Assembly (NCBI RefSeq): GCF_010093815.1
Contig: NW_022985550.1
Coordinates: 571,074-635,073, forward strand
Direction: 5' to 3'
Length of the DNA: 64,000 bases
From: Pseudovirgaria hyperparasitica
Lineage: Eukaryota; Ascomycota; Dothideomycetes; Acrospermales; Acrospermaceae
The position numbers and the translations under genes are program-made. Below, one piece after another: positions 1 to 64,000 of the stretch. The notes below the pieces were generated by a model. It made no database searches. It had not been told where the DNA came from and saw only the letters and a list, made by a program, of their open reading frames with translations. Positions within the stretch are counted from its first letter, which is position 1. Each line of letters opens with the position of its first letter.

Positions 1-388
1 GCTGCTTCGGTAAGACATCATTCTTTCTCTCCATCCATCCTGAGCCTTTCCCCCAGCACTAGCTTTTTTTTTTTTTTTTTTTTTTTAATTCCCCACGAGA
101 AGCAGAAAAACTAACCCCACCCCCCGTGTGCCCGCACAGGCGCGACTCTGCGATCTAGACACGGTGAAAGTGGACGTCAACCAGGCGTACGATGGCCTGC
201 GCGGCCAGTGGGCGTATGCGAATGGGTTTTTTGAGAGGTGGTGGTGTGCGGAGCAGGGGTTGGGGGAGGAGGCTCGGCGGGCGCCGGTTTCGGAGGATAT
301 GCTTGTTGCGCGGGAGATGATGGCTAGGGAGATGGCTGTGAGGTCGAGGAGGGGGGTGGCGCGGTCGGAGGAGTGGTTGTGGGTTTGA
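1..388 (+). CDS. C-terminal end of unknown protein (5' part outside window)
   Basis: Exons 1-9 and 140-388, with a GT-AG intron at 10-139 that contains a run of more than 20 T. The visible 86 residues begin AAS-ARLCDLDTVKVDV, contain a Trp/Phe-rich stretch (RGQWAYANGFFERWW) and end EEWLWV before TGA at 386-388. I do not recognise the family. The stretch is helical-looking and charged, with no signal peptide or membrane segment. The coding strand is strongly G-rich in the last 200 bases and stays so past the stop. The join is supported by frame continuity and by the acceptor at 138-139. The gene starts upstream of the window, so its length and function cannot be judged. Confidence 0.6.
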
Positions 389-1046
389 TGGTTTCTGGAG
401 AGGGGGGTTGGGGTTGGGGATGTGCTGCGCATTGGTATGGAGTAGGGTTGGGTATGGGGGTTTGGGATAGGATTAAGGGGGTATGGATGAGGAACAGGGT
501 GGGTGTTGGGACATGGGTTCGTCGTAGCCTGACGTTTTGGGTTTATTCGTAGGCGGTTCATGGCTGTGAAATGCTAAATGACACAGAGCATGTCCTACGT
601 GATGCGCAATGTTGGTTGTGGTTTGTGAAATTTGCCAGTGGGATCCTCGGTCAACGTCGATGAGGATGGCTATGGACTGCCGGGTGAGTTGAGCATAAGG
701 AGTTATAATTCAAGTGGTTTGTAGTGTGAGTCGGCAAGAGTAGTGATTCAAGTTGACGCTGTTCAAGCACTGTTGCGAGGCAAAACAGACGTTTCTGGAC
801 ACCGATTTGAAAAGGGATATAGCTTTCACTTGATAACTAAGTTGAACAGCACGGTCATGCTTTCATCATAGCCCAACACTAGACATGCCATGTTACTTTT
901 CTTGAACAGTACTGTTGTAGTCTTTCACCATCTGAGAGGAACTATATATAACAGGCACCGCCCATAGCAATCACAGTTCTTACACCTTCCACTACACACC
1001 ACCTACCACTACACACCACATACCACTTGACCTCTAACAATTCATC
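389..1046. other. Intergenic: 3' flank of the first gene and promoter of the SUMO-like gene
   Basis: Positions 389 to about 500 continue the G-rich, C-poor composition of the upstream CDS. The rest is unremarkable except for a TATA-like element close to the next gene. No convincing ORF was seen. Confidence 0.5.
943..951 (+). promoter_or_regulatory. TATA-like element
   Basis: TATATATAA lies about 96 bases upstream of the ATG at 1047 and is followed by a C/A-rich leader (many CACC/CACTAC steps), a common arrangement for fungal promoters. Inferred from position and sequence only. Confidence 0.45.
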
Positions 1047-1718
1047 ATGGCTGAGCCAAAAGCAATCTCGATCGCGGTCAGCGGCCCCCACAACGAGATC
1101 GTCACCTGGAACAACATCCCTTTCCAGAAGATCCTCCAGAGATTCTGCGCCGAGCAAAACAAGACCTTCTCCGAACTGAGCTTCGAACTCGACGGCAAAA
1201 CAATCCATGGCCACGAGACACCTGCAGACGTAAGTTTAACCTCCATGACACTGATCCCGCGAGGAGACTTTTGGTGACCAATATATTATCTGAGTAGTTC
1301 GGCATGGAAGACTATGACACCATAAAAGTGCTTCCACACCTCGACATGGAAATCGAAACGTGCGAACAAGCCAAGCCCGAACCACTCGATGGTATCGCAG
1401 ACGACGCCCAGCCCGAACCGGTCAAGAAACCATCTCCGTATGCAAAGCTATATGTTGTAACCGACACGCTTGAGGCCCAGGAGACTGTACTTGAGATGCG
1501 TCTTACAGACAGTGCGAGACTGCTTTACGACGAGATGTATGCTGCCGAAGGGTATGAACCTACGCAATGGATCTATTACCTGGGAAATCAAATGCTGGAT
1601 GGGAGCCGCACGCTGGCCAGCGTAAGTATCCACCATTCAGATATGGAAAAGGGTCCTGCTGACATGGTCTTAGTATGGAGTTACCAATGGCTCTACTATT
1701 ATGGCTGAGCCCCAATAG
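1047..1718 (+). CDS. SUMO-like (Rad60-SLD type) tandem-repeat protein A
   Basis: Exons 1047-1229, 1298-1621 and 1674-1718 join in phase 0 to give 183 residues. Two beta-grasp repeats are visible. Repeat 1 is about residues 6-72 (ISIAVSGPHNEIVTW ... FGMEDYDTIKVL) and repeat 2 about residues 99-183 (AKLYVVTDTLEAQETV ... YGVTNGSTIMAEPQ). The pattern of a hydrophobic strand, L/F-x-DG, TP and then G-(M/F/V)-x-(D/N) matches SUMO and the SUMO-like domains of Rad60/NIP45. The protein ends in AEPQ, not Gly-Gly, so it should not be conjugated the way SUMO is. An acidic/Pro linker (AKPEPLDGIADDAQPEPVKK) joins the repeats. Each repeat is split by a phase-0 intron just before its last strand. The neighbour at 2008 is a diverged duplicate. 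Family call is firm at fold level; function is unknown. Confidence 0.8.
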
Positions 1719-2007
1719 ATAGATGATGGATTGGAACGACCGGGTGTGGTCGTGGCATGGGCCTGTTTCTCATCATCATTGCTGTAGACAGTACTTATCT
1801 TTGAATTAGACATTTGGTCAAAGCTGCCATCTCTTGATTGATTCACTTTGTACTGTCCCGCCCAGTGCTTCACTTGCGCAAGTTCACCACACACCCCCTC
1901 TCTTACCAGACCACTTCAAATCTCGCAAGTCGTTCGTCCAAACCTTCCATCTCTCCCTCTCCCTTCCCACTCCACAAAAACGCCTCGACCCACGACGACT
2001 CAAAGCC

Positions 2008-2749
2008 ATGGACCAACCAGCCAAATCGATAGAAATCATGCTCTACGACAACGTGAGCGAGTTCCGCATCGTAACATGGCCAACCATGCGCTTCGACCAA
2101 ATCTTTGCCTCTTACTGCGAAGACTGGAAGAAGCCTTTCGACGAGTTCTGCTTCCTGCTCGGCGGTGAAACCCTAGACGGCTGCGAGACTCCGGCCGCCG
2201 TGAGTCCTGCATAGTCAGATTTCCATGTCAAGAAACTGACGAATGTATGCGCAGATCGGCTTCACGAACCGTGACCTAGAAATCGTGGTGAATGTCTACC
2301 AGCAGCCGCACTACGACCCCAAGACCGGTCCTCTCGCCAGGAAGAGCCTTGACGTTGGCAATTCGCTATCCGGGGCGGGATCGCAGGCACCCAGAGCCCT
2401 GAGCAAGTGTTCCATGAAGGAGAACATCATAGTCTCAATCGAGGATCCGTTCACGGGGACGAGACACTGGTTTCAGATCTGTCCCGCCAAGCACTTCCAG
2501 AGTCTGTTTCGAGAGTATGGTGCTTTCATAAAACGAGCTACGTCCACGTTTGATCTCCGGTTCAAGGGCCGCATTCTTGGTCGGAACGACATGCCTACTA
2601 ATGTTAGTAGATTGGTTGAGTAAGGTCGTTGACACTAATGTGCTAACAATTCGCAGATTGGTCTTGTTGCTAATAGCAACCTCATGTGCACGCCCACGAT
2701 GGTGGACGTAGACTGGGCTAAGGGTGACTGTGACGGCAAAGTGATATAG
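2008..2749 (+). CDS. SUMO-like tandem-repeat protein B (paralogue of A)
   Basis: Exons 2008-2199, 2255-2602 and 2657-2749, all phase 0, give 210 residues. Repeat 1 (KSIEIMLYDNVSEF ... IGFTNRDLEIVVNVY) and repeat 2 (ENIIVSIEDPFTGTRHW ... IGLVANSNLMCTP) follow the layout of protein A, including a W-x3-F-x-I-F core in repeat 1 and introns at the same structural point. The C-terminus (DCDGKVI) lacks Gly-Gly. The gene starts 289 bases after gene A on the same strand, which fits an old tandem duplication. The ATG at 2008 is chosen because upstream in-frame sequence back to 1834 is pyrimidine-rich leader. Role unknown; a non-conjugated SUMO-mimic binding module is possible. Confidence 0.75.
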
Positions 2750-3184
2750 TTGCTTGGATATCATCCTTAGCTGTTGTGCCGTTACGACCAGGAAATTCAC
2801 ATTGAGAGCTAGCTTATTAGAAGCACACGCACCTCCCAATCACACTTAAGGTAGATCTGCATATTTTTGCGACCCTTTCAACAGCAAGGAAGTTTATAAA
2901 TCGATTAGTCTAAGCATGATATGCTAGACGAGATACATAACGAAACTCTATCTGCATCATACAATTATACATCTACTTTCGTAATCGATGTACACGATAC
3001 TACATATCACTCAATAAGTCGTTCACGACCATCAATCGATTGATCTTATTACCTTTGTAAGTCTAAGTTCATGCACGGTAGCAGCGAGCATTTCCAGAGA
3101 CGAACAAGCAGGCAAGCTACAATGTCCTTACCACAACGACGCGTCGTGTCCATTTTATTCGGGTGATACTGTGAAGTACAACTA
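2750..3184. other. Convergent intergenic region
   Basis: Lies between the 3' ends of SUMO-like gene B (plus) and the beta-galactosidase gene (minus). AT-rich stretches around 2880-3060 probably hold both 3' ends. No ORF of note. Confidence 0.5.
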
Positions 3185-6100
3185 TCAATACGCCCCTTCT
3201 CTCTTCTCCCACTTCGTCAACGGCGCATTTTCCACCTTTCCAAACCCAGTCTGTATCACAGCCTGCGGCACCAACTCCACCTTCTCGACCTTGGCGCCAT
3301 CAGCCTCCAACGCCCAAAGCGACAGTCCAACCCAGTTCGTACCATGATAGTCCAGAATGCCCTCTGGCACAGGGAAGCTCCTCTGAGGTCCGACATTGTG
3401 CACATACTTGCCAAACTGCCAGCCGTTGACAAACAGCTGCACGCGATACGCAGACTCGGTTTCGTTGGTGAAGACAAACGACAAGGGGATGTCGTAGCCA
3501 TCTGGCATGTCTAGGTCAAAGGATGTGGAGAAGAATCCTACGCCGGCGGCAGAAATGCCTGTAGTGGGACCTTCACTGGTCTCCCAATCATCTGCAGGTG
3601 GTGCAGGGAGGTGGTATCCCTGACGTTCGACGAAAAGTGCGCCTTCATTGAGTGGACCACGGGCACGGTCAACGTAGTCTTCGCCTCCAAGATTACCAGT
3701 AATCTTCCATGTTACATCTGACTTATCATGACCAGATAGTGTATAGTCTAAGATGCCACGAGGGGTCTTCATTTCGTCCTCGCCAACAACGTAGTTCTCA
3801 TCGTATCCCATGTGGTCGATGACGACTGTCAGTACATAGTCTTGTCCTGAGCTAAGGTTGGGTAGAGTGTTTGTGCTTGTATAATTTGTGGTCACATCAT
3901 TGCCTTCCCAGGAGCCAACGAACTTGTCACCGAGCCAAATTGAGTGTCCGTATGCGGAGCCACCCTGTGTGTTTATCGTCAAGCTACTTTCTTGGCCATT
4001 TGCTTTGAAGTGGCCACGGAACACGAGACTGCCACTATGAAAGCTGTAGTCTCCAGCGAAAAGACTGGTAGGGGTGAGCTGTTCGTACTTATCATTATAA
4101 GTCTTCTCCAGGTCTGCATCGGGCCACGTCTCATCCGAGTAGTCTGCTTTGATCTCCGGAAGGCTATCAATGTACTTCCACTCCACAGCTCCAAGGTCTG
4201 GAATGCTTATGGTCGGCTTCTTGAACTCAGCGGTGGCAGTGACAACACCTGCATCATCTTGCTTGAAGTCGAGTGACTCTCCGTTGAATTGGAGATCTGT
4301 CAGCCCTTGAGGTGCACCGCCTATAATCTCAATGGGCGTTGTAACGTTCAGATCTCCGATCAGACTGAGTGTAGTTCCATCCGTGACTGCGGAACGGATG
4401 AGATATCCGGCTTTTACAATTAGAGAACCCTGGCCATAAGAAGCTGGTGTGGCAGGTACCCAGTAATTGTACGCCTCGTTACGATCTACCATTGTTTAGC
4501 ATGGGACTCTTATGGAATGGTAGAGAATGCGGACCTAAGAGGTATACATAGAGTCCTGATGGTGTCTTTACGACCTTCCGCTCACTTGAGGTAGCCCAAT
4601 TAAGGACGGTGTATCCTGTCTTTTGTGCGATGGCTACACCTGATCCCTCGATAGTCTCAGCGGAGCCGTACCCTTCGCTAGTATCTTCAATAGCAAGCTC
4701 GTGTTGCTCATTGGGGCCTCCATATACCACAAGAACAGTCTTTTCGTTGTACTTCTTCCATGTGTACACCTCGGCTGACGAATACACGATGTTGAAATCT
4801 CCGACTGAGTAATCGCTCACGTGGACTTTAGCGTCTCTACCGTTCAGAGACAGACTATTGTTCAATTGAGGAATAGTGATGTTACCATATGATGCAGTGG
4901 ACACGTGAAGCTTATAGCTGGTCGAATCGAGCGAGTTATACTTTGTGTGTCTACTGCATTATTAGAAACAGACAACATCACAGACACAAAAACACGTACC
5001 TTGTGAAATAGAACTTGGTGGTCTCCGTCGTCGCGGGGAAAACAATGATATCGGGAGAAGTTGTCCAGCTTGTGGAGCCGTTGATCCTATCTGCTACAAG
5101 GTATGCCGGAGATGAGTGCAGAAACGTGGCTTCGAGCTTGGCCTCGCTATATTTCTCACGGTTAACGAGACGCATCTCATCCACCACAGCACCATAGTCG
5201 TATGAAGTGTATCCACCTGGGTGACCAAGATTACCCCAGTTTGTTCCACCCCATGTCTGAAAACTGTCAGCACCGAGTCGCATCTACAACTTGGTCTCAC
5301 ACATACCATATAGATATTGAAGATGGTGACTCCGTATCCGTAGTTATTCTTGTAGAAGACACGCTCAAACTCTTGATTCAGAAGTGAAAGACACTTGTCG
5401 AAGCCATTTCCACCCCATGGGTCGAAAGCACCACCTTGAAACTGTACAAAGTCAGCCAATGGCTCTAGACGAGGATTGCAAGAAAGAATACCTCGACTAA
5501 TGAGAATGGAGTAGATGGAGCAAGCCGCAAATGTGTGTTCCACCAATCAGAAGGCAACTTGCCGTCCGGCCAGACGGTTGGATTTGCGCAGTCGAATCCG
5601 AGTGGGTAGCCGTCGTGGCCGTAGATGTCAATATCAGCTTCAGTGGTAGGAGTGATGTAGCCAGCTGGGTAAGCTTCGTTGCTGATGAAAGGAACCACGA
5701 TCCCTGCTTTTCGGTACTGGTCCTTGACTTGGTCCCAGTAGTTGAAGTTGGGAAACGGAAATCCATCAATGAAGGACTGGTATTCATTTTCGGGTTGTAA
5801 GAGAATGACTGGTCCACCATTGGTGATCTGGGCCTTGGCGACAATTTCACTGATTTTTTGAACGTAGCTGTCCTCGTCAGTGGCAATGTACTGGAACATA
5901 CGACGTGTCCTTACTTGTTTGTTGCCTCCATATACGCCGTGTCGTTGTCTCTCAACACACCTGGCACACGCTGGAGCCAGCCTGGAAAGCCACCACCACT
6001 GACCTCGGCGTTAATGTATGGACCAGGGCGCTATTATCTGGTCAGTGAACATGCTTACTTTGAGATGGCATGATCATACCGCAAGCACATAAATCCCAGC

Positions 6101-6573
6101 CTCTTTTGCCGCATCGAAGAAGGGCTCCCAAGCAAAGACGCCCTCAGCAGAGAAATCACCCGGCTTTCCCTCATGAAGAGCCCAATCGATATACACAGAC
6201 ACGCAGTTGTAACCCAAAGCTTTAATCTTCTGTAGGATATCCGGCCATAGACTAGGTACTGGTAACCTTCACGTGTTTCAGTATTTATCCTTTAGTTGAG
6301 TTCTCACAGCTGACCTGAAAGGATGAATTTCTCCACTGAAGAGGAGCACCCGCTCGCCATTGATGAATATGGACTTGTCATCCCAAGTAACCTGCCTGCG
6401 TCAGTAGGTACTTCTTCTGAGTACTGAAGTGGACACACGATGTCTTGCAAGACCTCGCCCCTCTTGTAGGGAGCTATCCAATCATTGGGATTCCTCCCAA
6501 TAGCAATTGACGCAGTCCTGACTGCAAAGAATGCAAGCAAGAGCGCTTGCAGCGCACTGAAAGAGAACAACAT
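3185..6573 (-). CDS. lacA: Secreted beta-galactosidase, glycoside hydrolase family 35
   Basis: Nine exons (transcript order): 6573-6439, 6391-6315, 6266-6080, 6030-5915, 5867-5492, 5441-5307, 5256-5000, 4953-4535, 4485-3185. All introns are GT-AG and 46-50 nt. The 1,000-residue product matches the usual size of fungal LacA. Residues 1-24 are a signal peptide ([18 protein letters not shown]). GH35 landmarks follow in order: [20 protein letters not shown], the QPENEY acid/base Glu, [13 protein letters not shown] with the likely nucleophile Glu, and [15 protein letters not shown]. The C-terminal half has the jelly-roll domains ([10 protein letters not shown]). Known role: hydrolysis of terminal beta-galactosides (lactose, pectic galactan) outside the cell. 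The 47-nt intron 4 was placed so the product reads [16 protein letters not shown], as in homologues; a nearer AG would break frame. Confidence 0.95.
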
Positions 6574-7480
6574 TGTGAGCCACAGTCAATTGAAGCTCCA
6601 ACGGTTGTATTCGTCTACCAACCGCAAATCTGCGGGGAAGCAGCTACCTGTATATACATTGGTTTTAGAGGAACCTGCTGGGGTGCATCTCGCGGACACT
6701 TCGACCGAGCGGCATGCGCCATTCCAGGCAATATTTCGTACATCCATGCTCTCACAGTGAGTGAGAGTAATAGCTGTCCCACCGGAACGCAGCGATCAGT
6801 CCATGTTGCAATACCGCTTAAGCATCGTTGCGGAGCTAAAGGTTGTAGTTGCGTAAAGAGGGCGGGGTGCAGGTTAGCGGTGATGATCAGACAAGGTCTG
6901 AAGGGTTACATCCATGCAATTCAATCTATACTCTACCTTTTCAGCGGTAATTAGCCGGTCCTACTCCTTGTCTTAATAAACTCTTCGAATGCTAGGTGTC
7001 TCCTTACCGTTCTTATAGTGGCGTTTCCTGGCTTGGCTCCCGATTGTCATCGCTACACATAATGCCCACTGTTTCCGGTAGCAAAGACACGCGTGACGTC
7101 ATTGAGAAAGATCGAATGAATGTATGAATTGACTAATCAAACATGGTCATATCTCTTCCGACTACATGTGATCAAAAGACGCGATTAAAACACGTGAGAC
7201 CAGTCCAGGAACCGTGATGGACACCTTTCGACGCGCGAGGAGCAAACACACTGCCGCATTCAGCCGAAGCTAAACCTCAAATGTACAACGACGCGAAAAA
7301 CGAAGTCCGGTCATCGATGAATCGACGATCATCACCGAAGTAATGCATGGCACGATGCAGTGATCGCAGGCATCATTATTCTTGCAGAGTCCGGACATAA
7401 TTCAGACATCACACTTCATCCCAACAACGCGTTCACCTCGAACTACTCCTCGACGTTTCCCAAAGCCAAATACGTGCACC
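6574..7480. other. Divergent promoter region (lacA / small unknown gene)
   Basis: About 900 bases between the lacA start (minus) and the ATG at 7481 (plus). ORFs here (e.g. 6547-6954) have no recognisable protein character. CACGTG occurs near 7191, but I cannot assign regulators. Confidence 0.4.
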
Positions 7481-8002
7481 ATGCCGGCGCTTGATCCACA
7501 CAAGAACACACGCGAGGAGTTCACGCAGTACGCACTCAGCCATCCTGTTCCTGACAATGCCCACAAAGACTGGCTCAAGGAGTTCAACTATATGATGGCG
7601 CTCGTCCCGAAACTTGCATACCACCCCGCGATGGCGCCTAATCTACAGCAGACGTACATGACTCCAGCTGCGGAGAAGAACAGTGTCTACTTCATGTGGG
7701 ACTTTGTGTCGCGCACACTCGTATGTATCCTCGACAAAGATTCTAATCAATGAATCCTGATAAATCTATAGAGCAACCTATACAACCAAGTCGACCCGGA
7801 GCTCAAACTCGAGACCAGGGCATCGAAGAACGCCTGGAATGATGTCCGTAGCAGAGGAATGATGGCCACGGAATTGATACTGGACACTACACCGGGGATG
7901 TTAGCCATGATGACTGGATCAGCATACCCCGAACAGAAGGACAAAGAACCTGCATTTGGAGAGGACATCCTAGAGCTGTGCAGAAAGTACAAAACCAAGT
8001 AA
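7481..8002 (+). CDS. Small conserved-looking protein of unknown function
   Basis: Exons 7481-7720 and 7772-8002 (phase 0, 51-nt GT-AG intron) give 156 residues. The start MPALDPHKNTREEF follows a CACC context; an in-frame ATG at 7382 would add 33 residues of low-quality leader and was not chosen. The protein is helical, with an aromatic stretch (KNSVYFMWDFVSRTLSNLY) and a basic C-terminus (LCRKYKTK). No signal peptide or membrane segment. I do not recognise a domain. It ends 104 bases from the convergent MFS transporter stop. Confidence 0.65.
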
Positions 8003-8106
8003 TGCTGTGTTATATTGAAGGCGTACTATGTCATAAATGAAAGCCAGCTAGTACTTTCTGCTAACCCGGGTCTGTCTGTTCCCATGATCTTCATCATCGT
8101 GCTGTT

Positions 8107-9685
8107 TCATTCTCTCTTCTTGTTGTTGAACCGAGGGAGAGCAAGCCAGAGGACCAAGATCGTTGCGAGTAGCGCAAGAATGATTGGCTGCAAAACCTGC
8201 ACGCCTCTCGCCTGCGCAATAGCACCTACGGCGAATGGAAATACGCAAGCACCGCAGCCTCCGAAGGCTGCAGCAAATCCGATTGTACTGACATGTAGGT
8301 CCCGTGGTAAAAGCTTCGTCGCCGCCACAACTGCAGCCGGAAACAGCGGTCCCAGAAAGAATCCCTGGAGACTGACGGCGACGGCAGAGACATAGAATTG
8401 CGGTACGAGCCAAAACAACAACTCTAGACCAAGAGTGATGGGAATATACACCAGCATTGCGGTGTGCTCGCCTATCAATGGCGTAACGAACCCTAACACG
8501 ACACGGCCAACGGTGACGCCAAGCCAGAATCCTGTTGCTACCATTCCACTGGCAAAGGCTGTACCTTGTCGCTGGTTGAGCATGAATGTGACAATCCATC
8601 CACCAAGCGCAACTTCGATACCGACGTAGATGAGCAGGAAAAGGGAGATCAGCCATGAAACGCGGGCAGCAGGCATCTTCAGAAGTGCTTGCTTCAAGCG
8701 GCTGTTGCCCTGGCTTGATGTTCGAGGATTCTCGGCGCGAAACTGCTCAGCACTGGCATTCCAGAATGCGGAGAGAGAAGTGGTAAGCTCGATGACTGCC
8801 AGACTGATCTATAGCAAGTCAATATGTCATTAAGTTGAGGCAAATTCGGAGCTGCATACCATCACATAATAGAATGCATACCACGGAAGCTTCCCCTTCG
8901 TTATCATACTCGTCGCGATCAGGGGAGAGATTGTTGCTCCAAGACCATAGAAGCCATGCAGAAGACCGAGAACCTCATTAGCCCTTGCCATGTTTCCCAC
9001 CCAGGCATTCCACGCAGCATCCTCGAGACCATTGCCAAACCCAGCGAGGATAAACACAACGACCAGGACGGGATATGGCGGATGTACAGCAATGATTACA
9101 TACGCGATCAGGTGAGACATTGGTCCGAGAAAAGCTACGCCTCGTTGACCAAAAGTGAGGTGGATCCAGTTGTTCGAGAGAGCGGAGGCTACATAGCCGA
9201 TGAATGGCGAGAGAAAGATTAACGATACGACAGTGTAGCTGAGATCATAGTATGCCTCCAACTAGGAAATAGGTTAGTGCTATACTGTATTCGACTTTCG
9301 GGGAGTCTCACGTATGGTATGAGAGCCTGGAATAGTCATCAGTAACTCTGCAGTCCCAAACTAAGTCGCAGCTTACCCCATATGCCGCATCATTGGCCCC
9401 CATTAGCAGAAATGCAAAAAAGGTCGCGAAAGTTCTCAGAACATTCACTCGAGAGGAATTCCATCTCTGTAATCTGACGGACGCTGTTGTTGGTGATGGA
9501 AGCAGGTCATTGGGATCTTTGGAGGATCCAAGTACTCGTCCAGGAGAGCCCGTATCTATAGGCTGGACACTCTGTGGTGACGACGACTTGTCGGTATTGC
9601 TTATGTGATGCTGAGCAACCGGCAATTGATCAAGCTCAACGACAGCTGTGGTGGACCCGCCATTATGACGGGTTTGAATCGCCAT
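8107..9685 (-). CDS. Major facilitator superfamily transporter, fungal Bsc6-like group
   Basis: Exons 9685-9377, 9326-9312, 9261-8860 and 8808-8107, all phase 0, give 475 residues. A polar N-terminal tail of about 80 residues precedes membrane spans starting at FATFFAFLLMGANDAAYG. Later landmarks are IFLSPFIGYVASAL, GFGNGLEDAAWNAWVGNM (the conserved loop of this sugar/fucose-type MFS group) and VTVGRVVLGFVTPLIGE. Exon 2 is only 15 nt and encodes ALIPY, which restores the expected LIPY-LEAYYDLSY sequence. An in-frame ATG at 9733 would add 16 residues. Substrate cannot be read from sequence; homologues are annotated as sugar or drug carriers. Confidence 0.85.
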
Positions 9686-10321
9686 CTCCTGTAGCAAATG
9701 ATAGTGAAAGAGAAGAGAGGATTCAAGGAACAATGGTAACAGGACTCGATCTCAAGAGAAGTTGTGGCAGTTATAAAGGATCATGAATCAATGGCTTGGC
9801 ACGGCATATAGTTGCCAACCATGTGCGGGGAATAGCTCGCCAGAACAACGGCTCCAGGATCTTCGACGCTCTGCCGAGTCAGATGCTTCGGAGTCTGGCA
9901 TAGCGTCCTCCTGGTATGCGTAGAAACTATGACTTGTATCATCGAGACCAGTAATTTGTGCGCAGGTAGACGGCCCGCATTGCCATGTCATGTCATGTAT
10001 ATATCGTGAGCTTGAGAACGTAGACATAGCTCATTGTTACCATGTCAGGAAGATCTTGCGAGTCCCCACAGTGAATGGCGCTCCAGTATATCCTGTGACC
10101 ATCTAAAAAAACCCTAAAGCATGGCTAACAGTCAACTCAAACTCAATAACGACCAAAGTGCCTTGTATCAGATTGTAGAGAGTGAAGAGCCTCCAAGCCG
10201 AGAGTTGGAGGAATTACCGGAACAGGTCTAGTAAGGTTGGAAGCCCTCTGCAGGTGGAGCTTTGACCAGTACCCTAAAACCATCTTCGTGTCAGTATTCC
10301 TCCATCTATCAGACATCGATT
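9686..10321. other. Divergent promoter region (MFS / Rpr2-type gene)
   Basis: No coding signal seen on either strand. Contains short direct motifs and the leader of the downstream gene. Confidence 0.4.
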
Positions 10322-10900
10322 ATGGTCACTACTGGAGATCCAGTGCCTGCAAGGCTTGCATATCTACGTGAGTCTGCACGTCTACTGGCCATTGCCTCAC
10401 CCACCACCTCATCTTACCTCGGAGCTCAATATGGCAAGCTCCTACTCGACTCAGACGGAGATATCAATGAAACTCAAGTCCAGCGAGATGCCCGCCAACG
10501 TGAATTTTGCAATCGATGCGGTAACATCATGGTTCCGGGTCTCTCATACAAAGTAAGACAATCGAGAGAGCGGCCGAGATCCAAAGTGGCCAAGAAGGAA
10601 AAGACCACACTCAGCAGGTATACGGTGTACTCTTGTCACCGATGCAGCGCAACAACCACCCAGACTGTCCCGAGTCTTCCAAAGCCCGCGGAGGTGATGG
10701 AAAAGGTTATCCGTACTAATGAATCTACTTCAACGTATGCATTGACAGCGGAATCGAAAACGTCAACAATGCCCGAGAACAGAAAGAAGCGTGCAAAAGC
10801 TCGAAAGCAAGGTGTACTACAAGCATTGCTGAAGGATCAATCCTCGGCCAGGCCAAGCAGCTCTGGCTTTGGTCTTGATCTGATGGACCTAATGAGCTGA
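10322..10900 (+). CDS. RNase P/MRP protein, Rpr2/Rpp21/Snm1 family
   Basis: One exon, 192 residues. The N-terminal helix pair (LAYLRESARLLAIASPT) and a zinc ribbon made of CNRCGNIMVPG and YSCHRCS, with a basic segment between them, are the hallmarks of the Rpr2/Rpp21/Snm1 subunits that bind RNase P or RNase MRP RNA in the nucleus. The basic tail (PENRKKRAKARKQG) fits RNA binding. The ATG at 10322 is preferred over one 20 codons upstream because homology-like sequence starts soon after it. Snm1 (MRP) versus Rpr2 (P) cannot be settled by eye; the SPTTS-x-YL pattern leans to Snm1. Confidence 0.75.
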   Translation: MVTTGDPVPARLAYLRESARLLAIASPTTSSYLGAQYGKLLLDSDGDINETQVQRDARQREFCNRCGNIMVPGLSYKVRQSRERPRSKVAKKEKTTLSRYTVYSCHRCSATTTQTVPSLPKPAEVMEKVIRTNESTSTYALTAESKTSTMPENRKKRAKARKQGVLQALLKDQSSARPSSSGFGLDLMDLMS

Positions 10901-11186
10901 AGTCTCTGTAATATCTCATTGACTCTTCATGTTCAGGCGGTAAAATATCTTGTATATCTTGGCGCACAGGCCAGTGCGGCCGCCCCACTACGCGACTGAG
11001 GGGCAAAGAATTTAGAGCCCTTCGTCATCCCGCTGACTGTCAATTTTTACTTTCGATCTAAGTACCTGCTATACACGAGTACCATTCTACACTGCACGAC
11101 CGTCGAAGGAGAGATATAAAGATTGAGTCCAGGCATACACAAGACACTGCTTTACTGTTACGAAGCGCGAGCCGGAATTCTCCAAC

Positions 11187-12799
11187 ATGGCGATGCCAAA
11201 CATGAGTCTGGCGGCGGATCTCTTCGAGGATATGGGTCGCAAAGTCGCAGAGGCAAGCGCACAGAATGATATCGAAGACGGTGACTCAAAAGTCGTCGAC
11301 GAGATCGAAAGCTTATGCATGAATTGCAAGGACGACGTATGTACCACGAGGCCTTTATGAAGGTGTATTGCTAACAGAGCTTCTAGGGCATAACACGGCT
11401 TCTGCTCACAAAAATTCCCTTCTTCCGCGAGATCATAATAATGTCGTTCCACTGCGACCACTGCCACTTTCAAAACACTGAAGTACAATTTGCCGGACAA
11501 ATACAACAGCGCGGCGCAAAGATCACACTAAAGGCCGACCGCCCGGAAGACCTGAATAGACAAATAGTGAAGAGCGACACATGTATTCTTCGAGTAGAGG
11601 ACATGGATCTGGAGATTCCGCCAGGCAGGGGTCAACTCACCAATATAGAAGGCATACTCAGCATGATATCGACGGATCTTGGGGACAAGCAGGAAGAGCG
11701 CCGAGCACAGATACCAGAAGTCTTTGAGAGGATCCAGACCATAATACGGCAACTAGACGACATGTCAAGCGGCAAGCATTTCCCCTTTACAATCTCCGTC
11801 GACGATCCCGCCGGCAACTCATACATCGAGCCCTCGACCTCCGACACAGCCGGCAAATTCCACCGCCGCGAATTCGACCGCACACCAGAGCAAAACGCCG
11901 CCCTAGGCCTCACAGATACCGCCGAACCCAGCACAACCACAGCCACCGAAACAAACGGCGCACCCCCGACGGAGATCCGCCCCGAATACCACGCAAACCA
12001 GATGTACCCAGCCATGCCCACAGACGGCACAACCGCACCCGCCAACGTCGACGACGCCGAAATCGTCGAAGGCGAAGTCTACTCCTTCCCCTCCACCTGC
12101 CCAGGCTGCACCCGGCCCTGCGCCACAAACATGAAAATGGTCAACATCCCGCACTTCAAACAGGTCGTCCTCATGAGCACCGTCTGCCAGTCCTGCGGCT
12201 ACCGCAGCAACGAAGTCAAGACCGGCGGCGAAGTACCCCCTCTCGGCCGCCGCATCACCCTCCACGTGCGCTCAAAGGAAGACCTGTCCCGCGACATCCT
12301 CAAGGCCGAGAGCTGCGCCCTCTCCTGCCCAGAGCTATCACTACAAGTCGAACCCGGCACACTAGGCGGCCGCTTCACGACCATCGAGGGCCTACTAACA
12401 CAAGTGCGCGACGACCTCCGCGCATCCATCTTCTCGGACGGCGGCGGCGGCGGCGGCGACAGCATGGCCGGCCCGGAAAAGGAGAAATGGGACGGCTTCT
12501 TCGCGAAACTGTCCGCTGCTATCAATGGCGAGCAGCCGTTTGAGATTATCCTCGAGGATCCCCTCGCGAGCAGCTATCTGCAGAGTCTGGCGGATGATGG
12601 GATGCCGGATGCGCAGATGACGGTGGAGGACTACGAGCGTACGGACGAGGAGCTGGAGCATCTTGGCTTGAATGATATCAAGACTGAGGGGTATGAGGGG
12701 GAGGAGGTGCAGGAGGTGCAGGAGGCGCAGGAGGTGCAGAATGATGATGAGAATGATACCCCAAAAGTAGAAACGAACGGTGTAAATGGGACGTCGTGA
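11187..12799 (+). CDS. ZPR1: ZPR1 zinc-finger protein
   Basis: Exons 11187-11336 and 11387-12799 (phase 0, 50-nt intron) give 520 residues. Two ZPR1 modules are visible. Zinc finger 1 uses C44-x2-C47 and C73-x2-C76 (SLCMNCKDD ... FHCDHC) and is followed by its beta domain. Zinc finger 2 is CPGC ... CQSCGYRSNEVK with its own domain. The intron falls inside finger 1. ZPR1 is an essential eukaryotic protein that acts as a chaperone for eEF1A and in nuclear-cytoplasmic signalling. The protein is longer than the usual 460-490 residues because of an N/P/T-rich linker and an acidic C-terminal tail with repeated EVQ/EAQ units. The coding strand changes from C-rich to G-rich wobble near 12530. Confidence 0.93.
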
Positions 12800-13778
12800 G
12801 AAGTGAGCAAGCGTGCAAACACGAGACGCTCCAGTAAAAAAAAAGAGGCATGTTTAGATCGTAAAAGATTTGAAAAATAAATTTGTCCCAAGATTTCATG
12901 CTGCATACACACATACATACACATATACATGCACGCAAAACCAGGTTCTTGCACGAAAGTATAATATATTTACAAACAGATCGCTCCTCAAACCCTCGCT
13001 GCCATAACGGGCTTGTTTACCTCCTTCATACCTAACTACCAGCGCGGACCGTTGTCCATCCTCGCTTGTCCTCGCTTGTCTTAGACCCCAGACCTCAGAC
13101 CTGGATCTCAGAATCCAAGAAGAGAGAGAGAGAGAGAGATTCAGCCAGACCATCTTTATCCTCCCCCCTCCCTTCCCCACTCCCTGGTCATGAACACACA
13201 GTCGCAGACAGAATCAAGCCATACACATCACCAATGCATGCGCGCCCCCCTTTCCTCGAAACCATCATCAGAAATAGCTACAAACACACAAACGGACACA
13301 CACCTGAGAGAAAAACAGCGCGATTCCAAGATTGGGCTCGCTAGAAACGTTTCGAGAAAAAAAAACCAGATCGATGTAAAAGCCCCCAGTAAGGGAAAGA
13401 TTTCCGTAAAAACAAAACTCCCGTGTAATGCTGCTGCTGCTGCTGTTGCTGCCGAAAAGTGGTATCTCAGGTCCTCTCCCGTGTGTGCCCAACAAGCCAA
13501 AAAATTAAAAAGAAAAGAAAGGACTCCAAAAAACACCTACAAGATCGTCCTCGCCACATCTCTTTCTGTTCTCCTCTCCTCTCCTCTCCTCTTACTCCTT
13601 TCAAAAGCTACCTCTACCACCTACATACACTGTCCACAAGATTCGTCATGTTTGCTTTGATATCCGCTTGGATCTCCGCCTTTAGGACGGTATATAGATA
13701 TTGAAGTTGACGAATCGGCACGGTGCTGCTGCTGAGGTGGATTTTTCGAAGTCAAGGTTGCGAGCTGGGAGTTCGAAT
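12800..13778. other. Intergenic, low-complexity 3' flank of ZPR1
   Basis: Simple-sequence tracts: GA repeats near 13120-13140, GCT/GTT repeats near 13430-13450, CTCCT repeats near 13570-13595. ORFs here (e.g. 13190-13660 plus) are of biased composition and lack start context; I judge them non-coding. Confidence 0.4.
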
Positions 13779-13850
13779 GGCCTGTCGTGCTGGTAGTCCG
13801 AGTGGTCTGTCGTGCTGGTAGTCCGAGCGGCCTGTCGTGTCGGCTCATTC
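13779..13850. repeat. Short tandem repeat, 25-bp unit, nearly three copies
   Basis: The unit GGCCTGTCGTGCTGGTAGTC plus CGAGT recurs with one or two changes and ends in a partial third copy. It lies directly beside repeat element copy 1. Confidence 0.7.
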
Positions 13851-13866
13851 GCTCTGTAGCTAGCAT

Positions 13867-14220
13867 ATATTCCAAAGGAATCATAAAAAGATGCAATGTT
13901 TTATCTAGCGCCCGCTAGCGCCCTCACCAAAATCACGTCTAAAAACTCACCTTTTGCCACATATTAAATTAACCAGGCCCTAATTCAAAAATCTGGTCCC
14001 CAGTTTTGTAGCCCTGCCTACGACGAGTATTTTCATATACTTTTTATCCTCTGCAGGGCTATACTCACGGACGAGATAGGTTTATAAGCCTCTGGTATCG
14101 CGTTTGGTAGCAGCTTGAAAATTCGCACGTCTTAGCCGTGGATTTTCCGGCGTGCCTTAGTGCCTTAGTGCCTTAAATTGAGACTGCACGCAGTCTGCCG
14201 GCCGCAGGCCACCCTAGTAT
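13867..14220 (-). mobile_element. 354-bp dispersed non-coding element, copy 1
   Basis: Matches the reverse complement of 41825-42178 over its whole length; I found no difference by eye. The element runs from ATATTCCAAAGG to CCACCCTAGTAT and is flanked by TA on both sides, compatible with a TA target duplication. Contents: three direct TGCCTTAG/TGCCTTAA units, a hairpin AGACTGC-GT/AC-GCAGTCT, and an inverted pair TAGCCCTGC/GCAGGGCTA about 36 bases apart. No ORF, poly-A tail or Pol III boxes, and terminal inverted repeats are weak or absent. Best described as a non-autonomous repeat (MITE-like or orphan family). Confidence 0.75.
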
Positions 14221-14295
14221 ATATATATATATATGCTTCGAGGAGGCTATCGTGACGATGATGATGTGGAATCACAACTCGCGTGTCGTGTCAGC

Positions 14296-15732
14296 TCACT
14301 CAATCAGGGGCTTCCTTTGGCCCTGTACCATAGCTATACCAAGCGCCCGATACCCATGTGGGTTGTCGGCCCCGATGATCGTCGGTGCCGGTAGCATTGG
14401 GTTATCCTCACTGACGGTGGCTGCGTCTCTGGCAGCATGCTCGATTGCCTCCATCTCTTCCTTGCACTGGGTGTGATCAAAGGGGCAGACAACGATCGGT
14501 TTTCGGAGGACTATGTCTTTGGCCGAGCCCATTTGTGCCTGCCGACGAATGAATGTTTAGAAACTTGCGGTGATTAAACTGCAAAATGAAATGAGCTTAC
14601 CTTGACAGTCAGATAATATTCAATCTTGTAGAGCGTCCCTGTTGTTGAGAAGCCATTGATCTGATACATCGGAAACTCCTTCTTCCCTCGCGGCAGCACA
14701 CCCTCACTATCGCGTAGATCCTTTGCCGGGAACACAAATCCCACATTCGTAAAATAGCCGGCCTCTGGCATCTTGACTCCAATGGCCTGTGTTGTCTTTG
14801 CAAACGTCCGGACTTTCCGAGACGGCTCGTCGCCCTCGTGATTGTATATGACTTCCTCCTCGACCGCGACGGTGATTTTCTGTATCGTAACCTTCTTCGC
14901 CTTCGCCATCCAGTCCGGGTTGGGGCTGAGCTTTATGTAGACGCTGACAGGATCGCCAGGCCCGTAGGACCACCGCGGCAGGGAAATGCCCAACGTCACC
15001 AGGTGATCCGAGACGACCTCTGCGGACTCAGGCCGGTTGTACATGCCGAAGGTGGAGAGAGTATCGTATCTCATTATTGGTACCGGGAATGCGTATTTCT
15101 TCTGCTCTGACGGGCCCTGCTGAATGGTGACGACGAGCTCGTAGAAGGTCTCCACCGTCCTGGACGGAAGCTGTAGACTGGCCGGTGGTACCCTCCGCGC
15201 CACCTCTTCGCCACCCCTGCCAAACGGGATAAAGATCATGAATGGTAAGTCCATCACCAGAACGCTGTCGTATTCCCTGCCAGTCGCACACCGGTATAAG
15301 AGCATTTCCTTCCCGACCGTATCAGCTATATCCTTCCGCGGCGCCGCCAGATGCCTCTTCGTCACTGACTCGGCAGACGGGTGTATCGATTCGCGACGCT
15401 GCAGACATATCGTAACGAGGGAAATGAGTACCGGGGCACTGATGCCCTGCTGAGGTCTGATCTCGACCTTGCCCACTATCCGGGGCTGACTACGCCGTCA
15501 GTATGCACACAAGAACAACGACATGTACGTGCAATGCAAAGTAGTAAAAAGCCACAAGAAGCACCGACAATGCGACCACGAACAATTGCTTTGCGGAAAG
15601 GGGCGGAAGGGGGGCAAAGGGAGATAGAAAGACAAGAAAGGAAAAACCACCCACCCGCGTCGCCGATATCCCCGGATAACCAACCAAGAAACTACTATTC
15701 GGCGACCCAGAGACGCGCACAAAAGCCGCCAT
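14296..15732 (-). CDS. Arrestin-like protein
   Basis: Exons 15732-15655, 15485-14601 and 14538-14296, phase 0 throughout, give 401 residues. Exon 1 encodes MAAFVRVSGSPNSSFLVGYP, the start of the fungal arrestin N-domain. It joins to PRIVGKVEIRPQQGISAPV and LQRRESIHPS, which are diagnostic of this fungal group. Later strands include PVPIMRYDTLSTFGMYNRPE and YKIEYYLTVKAQMGSAKD. Arrestin-like proteins act as adaptors for membrane-protein ubiquitination and endocytosis. No PxY ubiquitin-ligase motif is obvious. The reading frame of exon 2 has no ATG at its head, which forces the 5' exon. Divergent from the cyclophilin gene. Confidence 0.8.
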
Positions 15733-16726
15733 CCTTCCTTTTTTTTCTTCCCCTCTTCTCTCTTTCTGTTCCTATTCTATCGAGGAGGGTCGGGAGGCCT
15801 GTATGGGCTGTGAGGACTGCATGGGTCAATCAATGCCGTTCTGTCGCCTTGGGCCCCCGCGTGGTAGATATGCTTATGCTTATGCTTTCCGTGTGCGTGT
15901 GCGTGTGATGTATGTCGTGCGATCGACCAGGCACAGGCAGACGAGCGAGGGAGTGAATGTTGATGTGTGGATGTCGATATGTGTATGAAAAGCGCCGTCG
16001 CAGAATCGAGATCGAGATCGAGAGCCAGCGCGGCTTGAGCAAAGAGCCCCTTGGGCGAGGCAAAGGCACAGGATGCTCCAAGGCTGGTACCAGGCGTGAG
16101 GTGGGAGGACGGTGGTGTGTGGTGTTGGACGGGGATATCAAGAGCTTAGTGGGGGTCCTTGAGGGTGGTCTCTGGTCGAGAGGAGCGGCGGGCTGAGAGA
16201 GAGCGCACAGCGGACACGCGGGATTCGACGTAGTGAGGGAGCCTTGGAAGAGAGGACTATACAGCTTAGATATATAAGGATAGATGGTGGTGGTGGTGGT
16301 GTTGAGAAAGCGAAAGGCGGAGTAGCCAGGCAGGTAAAGTGAGCAAGTAAGTAAGTAATACGCAACCTTCGCAGGACAAACGACGACGACCTGATTTGGG
16401 GCGGCGTGCGTGCGTGCGTGCGCAGAGCACAGGTAGGAAGTAGGCAAGTAGTAAGTACTAAGCAGCCAAAGAAGCTTGGAGGAAGGGGAAGGCGCGCCTC
16501 ATACCTAGGTGGAAGGGACGATTGGGAGGCGCTGCTTATCCGGATCCGGACGCTCAGCCTTAGCGCTCCCGAAGAAGCCCCAGGCCGCCAGCCCTAATTA
16601 ACGCACGGACACGGTTCACTTCACATGCAGAAGAAATGTCACCGTCTGCTGTATAAATACACTTTGCGACGACGGCGACAGCAAATACCACAGCTATGCG
16701 ACTTGTGGTACCTCACCACCTCCACC
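15733..16726. other. Divergent promoter region (arrestin-like / cyclophilin)
   Basis: About 1 kb with short repeats: ATGCTT near 15870, GTGCGT near 15890, ATCGAG near 16010, TGG near 16285, GCGT near 16405. A 205-codon minus ORF at 15830-16447 is low-complexity and looks like leader sequence, not protein. Confidence 0.45.
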
Positions 16727-17418
16727 ATGTCAGTCACGGTAAGCTCACCCCCAATCCATCCCTCCACAAACCTCACTCACCCACTCACTCACTCTCTCCA
16801 AAAACACAGCTCCACACAGACGCCGGTGACATCAAGCTCGAAATCTTCTGCGAAGCCGTCCCCCAAACCGCAGAGGTACGTCCCTCAATCCCCCCAAATT
16901 CCCATCGTCCCCTCTCCCCTCTCCCTTCCCACCATCTAACCCGCCCTCCACAACAGAACTTCCTCGCCCTCTGCGCCTCAGGCGCCTACAACCACACGCC
17001 CATCCACCGCCTAATCCCCGGCTTCATCCTGCAAACCGGCTCGCCGGCCACAGACCCCAAGTCCAAATCCTCCGTCTCCATCTACACCAACACCAACAAC
17101 AACACGTCCACCAGCCCCTTCTTCCCCGACGAAATCCGGCCCACGCTACGGCACAACGCACGGGGGGTGGTCAGTATGGCGAATAAAGGGCCGAACACGA
17201 ATGGGAGTCAGTTTTTTATTACGTTTGCGCCCGCGCCGCATCTGGATGGGCGGAATACGGTTTTTGGGAGGGTGATTCAGGGGGCGGGGGATGATGGGGA
17301 TGGGGATGGGGATGTGCTGGGGAGGTTGGAGCGGGTGGAGGTTGATGGGAAGGGGAGGCCGAGGGGGAGGGTTGTGGTTAAGGGGGTGACGGTGCATGCG
17401 AATCCGTTGGCGGGGTGA
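16727..17418 (+). CDS. cyp10: Cyclophilin-type peptidyl-prolyl isomerase, PPIL3/Cyp10 type
   Basis: Exons 16727-16738 (12 nt, MSVT), 16810-16875 and 16957-17418, phase 0, give 179 residues. Landmarks: LHTDAGDIKLEIFCEAVPQTAENFLALCASGAYN, HRLIPGFILQTGSP (catalytic-face Arg and Phe/Gln), NGSQFFITFAPAPHLDGRNTVFGRVI. This is the short spliceosome-associated PPIL3 class that starts directly with the cyclophilin fold. Two insertions are unusual: an Asn/Thr-rich loop (TNTNNNTSTSP) before FFPDE and an acidic DDGDGDGD loop after GRVIQGAG. Wobble bases switch from almost all C to almost all G near 17155. Confidence 0.9.
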
Positions 17419-17822
17419 GGGGTGGTGTGTTATATGGACGGGTGTCTGATTTGTGCGGAAAAGGGGGGGATGCGAGGAAGTGAGTGTCTGGGAGTGAGGT
17501 CGGGCCTGACGTCCGCATACTGCGCGGATGAAGACCTCTCAACACCTGGAGCGCACGTCGACTCACTCAGTCGGGCACCATCACTTGCCAGCGTCAACAT
17601 ATATAAACCCACAGGAGCAGCCAGCCCACGCACGAGGAAGCAAGCCAGAATCCACAGCATGCAAAGCAAATAGCAGAGCAGACAGTCGAAATAATAGACA
17701 ACCTCCAGCATCCACTAAGTACACAGACACACGGAACGCACACCTTGTCAAACCCAATAATATCAAGCAGTAAAAACACCCTCATCCCTCACTCAACCCT
17801 CAATCCTCACAGCATGCCCCTC
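17419..17822. other. Convergent intergenic region
   Basis: Between the cyclophilin stop (plus) and the stop of the Gly-Ala-Thr protein gene (minus). No ORF of note. Confidence 0.45.
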
Positions 17823-19891
<2,069 letters not shown>

Positions 19892-20262
19892 TCAAGACAG
19901 CCTCACACCCTCCATCTTCTCCGTCACATCGCCCACTCCATCGCCCTCAGCCGACCCATTCGCCACCGTCATCGCCATTGCAGCATCACCACTACCAATA
20001 AGTGCCCGAATCTGCGCATTCACCATCGCCTCCAAGCTCTTATACTGCGCGCTGTCCGGCCCAAACGTGTCCTGTGCATTCTGCAGGTTGGCCTTTAACT
20101 AAAGGCAGAAGAATATAAGAAAAGTAATCGCTTTGAATGATGATGCTTGCTTGAGAGAAAACGTTCTTCACGAAGAAAGAAGAGGGAAGAAAGAAGGAGA
20201 GAAGGAGGGAGAGGACGTACAACAGCGACAAAATCGGCAGCAGCAGAATTTGATTGCGGCAT
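19892..20262 (-). CDS. Small 82-residue protein, two exons, unknown function
   Basis: Exons 20262-20221 (MPQSNSAAADFVAV) and 20098-19892, phase 0, with a 122-nt GT-AG intron that has a pyrimidine-rich 3' half. The product continues LKANLQNAQDTFGPDSAQ, YKSLEAMVNAQIRALIG and ends TEKMEGVRLS. It is acidic, helical and without signal peptide. Support comes from a clean splice pair, an open frame across both exons, amphipathic heptads and G-rich wobble like neighbouring 3' ends. Both exons are too short for a simple ORF scan to flag. The opposite-strand ORF over the same bases (19875-20102) looks like a shadow. Family not recognised. Confidence 0.6.
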
Positions 20263-21639
20263 TGCGTTCAGGTCCTTCCGTCCGATCGTCTTCTAACAAC
20301 GGAAACGGCGATGACGTGATTGACTGTGGATGTGAAGCGTGGGTGCGTGACCTTCCAACCTTCAATGTGAGGTCGTGGTCGTAGGAAATTCTTAGCTTGT
20401 CGAAGAGAGGAGGCGATACTGGTACTATGCACTAGCGTGCTGGCTTGCCCAATTGAGAAAGAAGATCGACCAGGCAATAGCGAATTCTTACCAATTCAAG
20501 TCATATCAAGAAGCCCAATGAACGTAAACAAGAGTCACTCATCACCAGATAGGCCGTCACCGTTTCAACCCGCTGCATGGTGGGAGTATCGTAAAAAACC
20601 CACCTGCAAGCACAACAAAATACACAGTAATACACGTCACGAGGCAAGAGCAAAAGATCACATAATCTTGGCTTCCATTGGTGTTCCAGCCCCCTCCCTC
20701 CAGTAACTATATACAGAAGTGCATCTCCCTCCGACTTCAGCATACCCCACTCCGACGTCCATGATTCGCACTGCCAGCAGATATTACAGCCACTGTAGCT
20801 CGTCCCCCCCCCTCCTAGCACTCTTCCGTCCTCCTCAAGAAAAAGGCCTCCAGCGACGTCGACACACGCGCGGCATGCATTACAAGTCAAGTCAAGTCAA
20901 GTCAAGTCAAGACAGAAAAACAGAAAAAGGGTATAAAACGCAGGATGGAACTGCCGCATCGAGGGTCGTCGAGCCAAAAGAACAAGGAGCAAAGGAGCGT
21001 CGTGACAGTTGGTTCGAAGAGAGAGATAGCGCGCGTGCGTGCGCAAGACAGTATGATAAAATGTCAGACCTGAAGATAGGAAAATACCACATGCATAGGG
21101 ACAACGTATGTATGTATGTTTTGATTTAGCAGGTACAACTACATCGATGACGGGTGAGATGTAGATAGCTGTGTACTGCAGACGGATTCGAGGAGTAATG
21201 AGATAGTCGTGCCGGATGTGGTGTTGGTGCTAGAGCATGCCTCGACATTAGATGGCTGAGAGCATGTTGATTAAGATGCCGTATTAAGCGATTATAGTAT
21301 GGTATAGCGAGTCGCAGCAATGCATAAAGGCCAGCGAACCCATCAAACTCTGGATTCAACGAGGCCGCCCGCTGTGAAGATGGATGGTGAAAAGTGGGAA
21401 GTGTGTGTGTTGGGGTGTTGTTATTTGCGCTTCTTCGGAGAGGTATCGAATGACTGTCGACGCGGGTCTACACGCAACGTTGAAACGGAGCCAAAGGACG
21501 GCAGCGACGGTAAGGGACCGAATTTTTTGATTGGAGAAACATGAACGCCATCATCGTATCGGCATGAATCGGGAGGGGAAATAGTAGTCGACACAGAGAA
21601 TTTCGCTGGGAAGGGGAGTTAGCATAAGCGGAGAGGAGA
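20263..21639. other. Long intergenic region with short repeats
   Basis: Holds the promoter of the small gene and the 3' flank of the SH3 gene. AAGTC repeats five times at about 20884-20910. ORFs here (e.g. 20501-20890 minus, 20719-21129 plus) are compositionally odd and unsupported. Confidence 0.4.
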
Positions 21640-23655
21640 CTATGGTGGTGTTGATGTTCTTGGCGGGACATTACCACCGTGGGGGTCTGGAGCCTCGCCG
21701 GTGGTGTCCCCGTCAATAGTCTTCCGCCAATGCTGTGGTAAGCAGACGCAGACGAGCTACGAGAAACGTCAGTCAGATCGACGGTATCACAAGCAGGGTT
21801 TGGGAGAACTTACTGGGAAAGCTTTGATCTCGCCGGTGGCGGGTACAGGGCTGGGGCCTCCGCCGTTGCTGACACCACTGTCCCTCTGCTCTTGTCGCCT
21901 CCTCTCCCATGCTTCTGCCCTTTCCGTCACCTTTACACCCGTGGCCCAGCCATCATCCCAGATACCGACGACTTTGAGCATGTCACCACGCTCGAGTTCA
22001 AACTCGTCGTTGGCGCGTGGCTGGTATGCCCATAGTGTCGCTACTGTGTCGTGCGGATGGATTTCATCTTGGGAGTAGTAGTCCTTGAAGAAGGCCAGCT
22101 GCTCTGATTGACCAGATGTGACCGCGTCCGGTGAGGAGAACTGATCGCCAAAGCCGGAAGACGTCTGAGGAGAGTTGGGGTCCTCGCCGAGGTTCAGTGC
22201 CGACTGGCTTGAGAGCGAGCCATTGCGGCGTGGCAGGCCACCGGCAGCAACGATGCGATGACGATCAGGACTACCTGATTTGAAGCCACGCTCAGAGGAT
22301 GGAGCGTCGCTTCGAGGCCGCGAAGAGGTCGAGCCATCCTCTAGTGCTGCCATGCGAGCAACACGGCCAGGAACCATTTCAGGGCGTGCACCATCTCCGA
22401 ACGGCTTCTCGCGACTGGACCCCCGGCGAGCTGGAGAGGGCTGGTTGAAGATGCTGCTGGGTGGGTTCGACTTTCTCCGTCGAAGCAGAACGCAGCCAAA
22501 GATGATGAGTGCCATCAAGAGGAGAGCTCCTAGGACTGAGCCCACGACGATCCCGGCAATCTGACCTGCTGATAGAGTACCGTCATCACTTGCGACTGGT
22601 GCGGTACTGGCTGAGGAGGTTGGCTGGGCAATGGTGGTGGTAGTGAAGAGCGGTTCTAGTGAGGTGAAGGATGGCAGGTCAACATTCTGGCACCTTGACT
22701 CTGCATTGGCATTGACGCAGCAGGAATCAGTCGCGTTTGGGGAGCTGGTTCCGCAGAAACCGCATAGGCCGGAAAGGTTGCTGCCGTAGCCGCAGTCATT
22801 TGGTTCATTGTCGACAGCACTGATACAGGTCCCTCCAGAAAGCGAGCGTGCTGGAAGCGCACAGTTTGTGAAGTCGGCACGTATCTGAGAAAGGGCGTTT
22901 GGACCGGCTGAGCCACAAAGGTCTGAACTTGCGGAGATTTCTTGTTCTGAGATGGCGTACTCGGCCTGCACCTGTCAGCTCGCTCACATGGCACGACTGG
23001 GATAAGAGAACATACACAAGAGTCTGCACACAGTGGCTCTGGGTCCCGACTGGAGTCGCACAAGCCAATTGAGTTTTGAACGATAGCATTACATATTACA
23101 CTGTTGGTATAACGCGCATAGAGATCGGTGGTGTTGTCGAGATTGACAGAGGAGCATCCAATAAGCTGCTGATACCTGCGACGTGTGGTTAGAGGGATGC
23201 GCGCAAACAGGACGGTGAAAGATGTACTTTTGCTGGGCGTAGCTTGACGCGACATAGGTCTTGAGATCGTTGTCAAACTGTTCCCGACTTGAAACGTTCT
23301 GCATGAAGGGACTGTGGGGCACGTCAGCACTTTGTCCATGCTCGCATAGCGTCCAATTGGATGTGTCTTACAAGAGATTCGTGATACTGGTCCCTGTCGA
23401 CACAGAGGCCGAGCTGAAGGCCGGACAGGCAGACGAGCCCTCGAGCGAGATGCAATTTTGAGCCATGGCAGACGAAGTCAGAATCAACAGCGACGAAACC
23501 GATTTCTTCAACGAGGGCCGCGAGCAGGACTGGCGGGGGCGGAGAGTCGAGGGTCGTAGAATTTGTCGTGCAGTAGTGAGCGACGGCGCCGGAAAGTGTA
23601 GTTGCTTGCAGGAGGTGTGGCGTTGCAGAGCATCGGAGCTTGGTCCCTCGGCCAT
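21640..23655 (-). CDS. Single-pass membrane protein with C-terminal SH3 domain
   Basis: Exons 23655-23372, 23311-23228, 23175-23016, 22971-21814 and 21756-21640; frame is kept (phases 2, 2, 0, 0) for 600 residues. The N-terminal outer part is Cys-rich (FCGTSSPNATDSCC and similar). A transmembrane helix (AGIVVGSVLGALLLMALIIF) is followed by RRRK. The cytoplasmic part is Ser/Pro-rich and ends in an SH3 fold: VATLWAYQPRANDEFELERG, WDDGWATG, FPLVCVCLPQHW. The layout resembles Fus1-like fungal SH3 signalling proteins of the cell surface. The start is uncertain: a signal-like stretch (SVSSLLILTSSAMA) sits about 50 residues in, so the true start may lie in another upstream exon. Confidence 0.78.
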
Positions 23656-24297
23656 GGCGGAGGACTATCTGGAGAGCAAGCAACAGACGACGTCCGTAAC
23701 AGTGACGGTCGCGTCGAGGTGAATGGATGTCTGCGGCCAGGGATTGCTATTGTCCATGCACTCTATTCACACATACACACAAACACGTCTCTTTCTCTAT
23801 TCAGCAGTCCATCCGAACAGTAGGCGAACAATTGGCTTGGGCGGTATGCGATGCGACCGACGACAGAAGGAATTGGCGAAAGTCTGATGGATAAAAGGCA
23901 CAGAGGCGTAGAATTGCGGTGAGAAAGCGAAGACGACCGGGGTGGTGGTGGTAGTTGTTGTATAGGGAGGGATTGGACCAGTTGGATGGAACGAGTGACT
24001 GAGTGAGCAAAAGGTGTGCGCTGCGAGGGAAAGAGGCAGGCAGAATTAAGAATTGAAGAGAGCAAGCACGCGCCGAAGAAGAGAAAGCGTGATGGCAAAG
24101 AGCCAAACGCGCTGAGGATGACGACTTGACGGGCAGCAGCGACGAGAAGAAGAAGAAGAAGTACGAGGGAGAGAGGGTGAGAGAGAGAGAGAGTGGGAGA
24201 GGTATTAGGAGTGGTAACAGTAGGCGACGACAAGGTCTCTGCGCACTCTCTAGCCCTGGTAGGCTGTTGTAGCCCTCTAGCCCTCTAGCCGTTTTTT

Positions 24298-24339
<42 letters not shown>

Positions 24340-25613
24340 AAGCAGCCTCAGTCAAGTCAGTCAATCAGTACCCAGCCAGTCACCAGTCAGTCACCAGTCA
24401 CCCGCCATTCCGCTCAGACTCCAACCTAGCATAATAGCACATAGCAGCAAGATCCTCATACTGGTCTTTTTTTCTTTCGCCCGTATACAATCAGCGCCCG
24501 TTAAGCGGATTCAGGAACAGACACGAGATGCACCGTACACGATTAATTCTGGGGACTTCGGCTGCACTTGGACCCCTTGTTTATGGCGCACTCTCCACCA
24601 TTCCTGGCACGTTTCAGCCCGCTGATTGGTTGGCTGTCGTAACTATGCCTAATCGGGGAAATTGCACTGCCCGAAACGCACAAGCGGCCGTCTGAACCCT
24701 GTAACTGCTCATTTCAAAAATTGATATCCCACGCTCCACCGAAGAAACGTGCCTGCCGCTTGACTTGAGTGCTCCTGCCGCTTGACTTGAGTGCTCCTGC
24801 CCTATTGGTTTTCGCCGCTTCCGACACTCTGAGCGCGGATTAATGAATGAATAAGTGAGCGAGCGAATAAGTAATTGGATCAACTGTTTACCCACCCAGC
24901 AAACCAGCACTCTCCCTCCGCGATATATGCAATGCATGTACGAGCTATAATATGCATCGTATCTCCGGCTCGGCAACTTTGTTACAAGTATTACAGCTTG
25001 ATGTCAGGCAGGTACCGAACAACCAACTACACGCATGCACCCTTTTTCTCCTCTGTCCGTCCTCTCTATCCGCTCCCGTCCGTCCGTTCGTATCATCACT
25101 ACACATATCTACATGGAACATCCATTCAAATCCCATCCTTGATGATGAGCCTGTGCCGTATCGATATCTCCCCTATCAGTAATTATCAACCCTTCCCTAC
25201 TGCCCTTTGTCCATCATCCATCCTTCATAATCCGCTATCATCCCATCATCCGTATTGACCCAGCTTTCACAACTCCCATCTCCCTCTGTGCTCGCATTTA
25301 CATAATTACATCCTGCATGACGAACAGCAGCGAAATTGCCCTGCACAACGTCAAACACTAGCCTGGCTGGCTACTACTAGCTGGCTGGCTGGCAGCCTGG
25401 ACGTGAGTGAGTGACTAACTAGCTAACATCACGCTATCATAGGTATAATCACGCTCCTGCCTCTTATTACAAAGACTCCACTCTGCCGTCCATCACATCA
25501 CATGATCCACACCCTGTCCATCCTAGGCAGGCACCCTACCGCTCCTCTGTCTACCCTCCCTTCTATCATGCCTTCGTCTACCATTCGTTTGATGCCTCGA
25601 TGCCTAAGGGATT
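23656..25613. other. Gene-poor region with simple repeats
   Basis: Upstream flank of the SH3 gene. Contains a CT tract, CAGT/CAGTCAC repeats near 24340-24400, a 22-bp direct duplication (CTGCCGCTTGACTTGAGTGC) near 24750-24800, and GGCT repeats near 25360-25400. Several ORFs exist but none has protein character. Confidence 0.4.
24301..24330. repeat. CT dinucleotide tract
   Basis: Fifteen CT units in a row, continuing imperfectly to about 24339. Confidence 0.9.
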
Positions 25614-26589
25614 CTACGTGCCTAGTTGCCTGCCTGCCTGGCTTATGTTACACACCCTATCCACATATACACTACCTGGTAGGCATGGATTTCGTAGATG
25701 GTGTTGAATGGGCTTGGACATGTCACAGCTCTCGCAGTAGAAATCATTTTGGCGCTTGGGGATCATGTCAAAATACTTACACAATCTTTCAGGCTTCGTG
25801 ACATGATAGTGACCCTTAGCATGATGAAACTCTTCATATAACGCCAAGTATAATTAACATTGCATGCAAAAGAAGCGGAGGAGGCATGTGGGCGCAGTTT
25901 GATCTTCATGAGGAGGCCCTTGTGAAATTTCGCCCACATGCGCCTCTGATCCATGGTAGTCATGGAGGAAGAGGTTGTTCCCTTTGACCTCTCAGGCAAG
26001 ATGCTATAATGGCTTGCTCAAAAGCTACAAGTCACCCTCAGTGGGCATCCCATCATCGAGATTGCAGGACTCGTGGGCTCGGGTCTCCTGTTCCCTCTGG
26101 TGCGGTGGTTCGTCTGGCTGTGCGTCGCCGAAGTGCACGATGGTCGGTTACCAGTGATTGCTGCTGTAGTTGGCCAGGTAGGTGCTCGAACATGTCGCGT
26201 TCGTGGATGCGATATGCGGTCTCTACGATGATCATGATCGGGTATATATTGCTTGCTATCTCTGTGCGAGTCATGCAGTCTGGCGTCCCGATATGTACCT
26301 GCGCATGGAACGTTACAGTTCTCCATACGGTGTCATATAGCTGGTCCATCTGCTCGAGCTCGTCCTTGGATAGATGTTCCGTGCGGGCATAGCGCCTGTA
26401 CAGCTGCCTTAGAGGTTTGGCCGTCGTTGCCTCGAATCTTGGAGGAATCCAGTCATATTCCTCGTCCGTGGAGATCAAGCCTACTATCTCTAGGCTGATG
26501 TAGCCTGCATATAGCCTGTAGTGATGGGCTCGTTGTTCGGTGTTGACGCCCGACGGGTATTCGGCAGCCAACCAGACTGCTTTGGCACT
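25614..26589 (-). pseudogene. Remnant or fragment of an unknown gene beside the AT-rich block
   Basis: The stretch 26589-26053 is open on the minus strand and protein-like (AKAVWLAAEYPSGVNTEQ, YRLYAGYISLEIVGL, LRQLYRRYARTEHLSKDE). It has no ATG at its head; the open frame begins right where the sequence turns AT-rich, after an AG that could be an acceptor. Further minus-strand pieces at 25999-25860 (TMDQRRMWAKFHKG) and 25847-25614 (YFDMIPKRQNDFYCESCDMS) also read like protein and may be later exons. I do not recognise a family. Most likely a gene that lost its 5' part to the repeat block, or a gene whose 5' exons lie within it. Low certainty. Confidence 0.4.
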
Positions 26590-27690
26590 TCAAAGAATTA
26601 GTAGATTATAGTTAGTTCGAAATATATCATAAATTTACTATTACTTAGTTCGTAAGCTCTTCGCGGATAGAGTTATAGTAATTAAATATGTTATAAGCTT
26701 AGAGAATCTAGTAGGAATTAGTACTATATACTATGGATATTATATTATACCTAGTAGATTAGAATCATGTTATACTATACTAGCTATAATAAATATTACC
26801 TACGTAGATAAGGTAAACCGTAGTCGACGCTATATATTATAGTTATTATATTACATCTACTATATTAGAATCATGTTATACTATACTAGCTATAATAAAT
26901 TATACCTATGGAAATATAATAAACTATAGTAGACGGTGCTAGACATAGATATTACATCATACCTAGCATGTCGAAATCGGATTATACTATGCTAGCTACG
27001 ATAATTCTTACCTACATGAATATAATAAACCGTAGTAGACGCCGTATATTATATATAGCGTATTATACCTAGCATGTTAAAATCACGTCGTATCGTATTA
27101 GCTATGATAAATACTACCGACATAAATAAGATAAATCGTAGTAGACGGTGTATACTATATATATCGCGTCATATCTAGTATATCGCAATCACATCGTGTC
27201 GTATTAGCCACGATAAATCCTACCCACGTAACCACGACAAACCGCAGTAGACGCCATATACCACATCCATCTCATTATACCCAGCACCTCGAAACCACTT
27301 CATGTCGTGCTAGCCACGATAAATACCACCAACGCAATCACAACAAACCGTAGCGGACACTCCATGCTATATCTATCTAGCCATACCCAGCACCTCGAAA
27401 CCACTTCGTGTCGTACCAGCTACGATGAATTTTACCCACGCAACCACGGCAAACCGCAGCGGACAGTCCTACCACACCCATCTAACCATACCCAGCACGC
27501 CGAAACCACTTCATGTCCTGTTGCCCACGACAACTACCACCCACATAACCACCATAAATCACAGTAAACACCATACACAACACACACCTCATCACCCCAA
27601 ACCCCTCAAACCCCCATCACATCACACTGCCTACCCAAACCCCAACCCACACACCCACCCCAAAACCACACAATCACCAACAGCACACCA
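26590..27690. repeat. Tandem array, about 106-bp unit, with C-to-T gradient
   Basis: Eight units are clear, anchored by ATACCTAG/ATACCCAG-like words near 26747, 26852, 26959, 27065, 27171, 27277, 27383 and 27488; spacing is 105-107. Degenerate units fit the same spacing at about 26641 and 27594. Each unit also carries a TAGC(T/C)A(C/T)GATAAA-like core and a (T/C)AAACCG(T/C)AG core. On the plus strand, C rises and T falls from left to right while A stays near constant. No ORF of the array is credible. A decay process such as RIP, or copies of different age, would both fit. Confidence 0.85.
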
Positions 27691-27802
27691 AAATCAGCAT
27701 CATCGCAATCTGCATTCTCTCCTCTCAAGCTACATAGTCTAAGCCCCATCTCCCACCTCACCTCTCCCACATCCCCCCTGACCCCCCCTCAATCCCAAGG
27801 TC
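27691..27802. other. C-rich, G-poor tract after the array
   Basis: From about 27560 to 27802 the plus strand is dominated by C and A, with very few G. It runs straight into the 3' end of the next minus-strand gene, whose own last 200 bases are C-rich on the plus strand. Confidence 0.6.
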
Positions 27803-30670
27803 TCAAACATCCCTCACCCCCTCCACCTCCACCTCCCTCTCCTCCTCCAGCCCACCCTCCTCCCCACCCCCAACCCCAACATCAGCAGCCACCCGGCCGA
27901 CCATCCTCCGCATCGCCCTCGCGAACCGCGCACTGTCATGCCCCAAGATCCCCCGCCGCCGCGGCTCCCAGCTCTCATACAGGCTCTCGAAGAACCTGCG
28001 GACGGGGAAGCGCGCGGTGCCATAGCTAGCTGGCTGGGCGTTGTTGTCGTCGTCGTTGATCATGTCGGTATTGGCGACATCTACAGCGTCAGCCTCAAGA
28101 TCTTCTTCTGGGTCATCTTCCAATTCTTCTTCTTCTTCGAAACCATCCTCAAAAGCGAGTTCGAATCCAAACTCAGAACCCAAGTCAGGCTCGACACGCA
28201 CGGGCCCACACCCATCATCGTACTCGACATAATCGGGCAGAAAAGGCGTGTAGTGCGAGTGATGCGTCGGCACGAGAACAGGTCGCGCAAGCGCAGACGG
28301 GCAGGAACAAGAGCGATGGGGAAAAGGGACAAGGGGAGGGGAAGGAAAACAGGGAGTGCGATACTCACTCGCTGAGGCAGAGCTTGGTCTGCCGGTTTCG
28401 TTGTTGCCGTCTTCGCCTTCGTAGCCTGTGCCGTAGCCAGTGCCGTAGCCAGTGCCGTAGCCGGAACCATACCCAGTATCATAAGTAGCATCGTACCCAG
28501 CACCATACCCCCCCTCACCCGCAAGCACAGTATTCATCACAAACGACGGCGTAGGCGGCGCAACAGCCCGATACGGCATCCCCGTGCGCGCATCCAACGG
28601 CACATACAAGCGCATATTGCCCAGCATCGCAAGCTGGAAATTGCCGAGCGCGTCCTCGCGCGCACGCAGCGCCTGTCCCTCTGGCGAATCCGGGTCTGCG
28701 GCAGCGACAGCCTCAGCATCCCGATCGCGAAGAGCATGCACGTCGAGATCAGCAACACCATCAATACCTTCAACATCCGAAGCAGCACCGACAACAGGCG
28801 TGTTCTGCGGCCCAAGCGAATCGTAGAATGCCCAGAGCCCTTGCTCGCGGCGGTGCAGGGCGGCCTTGACAGTCGGCGTGTTGCCCGTGTCCCGACCGCA
28901 TGGCGAAAGCGTGATGCGGCCCGTGTACTGCCGGCGACAAGCAGGCGGACAGGCCCCAGGGGCAATCCGCCAGCGCTCATCCTCGCGGCCGCTATTATCA
29001 CGGACAGGCTTGACAAAAGGCAGATTAAAGGGCCGGGTAGCAGCCTGGTCGAGGAAGCGCCAGTCAGCCTGGATATGGGTCGTCTGGTTCCTATACATGA
29101 GGCCATGGAAGCCGGTGTCGATGTCGCGGACGACGAGGTCGAGCGCGATGTTGGCGTCGAGCAGTTCGCGCGCGAGCCAGTCGAGGCTGTCTGCGTTGGC
29201 GCGGGTGGCGACGCCGAGGGTGAGGCGGGCGCAGGGCAGGATCTTGCCGATGCAGACTTTTGGGCCGTAGCAGGCGCGGACGAGGAGGGTGAGGGCGTAC
29301 TGTACGCGGAAGGCGTTTTCGTGCTTGGTGTCGGTGAAGTCGATGGCGTAGGGGTCGTGTTTGTCGATGGGGTCGGGGACGAAGGGGTCGGTGCGTGGGA
29401 GCCAGAAGGTGAGGTGGCGGAGGTTGCAGAGCTTCATTTTCTCGTCGCAGGGACGGGCGGGAGTGTTGCTGCTGCTGCTGTTGCTGCTGTCCGAACCAAC
29501 GCGCGGCGGGATGGAGAGGGCGTCGAGGAAGCGGAGCATGTCGTGGTCGGCCCAGCCAAACTGGAAGGTGTTGAGGCGGTAGAACTGCGTGATGGCGTCG
29601 TAGCGAATCTCCCTGTTGACCTTCTGGAGACGGAGAAGCGCGGCAATGGGCGCGTACTCCTTGATGGGCCTGTCCTGGGAGCCCTCGCCGCCGTACATCG
29701 CGCTGCGGTTGGTCTCGTGAAACTCGCGGCTGCGGGCAGTCATGACTTCGTCGAAGAACTGGTAGGTTGACCGGTATTTCGGATCGGGGTCGGCGGACAT
29801 GGCGTTGACGATCTCGATATCGGAGCGGGGAAGGGACCTGGGGTGAATAGGGCGCTTGCCTGTCAATGGGATGCCCAGGATACGCAGCCAGACCTCAGCA
29901 GGAAGACGGGAGCGAAGAGTCGAGAGATCGACGGAGGGCTTCTCGATAAGCACAGGGTTCACGGCACGGGGTTCAGGAACCTCGTTCAGAGGACGTGGCT
30001 TCGGGAACAAGACATCGAATTCGCGGCCGTTGGAGTGCTGCAGCGTGAGCGTGTCGTAGTTGGCCAGAGGGTCTTCTTCTTCCTCGTCAGCCTCAGGCTC
30101 ACCTCTCCACCTGCGGAGGATCTCGAGACGGCGACGCTCATGTTGGCGCCAGCTTTCAGTTGACTCAATGGAGTCGGCAGACGAGACAGATGCGGCGTCG
30201 TCATTGTCGTTGACAGTCTCTGCAAAGCTACCTTGAGGACCTGCAACAGCGGTGTTAGTGGTCACGATCACATGAGTGCCGTTGAGGTCCTTACCGGTGC
30301 TAAGCTCAGGCTCAGACGCGATGATGGTTGAGAAGCTGCCTGGCTGACCTGGAAACGAGTTAGAGGTCAGACTCGACTTGAAAAACTCAACCCAGAAGCT
30401 CACCGTTTTCGGTCTCGTTGACGTTCAGAAGGTTGACAGCATCGACAAGACCATCATCTTCAGCTGTGCTCCATGTTAGCCTTCACAGTAATTGCCATGG
30501 CAGGTCAAACACTCACCGTTGGTGTTCTCGTTCACAGTCTCGGAGTCAACGTCAGCTTCAACTTCAGCGTCAGTGACCGCATTGTTGCACAAAACCGCGT
30601 CAACACCAGCGTCAAACAAAGGACCGACAGTGTCAAGCTTGTCAAGCGGTGCGTGTTCGTTGGAAGTCAT
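27803..30670 (-). CDS. Large unknown protein with acidic N-terminus and Gly-Tyr repeats
   Basis: Exons 30670-30517, 30463-30404, 30348-30295 and 30240-27803, all joined in phase 1, give 901 residues. The N-terminal 90 residues are acidic and encoded by mini exons. A central part (LPAEVWLRILGIPLTGKRPI, LLRLQKVNREIRYDAI, LRHLTFWLP) resembles F-box-like fungal proteins: LPAEVW is the usual F-box opening, and the rest is not a clear match. Then come a GTGYGTGYGTGY repeat, an acidic Glu/Asp tract and a C-terminal VRRFFESLYESWEPRR. A GTGAGT at the end of SASASE (near 28370) could be a donor, but the frame stays open and no good acceptor follows. Function unknown. Confidence 0.65.
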
Positions 30671-31389
30671 GTTGTCAGACACGATCGGCGTTACAGAGAC
30701 GAAAACACAGGTCCAAGTAAGTAAGAAAGGTGGTGAAGGAAGGAAGTAAGAGACAGTCCAGGATATTGTGGGCGAGGAAATAAGGTGTGGGCACTGTGCG
30801 GTGTGCGAGCTCGTCGCTGTGCCAGCGGAACGCGTAGGTGAATCACTTTAGCATATTCAACGGGACACGACGTCATATCGAGCAAGTAAACAAGGCGTCA
30901 CGCACGACGAGAAGGTAAACAAGACGGGCGTGACAGAGGGTCGCGTGGCGCGGGGGAAATGAGACGTCAAAGTGAATCAAACACACAAGAAAAGAAGGGT
31001 GAAGTGGGTCAAGGAGTGTCAAGTGAACAAGGGAAAACTTGGACTTGAAAACCGATTGCGAGAACAGCTTGTGCGTAATTTCGTACTGTAGATATTCCCA
31101 TGTCCTTTCCGTCCGTCTAGAGTGGAGATGCTAATGCTATGGGTATGATACAATAAAATGGCGAAACAAAACTTTGACTTTACCTGACGGCCGTTGCTGT
31201 GCTATGCGTACACCAGATGCAAACAATGCACTTTAGCCGCCCTCGACTCCTTTTTCAAGACCCAGAAACACCAGCGCTTGGCATTTGTACAGGGGTTTGC
31301 CCATCCCACTATGACAATGACAAGCAGGACAGAACACCAAACGCCGTGCAATAACAAACGTAATATGTACGATGAAGTGAAGGTTGATT
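30671..31389. other. Intergenic region between two minus-strand genes
   Basis: Promoter of the large unknown gene and 3' flank of the PPR gene. No coding signal seen. Confidence 0.4.
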
Positions 31390-34300
31390 TTAGGTAGAGG
31401 CCTCCGTCATGGACCCAGCGGGCCGGCCGCCACCAACGAGCTCCATGATCTTTCCTGCAACAGCAGCGGGATAGCCGCGGGACAGACCCTCGTTGACGAT
31501 GGAGACAGCATTGGTACGGTCCTCGACGGCCATATATGCACGCGTCATGGCCTCGTAGGTGCTAGGCTCACGTTTGTCAGCGGGCACCATGTCGTAGATT
31601 GCCTTTGCCTTCTCAATGTCCTTGGCCATAGCCCAGCCATGGATGAGAGAGTTGGCAATGTATGGAGTCATCTCCACGCGGTGAGAGATCATACCACGGA
31701 GGATGGCGTCAGTCTCGGCGATCTTGTGGTTGGCGGCCATGGACTCGAACAATGCTTGATAAAGACATGCTTGAGGGCGGATGTCGGTCTCGTTGAGCAC
31801 CTCGTCGAAGAGCTTCCTTGCGCCCTCCATGTCATGCTGGACGCAGCCTTTTGCGTGGATCAGAGAAGAGTAATGTACAGCCTCTGGGGCAACACCAGAG
31901 CTGCGAATGTCGCGGAGAACGGCTTCGGCAGCGTCCATGTTGACAGGCTCGAGAGTCGCATAAGTGTCGATGAGGAGCTTGTATGTGTGTGTGGTTGGCT
32001 CAATGTGCTTGGCACGCATGCGCTCGTAGTAAGCCAACACCTTGCTGCGATCACGCTTGGTTGTCAGGAAGAATTGCATCATACTGTGGTAGGGTGCCGG
32101 GCGGGGCTTGTAGTTGGGCATGCTTTCCATCTCCTCAAAGAGTTCTTCCGCAAACTTCTCATCGCTGACGCGGCAGAGAGCATTGACGATCGTCCCGTAG
32201 GTGACACTGGTAGGACGAATACCAAGATTGCGCATCTCGGCAAAGTAGAACAAGCAGTCGTCGATACGTCGCGCCTTGCCGAGCTTGCCAATCAAGGCAT
32301 TGTATAGGAACGAGGACGGCTCAACACCCTCGGACTTTGCACGCAGAAAAATCTTGACAGCCTCGGTGGCCTCGTCAAACGTCTTTGTGGATTCCTTGAG
32401 GGTGGTGATGTATAGGCCAAAAGTGTTTGCAGAAGGGGCGGCGCCGAGGTCGAGAAGGTCTTGATGGTATTTTGCAGCTAGTTGGCGTTGGCCGGTCGTG
32501 AGGGAGGCAGCGACCATTGCATCTAGGATGGTGACCCATCCGTAGCGGACGATGCGGTACTGGGGCAGTAGTGGGACATCTTGTTTGGCGAGAGCGAGAA
32601 TGTCTTGGCAAAGGTTGAACCGATTCTCCTTGGCAGCGGCAGTGATCAACTTTGCGTAGGTGAAGAATCGTGGATGCCTGCCAGCTCGTCGGATGTTCTT
32701 GAACTTGGAGAGAGCCTCGTTGAGATGGGAGGAATACTCTCCGTACGTCTTCTCAAGAAGGTCCGTGATGGCGACAGAGCCCTTGTTGTCGGTAGTGGCG
32801 GCATAAGGGTCATGATTGTCTTCATACGGGGCGACAGGTACGGGAGCTGGCGGGGCTTGACCCATGATTGGGTAAGGTGCGGGACTGTAAGCAGGGACAG
32901 CGACAGGGTATCTGTATGTCTGCCATCGCTGAGAGATGTCAGGGCGATCAAGCTTCATCAGGGCTTTCTCTACCACGGTAGTGGTCGCGTTGTCGCAAGG
33001 CAGTCCAGTCATCATGACTACCTCGAGGAGATGAGCAAGGCGAGCAGAGTTCGCAATGTCCATGGTCGAAGAGTTCAGAAGCATACCGGCCTGCACCTGT
33101 ACAAGGAGGGAGAGATCGTCCCAGCCAAGTTGAGCGACGCCCTCAGGTCCAAGACCAGCGAGCAGGTGGCCGGCAACGGGAGCGACAAGGCCTCCGTTTT
33201 CAATCATGGACCACATGAGCTCCATACTGGCCTTCGCAGGAAGTACGATGCCACGCTTGATCATGAAGTGGCCCAAGACCTCAATGGCTTCGTCAATCTG
33301 CTCGACGACGTCAATCTTGGACTGGCTTGTCGAAGACTGCGAGTCTCGAATGCGGGCCATCATCTGCCTGGCCTGGCGCAGACCGCGTTCGGCCTGGCCA
33401 CTACCGATCAATGCAATCGCATGCATGGCAGTCGCCTCGATAAACTGTGGCTTGGTGCTGGCGACCTCAAGGACCTTCCAAAATCTGTCCGATTGTTCGA
33501 CGTTGCCAGCCCGGATGTTCATTGCACCCATAGCCATAGCGGGACCGCTGAGATCCACATCCTCCGGAAGGGCATCAAAGGCCTTGTTTGCAGCGTCGAT
33601 GTTGTCCACATCCGCAGCACGAATACAAATTGCAGCGAATGCCGTGACACGAGCCTGTGGGCTGAGGTATTGAGTGGACCAGGTCATGGCATGCTCGAAT
33701 GAGCCAACCTTGAGCCATTGTGGGACAAGCGCCTTCAAGCCGACTACATCGCGTAGGCGCACAAGTTGCTCATCCTGAACGAGACTGGCTTCAATCTTGT
33801 CCATGAATTCGGAGGCACCTTCGAGCCTGTCGCAGATGCTGTACGCCTTGATGAGAGACGCGTATACTTCGTTGTCTTTTCGGGAGATGGAGATCTTCCC
33901 GCTGTCATGTGATATGGCGAGGTTCTTGTACTCGTCGTAACACTCTACAGCACTGCGAAGATCGCCGGACTTGCCAAACGCCTGGATCATGGACACAAAC
34001 ATGTCAGGACTGGGCAAGACATTGTGGTTCTCCATATGTGCGAAGACGCGAACCATGTGTTCCATGTGGCCGGCTTCGGCGCAGGCAATGACCAACATGC
34101 GGTAAGTTCGCTCCGAGAATGCAAGTTTTGCCTTGGACGACGTTGCAGCATCGAAAACCTTGACAGCCATACCGACAGAGTCGTCTTCGCGAAGGATCTC
34201 GAAATCAGCCTCGTTTGATTCAAACATGAATTTTCCCGGCTCATCCATTCCGCCGTAGCGGGCGCGCTTCTCCTCGAGCGCTTGCTTGCCAGCAACCACA

Positions 34301-35211
34301 TCGAGCGACCGGACGGAAAGCACTTCAATCAAGGTGGCGTATGTAGACGAGTCTGGGGTAACGCGACGACGGAGCATGTCCGAGTAGACATCGAGGGCCT
34401 TGGGCACAACCTGATGCTTGGCCCTTGGGGTGTTGATGGTAGCGGTGAGGAGGATGTTGTAGGCCGAGGACGGTGGTTTGATGCCAGCCTTCAGCATGGC
34501 CTCAAACACGACGGAAATCTCTGCATACTGCTTGTTCTCGGCGAGTTGCACCAGGTGTTGGACGAATTGTTCGGCCTCGGATGAAGTGGAAGAGGGGGCA
34601 GTAGAGATTGATGCGGGAGATGCCGAGCGATCCGACGTGCTTTCTTGAACACTTCCAGGGGACTTGGGAGACGCGACAGAGATGGAATCGTCCTTCGATC
34701 TGGCCACCTCTTCCGCAATTGCTTCATCAACCCGAGCGAGAGCGGCAGCCTCTGCGCCATCATCACCAACCACCTTCCTGAAGTCATCGACAGCACTTGT
34801 ACTGTACGCACGATTTACACCGCTTCTGACAGCAACATCTTCGGGATCGATATCGTCGACATCTTCAACAGCAGTGGCCTTGGCCTTGGACGAGGGCGGT
34901 TCTGGCTTCCATTCTATCCTCTTTGTGAATTGAAACTGCGACCACTCTTTGTCATTGTGCTTCTGCCACGCGGCATAGTATGCGGCTAGACCAGAGTCGT
35001 TGTGATCATGGTGCGAGACCTTGACGCCGTGCTGATTGGTGGCAGGGTAGTTCTGGGCAGGACCAGACTTGAATCTGCTGGCAAAGTTGCCAAAGGAGTG
35101 GTTCTGGGAAGCGTATGAGGACTGCGAGGCCGCGACGACGGATTGAGCGTAACCGTGGGTGAAGGTCTTTGCGAGACTCTGGCGTGCTAGATGGAGTGTC
35201 TTAAACACCAT
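31390..35211 (-). CDS. Pentatricopeptide repeat (PPR) protein, probably mitochondrial
   Basis: One exon, 1,273 residues. The N-terminus (MVFKTLHLARQSLAKTF) is basic and amphipathic, as in mitochondrial targeting peptides. Many 35-residue helical pairs follow, e.g. SAYNILLTATINTPRAKHQ, SSTYATLIEVLSVRSLDV, TYRMLVIACAEAGHMEH, FVSMIQAFGKSGDLRSAVE, FLYNALIGKLGKARRIDD, SVTYGTIVNALCRVSDEK and THTYKLLIDTYATLEPVN. Fungal PPR proteins of this size act on mitochondrial mRNAs (translation or stability, as in the Pet309/Cya-5 group). I cannot tell which target this one has. A Ser-rich linker near residues 195-230 separates the N-terminal region from the repeats. Confidence 0.85.
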   Translation of the reverse strand: MVFKTLHLARQSLAKTFTHGYAQSVVAASQSSYASQNHSFGNFASRFKSGPAQNYPATNQHGVKVSHHDHNDSGLAAYYAAWQKHNDKEWSQFQFTKRIEWKPEPPSSKAKATAVEDVDDIDPEDVAVRSGVNRAYSTSAVDDFRKVVGDDGAEAAALARVDEAIAEEVARSKDDSISVASPKSPGSVQESTSDRSASPASISTAPSSTSSEAEQFVQHLVQLAENKQYAEISVVFEAMLKAGIKPPSSAYNILLTATINTPRAKHQVVPKALDVYSDMLRRRVTPDSSTYATLIEVLSVRSLDVVAGKQALEEKRARYGGMDEPGKFMFESNEADFEILREDDSVGMAVKVFDAATSSKAKLAFSERTYRMLVIACAEAGHMEHMVRVFAHMENHNVLPSPDMFVSMIQAFGKSGDLRSAVECYDEYKNLAISHDSGKISISRKDNEVYASLIKAYSICDRLEGASEFMDKIEASLVQDEQLVRLRDVVGLKALVPQWLKVGSFEHAMTWSTQYLSPQARVTAFAAICIRAADVDNIDAANKAFDALPEDVDLSGPAMAMGAMNIRAGNVEQSDRFWKVLEVASTKPQFIEATAMHAIALIGSGQAERGLRQARQMMARIRDSQSSTSQSKIDVVEQIDEAIEVLGHFMIKRGIVLPAKASMELMWSMIENGGLVAPVAGHLLAGLGPEGVAQLGWDDLSLLVQVQAGMLLNSSTMDIANSARLAHLLEVVMMTGLPCDNATTTVVEKALMKLDRPDISQRWQTYRYPVAVPAYSPAPYPIMGQAPPAPVPVAPYEDNHDPYAATTDNKGSVAITDLLEKTYGEYSSHLNEALSKFKNIRRAGRHPRFFTYAKLITAAAKENRFNLCQDILALAKQDVPLLPQYRIVRYGWVTILDAMVAASLTTGQRQLAAKYHQDLLDLGAAPSANTFGLYITTLKESTKTFDEATEAVKIFLRAKSEGVEPSSFLYNALIGKLGKARRIDDCLFYFAEMRNLGIRPTSVTYGTIVNALCRVSDEKFAEELFEEMESMPNYKPRPAPYHSMMQFFLTTKRDRSKVLAYYERMRAKHIEPTTHTYKLLIDTYATLEPVNMDAAEAVLRDIRSSGVAPEAVHYSSLIHAKGCVQHDMEGARKLFDEVLNETDIRPQACLYQALFESMAANHKIAETDAILRGMISHRVEMTPYIANSLIHGWAMAKDIEKAKAIYDMVPADKREPSTYEAMTRAYMAVEDRTNAVSIVNEGLSRGYPAAVAGKIMELVGGGRPAGSMTEAST

Positions 35212-36342
35212 TTAGTAGACGGGGGAGCCCTTCAAGATGGAAGGGTGAGACTGTGGCGACGGGTTGTTAGCATTGGCGCGCAGATGGGAAAAACCATGTA
35301 CGTACTGATATTCTCGAGTCAAGGAGCTTGTGCAGGTTCATCAGACGACGCGATGCCGTCAAATGAACGCGCTTTGGGGTATATTGGACTCGGAGTTGGG
35401 ATGGTTGAAAAGTTTTGGATGCGAAATCTCACACAGAGGGATTCGCGACGGAGGGAGATGAAGGATAGTGGCAAGTGATGGATGATGGCTAAGGAACGAA
35501 GGCAGAGAGGCAAAAGCTGAGGATACCAGCCTGAATGTAAGACGTAATGCAGGAAGAGGAGAGAGGGATAGAAGGGGGAGTGAACAGTAGTATAGAATGA
35601 AGTGGTCACCAACCCAGCAGAACTCCTGTACTAGGGAGTTAGTTGACGTTTTAGTGCGGGTAATACTGCCTGGGAAGGCTGACAGAGACGCGCTAAACCA
35701 GAAGAGGAATAGACTGCACTCGGGCTCCGAAAACGTCCTTGAGTCCCCGACACGGGCGAATACAATTAGAGCGCGCCTGCTTGTTTTGTGAAGTTTGTGG
35801 TGCCGTTTGGTGACTCACACACGAGTATTTGTCGGAATCATTGTTGTTGTTGTCGTCGTCGTCGTCGTTGCCTCAGGCTCACACTGCTTTTTCTCCGGAC
35901 CAGCCAATCACGCCGGACGCGCGGAACAACTCCCATCTCCGCGCCCGCCGCACTCCACTCAGCCAGCCCTGTCCGTACAGGAGGAATCAATTATTAGTTG
36001 CTTGTTACGAAGGCTTACAGTGCAGTGCAGTGCGCAGCCATCCATCAGAGCTGAGAGGCGCTGGACCTGGACCTGGAATCCCACAGACTCGGAGACGCAT
36101 TGATCGTCCGTTAACGCCGTCGTCGCGGAACCTTGGCCCCCCGTTTTTCCCCACTCCACTGCAAAACGTCGTCGTTTCTATCAGCTCAGCTTCTCAGCCC
36201 GCCCTGAACACTGAACACACGAGCCCCTCTCAGACGGAGTTGACGGATCGTCCGGAAGAGAAAGAAACGGCTGCTGCCTGGCATCACGCGCCTGAATCCT
36301 GCCGGCCGGACGTTGTAGGACCACCAACCAACAACACGATAC
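35212..36342. other. Divergent promoter region (PPR / phosphomevalonate kinase)
   Basis: About 1.1 kb with GTC/GTT repeats near 35840-35870. ORFs at 35829-36419 and nearby are not protein-like. Serves both divergent genes. Confidence 0.45.
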
Positions 36343-38062
36343 ATGGCTCTCCCGCTCAAGGCTGTGTCTGCCCCCGGCAAGGTCTTGCTGGCAGGTGGCT
36401 ATCTGGTCCTGGATCGTGACTACACCGGCCTTGTCTTTGGCCTGGACGCCCGGATCCATGTTGTCATCCAGCCTCTGCCCACGCCGTCTGGCGTTTCTCT
36501 GCAGGAGATTATCGTCAAATCGCCGCAGTTCAAGGACGCCGTCTGGCAGTATGGCTACCGACAGGCAGCAGACGATGCCGGGGTCGAGGTGACGCAGCTG
36601 GACCCGTAAGTGGATTCCTGGTGTATTCTTCGAGACTCAATTGTGTTTCCTTTTTTTATTTTAATGTTATCTCATTGTTTACATTGCTCGTCTGAGACAC
36701 TCACTCCACCTCTGATCCCCCTTCCCTGATTGGCCAGCCAATAACTACAATATCAAAAAACCACAACACTCACTCACCACCCCCAGATCCCGCACCGGCA
36801 CCCTCAACCGCAACCCCTTTGTCGAAACCACCCTCGCCTACGCCCTCTCCTACATCACCGCCCTCACCCACGCCCCCATCCCCGCCTCCACCATCACCAT
36901 CCTCGCCGACACAGCCTACTACTCCAACACCCCCTCGCCCTCGCCCAACAACCCATCCTCCCAATTCGCAAACTTCGCCGTCCCGCTCCACTCCGCACAC
37001 AAGACCGGCCTCGGCTCCTCCGCCGCCCTCGTCACCTCCCTAACCGCCGCCCTCCTCGCCCACTACCTCCCGCCCACCTCCTTCTCCCTCTCCCCCTCCC
37101 CCTCCACCAACACCGACAGCAACACCACCACCAACACAACCAACAAAAGCAAAACCCACCTCCACAACCTCGCCCAAGCCGCCCACTGCGCCGCTCAAGG
37201 CAAAATCGGCTCCGGCTTCGACATCGCCTCCGCCGTCCACGGCTCCGCCCTCTACCGCCGCTTCTCCCCGTCCATCCTCGCCCAAACAACCTCTTCCACC
37301 CCCGGCTCCACCCCCGGCTTCGCACTCACCCTCACATCCCTCGTCCAGGACACAGCAGCACCCCCAAAATGGGACACCCAAATCACCAAATCCGCCATCT
37401 CCATCCCTGCCGGGCTCCGCCTCCTCATGGCGGATGTAGACTGCGGATCCCAGACGCCCGGGATGGTCAGGCAAGTCCTCGCGTGGCGCGCTGCGAATCC
37501 CGGTGCCGCAAATGAGATATACAACGCGCTGCAAGCCGCCAACGAAGCCCTCGCCGCCGAACTCGTCTCTCTCTCCTCCTCCCCCCAAAACCAATCCCAA
37601 TCCCAACGGCAGGACTACACCCCCCTCGCATCCCACCTCGCCACAATCCGCACCCATCTCCGCGCCCTCACCGCCGCCGCAAACGTGCCCATCGAGCCAG
37701 TCGAGCAAACACGCCTTCTAGACACGATTTGTGCGGTTGAGGGCGTGGTCGGTGGGGTTGTGCCGGGTGCGGGCGGGTATGATGCTGTTGCTGTGTTGGT
37801 GGAGGATCGGGAGGATGTTGTTGGGCGGTTGGGTGCGGTTTTGGGGGGGTATGCTGCGGGGGATGCTGGGGGGGATGAGGGGGATGGGGAGGGGGGGGAT
37901 GGGAAGGAGGGGGACAAGGAGGGAGAGGAGAGGGATGGGAAGGAAGGAGAGGGGGAGAAAGGGGTGAAGATTGGGAGGGTGGGGATATTGCCTGTGAGAG
38001 AGGAGATGGAGGGGGTTAGGGAGGAGGGGGTGGGGAGGTATGAGGGGTGGGTTGTGGTTTAG
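36343..38062 (+). CDS. ERG8: Phosphomevalonate kinase
   Basis: Exons 36343-36605 and 36787-38062 (phase 2, 181-nt intron, long for this window) give 512 residues. The GHMP kinase fold is plain: SAPGKVLLAGGYLVLD at the start, TGLGSSAALVTSL as the ATP-binding loop, GKIGSGFDIASAVHGS and DVDCGSQTPGMV. The enzyme turns mevalonate-5-phosphate into the diphosphate in the sterol/isoprenoid pathway. Compared with yeast Erg8 (451 residues) this one is expanded by a Ser/Thr/Asn linker after the GLGSSAA motif and by an Asp/Glu/Gly-rich tract (about residues 435-485) before a conserved-looking C-terminal strand. Base use flips from C-rich to G-rich near 37735. Confidence 0.93.
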
Positions 38063-38907
38063 GTGTGTTTGTGTGTGTGTTGATGTGTGTTGGTGGGGCT
38101 GCGGAAGGATGGAGGATTGGAACGGAACGGAGGGTGAAAATTCAACATTTACGTGTGCATATACATACATACATGCAGTCAGTGTGCTTCAAGGTTACGC
38201 CTAGAACCACGTCACCTCAAGTCACATCACATAACATCGTCACAACTCACTCGACTCACTTCTCACTCGAACTCACTACTCACTCGACTCACATCCTTAT
38301 TCACATACTCAAACAAGAGACAAAAAGCCACAAAAAAGAAGAAGAAGAACCCAATAATGTGTTTGTGTGTTTGTGTACGTGTGTGTGTAAACATCTATAT
38401 CGTCACTGTCGTTACCCTTTACCCTTTACCCAACCTTTACCGTCATCTCATGTTTCCTGTTTCATGTCCATGTTCAATGTTCATGTTCAATGTAGTAAGA
38501 AACCAAAAAAAAAGAAGAACTCCGGCTACGCTTTGCTTTCCTTTCTCTGCTTGCTTGCTCGCTCGCATGCTTGCTTTGACGTTAGCCATGCCATGCCATG
38601 CCATGCCATGCCTTGCCATACCATCATCCATCGAGCTTAAGCGTAATCCACATGCTCGCCTTTGTTTGTGTACGTTTATGTCTGTATGTGTGTGTGTGGG
38701 CCCATTACATGCGACAGCCTCACGGGAGTAGAACGAAAAGAACCAGATAATCTTCTTAATGCATCCAGAGAGTAGTACACGTCAGCCCATCATTCCACGT
38801 CTCCCAAGCCAGTCCCTCTCCCACCCTTACCCGAAAAGAAAAAATAAACTCCGGCCGTCAGAGAAAAAGAGAGAAGAAAAAAACAGTGACCAAATCAAGC
38901 AGTCAAA
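38063..38907. other. Convergent intergenic region, low complexity
   Basis: GT tracts near 38060-38090 and 38350-38395, ACTCACT repeats near 38245-38295 and CATGC repeats near 38585-38615. ORFs here are read-throughs of these tracts. Confidence 0.45.
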
Positions 38908-40614
38908 TCAATATCTTGCGCTCCCGCCTCCACTCACGATTGGCGGCGGTGGCACAGAACTGCCGTCTTGATAGCCCATCGGCGGCGGCGGGTAGCCCAT
39001 TGGAGGAGGAGGATACGCGGGATGGGACTGGGGATACATCATGCCTTGGTGCCGAGCCTCGCGGTCTCTGCGCTCCTTTTCCTTTCTGCGCTTCCGGCGC
39101 TTCGTCTCTAGCTCCTTGCACTCGTGTCGATGCTCGTTCATCTCCTTCCACTCGGAAAAGGCTCCCTTGATACCGAGGGCGGCGATGCCGACGGCGGCCG
39201 CGTCCTGCAGCATGTTCTTGCTCTTCTGCTTGCGTGCAACCTCGGCGGTCATCTCGCCCTCGGCCACCATCTTGCGGCGCTTTTCGCTGGCAACCATGCT
39301 GTTGTAGACACCGTGTGCGGCGTGGATGGTTGCGATACTGGCAAAGCCGGCGGTCAGCAGCTCCTTACCTCGCATCTTCTTGCGTTTGGACTCGATATCC
39401 GTGGTGGATTCCGAGTCCGAGCTGCCGCCGCCGCCGTTGTCGCCGCGGGTGGCCTGTCTAGTAGCCACTGCGCCGGCTCCGGCCGCTGGACCTGTCATCG
39501 AGCGTTCGTTATTATTGTTTGCTGCATCGCGTTGCTTATCATACCGACGGCCGCGGGACGGCACATAGCTGTCTTCACTGGACACACTCCGGGACCTGTC
39601 GCGGTTTTTCCTGGATCGGGACTTGGAACGGACACGGTCGTAGATGGCCTTTCCGGCGGCAAGGACGGCTCCAGCTCCAGCAACGTCGCGCACGGTACTT
39701 CTGCCCTCGGACCTGTCGCGGCCGCGGGATCGGCTACGACCAAAGATGGAACGGGACCTGGAGCGAGAACGAGAACGAGAACGAGACTCGGAGCGGCCTC
39801 TTCCACCGCGAGATTGAGAGCGGGAGCCATTTGCAAGACGGTTGGCAACAAGCCCACCAAGTGCGGCCTCGGCAATGTGACGCTTACTCTTCTTATCGGG
39901 GTCTCTGTCAACGAAGCCATCGATGCCAGCAGCACCAAGAGCTGCCGTGGCGATTCGCTGACCCTTCTCGCCCGTCCACGGACCAGGAGCCTTGCGAGAC
40001 CTAAAGGCTTCGACAGCACCAGCTACGACAGCAGCCTTGGCGGCTTGCTCCCATTTTCCACGAGACTGAGACCGCTTACGACGTCCGCCATGGCTTCTGT
40101 CTGAAGACGAGTCGCTGTAGCGGCTTCGACGATCACGGTCACGACGTCCTCCACGGCTGCGGCTGCGGCTGCGATTGCCACCAGCCAGACCACCGAGCAC
40201 GCCACCGAGACCTGCACCCTCAGCAAAGTCCTTGAGTTGGTCGCCAATAGACTTGCGACGATCACGGCGGGGCCTGTCATCGTGGTCCGAGTAGTAGCCA
40301 TCATCGCGGTGGGAGCGGCGTCGAGGCTCGCGTCGCGAGCCACGATCAGAGTAGTAGTCGTCGTCATAGCCTCCTCGCGAGGAGCGAGGAGCGTCGCGGT
40401 AGCCACGACCGTATTGATCGCCCGGAGGAGGAAAGTTTCGGGGGATATCTTCAATGTCGTCGTCGCGGGGACGGTAGGCTAGGTCGCGGACCGGAGCTCC
40501 CGAGCCTCGCTCAATATAAGTGTCCTCGCGTGTGTAGTCAGGGTCTCGTTCTCTGGTCCTATGTCCACGATAGCGACGGTCGTCGCGAGGGTCATCGTAG
40601 CCGTATTGCGACAT
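38908..40614 (-). CDS. DUF3824-type Arg/Ser/Asp-rich protein
   Basis: One exon, 568 residues. The N-terminal 120 residues are Arg/Asp/Tyr-rich (YGYDDPRDDRRYRGHRTRER). A Gly-rich segment (LGGVLGGLAGGNRSRSRSR) is followed by small Ala/Gly helices repeated three times (AAKAAVVAGAVEAFRSRKAP, SKRHIAEAALGGLVANRL, AGAGAVLAAGKAIYDRVRSK), separated by RS dipeptide runs. The C-terminus is Pro/Tyr/Gly-rich (YPPPPMGYPPPPMGY). This layout is that of the fungal DUF3824 family, whose function is unknown. RS runs could allow SR-kinase phosphorylation; that is inference. Confidence 0.75.
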   Translation of the reverse strand: MSQYGYDDPRDDRRYRGHRTRERDPDYTREDTYIERGSGAPVRDLAYRPRDDDIEDIPRNFPPPGDQYGRGYRDAPRSSRGGYDDDYYSDRGSRREPRRRSHRDDGYYSDHDDRPRRDRRKSIGDQLKDFAEGAGLGGVLGGLAGGNRSRSRSRGGRRDRDRRSRYSDSSSDRSHGGRRKRSQSRGKWEQAAKAAVVAGAVEAFRSRKAPGPWTGEKGQRIATAALGAAGIDGFVDRDPDKKSKRHIAEAALGGLVANRLANGSRSQSRGGRGRSESRSRSRSRSRSRSIFGRSRSRGRDRSEGRSTVRDVAGAGAVLAAGKAIYDRVRSKSRSRKNRDRSRSVSSEDSYVPSRGRRYDKQRDAANNNNERSMTGPAAGAGAVATRQATRGDNGGGGSSDSESTTDIESKRKKMRGKELLTAGFASIATIHAAHGVYNSMVASEKRRKMVAEGEMTAEVARKQKSKNMLQDAAAVGIAALGIKGAFSEWKEMNEHRHECKELETKRRKRRKEKERRDREARHQGMMYPQSHPAYPPPPMGYPPPPMGYQDGSSVPPPPIVSGGGSARY

Positions 40615-41824
40615 GGTGGAAATGGTGATGATGCTCGCTCAAGTGATGTGTTCAGTCCTGTTCCGTAGTCCGGCAGTCTATCAACACAGTCAGTTTCACA
40701 GCTCGGCTCACGATGGCAATAGAGCACGACAGAACGTACGGTATGTCCAGAGTAGAAATGTAATCTCGTAACTCTTACGGTTGAAACGCAAGTAGTGGTG
40801 GTCGAGCAATGAAGGCGAGAAGGGCGCTGCGTGAGACAGACGAGGCTCAGAGAGAGAGAGAGAGAGCGTGTGTGTGGTGGGGTGATGGTAGTTTGTTTCA
40901 CGCAATGACGGGCGCTCGAGCAGGCAGCAGATATATAGACAGACCAGGAGAGTCTGGAAGATCCGGTCAGCTAGGACAGCGGCGGTGGTATGGGTTGTAT
41001 GGGTTCGATGGAGGAGGGATGTTTTTGGTCGTCAGTGTGATGGAGCGGACGGACAGTGACGGCAGAGGTGAAGAGGGGGGTGGTGGTGGTGAGAGAATGG
41101 AGATGGGCAGTAATGAGTGGGCAACAGTGGGCGATACTGGGCAGCAAAGATCTAGCGGGCAGCACCACCCACGATGACACAACCCCCCTCCCCTCCCCCC
41201 CTTCTCTCCCGCCATAACCGGGCTCAGCCAGGGTAAACAAGGGCTTTCACACATTCACACGCCTTTTCCTTTCTACGTCTTTGCACACCCAGCCTGACTG
41301 CCCACAGCCACAACCAGCCAATCATCGCTCGCGTAGGGCCGCAACCACGCCAAAGTTAGACTTTTTCTCGCGTGCAGCCCGACTTTGGCAGCCATGCGAT
41401 CGTGACGTCACTGACAGGGACAGCGACACAACAGCATCAGCACCGGCATCGACGACGACGACAACAATAATAAACGAGGCCTTTCTTTGCGTCTATCGTG
41501 ACTTTGATCCATCTATTATCCAGTGTGATGCTTGGAGTTAGTGAATGAGTAAACGCAGCTGACCGCAGCAGCGAGCGTATATATCTACCCTATGTCGACA
41601 GTCCACGTCCACCCTCATCACACGTGCCCGGTCAGCTCGTCTTCCCACCACCACCACCACCACCACCACACTAGGTATCCATGATATGCAAGTAAGAGAG
41701 AGGTTGTGGCGCAGTCTTCACCCTGCCTGCTGCTTGCTCAACACCGTCGCTGTCGTCATTCCTCATTCGTTACCGGTGTGCTGATGCTGTTGTTGCTGTT
41801 GTTGCTGTTAATAATAATAATAAT
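40615..41824. other. Upstream region of the DUF3824 gene with simple repeats
   Basis: Contains GA repeats near 40850-40867, CCA repeats near 41648-41670, TTG/CTG repeats near 41785-41810 and an AAT tract at about 41810-41825 that abuts repeat copy 2. No coding signal. Confidence 0.45.
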
Positions 41825-42178
41825 ATACTAGGGTGGCCTGCGGCCGGCAGACTGCGTGCAGTCTCAATTTAAGGCACTAAGGCACTAAGGCACGCCGGAA
41901 AATCCACGGCTAAGACGTGCGAATTTTCAAGCTGCTACCAAACGCGATACCAGAGGCTTATAAACCTATCTCGTCCGTGAGTATAGCCCTGCAGAGGATA
42001 AAAAGTATATGAAAATACTCGTCGTAGGCAGGGCTACAAAACTGGGGACCAGATTTTTGAATTAGGGCCTGGTTAATTTAATATGTGGCAAAAGGTGAGT
42101 TTTTAGACGTGATTTTGGTGAGGGCGCTAGCGGGCGCTAGATAAAACATTGCATCTTTTTATGATTCCTTTGGAATAT
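41825..42178 (+). mobile_element. 354-bp dispersed non-coding element, copy 2
   Basis: Inverted partner of 13867-14220, same length and, by eye, same sequence throughout. It begins ATACTAGGGTGG right after an AAT microsatellite and ends CTTTGGAATAT before unrelated sequence. TA lies on both borders. It carries the same hairpin (AGACTGC ... GCAGTCT) and inverted pair (TAGCCCTGC ... GCAGGGCTA) as copy 1. See copy 1 for class. Confidence 0.75.
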
Positions 42179-42795
42179 CACCTCGTCAGGATAATCCCTC
42201 TAACCAAGCACTCAACACTTTCACACACACCACTTTTGTTTTGCGCACTTATCGTCGTATCTAGTCGTCATATTCGGCGCCGACGCATGGTCCCCCCAGT
42301 ATTAGCCTCATCTACGTAATTAACTGCTGTACATACATATTGCAAGACAGACGGTCAGTCAGTCTCAGTCAGTCAGACCGGCAGACGCCCCTCAACCCTT
42401 CTATCCACCGCGCTGCGTAAATATCTCGTTTCAGCCCTGAAACCGAACACTGCCCCGGTCGCGGACCAAAGCTTTTTCCCCCCCTTCGTTCGGACCCTGC
42501 CGCTGCCCCTTTTCTTTACTGTTATTTATTCCTAGCCATGCACGTGATTGCTACTGCGAATGAAATGCCCTTCTGTGTGTGTGTGTCAAGCCACGAAGCT
42601 TGTATACCTAGAGAGCCATTCTAAAAAGCGAGTGTATTACACGGGGAAAATGCCATATTTGGATGCTACATATGCCCCCCCAATTGCGCCCCAGAGATGC
42701 AGCCAGACAAAAAACTCTGTACCATATGCTGATTCAAAATGCTCATCATGCTTTCCTTTCCACTGCCTTGCTACTCTTCTTCCTCCTCCCCCTCC
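42179..42795. other. Intergenic region, 3' flank of PPN1
   Basis: Includes GTCAGTCAGTC repeats near 42350-42375. The ORF at 42548-43078 overlaps the end of PPN1 on the other strand and is a shadow. Confidence 0.4.
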
Positions 42796-45161
42796 TCAGA
42801 CATCCCCCTCAGACACGCCGACACTCTCGACCGATGCCGGGTCGACCGTCTCGACAAACGCTCTCCGCACAAACGCGAGCCATTGTTTCGTCTTGTGCTT
42901 TCTCTTCTCGTGCTTCTTCTTCTTTTTCTTATTCTTGTGCTTCTTCTCCGCATCGACCTCTCCCCCTACCACATCACCCTCCTCATCGTTCTCATCCCGC
43001 CCTTCGTACTCTTCTTGTGACACGTCAGTCTCGCCCGCAGACCGATACGCGCCAATCTTCCTCGCCAGTTTGACATAGCTCCGCACCGTGAGGTCCTTCA
43101 GTCCAAACTCCTTGTCGTCAAACGTGCTGTACTCGACCTCGTACTTGAACTCGTTTGGATGGGGCTCCTGGTCCTTGTGCTTGTGAGGGTGCTTGCCGTG
43201 GTGCTTGCCCGGCTTCCAGCGCTGGCCATCGACGTCTTGGGCGGCACCGTTCTCAAGGCCGGAGAAGTCAGACACGTCATCCTCATTATCAGATGGCGTG
43301 GTGAAGTCGTTGTTGATGTGTGTCAGGTTGGCGAAGAACTGCGTGTAGCCGAGTAGCGACAGGGGCTGAGGTGAGTATGCAGGACCGGGCGGGCTGTGTT
43401 TCGAGGGCGGATGGGGAACGGTGAACTTGTACTTTTTCTTTTTCTTCTTCTTCTGCGCATCCAGGTCGTCGTCGTCGTCGTCCGTCTCGCTCTCCACTTC
43501 ATTCGCCCCAGCAAGAACAGTCTGCTGCTGCAGATATCGCCCGCGCACCACAGGGCTGTCTGCGTGCTCCAGGCCGCTCGTGTTGTACGAAAAAATGCGC
43601 ATGGTGGGGAAGTAATTTGGCACCACACTCGCCTGCACGTGAGTCACACTGTATCTCTCACCCCACTTGCCTCCGATCTTATCGCGATAGGCGGCGTGTC
43701 GACCACCACCATGTGCCTTGCCATGCTTCTTGTTCTTGCCCACACCAAGCCATGTGGCCAACTTCCTCCAAGACCAGGCCGTCGAGTCTTCCCCATCACA
43801 CTCCATCTCGTCATCTACATCGAGAGCTTCAGACTTTGCGGATGGCGGAGTAGGGAGTTTGCTCCACTCATCCCGCAAGTCCAGCAAGTAGTCCGTCGCC
43901 GAGTTGATCTTGATCTCATCGCCCAGAAACTCACGCTGGGTCGACAACGGGTCCATTCGCCCGTCAAGCACATCCGGCCTGATCTCGCTAAAGTCTTGGA
44001 GCATGAAATGCGCGATGTTCATGTGTCCATACATGCTGGCTATAATCACATCGCGATACTGCTGCATCCACAGTGTGTATTTTTGCCAGCACGTCTCTTC
44101 CCAACTCTCCTTGTTCTCTGTCCGTGCTGGTGGAACATGTCCGATCAGGATGGCCTTCATGCCGCGCTCACGCATGAATTGCAGCTGGATGCGCAGCCAC
44201 TCAAATTGTTCGTAGCCAGGCTCGGATTTGGCGGCGCAGCCATCAACGGCGGAGTTGGAGGCAAAAAAGTACCTGTTCTGTTTAGCAATGACAAAATGCG
44301 GAGGTCCTCTCACACATACATGGTATTCATGCTAAAGATAGCCAGCCTGTTCGGAATAGCCTCGACGTAGAACCAGCCGCCTCTCTGGAACTGATGACGT
44401 TGCTCCTCCGGGATAAAGCTCCGCCACACGTCCAGATACTTGTTCGTCCAGAAATTCGGCCCCTCTGTGAAGATGTTGTGGGGAAGAATATCGTTATTCC
44501 CAATATTCGGCACCACAGGAATCTCCAGGGCGTTCCGGGGATAGTCGTCCCCGCCGTCATGATGCTTCCGCCCAAACACCTCGAGGAACTTGGCCACAAG
44601 CAGCTGGTTCTGCTCGACCACAGACTCCGTGCTGCGCGGCAGCTTCTCATCGTTGTCGTGCCGCGCCGAGTCGCCGGTCCAGATGACAAAGTCCACCTCA
44701 TCCTTGATGTTCTTGTCGATCCAGTCAAACGTCGCGTTCACGAGCGAGATGGGCGAGTCACAGCTCGATGTTTCGGCGCCATAGTATCCAGCACTGCCGT
44801 TCCCTCGATGGCACGTCCCCTCGGCGTCTGTCGCAGCGTAGGTTTTGTAGAAAGGGTCAGGATGGAAGTCTGCAGTCCGCCCCGTTAGCCAAGTCCCAGA
44901 CCCCCCCAAACTGTGTCAAGCTCAAAACTCACCTGTGATATGCAAGAATCGCCCATGAAGCTTCTTCTTCCTCTTCCCTGTCACCGATCGTGAAATACCA
45001 CCATCAACACCACCACCACCACCAAAGCCAGTCGTTGCATGTGCAGCAGCAGCAGTAGTACCCGGGCCGAAGCGTGGCACTGACAGAGCTTGAGCTGGCT
45101 GCCCGAGTAGTGCCGGTACCAGCAGCAACAGCTCCAACGGGAGCTGGTTCAGTATCCGCAT
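42796..45161 (-). CDS. PPN1: Vacuolar endopolyphosphatase
   Basis: Exons 45161-44933, 44869-44320 and 44272-42796 (phases 1 and 2; introns 63 and 47 nt) give 751 residues. A signal-anchor near residues 7-25 (LPLELLLLVPALLGQPAQA) would place the rest in the vacuole lumen. Metallophosphoesterase motifs are in order: HITDFHPDPFYK, WTGDSARHDNDE, PNIGNNDILPHN, GHVPP and YGHMNIAHF. Ppn1 cuts long polyphosphate chains internally. The C-terminal third has a long acidic/Lys-rich insertion (DDDDDLDAQKKKKKKK) and a very basic tail (KHKNKKKKKKHEKRKHK), more charged than usual. Ser/Thr-rich luminal segments may be processed. Confidence 0.92.
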
Positions 45162-45915
45162 CTCTTTGACCTGCCAACGCTACCTACCTAGGTGACATTT
45201 GAAAAAGAACTCGCAAGGTTGAATGTTTATGTGCGTGCGAGAGACCTGAGCGATCCAATTTTGTATCTGGTTTGCAGTCGGAGTGTCCAAAGAAAAGAAG
45301 CAAAAAAAATGGTTCAACATGCGACTGACATGCAAGAGTGACTTTCTGCAAAACCGACCACCAGACACGCTGCGAATGACCCATGTGGATTTGCTCCGCA
45401 TCATGAGTGGCTGGCGCGGACGCGGACGTTGCCTAGCTGTCTCTTAGCGCCCCCTCAAAGCCCCCACGTGGCTGGCGACGGAAAGCCCACTGCAGCTGAT
45501 CGATCGTCAGTAAAAAATGCTCACTGGACTTTCCCAGACCTCCAGAGTCTCGTGACCCCCCCTATTTTACTATTCACATCCTAGACATGATACATCGCAC
45601 CAAACATTGAGCTGTAGTAATCCTGATGTCTGTTCAATTCTTGGTACAAGAGTTGCTCTCACGCGCCCGACTCTAATCTCTGGTTCTCTCTGATCATCTA
45701 CCCCCCCCATGCGCCCGTTTTGTCCTGGATAACAGTAACCGTTGCAAATGCCCGATATACACCGCCCAGTCAACCTGACCGTCACAACACTGTATGCTGA
45801 TGACCATTCCAAACACCATGCTATGATATGCTTTCAAGGGCACATGAACGGCGGGCTAAGTAAGCCTCGTCATTTCAAAAGATAATCAAAACGCCTGTGA
45901 TATGCTTCCCCACTC
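45162..45915. other. Promoter of PPN1 / 3' flank of CHD1
   Basis: Both flanking genes are on the minus strand. No ORF with protein character. Confidence 0.45.
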
Positions 45916-48900
45916 CTAGATCGCCGCGGATGGCTGTCCGTCCTCTTTGCTGCCGTTGCTTTTCATCGCCGACTTCTTCTCCACGTCTTTCTCGAGTTCC
46001 TTGTCTCGAAGCCGCTTGTACATCTTCTTGAGCTCTATGTTCGATATCTTCTTGTTTGGCCAGTATGTCACCACGAATGCCCTGCAATGCTGTTAGTACA
46101 TCGACCTAATAGTCTACACCAACTCGTTAAACATACCAGTATCGATCCTCCAAGGCCTCAGAAGAAGACGTCTTGACGAGTTCCGTTATAAATTCTCCAA
46201 TCCGGAGAGTCTCAATCTTGAGGATCTTGAGCCGCTGATCGTGTTCAGGCGTGCCTTGTTTCGTGGCCCCCTTGAGGCGATTGAGCCTATCTTGGATTGG
46301 CGTGAAGAGAACCGCAACGGCTTTATCACCGCCATGACTGTTGCTTGTCTCCTTCTCAGCCTTTTCGCCCTTCTCCTTTTTCTCTGATGTTGACGTCTCT
46401 CCGCTGCCTCGGACGGCGTTCCCATGATTGTGCTGCGGAAGAGTACGCTCAACCACTCTCTGTCGAGGCCGCTCCATGGTCTCACCACTGGGCTTGCGTC
46501 GAATCTCGGGTGTGCCATTCCTTTCACTATGATGATTCATGCGGCGATCCATACTTTTTCGGTGGTCGCTATTGCTCTGCGCTCGGTGACGAGACTTCTC
46601 TGGTTCGCGTTTACGGTTGCTGTGAGGAGCTGGGCTAGCTGATACACTGGCTCCGTTGTCTTGCCGACCCTTCTGAAGACTCCATTTCTTGTTGTTACGG
46701 TGGTGATTTTCGAGAGCCCGTTTGGCAGCCAGGTTCGTACCGTTACTGGTCTTATCCTTCAGGACGCTCATGAGGTAGTTGGCTCGTCGCACGAGGTGGA
46801 CCGCACCCGGGGACTTGGCGTTCTTTTCCTCGCCCTTGTTACGTTCTTCTTTCTTGTCGACACGGTGTTCTTCGAGGAAGAACTTGTCATTTAATGCTAG
46901 GTCGGGATCGTCGCGGATTGCTGTCCATGCACCATAGCCGTGTCGCATTATCCCAACGCAGAGCATGCCATCCTCGCGCGCACCCCAAGGGCACGTGTAA
47001 TGGGCAGGTTTTGAAGCCTCTGTGATTCGGAACGCTTTATGGTCTGCCACGGCTCCAATCACTTCTTTCAGCATCCTCATCTCATGAGGTCGTTCAGTGA
47101 TGGTCTCCGCATTGATGCGCTTTACACCCCTGTAGTCGAACAAAACAGCCTTCCTGTCCTTCTTGGTCAGGACCTTGTTAGCTTCGCGCTCCAGAGCGTC
47201 CAGCTTGTCTTGCTCTTCTTTGAGGAGTTTCTGGCTGATTCCCACAACTTCATTCATGGTCGCGTGCAAAAGATCGATGTTGCGGCCCACAAGTTTCGCA
47301 TCCTTGACCATTTCCTCGCCCTTTTCGCTGAGAGAGCCCCACTTCTCATACGCGCGAATCAGATTTCTGGTCTCCTTCTCGCTCAAGGGACGATTGGGAT
47401 CTTGATCAGGACCAGAGTCGTCGTCAGATGCGTCTTCAGCTGCCGCCGCAATCGCTGCCTGGCGTGCTCTTTTCTTTGCAGCTCTCTGTTCCCTCTCGTC
47501 GCTGGGCGCTTTCCTCTTGCGAGGAGCATTTTGTTCGATGACTTCGGCGAGATATTTCTCGTCTTCTTTCTTCTTTTCCTCAGCCTTGATGATGTCAAGA
47601 TGCTCTTTCGGTATGATCTCATCCCATTCGAGATCGATCTTCACATCCGTGTACTCAAAACTCTTAAGGAAATCCTCACCACCGTCGGACGTCAAGCCTG
47701 TTGCCTGTTCCGTCTGATGCTCTTCTGCGTTCTCGAGGACTGCATCAATGTCAAGCTCTTCAAGCCTCTTTTGATTGCCTGTTTGTTCAAACATCTTCTG
47801 GCCGCGTCGTTTGAGGATACGATTGATGTCATCTGACGATGTGGGCTCAGCGGTGCTATGTCCAGCACGTGATAGTTTCTCTCTGAAGTCCGTCGCGTCT
47901 TTGTCGGTGACACCGCGCTGAATAGTGATGAATTCCAGCATCAGTTTGTTTCTCGCACGCTCGAGTACCTCCTCCTCGACTGTGTCCTTCGAAACCAGGC
48001 GGTAAACGCTAACAGGTTTCTTTTGTCCAATACGATGCGCGCGAGCCATAGCTTGCAAGTCAGCTTGCGGATTCCAGTCAGAGTCAAACAAAATGACAGT
48101 ATCAGCTGTCATGAGATTGATGCCCAGGCCACCGGCTCGTGTCGATAAGAGGAAACAAAAGTCTTTGCTCTCTGGGGCGTTGAAATGATCGATGGCCATT
48201 CTTCGGGGGCCAGAAGCGATAGTGCCGTCAAGCCGCTGGTATTGGTGACCGCGAAGCTGCAAATAATCTCCCAGGATGTTAAGCATTTGCACCATCTGAC
48301 TGAAGATGAGCACTCGATGATTGTCCTTCTTGAGCTTCGTCAGGAGTTGATCAAGGAGCATCATTTTGCCACTGCTTGTGATCAATGCCCTCAGTTGATC
48401 CTCGCGAGCGTTGCCGTTTTCAAGCAACCTTTCCTCAACATTTGGAAACATGAAAGGATGATTGCTAGCCTTCTTGAGCTCCATCATGATGTTTAACAGT
48501 GACTGCTTTGGTCCTTTAACACCAGCATTGAGAGCAGTGTAGTTCCGGGTGAGGATATTCTTGTAATATTCCAGCTGGATGTCGGAAAGTTCCACGCGGA
48601 TGATCTTCTCAGTCTTTGGAGGAAGGTCATTCTCCACTTTCGACTTGGTGCGGCGTATCATGTAAGGACTGATAGCATCCGACAATTCCTTGATTTTCCG
48701 ACTTGCGTCTTCGGATTGTAGATCAAGGTCCTCCTCCACGGTCACCTTGCCAGGCATTAAGAAGTCCATGAGTGCTGATAGTTCGCTGAGAGTATTCTGC
48801 ATTGGCGTTCCGGTGATGAGGAGGCGACTAGGAACATTAAAGTCCATCAGACGGAGGTAGAGTTGAGAGTCTCTGTTCTTCAGACGATGTGCCTCGTCGA

Positions 48901-51374
48901 CGGCAAGAAATTGCCACTTGACTTGGGACAGGAACGAAGAATCGGCGAGGATGAACTCATATGTAGTCAAAAGGGCATTGAACTTGACTCTCTTGGGATT
49001 GTTGTCGACCAGGAGCTCATACTCGCGGATGATCTTGCGAGAGGGTTCGTTGCCGTTGTATACAACATAGTTGAGGTCTGGAGTCCAGTTATTGAAGGTG
49101 TCGGCCCATGCTGGAAGAGTTGACAAGGGTACGACGACGAGGAAAGGTCCTTGTTGGTCTCTGTCATGGCGAAGCCAATTCATAAAGGATACAGTCTGGA
49201 CGGTCTTGCCTAGACCCATCTCATCAGCGAGGATGACATTGTTGCCCTTGCACCAATGATATGCCAAGAAGTTGATGCCACGAAGCTGGAACTCTCGAAG
49301 CTCTCCATGCTTGATATAGTCCGGCTGTGTCTTGATTGTTTGATGAGGTTTGCGTGTTGCGACTGCGGATTCGGATTTCTTCGAGACCGGCAGTTGGCTT
49401 GAACGATCCAAATATCGATCTATCTCTTTCTGCGATAGTTCGCTAATGAGTTTCGCGTCTTCCCACGTGCTCGATTCGTATTGCAGTCCTTTCCCTAAGA
49501 GCTGTTAGATACTAAGTCAAGAATAACATGAGGACAAATTACATTTCACATAGTATTCCGTATCGTTTCCGTCATCACGAATTCCTATTACGCGTTCTAC
49601 TTGTTGGTAGTCCTCGAGCATGTCCGCGTCACGTTCGCGGTCCAGATGCCACGCCTCCTTTTCTTCCAGAGAGACGTCAGGGTCTTCTAGTATGCGTACT
49701 TCTTCCATGACGATCTTGCGCCAGTAGTTTTCGAGCTTGCGATAGCCGCGGTAGCCATTGAGGCTTGCAAATGTTTCCCATGAAGCATGATAGTGAGCGC
49801 GGCCGTTCCATTTTATCTGTGAACGCATTAAGAACATGCTCATGTCGAGGGTGCACAAGGCATTGCTTACATTAAATTCGTAGGACTGTTTAGAGACCAG
49901 GTCCTCTTTTCCAACGCCTTCTTTCAGTCGGTGTTTGAGGACGACATCGACACCAGTAGAATCTTGTTCGGGGTTGTTGACCCAATAGTTAGGTGTCAAC
50001 GCGTCAGATTCCAGCTCACTCAATGGGTCCTCCTCATCTTCGTTGTATGTCTGGACTTTGGCAGCCCTTCGAGTTGAGAATCGTACTTCGGCTTGCGATG
50101 GGGGTGCGAGACCTGCAGCCACTTGCATCTGGCGTCGTCGTTGTTTCTTTGTGAGGATGTGCTTCTTGTTGTTGACGTACACATCATCTGATTCTGAATC
50201 TGAATCTGCAGTAGAGTGCATTACAGGTGTTGCATGATTGGAGACTAGGAGACCACTATGAGCTATGATATGAGAGATGATATACCGATGTGACTTACCT
50301 CTGGCAGGAGCTGTAGGTCGACGCTTCTTACGGGCTGGACCACTGACAGCATCAGATCCTGAGTCTTCATCACTGCTGTCGACCTATGAGGCATCAGCAA
50401 TTGCGACGCGACAGATATTTATCGATACGTACCACTCGACGACGTTGGTTTGCCCGGCCCTGTGCGACTGTTAGTTATTATCATGAGGTTACAAACGGGC
50501 GACATACGCTACGTCGAAGACCGAACAACTCAGGGTTATTTCGCATGTGGTCTTCATCATCTTCATCAGTAGCTTTCCGTTTCATGGATCGTCGTGAGTC
50601 CTCTGAAGTTGCTGGGCTGTGAGCCTCAGCCACAGGAGGCTCTGGGCTCGGTGACTCCATGTCGTAATCGGCATCATCCTCGCCCTCAGCATCCTCATCT
50701 TCGGATGAAGCGACTCCTGCATCAGGCGTTTCCTCCTGCTTTGCGACAGATTGACGGTGGTCCTCTTCTGAGCTGTATGCCTCACCAGGCGCGTCATTGA
50801 TGTCAGACAGATCGCTTTCGCTGCGATGGTCCATGGGTTTGTAGGAGAGGTTTGCGATACTGGAAGCGTTTGTAAAGCCGTTCGTATGTGGTTCGAGGTT
50901 CACGAAGTCTCGTGAGAGTGATTGGGAGATGGCTCCCGCTGTAATGAGCGACGTTAGTGATGAAGTTGACCTGTACAAAATCTGCAGGGAGCGGTCTGAA
51001 TGCGACTCGAACATAGACAGACAGGCGACTCTAAGCAAGTACAATCGTCCAGAGTGTGACTTTAAAGGGAATAGTAGTCGCAGTGTACATGGGGGGAGTA
51101 GGTATTGATGACTTTGGAGATGGCAGCGGTGAAGGTACACCTGAAGGATCAATGATGGCTCAGAGAGTGACCAAAGACATCAGGAAGCCTTGGAAAGGTG
51201 CAATAGGTAGGAAACACCTCTCAGAAGACTGGAGCAAGCATATATCGTCCATATAGCAGACGTAGTAGATGGATTTGATAGAGAACGCTGGGCGACAGGA
51301 TGGCCGCCTGCCCAGCTCCAGGAGCGCGCGCATAAATCTAGCATATTCAAAGAAAGAGATCACTTACAGTCCAT
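45916..51374 (-). CDS. CHD1: CHD1 chromatin-remodelling ATPase
   Basis: Eight exons: 51374-51368 (ATGGACT), 50938-50508, 50459-50433, 50383-50299, 50205-49871, 49816-49543, 49494-46137, 46081-45916; frame holds for 1,560 residues. Two chromodomains (YEFNIKWNGRAHYHASWETF and EYYVKWKGLQYESSTWED) precede the SNF2 ATPase: LADEMGLGKTVQ Walker A, AVDEAH, LLITGTPMQNT, LIFSQMVQML, ARAHRIGQKKPVSVYRL. A SANT-SLIDE-like region (GYGAWTAIRDDPDL) and the CHD1 helical C-terminal domain follow. Known role: ATP-driven nucleosome spacing during transcription elongation. The 7-nt first exon with a 429-nt intron is the least certain part; the alternative is an internal Met (MDHRSESDL) in exon 2. The intron 49817-49870 is 54 nt and stop-free. 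Confidence 0.93.
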
Positions 51375-51821
51375 AGCTCGGGAGTCACTTCGGAATATAT
51401 ATGTAGGAAAAAGTGGTTTGACAGTATGGGGGTGGGTGGGTGCGTGTGTGTGGTGTATTGGAGTAGCAGTTTATTGATGAGCGAGGGAAAGCGCGCGGAG
51501 CGAGGTCTAGGTTTAAGCACCAGCGTTGAAGCGGCTGAGGCACTAAGGCATCATCTTCAGAGCGCGCCCGCGAATTACCCGTGCTATTCCGTGTAGAGAA
51601 TTCCATGGTACAGGCGAGCCAAACACAGTGTAGGGAGAGTCGCTTACCGCCCCAGTGCTCCCCGCGGTGCCGCGAAAAAATGCCCCTCCTGCAACTGCTG
51701 TATACATTTCGCGTAGTGTTGAATAATATCTCGACATCTGCTTTCGAGATCTGCCAGCAACGACAGCGTACACTAGATTCTACATTGCCATTGCTGCCGT
51801 TGCTTCGCTGCTCTCTACAGA
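51375..51821. promoter_or_regulatory. Shared divergent promoter of CHD1 and RLI1
   Basis: 447 bases between the two start codons on opposite strands. A GT-rich tract (near 51425-51455) and CT-type leader sequence are present; no single core element stands out. Confidence 0.5.
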
Positions 51822-53850
51822 ATGTCGGACAAACTTACTCGGTATGCATGACGCCAGTGCAATGCAATGTGTGTATGCTGACCCGTCTTGTCCAGTATTG
51901 CAATCGTGAATAGCGACAAGGCCAGTCTTCTGAACCCCACCCACCCTTCCGTCGCGGTTCTGACATATCGGAATACAGTGCAAACCCAAGAAATGTCGTC
52001 AGGAGTGTAAAAAGTCTTGCCCAGTCGTGCGGACTGGCAAGCTATGTATTGAAGTCGACCCGACCTCCAAGATAGCCTTTATCTCAGAGAGACTGTGTAT
52101 TGGATGCGGTATCTGTCCAAAGAAGTGCCCTTTCGATGCGATCAACATTATCAATCTGCCCACGAATCTCGAGACTCAAGTGGCTCATCGCTACTCCGCA
52201 AACAGCTTCAAGCTCCACAGATTGCCTTTGCCTCGACCCGGTGAAGTGCTCGGGTTGGTTGGAACAAACGGTATCGGGAAGAGCACAGCCTTGAAGATTC
52301 TTAGTGGAAAGCTGAAGCCAAACTTGGGAAGATATGACAACCCTCCTGACTGGGCAGAGATCCTGAAACACTACCGTGGATCAGAGCTTCAGAGTCAGTT
52401 ACTCTCTTCTCGAAGAAACTCCAAATGCTGATGAGCGTAGATTACTTCAAGAAGGTCCTCGAAGATGATCTCAAGTCTGTCATTAAGCCACAGTATGTCG
52501 ACCAGATTCCAAGGGCTATCCGTGGCCCTGTGAAAAGCGTTGGTGGTCTCATCAAATCACGCGCAACTATGGATAACCTGGAGGAGATTCTGGATGTACT
52601 TGAGCTAAGACAAGTCATCGACCGAGACGTCAGTCTTCTCTCTGGTGGCGAGCTGCAACGATTCGCTATTGGAACGACCTGCGTGGCCAAAGCTGATGTG
52701 TACATGTTTGATGAACCATCGTCCTTCTTGGACGTCAAACAGCGTCTCAATGCCAGTAAGATGATCCGCAGTCTCCTTCGCCCTGACGACTACGTGATCG
52801 TGGTCGAGCATGATCTGGCAATTCTTGACTACCTTTCCGATTTCATTTGCGTCTTGTACGGCAAACCGGCTGTCTACGGTGTCGTGACTATGCCTGCAAG
52901 TGTCCGCGAAGGCATCAACATCTTCCTTGACGGCAATATTCCAACAGAGAATCTGCGCTTCAGAGAGGAGTCTCTCACATTCCGTGTCGGTGAGGCTGGT
53001 GAAGAGTTCATCATGGACCGCAGTAACGACTACGGGTATCCCAAGATGGAGAAGACCCTGGGCGACTTCCACCTGAGCATCGAAGCTGGCTCCTTCACCG
53101 GCTCTGAAATCATTGTCATGATGGGCGAGAACGGCACTGGCAAGACGACCTTCTGCCGTATGCTCGCAGGCGCAGAGAAGCCCGACGGCGGTAAATCCAT
53201 TCCGCCCATGAGCATCAGCATGAAACCACAAAAGATCACCCCCAAATTCCAGGGCACCGTGCGCCAGCTTTTCATGAAGCAGATCCGCGCCGCCTTCCTC
53301 AACCCCCAGTTCCAGACCGACGTCTACAAGCCGCTCAAGCTCGACGACTTCATCGACCAGGAAGTGCAGAACCTGTCCGGTGGTGAACTGCAACGTGTTG
53401 CCATCGTGCTCTCTCTGGGCAAGCCCGCCGACATCTACGTCATTGACGAGCCCAGCGCGTACCTCGACTCCGAGCAGCGCATCATCGCCGCCCGCGTCAT
53501 CAAGCGCTACATTATGCATCTCAAGAAGACGGCCTTTGTCGTCGAGCACGACTTCATCATGGCGACATACCTTGCCGACCGTGTCATTGTCTTTGAGGGC
53601 CAGCCGTCCATTGATTCCCGCGCCAATTCGCCCGAGAGTCTCCTGACCGGCTGTAACAAGTTTCTGAAGAACTTGGACGTCACGTTCAGACGCGATCCCA
53701 GCACGTACCGCCCGCGTATCAACAAGCAGAACTCGCAGCTTGACCAGGAACAGAAGCTCTCCGGGAACTTCGTAAGTGTTGGAAAAGAGGGCTAATTATA
53801 CCTATATGCTAACCCTTCGATCACAGTTCTTCCTAGAGGAAGAGAGTTGA
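51822..53850 (+). CDS. RLI1: ABCE1/RLI1 ribosome-recycling ATPase
   Basis: Exons 51822-51841, 51896-51920, 51979-52393, 52441-53771 and 53827-53850 give 604 residues, the usual family size. The N-terminus [20 protein letters not shown] carries the Fe-S cluster cysteines ([27 protein letters not shown]). Two ABC cassettes follow, each with Walker A ([18 protein letters not shown]), LSGGELQR signature and Walker B ([16 protein letters not shown]). Rli1 splits ribosomal subunits after termination and is essential. The intron 51921-51978 must begin with GC (AAG/GCCAGT) and end AG; no GT donor keeps the frame. It sits directly before the first cluster cysteine. Confidence 0.95.
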
Positions 53851-54490
53851 AATTGTTCTTCCTGAAAGCTTCCCAAAGACTTATCCGGCCGCGTCCCGGT
53901 TACCAGAGTCGTTATGCAAGCGTGATGCACCATTCTTCAGCGTAAGTACTGTTTCTCGACTAAGTCACCCACGTCAACTAAACTGTCCTAAGCCCACCGT
54001 GACCAGTCTTGTTCGGTGCGAGAACGAACAGCTACTGCTACGCAGTTGAGGATATATTGAACTGGGCATGGACGAGGACGTCACAGATGAAAGTGCACGA
54101 GTAGAGACGATGATGAAACTGGCAATAAATATATTACATTTTCGTGATTTTTAAGAGCAAAACGGGCCTACTAGTGCTTCCAGACGAGCGTGCATGTTTC
54201 AGAGTGCTGCTAAAAGCTGGACTTATGTTACGCTTCACACCGAAGCAATGCTGTGCTATTGTGAAGCGAATCCGTGATTAAGAACCTCAGATATGGGACG
54301 TACCGAGTTTTGTGTGAACCGAGAGCTGCTGTCAATTGTGAAATGAAAACCGTACAAGGGGGGGCTGTGTGTGTGTGTGCAAACGTGGTGGTGTCCGAAA
54401 TCGCTCAAAGCCGTTGGTCATGTACTGAAAACTACCGTTGCGGTGAGATGACTGTCCGTAGACTCGGCAGAACATACCGTCATCGGCGGC
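53851..54490. other. Convergent intergenic region (RLI1 / PRP40)
   Basis: 3' ends of both genes. Contains a short GT run near 54367-54381. The ORF at 54274-54630 is not protein-like. Confidence 0.45.
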
Positions 54491-56963
54491 TTAATCTTCC
54501 TCGATTTCTCCTTCCTCACTGCCGGAACGAAGGCCTGGATCTTCCTTTGCCGGGACGGGTTCCGGCGGAGGCGACTTCGTCTTGCGTGGCGAGGGCGATC
54601 TTCGGTCGCGTTTGTTGCGCTATATCATAATATTAACGGCGGGAGCACGAACAAGAATGGAGACAAGGAGGAAGTTGATGCTGATCTCACCTTTATATCC
54701 CTTCGACTTCCAAGGCTCTCCGTATCACTCTCTCTGCGTCGTCGTACACTTCCAGGTCTGCTGTCTCCGTAGTCGAGCTCACTGCCTCTTTCACGAGGAT
54801 CTACACGACTCACGTACGAACGCTCCCGCTCTGCCTCTCGCTCCCGCCTCTCTCGCTCATAGTGGCTCTGGGCGACTGACCTTCTGTCGTATTTGTCACG
54901 CTCGTCCCGATCTCTGTTCCTGTATGGAGGTGGCGACAATCCCAGACTTGACTTCCGATACTGCTTTTCACGATCGGCTTGTGCTTTCCTGCGGTCGGCT
55001 TCGTAGGGGTCAGATTCTGGGGTTCGGCTGCGATGGCGCCCAGAGTGGCCATTACGGTGATCTCGATCGCGCTCACGGGGCCGTTCACGATCCTTTTCCC
55101 TGTCGTTACGGCGGCTGCGATCTCTCTCTCGGCGATCTCTATCGTCTTCCATCCTTTCCTTGAGACGAACGATATGTTTGTCAAACGCAGATCGGCGTAG
55201 TTCATCAGAATCGATAGCATGGTACTCTTCATACTTCTCTAAACGTAGACGTACCTTCTCCCACGCGTCATCAAGAGTGACAGGAGGCTCGAGACGCTTG
55301 ATTTTGGATCGCAGAGCCTCAACGGCTTTGCGCTGATGACGATCAGCATAGTGCCGGTCATCTTCATCACGCTTCCGGGACTTATCCTGCAACCTCTTGA
55401 ATATAATCTTGAGAGTGTCGTAATTCATGCCAGAGGTCTTGCGGTCACGTCGCACAACGTCCATATATTCCTCGAGGGATGTCTTAGAGGTTATTTGGAA
55501 GTTCTGTAAACCAATTAGCAGTGAACAATACCTCCAGGAATGGCTCTTACCCCAAGGGCACTGTCAACGTCATGTTTCTTGTCTTTGAGTGACTCCTCTT
55601 CTCTCTGAATCATGTCCCAAAACAGATCCAGGGGAGTAGATCCTGACTGACCGAGCATTGCTTTATAGCGGGGGTCGTCTTTGATATATTCATGTACTTC
55701 CATCCATCTCGTCTCGGCATTGATCTTCCCTTCACTGCGGAGACCTTCCAGAAGATCAATAAAATGATCGCGGTTGGTGCGGTCCTTTCGTGTTTTGAGA
55801 TTCTTGTCTTTTTGTCGAGCGTCGTTAAACTTTCGCTCGAGAGACTTGATATGATTTTCAAAGGTCTTCAAGACGTCAAGTTTCGTCATATCCTTGAATT
55901 TCTCATCATTCTGGAACTTTTCTGTGGACAGTATGATGCTCTCGGCTTCCTTCCAGCGAGTGTAGGGTTCAAGGTCCAGTGCACTAAGGTCGTTGGCCAT
56001 TTGCTCCAAAGCTGCCGAGCGGTTTGAGACCTCGCGCTCCTTATGTGCCTTCTTCAGCTCTACGATGTACTCCTCGAAAAGCTGTCTGCGCTCTTCGTCG
56101 CTTTTTGCAGATCTATAGATAGTCTCGCCTGCAATGATTGGCTGAACAGTCTTCCATCGGGAGTAATGCTTGATTTCAGGGTGACTCTTGAGCATATTAT
56201 TGAAGTCTGTACGTAGCTTAGCAAGTCGGTCCCGCTCCTTGTCTTTCTCCTGCGCGCGCAGATCGATGACGTATTTTTCAAACGCAAGCTTCCTGTCTTT
56301 TGGATCTTTCACTGCTCGGAACTGCGGGTCCTTTATTGTAGCTTTCATGGTGGCCTCCCATGTCCAATCCGCTTGTACACCGACGCGCTTAAAGAGCTTG
56401 AACAAGGCCGCTTCCGCCTCTTCGATTGTAGCATAATCTTGTTCAGGTTGTGATCCATACGGTGCATTGTTTGAAGAAGGGTACATTGACTGTCTGTCAT
56501 GACCCATCCTATCACGCGGATAATCGTCGCGATCTCGATCGCGGTCGCGGTCGCGGTCGCGTTCGCGTGGCTCATACGATGGCATGGAGGTACCACCAGC
56601 TACAAAGGTTGGGGCACTAGACGGCGATTAGTGATGCCATTATGCGCGCGGACAAAACATACGCAGCAGTTGGTCGCGGTGGTAAGGAGCTTTGTACTGG
56701 AGCAGAGCCTCGCATTTCGGCGGGCATCTCCCTGTTATGGTTGTTAGTTAGAACCACAGATGATAACTAGAAAGAGCTTGCCATTTCGTCTCTTTTGTCT
56801 CTTCATTGTGATAATACTTTCGACCGTCGCTATGCGTATGTTCTTTCCAAGGATGGTAACCGTCTGGCCGATTCCATACGGTTTGATTCGTTGTCGCGTT
56901 GAAGTAGTATGGTCTTCCTTCTGGAGTCTCGAAGCGACGCCATGTCGCTGGAGTTGTACTCAT
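54491..56963 (-). CDS. PRP40: U1 snRNP-associated splicing factor Prp40
   Basis: Exons 56963-56782, 56731-56663, 56616-55551, 55503-54691 and 54619-54491 give 752 residues. Two WW domains lie at about residues 8-33 and 38-63 (WRRFETPEGRPYYFN ... VWNRP; WKEHTHSDGRKYYHN ... TKWEMP). A series of FF domains follows (AEAALFKLFKRVGVQADWTW, FNNMLKSHPEIKHYSRW, LEQMANDLSALDLEPYTRW and others). The C-terminus is Arg/Asp/Glu/Ser-rich. Prp40 bridges the 5' splice site (U1) and branch-point proteins and binds the Pol II tail. A run of RDRDRDRDRD lies after the WW pair. The first intron (56732-56781) starts GCAAGC: a GC-AG intron, needed to complete the Trp of WW2. Confidence 0.94.
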
Positions 56964-57468
56964 CACGATTTAATGATACACGGCTGTCGATGAATATTGA
57001 GTTCAAAGGCAGTCTTTGTGATACGCGTAGGTAGCCACGGAGCTTAAAGTGTGATGGGAAAGCGGGCCGGTGTTTCTCCGATTGGTTTGACGCGGTCAGT
57101 AACAGACAAACGACTCAAATATGGGTTTTGCGAATAAGCTCGTCAATACGCTTCTAAATCATAACACAATAGGTTATCGAGGGAAAGTTTGTATGGTTCT
57201 GACTACTGGACTTGATTACTTTGATCTGTGAATGGAGAGCCACATAAGAATATTCTGAGATTTCAGTAAGTCCAGGCCCTCCTTGAACAACGAAACGCTG
57301 GACTGAAGGAATATGAGCGAGCGACTAACAGCTCGCAATAACTTTGTATACATGTTAACAAAAAAAGATTCGTCAGTCGCCCCAAAAAATTGCTCACCAA
57401 ACTGAACGTCAAGGTCGAAAGCCGAGCTGAAAAGTCGAATAATATCAAACGCCAACAGGCTACAATCG
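56964..57468. other. Promoter of PRP40 / 3' flank of KIN1
   Basis: Both neighbours are on the minus strand. AT-rich around 57320-57400. No ORF with protein character. Confidence 0.45.
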
Positions 57469-60400
57469 CTACAATCGCAATTCGTCGAGAATCTTCTGTG
57501 CCATGTTCTTATACTGCCATGTTCCACCGTCAACCTTCTTGAATTGTATACCATGGAGTGAAAGAAGTGGGACTTTCACTAACACAATTTCAAAGCGAAG
57601 TATCATGCTGCCACCAAGATCACTTTGGACATGAGTCGTTGTTTCGCCCGCAGCTCTTGCACGAGACCGTTTATGATCGTCACGGCCAACACTTTCATCG
57701 GAGGCTTCCGAGTTCGTATAGCTCTGATCCAGCTGTCCCGATCGATGTCGGGATGATCTGGGCGTATTTGGGGCTTTATGCAGATCGCGAAAGTCATCCT
57801 TGTCACGATCTGATGGCATGAAACCAAAGCTGATTCGTCGTTTTTCCTTGGTGTCCCTTGCATTAAGCTGAGATGGAGGATCGACAACCTTGTTGAGATC
57901 GATACTGGGCGCATGACGGCAACTGAACCCTCCTCTAATTTCGGAATACTGCACTCCGATCTCCTTCAAGACTCTTATGATGTCTGCGCGAATGACGGGT
58001 AGAGGCTTGTTGCTAGTCGTGGATACGCTGAACAGGCCTTTCAAGTAGACGGGCTTCATAATTTCCGGGCTGCGAGAGCCATCTACTGCTTCCTCTTCGG
58101 CTAGTTCTTGGTCTGTCTCTTCTGGAACATGCGAGTCCCTAGTAACATCTCTTCGAGCACGCCGCGCTTGAATGCTTTCCCTACGGGCATGTCCTAAAGA
58201 CTTGGCTCGCATAGCAGGACCTCTGGGTCGAGCTGCTTCGTTGTGGGTCTCCTCCGACGCAGCATCGCCAGCTGTACGCTTCTCGCTTATACTGGATTTA
58301 TCTGATTCACTCGTCGGTCGAGGTTCAGTAGCAGATACTCCGCGACGGCTGAGTCGCCTCCTGAGATCGGTTGAATTGACACTGGCAGACCTCCCTAATG
58401 CTCTAATCCGCTTGGTGGCACTTCCGGCTGTATTGCCTCCGGTGCTATTGGGTGCCAACAGCTCATGCTGTTGCTGAGATTCGGTGGGTGGTAGCGTTGA
58501 TGTTGATGGCGCCTCTTTATCACGGACCCTCCTGACACTGAAGCTCTTACGGGGAGTACTTGACGATTCTGGAGGACCTGACACAGAGACTCTTGGTGGT
58601 CCATGTGACTTTTCGCGATCTGGTTCACGATGCTTGCGAGTGCTGAACCTTCGCAATAGAGCGCCAGCGGTGCTACTCTTCTTGACCTGGGGTTGTTCGC
58701 TCGGTGGAGTGACAATTGCTGGGGATGCTGGTCCAGCGGAAGTTTTCAAGGCCAGGTCCTGCATGGCTTGTTGAACTTCGTCTTCACCATGAGTTCGAGC
58801 TCTTGGTCTTGATCTTCCACCAGTCGGCTTCTCACCCGGCATCTCATAAGATGCGTGGTTCGTGTACGCTGCTTCTGGCGGCACAAGGTCGGGGATTCTC
58901 AGCGGTTTCTCACCCGGACTAGTCGGTAGGCCAAGCGCGCCAGGATTTACCTCTTGCTGATCGCGCTCAAGTTTCTCTTTCTGGAGGTAGTAAACAGATA
59001 TCAAAGGGCTGAACGCATTGACAGGGTCAGAGCCGACTGACAAAGCTTCTGCTGATGGATTGGTGAGTGTGTCGCGGCTCGTAGTTGAGTTTCGACGTTT
59101 GTAGAAGACTGTGTCGAAAACACCACGCTTGCGCTCAGTCTCAGGGGTTTGCACTTGGTTCTTTTGGGCAGCGGATCTGACTGCGCGATGGTAGTCGTCA
59201 GAATCAAGCAAACTTGTAAGTTGGGTATTGATGTATTCTGTGGTCCCAAAATCGAAACCTTGCATACCCTTGACGACATCAGGGTCCAAGGGCAATTGGA
59301 GGGGCTCTCTCTGGGGAAGATAGTTTTCAGGAGGAGCATTGAAGCCTTTGGTGATCCATGGGTGGTTCAAAATTTCTGATAGCGATGCACGCTGCCGTGG
59401 GTCGGTGACAAGCATTCTGGATATAAGGTTCTTGCACTCTTTTGTCATATCAGCCCAGCCGTCCTTAGTACACCTACAGCAAAGACTTACCGGCAGACAG
59501 CCAAGGAGGATACTCGACGTATCCTTTTTTGATCTTCGCATGTAGTTGAGGCATGCTTTGATCATCGAAAGGTACCTTTCCGCACACCAGGACATAGAGG
59601 ACTATACCAAAGCTCCAAATGTCGACCTCAGGTCCGGTGTATTGCTTTGCCTGTAGCAGTTCGGGGGCCGCAAAGTACAAACTGCCGCAGAATGTCTTGA
59701 GATGGCTCTTAGGCGAGAACAAGTTGCTCAAGCCAAAATCGATAATCTTGATATCGCCAGTCTTGCTAATTAGAATGTTCTCAATCTTGAGATCTCGATG
59801 AACGATGCTGTTGCGGTGGCAATAATCTAACGCACTTGCAATCTGACGGCCAAACTTGCGCGCTTGCTTTTCCTTCAATCGGCCGTGTGATATGATGTAA
59901 TCCAACATCTGTCCGCCATTGACATATTCGAAGAGCATATACCAATGATTCGCAGTCCGGACTACGTCGCGCATACCGCAGATGTATGGATGATGAACAA
60001 GACTGACGATTGCAGCTTCTCGAGCAGTCCTGACTTCTTTGGAGTGATCGGCTCTCTCACGATCCTGTTGCGTCTTATGTTCGTCTGTTGACTGCCGTGG
60101 AACGATCTTGACAGCGACCTAGACATCATTAGAGTGGTGTTATGGAGGATCCCATAATAGTTACCTGTTCTCCGGTTTCAACATTCTTTGCAAGCTTGAC
60201 TTTACCCATACTTCCGGCACCGATGGTCTTTCCCAGTGCCCAAACTCCTGTTGCAGCTTCTATTGTTGTTCTGCGCCCCCTTGAGGTCTGCCCTTGAGTC
60301 CTACTGCTGCTCCCGGCGCCAGAGATACCGTTTGTAGTCGCCGAGACGTCCGAAGCATATCTTGCATGCCCATGTCTTGAACCAGTATTGTGTGAGCTTC

Positions 60401-60701
60401 GGGTGGAGTCATTCCTCCCGGGCGCAGTGGTACGCTCGCGTGAAGAAGCTCTCTGGGCTGGCTGTTGTGCGATATTGGTTTGTTCAAAATCTCGTCGTGC
60501 GACATTGGTGAGATTAGGATGGTGGGATGCAGAATTCGAGTGAGTATGCGAATGAGACTGTGAGAGAGATCTATGGGGTGTAGCGGTCGAAGATGTCGAC
60601 GGTCGTGTAGCAGTGGAATGAGTCCGAAGCGGTCGGTCGCCATGGCGGGAACTTGGCGAATTACGAACAATGGCAGGCGATGACGGCGCTGTGCTGGACA
60701 T
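57469..60701 (-). CDS. KIN1: KIN1/PAR-1/MARK-type serine/threonine kinase
   Basis: Exons 60701-60165, 60118-59491 and 59438-57469 (phases 0 and 1) give 1,044 residues. A Ser/His-rich N-terminus of about 150 residues precedes the kinase domain: [12 protein letters not shown] glycine loop, VAVKIV Lys, [11 protein letters not shown] catalytic loop, [10 protein letters not shown] and AAPELL. A long Ser/Arg-rich linker follows, with a mid-region [19 protein letters not shown], and the end is a KA1 membrane-binding domain ([19 protein letters not shown]). Kin1-type kinases act in polarity, exocytosis and septation at the cell cortex. An upstream in-frame ATG at 60800 would add 33 Cys/His-containing residues; MSSTAPSS was chosen as the more usual start. 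Confidence 0.92.
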
Positions 60702-62056
60702 GGCTATTTCTGCGCTTTCAGATTGTCCTCTGTGGTAGCAAGAATTGCAGAGAAATGAGGCGTCAAGGTGTTCGTCTGAGAAGAGAGCTCGCGTATGCAA
60801 GGACCGGTTGGGCTGCGGGGAGCTTTCGAACGCGCAATCTTGTCCAGCAGATAGGGAGTAGCAGGAAGATTATAGAAGGAGGTGTGAATGGGCGAAGTGA
60901 ATGATGCGAGTAAGTTCAATGAATAGGAGTTGTCAGCGTCGTCGCTGATGTTTAGATTGTCCAGTCCAAAAGACGTGGAGGGGTGTTGACAAGCCTGGGG
61001 GGCTGGGGAGCGAATGCAGCACGCTCACAAAGGCAATCAGCGAAGGTCATGAGCCTTGCCAGCCGTGAACATGTATTGAAGAAGTATGATAGTGTCGCTG
61101 CACGGAAGAGCAAATACCAGGAGCAGATCCAGAAAGGGAAGACAGTTGTTGGAAGAGTCGGATAGAAGCCTGAGGTCAGGCAAGGCTCTTGGAAAGGTGC
61201 ATTGGAAGCTGAAGGGCAAGGTAGGTAAGTAGAGCGTAGTGCGTAGGGTGTACCAAGACGCGCCAGGCACCAAAACTCCCGGTTGTTCGTTCTGCTGAGG
61301 TGTTGAAGAGGGGGAAATGCCTCCCGAGGAGCTAATGCTTGGGAAAGCTGTTAGGCTCTTAGCTGGCCGTTATTAGGCGCGGTATTAATTTGGTGAACCG
61401 TGAAAAAACCATGGATTCCACGATGGCCATCGACAGCAAGTAACCAGAGTCATCGATCGCTTGCTTGAGTCAAAATGCCTTGCGATAAATAATGTTCCGA
61501 ATGCACACAGGCGCATTAGGAGGTATAGACGTGGGGCAACTTGTCGAATGCACTGTACTGTACTGCACTGCACTGCACTCACTGCACTCACTGCAAACTG
61601 CTGGGACATATCCATGCACAGGAACCAAAGCAAGCGTCTACGATGATGCTCCACGAGTGAATAACTAGTACAGCCCATTATGGATATTAATCATACTATC
61701 CATCACTCCTCATTCATCATTTTCTCCTTCCACAACCACCCACGTCGCGAACCAGCTTCGTGCCTATCAAATCTCTTTCTGAGCGCCACAAATGACCAGG
61801 TACTGTAGTGCGATCTTTCTGTAATATAGGTACCGTTGCTGTGCAGTCAACGTCACGCTAGCCCCATCCAGATGACTTTCTGATATCACTGTCGTATGTC
61901 TACTAATTACCTACATTATCCAGAACTCCAAATCTATACTACCTTGACGCCGCCAACGGCTGTTGTCGCAACTTGATGATGTGCACTCTGCCGTGTGATC
62001 GTAGACTCGTTCTTGCTTTCTTTCCTACCTACCTGTGAACCTCTTCGGTCTGCGTA
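60702..62056. other. Long divergent promoter region (KIN1 / G-patch gene)
   Basis: About 1.35 kb. ACTGC repeats near 61550-61595. Short ORFs here lack support. Confidence 0.45.
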
Positions 62057-64000
62057 ATGCCTTCCAAACGTACTCGCGCAGCGTTCGAAGAAGACCTGCA
62101 AGCTCAACAATCGCCATATGTCTTTTTCGGCACCGCGCTACCTCCGATAGATCCGTCTGTCCGTGACGATGGCTCTTATGTCCCCATATGGAAGCAGACT
62201 GCGACTGACGACCAGGGAAGGAGAAGGCTTCACGGTGCGTTCACTGGAGGTTTCAGCGCTGGGTGAGCCTCAACCGAGTCCTCCCTCTACGATGGCATTG
62301 TAGACTCATGGACATACAGATACTTCAATACTGTAGGATCAAAGGAAGGATGGACGCCCTCAAACTTCGTCTCTTCACGCCAGAAGCGACACTTGGACGC
62401 TGCAACTCCAACTGTACAGCGACCTGAGGATTTCATGGATGAGGAAGACCTTGCCGATGCTGCTGACTCGGAACGCATACATACCTCAAAATCATTTGCG
62501 TCAATTGGAGCCACGCCCGCCGAACAAGCTAAGCTGAACCTTGCGCGGGGCTCTGAGGACACAATAGGTGCAAGATTGCTGCAGAAGATGGGCTGGCGCA
62601 AGGGCCAGGGGATAGGACCCAAAGTGCGCAGGAAGGCTGATCTTGGCCCTGAAATTGAGGGTGTGGACACAGATGACCTCACTTCATCATCACATTTCTT
62701 TGCTCCACCTAATTCGCCGCTGGTTCTAATAATAAGAAAAGAAGACCACAAAGGCTTAGGATTTGGTACGGTGCAAGACAAAGCACTATCAAGGGCAGGT
62801 GATCTCCCTGATAACGAGTGGCATGGCTTGCGTGATCCTGTAGACCCAGGGTTGAAGAAGAAACAAAAGCAGTCTCAATCGAAAAAGAGTGGCTTTGGGC
62901 TTGGTGTTTTGAATGATACTGGTTCTGATGATGAAGACCCTTATTCGATGGGCCCGCGAATCTCATTCACGTCGGTCTCCAATCGTGACATCAAATCTAA
63001 GAAAGCAGGATCAAAAAAGTCTCCTGCTATCAACGTGCCTCGAGCGGCAACTCAACCATTACTTTCCTCGAAGAACAGGATCGAACGTCAGAAAGCGGTG
63101 ACATGCCAGAAATGTCACGATGGAAAATTACCCCTGCAAGGCTTCCACTTGTCTAAGCACTCTCTCCGACTATCTGGGCCTAGCTTTCCACTCCCACGGA
63201 TACCCCAGGGGTGGTCCTCAAAGATAGAACTGCAAACGGGGGTCAATGGTCCAGGAGTTGTCAAAGAAACGGAGAAAGCCACTCTTGATCCCGTATCGAG
63301 AGCTCGAATTCTTGGGGAGACTCCTCTACCGGGCAAATCGGTATTTGATTTCATGTCTGCTGACGCTAGGAATCGGATAGCATCAGCCTCAGGCAGGACA
63401 AATTTGCCACCTGGACGTGGAGAAAATATTTCCGGAGGCCTGAACAAAACAGTCGAGATGCTCTCGGACCTAATACGACCGCCTCCTGCAGAGGCTGCTG
63501 AAGCGGCTCTAAGAAGATTGGTAGGGGGTTGGAATCCTTACGGAACTGATCAGGACAAGGCACTTCGATATCAAACTTTCTTGGAGATATGCACGAGTCC
63601 AAAACTAGGCTTGCCAGATCAGCCAAAGGGAATGTCGAAAAAGGACTGGATAGGCGAGTTGGAAGAGTTTGCACATGCTGCCCAGGTCTTCAAGCCTGTC
63701 ACAGGTATGATGGCTTCTCGTTTTACAGCTGCATCTAGCCACTCTACTGCGAATGCACCCGAACAAGTTAGTCAGGTAAGCGGAACCCTTACGAAGAGCA
63801 ACGGGGCGCAGGAAGCTGCAAGAGCCGGGATGTTTGGTCCATTGACAAGAAGTATACATCAATTCTATCCGACAAGACTGCTTTGCAAGCGATTTGGAGT
63901 ACCGCCCCCGAATCTTGCTTCAGGAGACAAACCATCAGAGCCCGTGAACAACCCAATAAGTACAAGTGGCATGGGCGTTCAAGACTTTCCTTCCCAGTCA
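62057..64000 (+). CDS. GPATCH1-type G-patch protein (3' end outside window)
   Basis: Exons 62057-62262 and 62320 to the window end (phase 2, 57-nt intron); 628 residues are visible. The N-terminal block ([50 protein letters not shown]) is the conserved GPATCH1/TGH start. A G-patch ([20 protein letters not shown]) is at about residues 155-180. A GPATCH1 core follows ([20 protein letters not shown], then [20 protein letters not shown]). The family works with the spliceosome and RNA helicases in the nucleus. A GTAAGC at 63777 is not used as a donor: the frame stays open and carries conserved sequence. Confidence 0.88.

Follow-up and report, generated by a model that had tools for sequence, protein, structure and literature searches.

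A tandem array in the genome of the Dothideomycete fungus Pseudovirgaria hyperparasitica raises the question of whether a repeat can lose cytosine from one DNA strand only and, where it seems to do so, which process leaves such a trace. The array lies in a window of 64,000 nucleotides (contig NW_022985550.1, positions 571,074 to 635,073), to whose numbering the coordinates below refer. The original prediction, made from the letters of the window, described a 106-bp array at 26590 to 27690 in which neighbouring units exchange C for T in an ordered way on one strand, with A about level and G likewise until it drops at the right end, and named as possible causes a RIP-like deamination biased to one strand and spreading from the AT-rich side, growth of the array at one end, or deamination of a displaced single strand. 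The analysis reported here finds the array and its ordered C/T change to be real and the pattern largely explained by known processes; the array most likely preserves, in graded form, a natural record of RIP.

The array and its neighbourhood

The predicted period was recovered by TRF on the window (period 106, score 404), and the self-identity at offset 106 reached 0.656, whereas offsets 40-179 without 103-109 averaged 0.284 (sd 0.031, max 0.363). The locus thus presents RIP with a duplicated target. Eight units of 106 bp are in register between 26733 and 27579 and are followed by a diverged ninth at 27580-27685, the unit starts being 26733, 26839, 26945, 27051, 27157, 27263, 27369 (a unit of 105 bp), 27474 and 27580. 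A single gap of 1 bp is needed across the nine aligned units, which fits point mutation as the source of their differences. The alignment returned nine related units, not unrelated low-complexity sequence, with a C/T change that is ordered by position. The predicted extent was too wide on the left: clear register runs only from about 26700-26710 to about 27685, and the part from 26590 to about 26700 is not detectably made of units, the purine/pyrimidine identity at offset 106 being 0.88 at 26710 but already down to 0.56 at 26680. In a 60-bp profile the dinucleotides are ordinary again left of about 26590. A genome search in which very common words and simple repeats were skipped found no second match to the array or its left flank.

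Transversions set the right-hand end apart. The transversion distances from unit 1 to units 2-9 are 12, 6, 6, 7, 11, 13, 14 and 31; unit 9 is the most remote of all (25-31), and units 6 and 7 form the closest pair (4). Unit 9 is identical to unit 8 at 63/106 positions and differs at 43/106, and since 25 of these differences are transversions, the C-richness of the right end does not come from C/T exchange alone.

The array is flanked by two minus-strand open reading frames (Table 1). The 866-aa ORF has no Pfam match and no homolog at E<=0.001 among 7991 candidates scored, a weak negative as the candidates were capped at this number and chosen by words from its first 500 residues, and the 172-aa ORF has no homolog at E<=0.01 among 32 candidates. 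Further along the window, a 1273-aa ORF on the minus strand (31390-35211) carries pentatricopeptide repeats (PPR_2, E=4e-42). Imbalances of CpA and TpG also occur elsewhere in the window, with 36 CpA and 1 TpG at 36901-37200 and 1 CpA and 39 TpG at 37801-38100; both probably mark low-complexity stretches, rich in G or C, close to genes.

Table 1. Features in and around the 106-bp array, in window coordinates
Feature	Coordinates	Strand	Description
172-aa orphan ORF	26053..26571	-	To the left of the array; doubtful as a gene
Left flank	26590..26709	+	RIP-like, TpA-rich; not clearly a repeat unit
Units 1-4	26733..27156	+	CpA to TpA near complete; CpA and TpG both scarce
Unit 5	27157..27262	+	Transition, about half of CpA converted (15/26; model rate 0.55)
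Units 6-8	27263..27579	+	Low conversion; T marks private to single units
Unit 9	27580..27685	+	Diverged, C/A-rich; T before A 1/27
Right flank	27686..27890	+	C-rich, G-poor; reaches the end of the minus-strand ORF; without clear array register
866-aa long ORF	27803..30403	-	Mechanical ORF call, start and introns provisional; end adjoins the array

A gradient of C and T in the CpA context

On the plus strand, C rises over units 1-9 (14, 13, 20, 16, 31, 38, 38, 43 and 56) and T falls (37, 38, 33, 33, 25, 20, 20, 16 and 8), and the counts behind the original prediction were thus right in substance. When unit 1 is compared in turn with units 6, 7 and 8, T>C changes number 21, 21 and 24 versus 1, 1 and 3 for C>T, and A>G changes 6, 7 and 6 versus 6, 4 and 8 for G>A. 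The exchange depends on the base that follows. Before A, the share of T among pyrimidines is 27/28, 27/30, 21/25, 23/26, 15/26, 7/23, 8/20 and 7/27 in units 1-8 (chi-square p=4e-12), and 23 of the 40320 possible unit orders are as extreme, whereas pyrimidines before C, G and T pooled do not differ between these units (p=0.66). Among these other contexts, YpC alone follows suit, and weakly (p=0.017); YpG (p=0.55) and YpT (p=0.37) show no trend. We also compared units 1-4 with units 6-8 column by column, using only columns in which these units have neither transversions nor gaps. Of the 18 columns where A or A/G follows, 17 have T in the left units and 1 has it in the right units; where a pyrimidine follows, the numbers are 4 and 3, and in mixed columns 5 and 0. 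The C-to-T change accordingly prefers CpA, as RIP does.

The marks also carry information on the order of events. Fourteen columns read YpA throughout units 6-8; CCC occurs in 5 of them, CTC in 4, TCC in 2, CCT in 2 and TTT in 1, and the agreement among the three units is 26, compared with 25.6 expected by chance. The T marks are thus private to single right-hand units, which indicates that RIP acted after the array had formed. Units 1-4 are saturated, 10/14 columns reading TTTT, and the order of marks cannot be read there. In the core of the array the level of RIP is not obviously tied to the divergence of the units: among units 1-7, unit 2 has the largest transversion distances to most others, yet its RIP rate is high.

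One strand or two

The level A and G of the original prediction were borne out up to unit 7, where the counts of G (15, 12, 15, 17, 15, 13, 17, 8 and 2 over the nine units) and of A (40, 43, 38, 40, 35, 35, 30, 39 and 40) change little, but two opposite trends lie beneath. After T, which is the RIP context of the minus strand, the share of A drops from 98/109 in units 1-4 to 22/30 in units 6-8 (Fisher p=0.03); tested for a trend across units 1-8, on few sites, it gives p=0.06. After C, A rises rightward (p=3e-4), at least partly as a side effect of the loss of CpA on the left. The same comparison of units 1-4 with units 6-8 by purine columns gives A on the left in 8 and on the right in 2 columns after T or T/C, A on the right in all 4 columns after only C or only purines, and 3 left and 2 right where the neighbours are mixed. 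The columns with CpG in at least two of the eight units read TA in 20/40 cells of units 1-4 versus 1/30 cells of units 6-8, and going from CG to TA requires a change on each strand. The first of these two changes must fall outside the CpA context, a point against the RIP reading. In units 6-8 these columns read CA in 8/30 and TG in 0/30 cells, three of the eight CA falling in one column. Such a mark, confined to the minus strand, is not expected from plain CpA RIP; it may reflect a real minus-strand event or form part of the drift to C/A-rich sequence.

The two strands were compared in a maximum-likelihood model of the eight units, which were treated as independent, with the observed neighbours as context. 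Equal rates on both strands gave lnL -673.54 with 10 parameters, a constant minus strand -677.47 with 11, a constant offset between the strands -673.42 with 11, and free rates -670.90 with 18. In column bootstraps the graded minus strand was preferred in 161/200 and the constant one in 39/200. According to the same model, the unit before RIP would have held 41 C, 32 A, 20 G and 13 T, with 14 CpA and 3 TpG. RIP of both strands would look plus-stranded in this array because the ancestral unit offered many CpA and few TpG targets, and the one-strand look is probably in large part an effect of targets and composition, for which we see moderate support. The strict one-strand bias in the original prediction finds little support, as the minus strand moves the same way in its RIP context and the strand-equal model is the better one in most bootstraps. 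The array shows how target composition could disguise a two-strand process as a one-stranded one, a trap for claims of strand bias.

A RIP with real strand bias, acting on one strand per round, with plus-strand rounds reaching only the left part and minus-strand rounds the whole array, nevertheless deserves consideration. In N. crassa, some 91.9% of the clusters of mutations consist of C>T changes only or of G>A changes only (PMC7296669). The free-rate estimates for the minus strand fall unevenly over units 1-8 (0.99, 0.85, 0.77, 0.66, 0.80, 0.08, 0.63 and 0.31), and the CA cells of the right-hand CpG columns point the same way. We still regard this bias as rather unlikely, since the model with a constant minus strand is worse despite its extra parameter, the share of A after T drops, and the numbers of CpA and TpG targets already predict the one-strand look. 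Unlikely, too, is a directional and partly strand-dependent RIP, whose loading or recognition would start at the left end of the array and decay over about 1 kb; most plus-strand rounds would stop around unit 5, and the marks on the minus strand would extend further right. If true, the polarity of RIP and the length of its tracts could be read directly from this natural array, whose units are far shorter than the classical limit.

The remaining explanations fare worse. Growth at one end, with units ordered by age and by the RIP rounds they went through, would agree with transversion distances that increase along the array, but the T marks of units 6-8, at chance agreement, were not copied from marked neighbours, and the least RIPed unit, unit 9, is the most diverged by transversions; we consider this part of the original prediction very improbable. 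A slope of composition from AT-rich to C-rich sequence, combined with ordinary drift and no RIP at all, could draw on the C-rich tract that continues to the right of the array, on the transversions that make up most of the difference of unit 9, and on the YpC trend; in units 1-8, however, the pyrimidines before A differ between units and those in the other contexts pooled do not, which makes it highly implausible. The base before the target influences the known APOBEC enzymes, whereas the following A matters here, and we give hardly any credence to deamination of a displaced single strand, be it in an R-loop or by an APOBEC-like enzyme. In its favour are the G-richness of the right flank on the minus strand and the position of the array, 3' of an ORF on that strand, but an R-loop from that ORF should displace the minus strand and not the strand that loses C, and deamination of this kind is not needed to explain the pattern.

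Probable RIP in this genome and RIP in other fungi

The genome assembly (35.0 Mb, 59 contigs) was searched for the C5 methylase family, which gave four matches at three gene places, on contigs C4, C20 and C5. The gene on C4, which we take to be DIM-2-like, is a 1047-aa open frame with DUF7893 and a methylase domain; its match to BAH falls short of the cut-off. The RID-like gene on C20 was read as two ORFs of 431 and 219 aa; its at least 120 matches include one named rid1 (P0013, 32% identity) and one named DmtA (P0100), and the RID-like ORF matches a 647-aa protein of Pseudovirgaria hyperparasitica itself with 99% identity across 95% of the query. Judged by similarity, the genome thus appears to encode a RID and/or DIM-2 methyltransferase. 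RIP-like DNA is present beyond the array. We sampled 20 stretches of 10 kb at the starts of contigs C40-C59, a non-random choice, and 17 of them had readable 500-bp windows. The RIP index exceeded 0.5 in at least 16/18 windows in five of these 17 stretches, in 4, 12 and 9 of 38 windows in three more, and in none or one window in the other nine. One sampled stretch, C52 1-10000, is RIP-like and has a residual excess of CpA (155 CpA, 41 TpG) and a 238-bp tandem array of 3.8 copies at 4195-5068; the next 10 kb are balanced (131 CpA and 138 TpG) and hold arrays of 2.0-2.8 copies. The 238-bp array was considered as a second case of a gradient and rejected, as the surrounding DNA is nearly devoid of CpA and TpG and the array is thus unable to show one.

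The part of the original prediction that invoked a RIP-like deamination weakening away from the AT-rich side can be retained in view of the CpA context, the methyltransferase genes and the RIP-like DNA elsewhere. We therefore favour graded RIP of both strands and consider this account as a whole likely. A C-rich 106-bp unit would have multiplied into nine or more tandem copies, forming an array whose internal homology RIP would recognise during sexual cycles, converting CpA to TpA on both strands. Conversion would have been nearly complete in units 1-4, have come down through unit 5 and have stayed low in units 6-8, beside the end of the minus-strand ORF. The RID/DIM-2 enzymes would presumably be responsible and would hit both strands alike. 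As for the excess at the left end, we can offer guesses: RIP or heterochromatin could start at the left, or selection could act against RIP near the right-hand ORF. At 106 bp the unit is shorter than the minimum of 400 bp given for N. crassa (PMC10294615), which speaks against this account, but the whole array measures about 0.95 kb and the threshold of this species may differ. The array suggests that RIP reaches 106-bp tandem units in this fungus, and its alignable units serve as internal replicates for the study of mutation context.

In one open-licence library we found no described case of a graded RIP tandem array or of RIP strand bias in tandem repeats and, by title and abstract start, no RIP work among the papers listed for this fungus; for RIP with strand asymmetry a single paper came up, which deals with mismatch repair. 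Published precedents exist both for RIP that is graded and for RIP clusters on a single strand. RIP of Zymoseptoria tritici prefers CpA, with 240/242 new mutations in a duplicated region in this context (PMC10294615), and Leptosphaeria maculans has one-directional RIP gradients beside repeats (PMC2973834); in Z. tritici, by contrast, no leakage of RIP next to transposons was observed (PMC10294615). CpA preference, strand clusters and RIP gradients, as published, can together account for the main features of this array. With RIP of Ascomycota in general the array shares the change of CpA to TpA, the scarcity of indels, the repeated nature of the DNA and a genome with RID-like and DIM-2-like genes; it differs in its short 106-bp tandem unit and in a conversion graded from unit to unit. 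As in L. maculans (PMC2973834), the level of RIP falls steadily one way over a short distance, but in that fungus it spills over from repeats into single-copy sequence, whereas here the gradient lies inside the array and no other repeat was found at its left. The strand-coherent clusters of N. crassa (PMC7296669) likewise give C-to-T changes a one-stranded look; they arise in a single generation, whereas the pattern in P. hyperparasitica has accumulated, with both strands changed in the left units.
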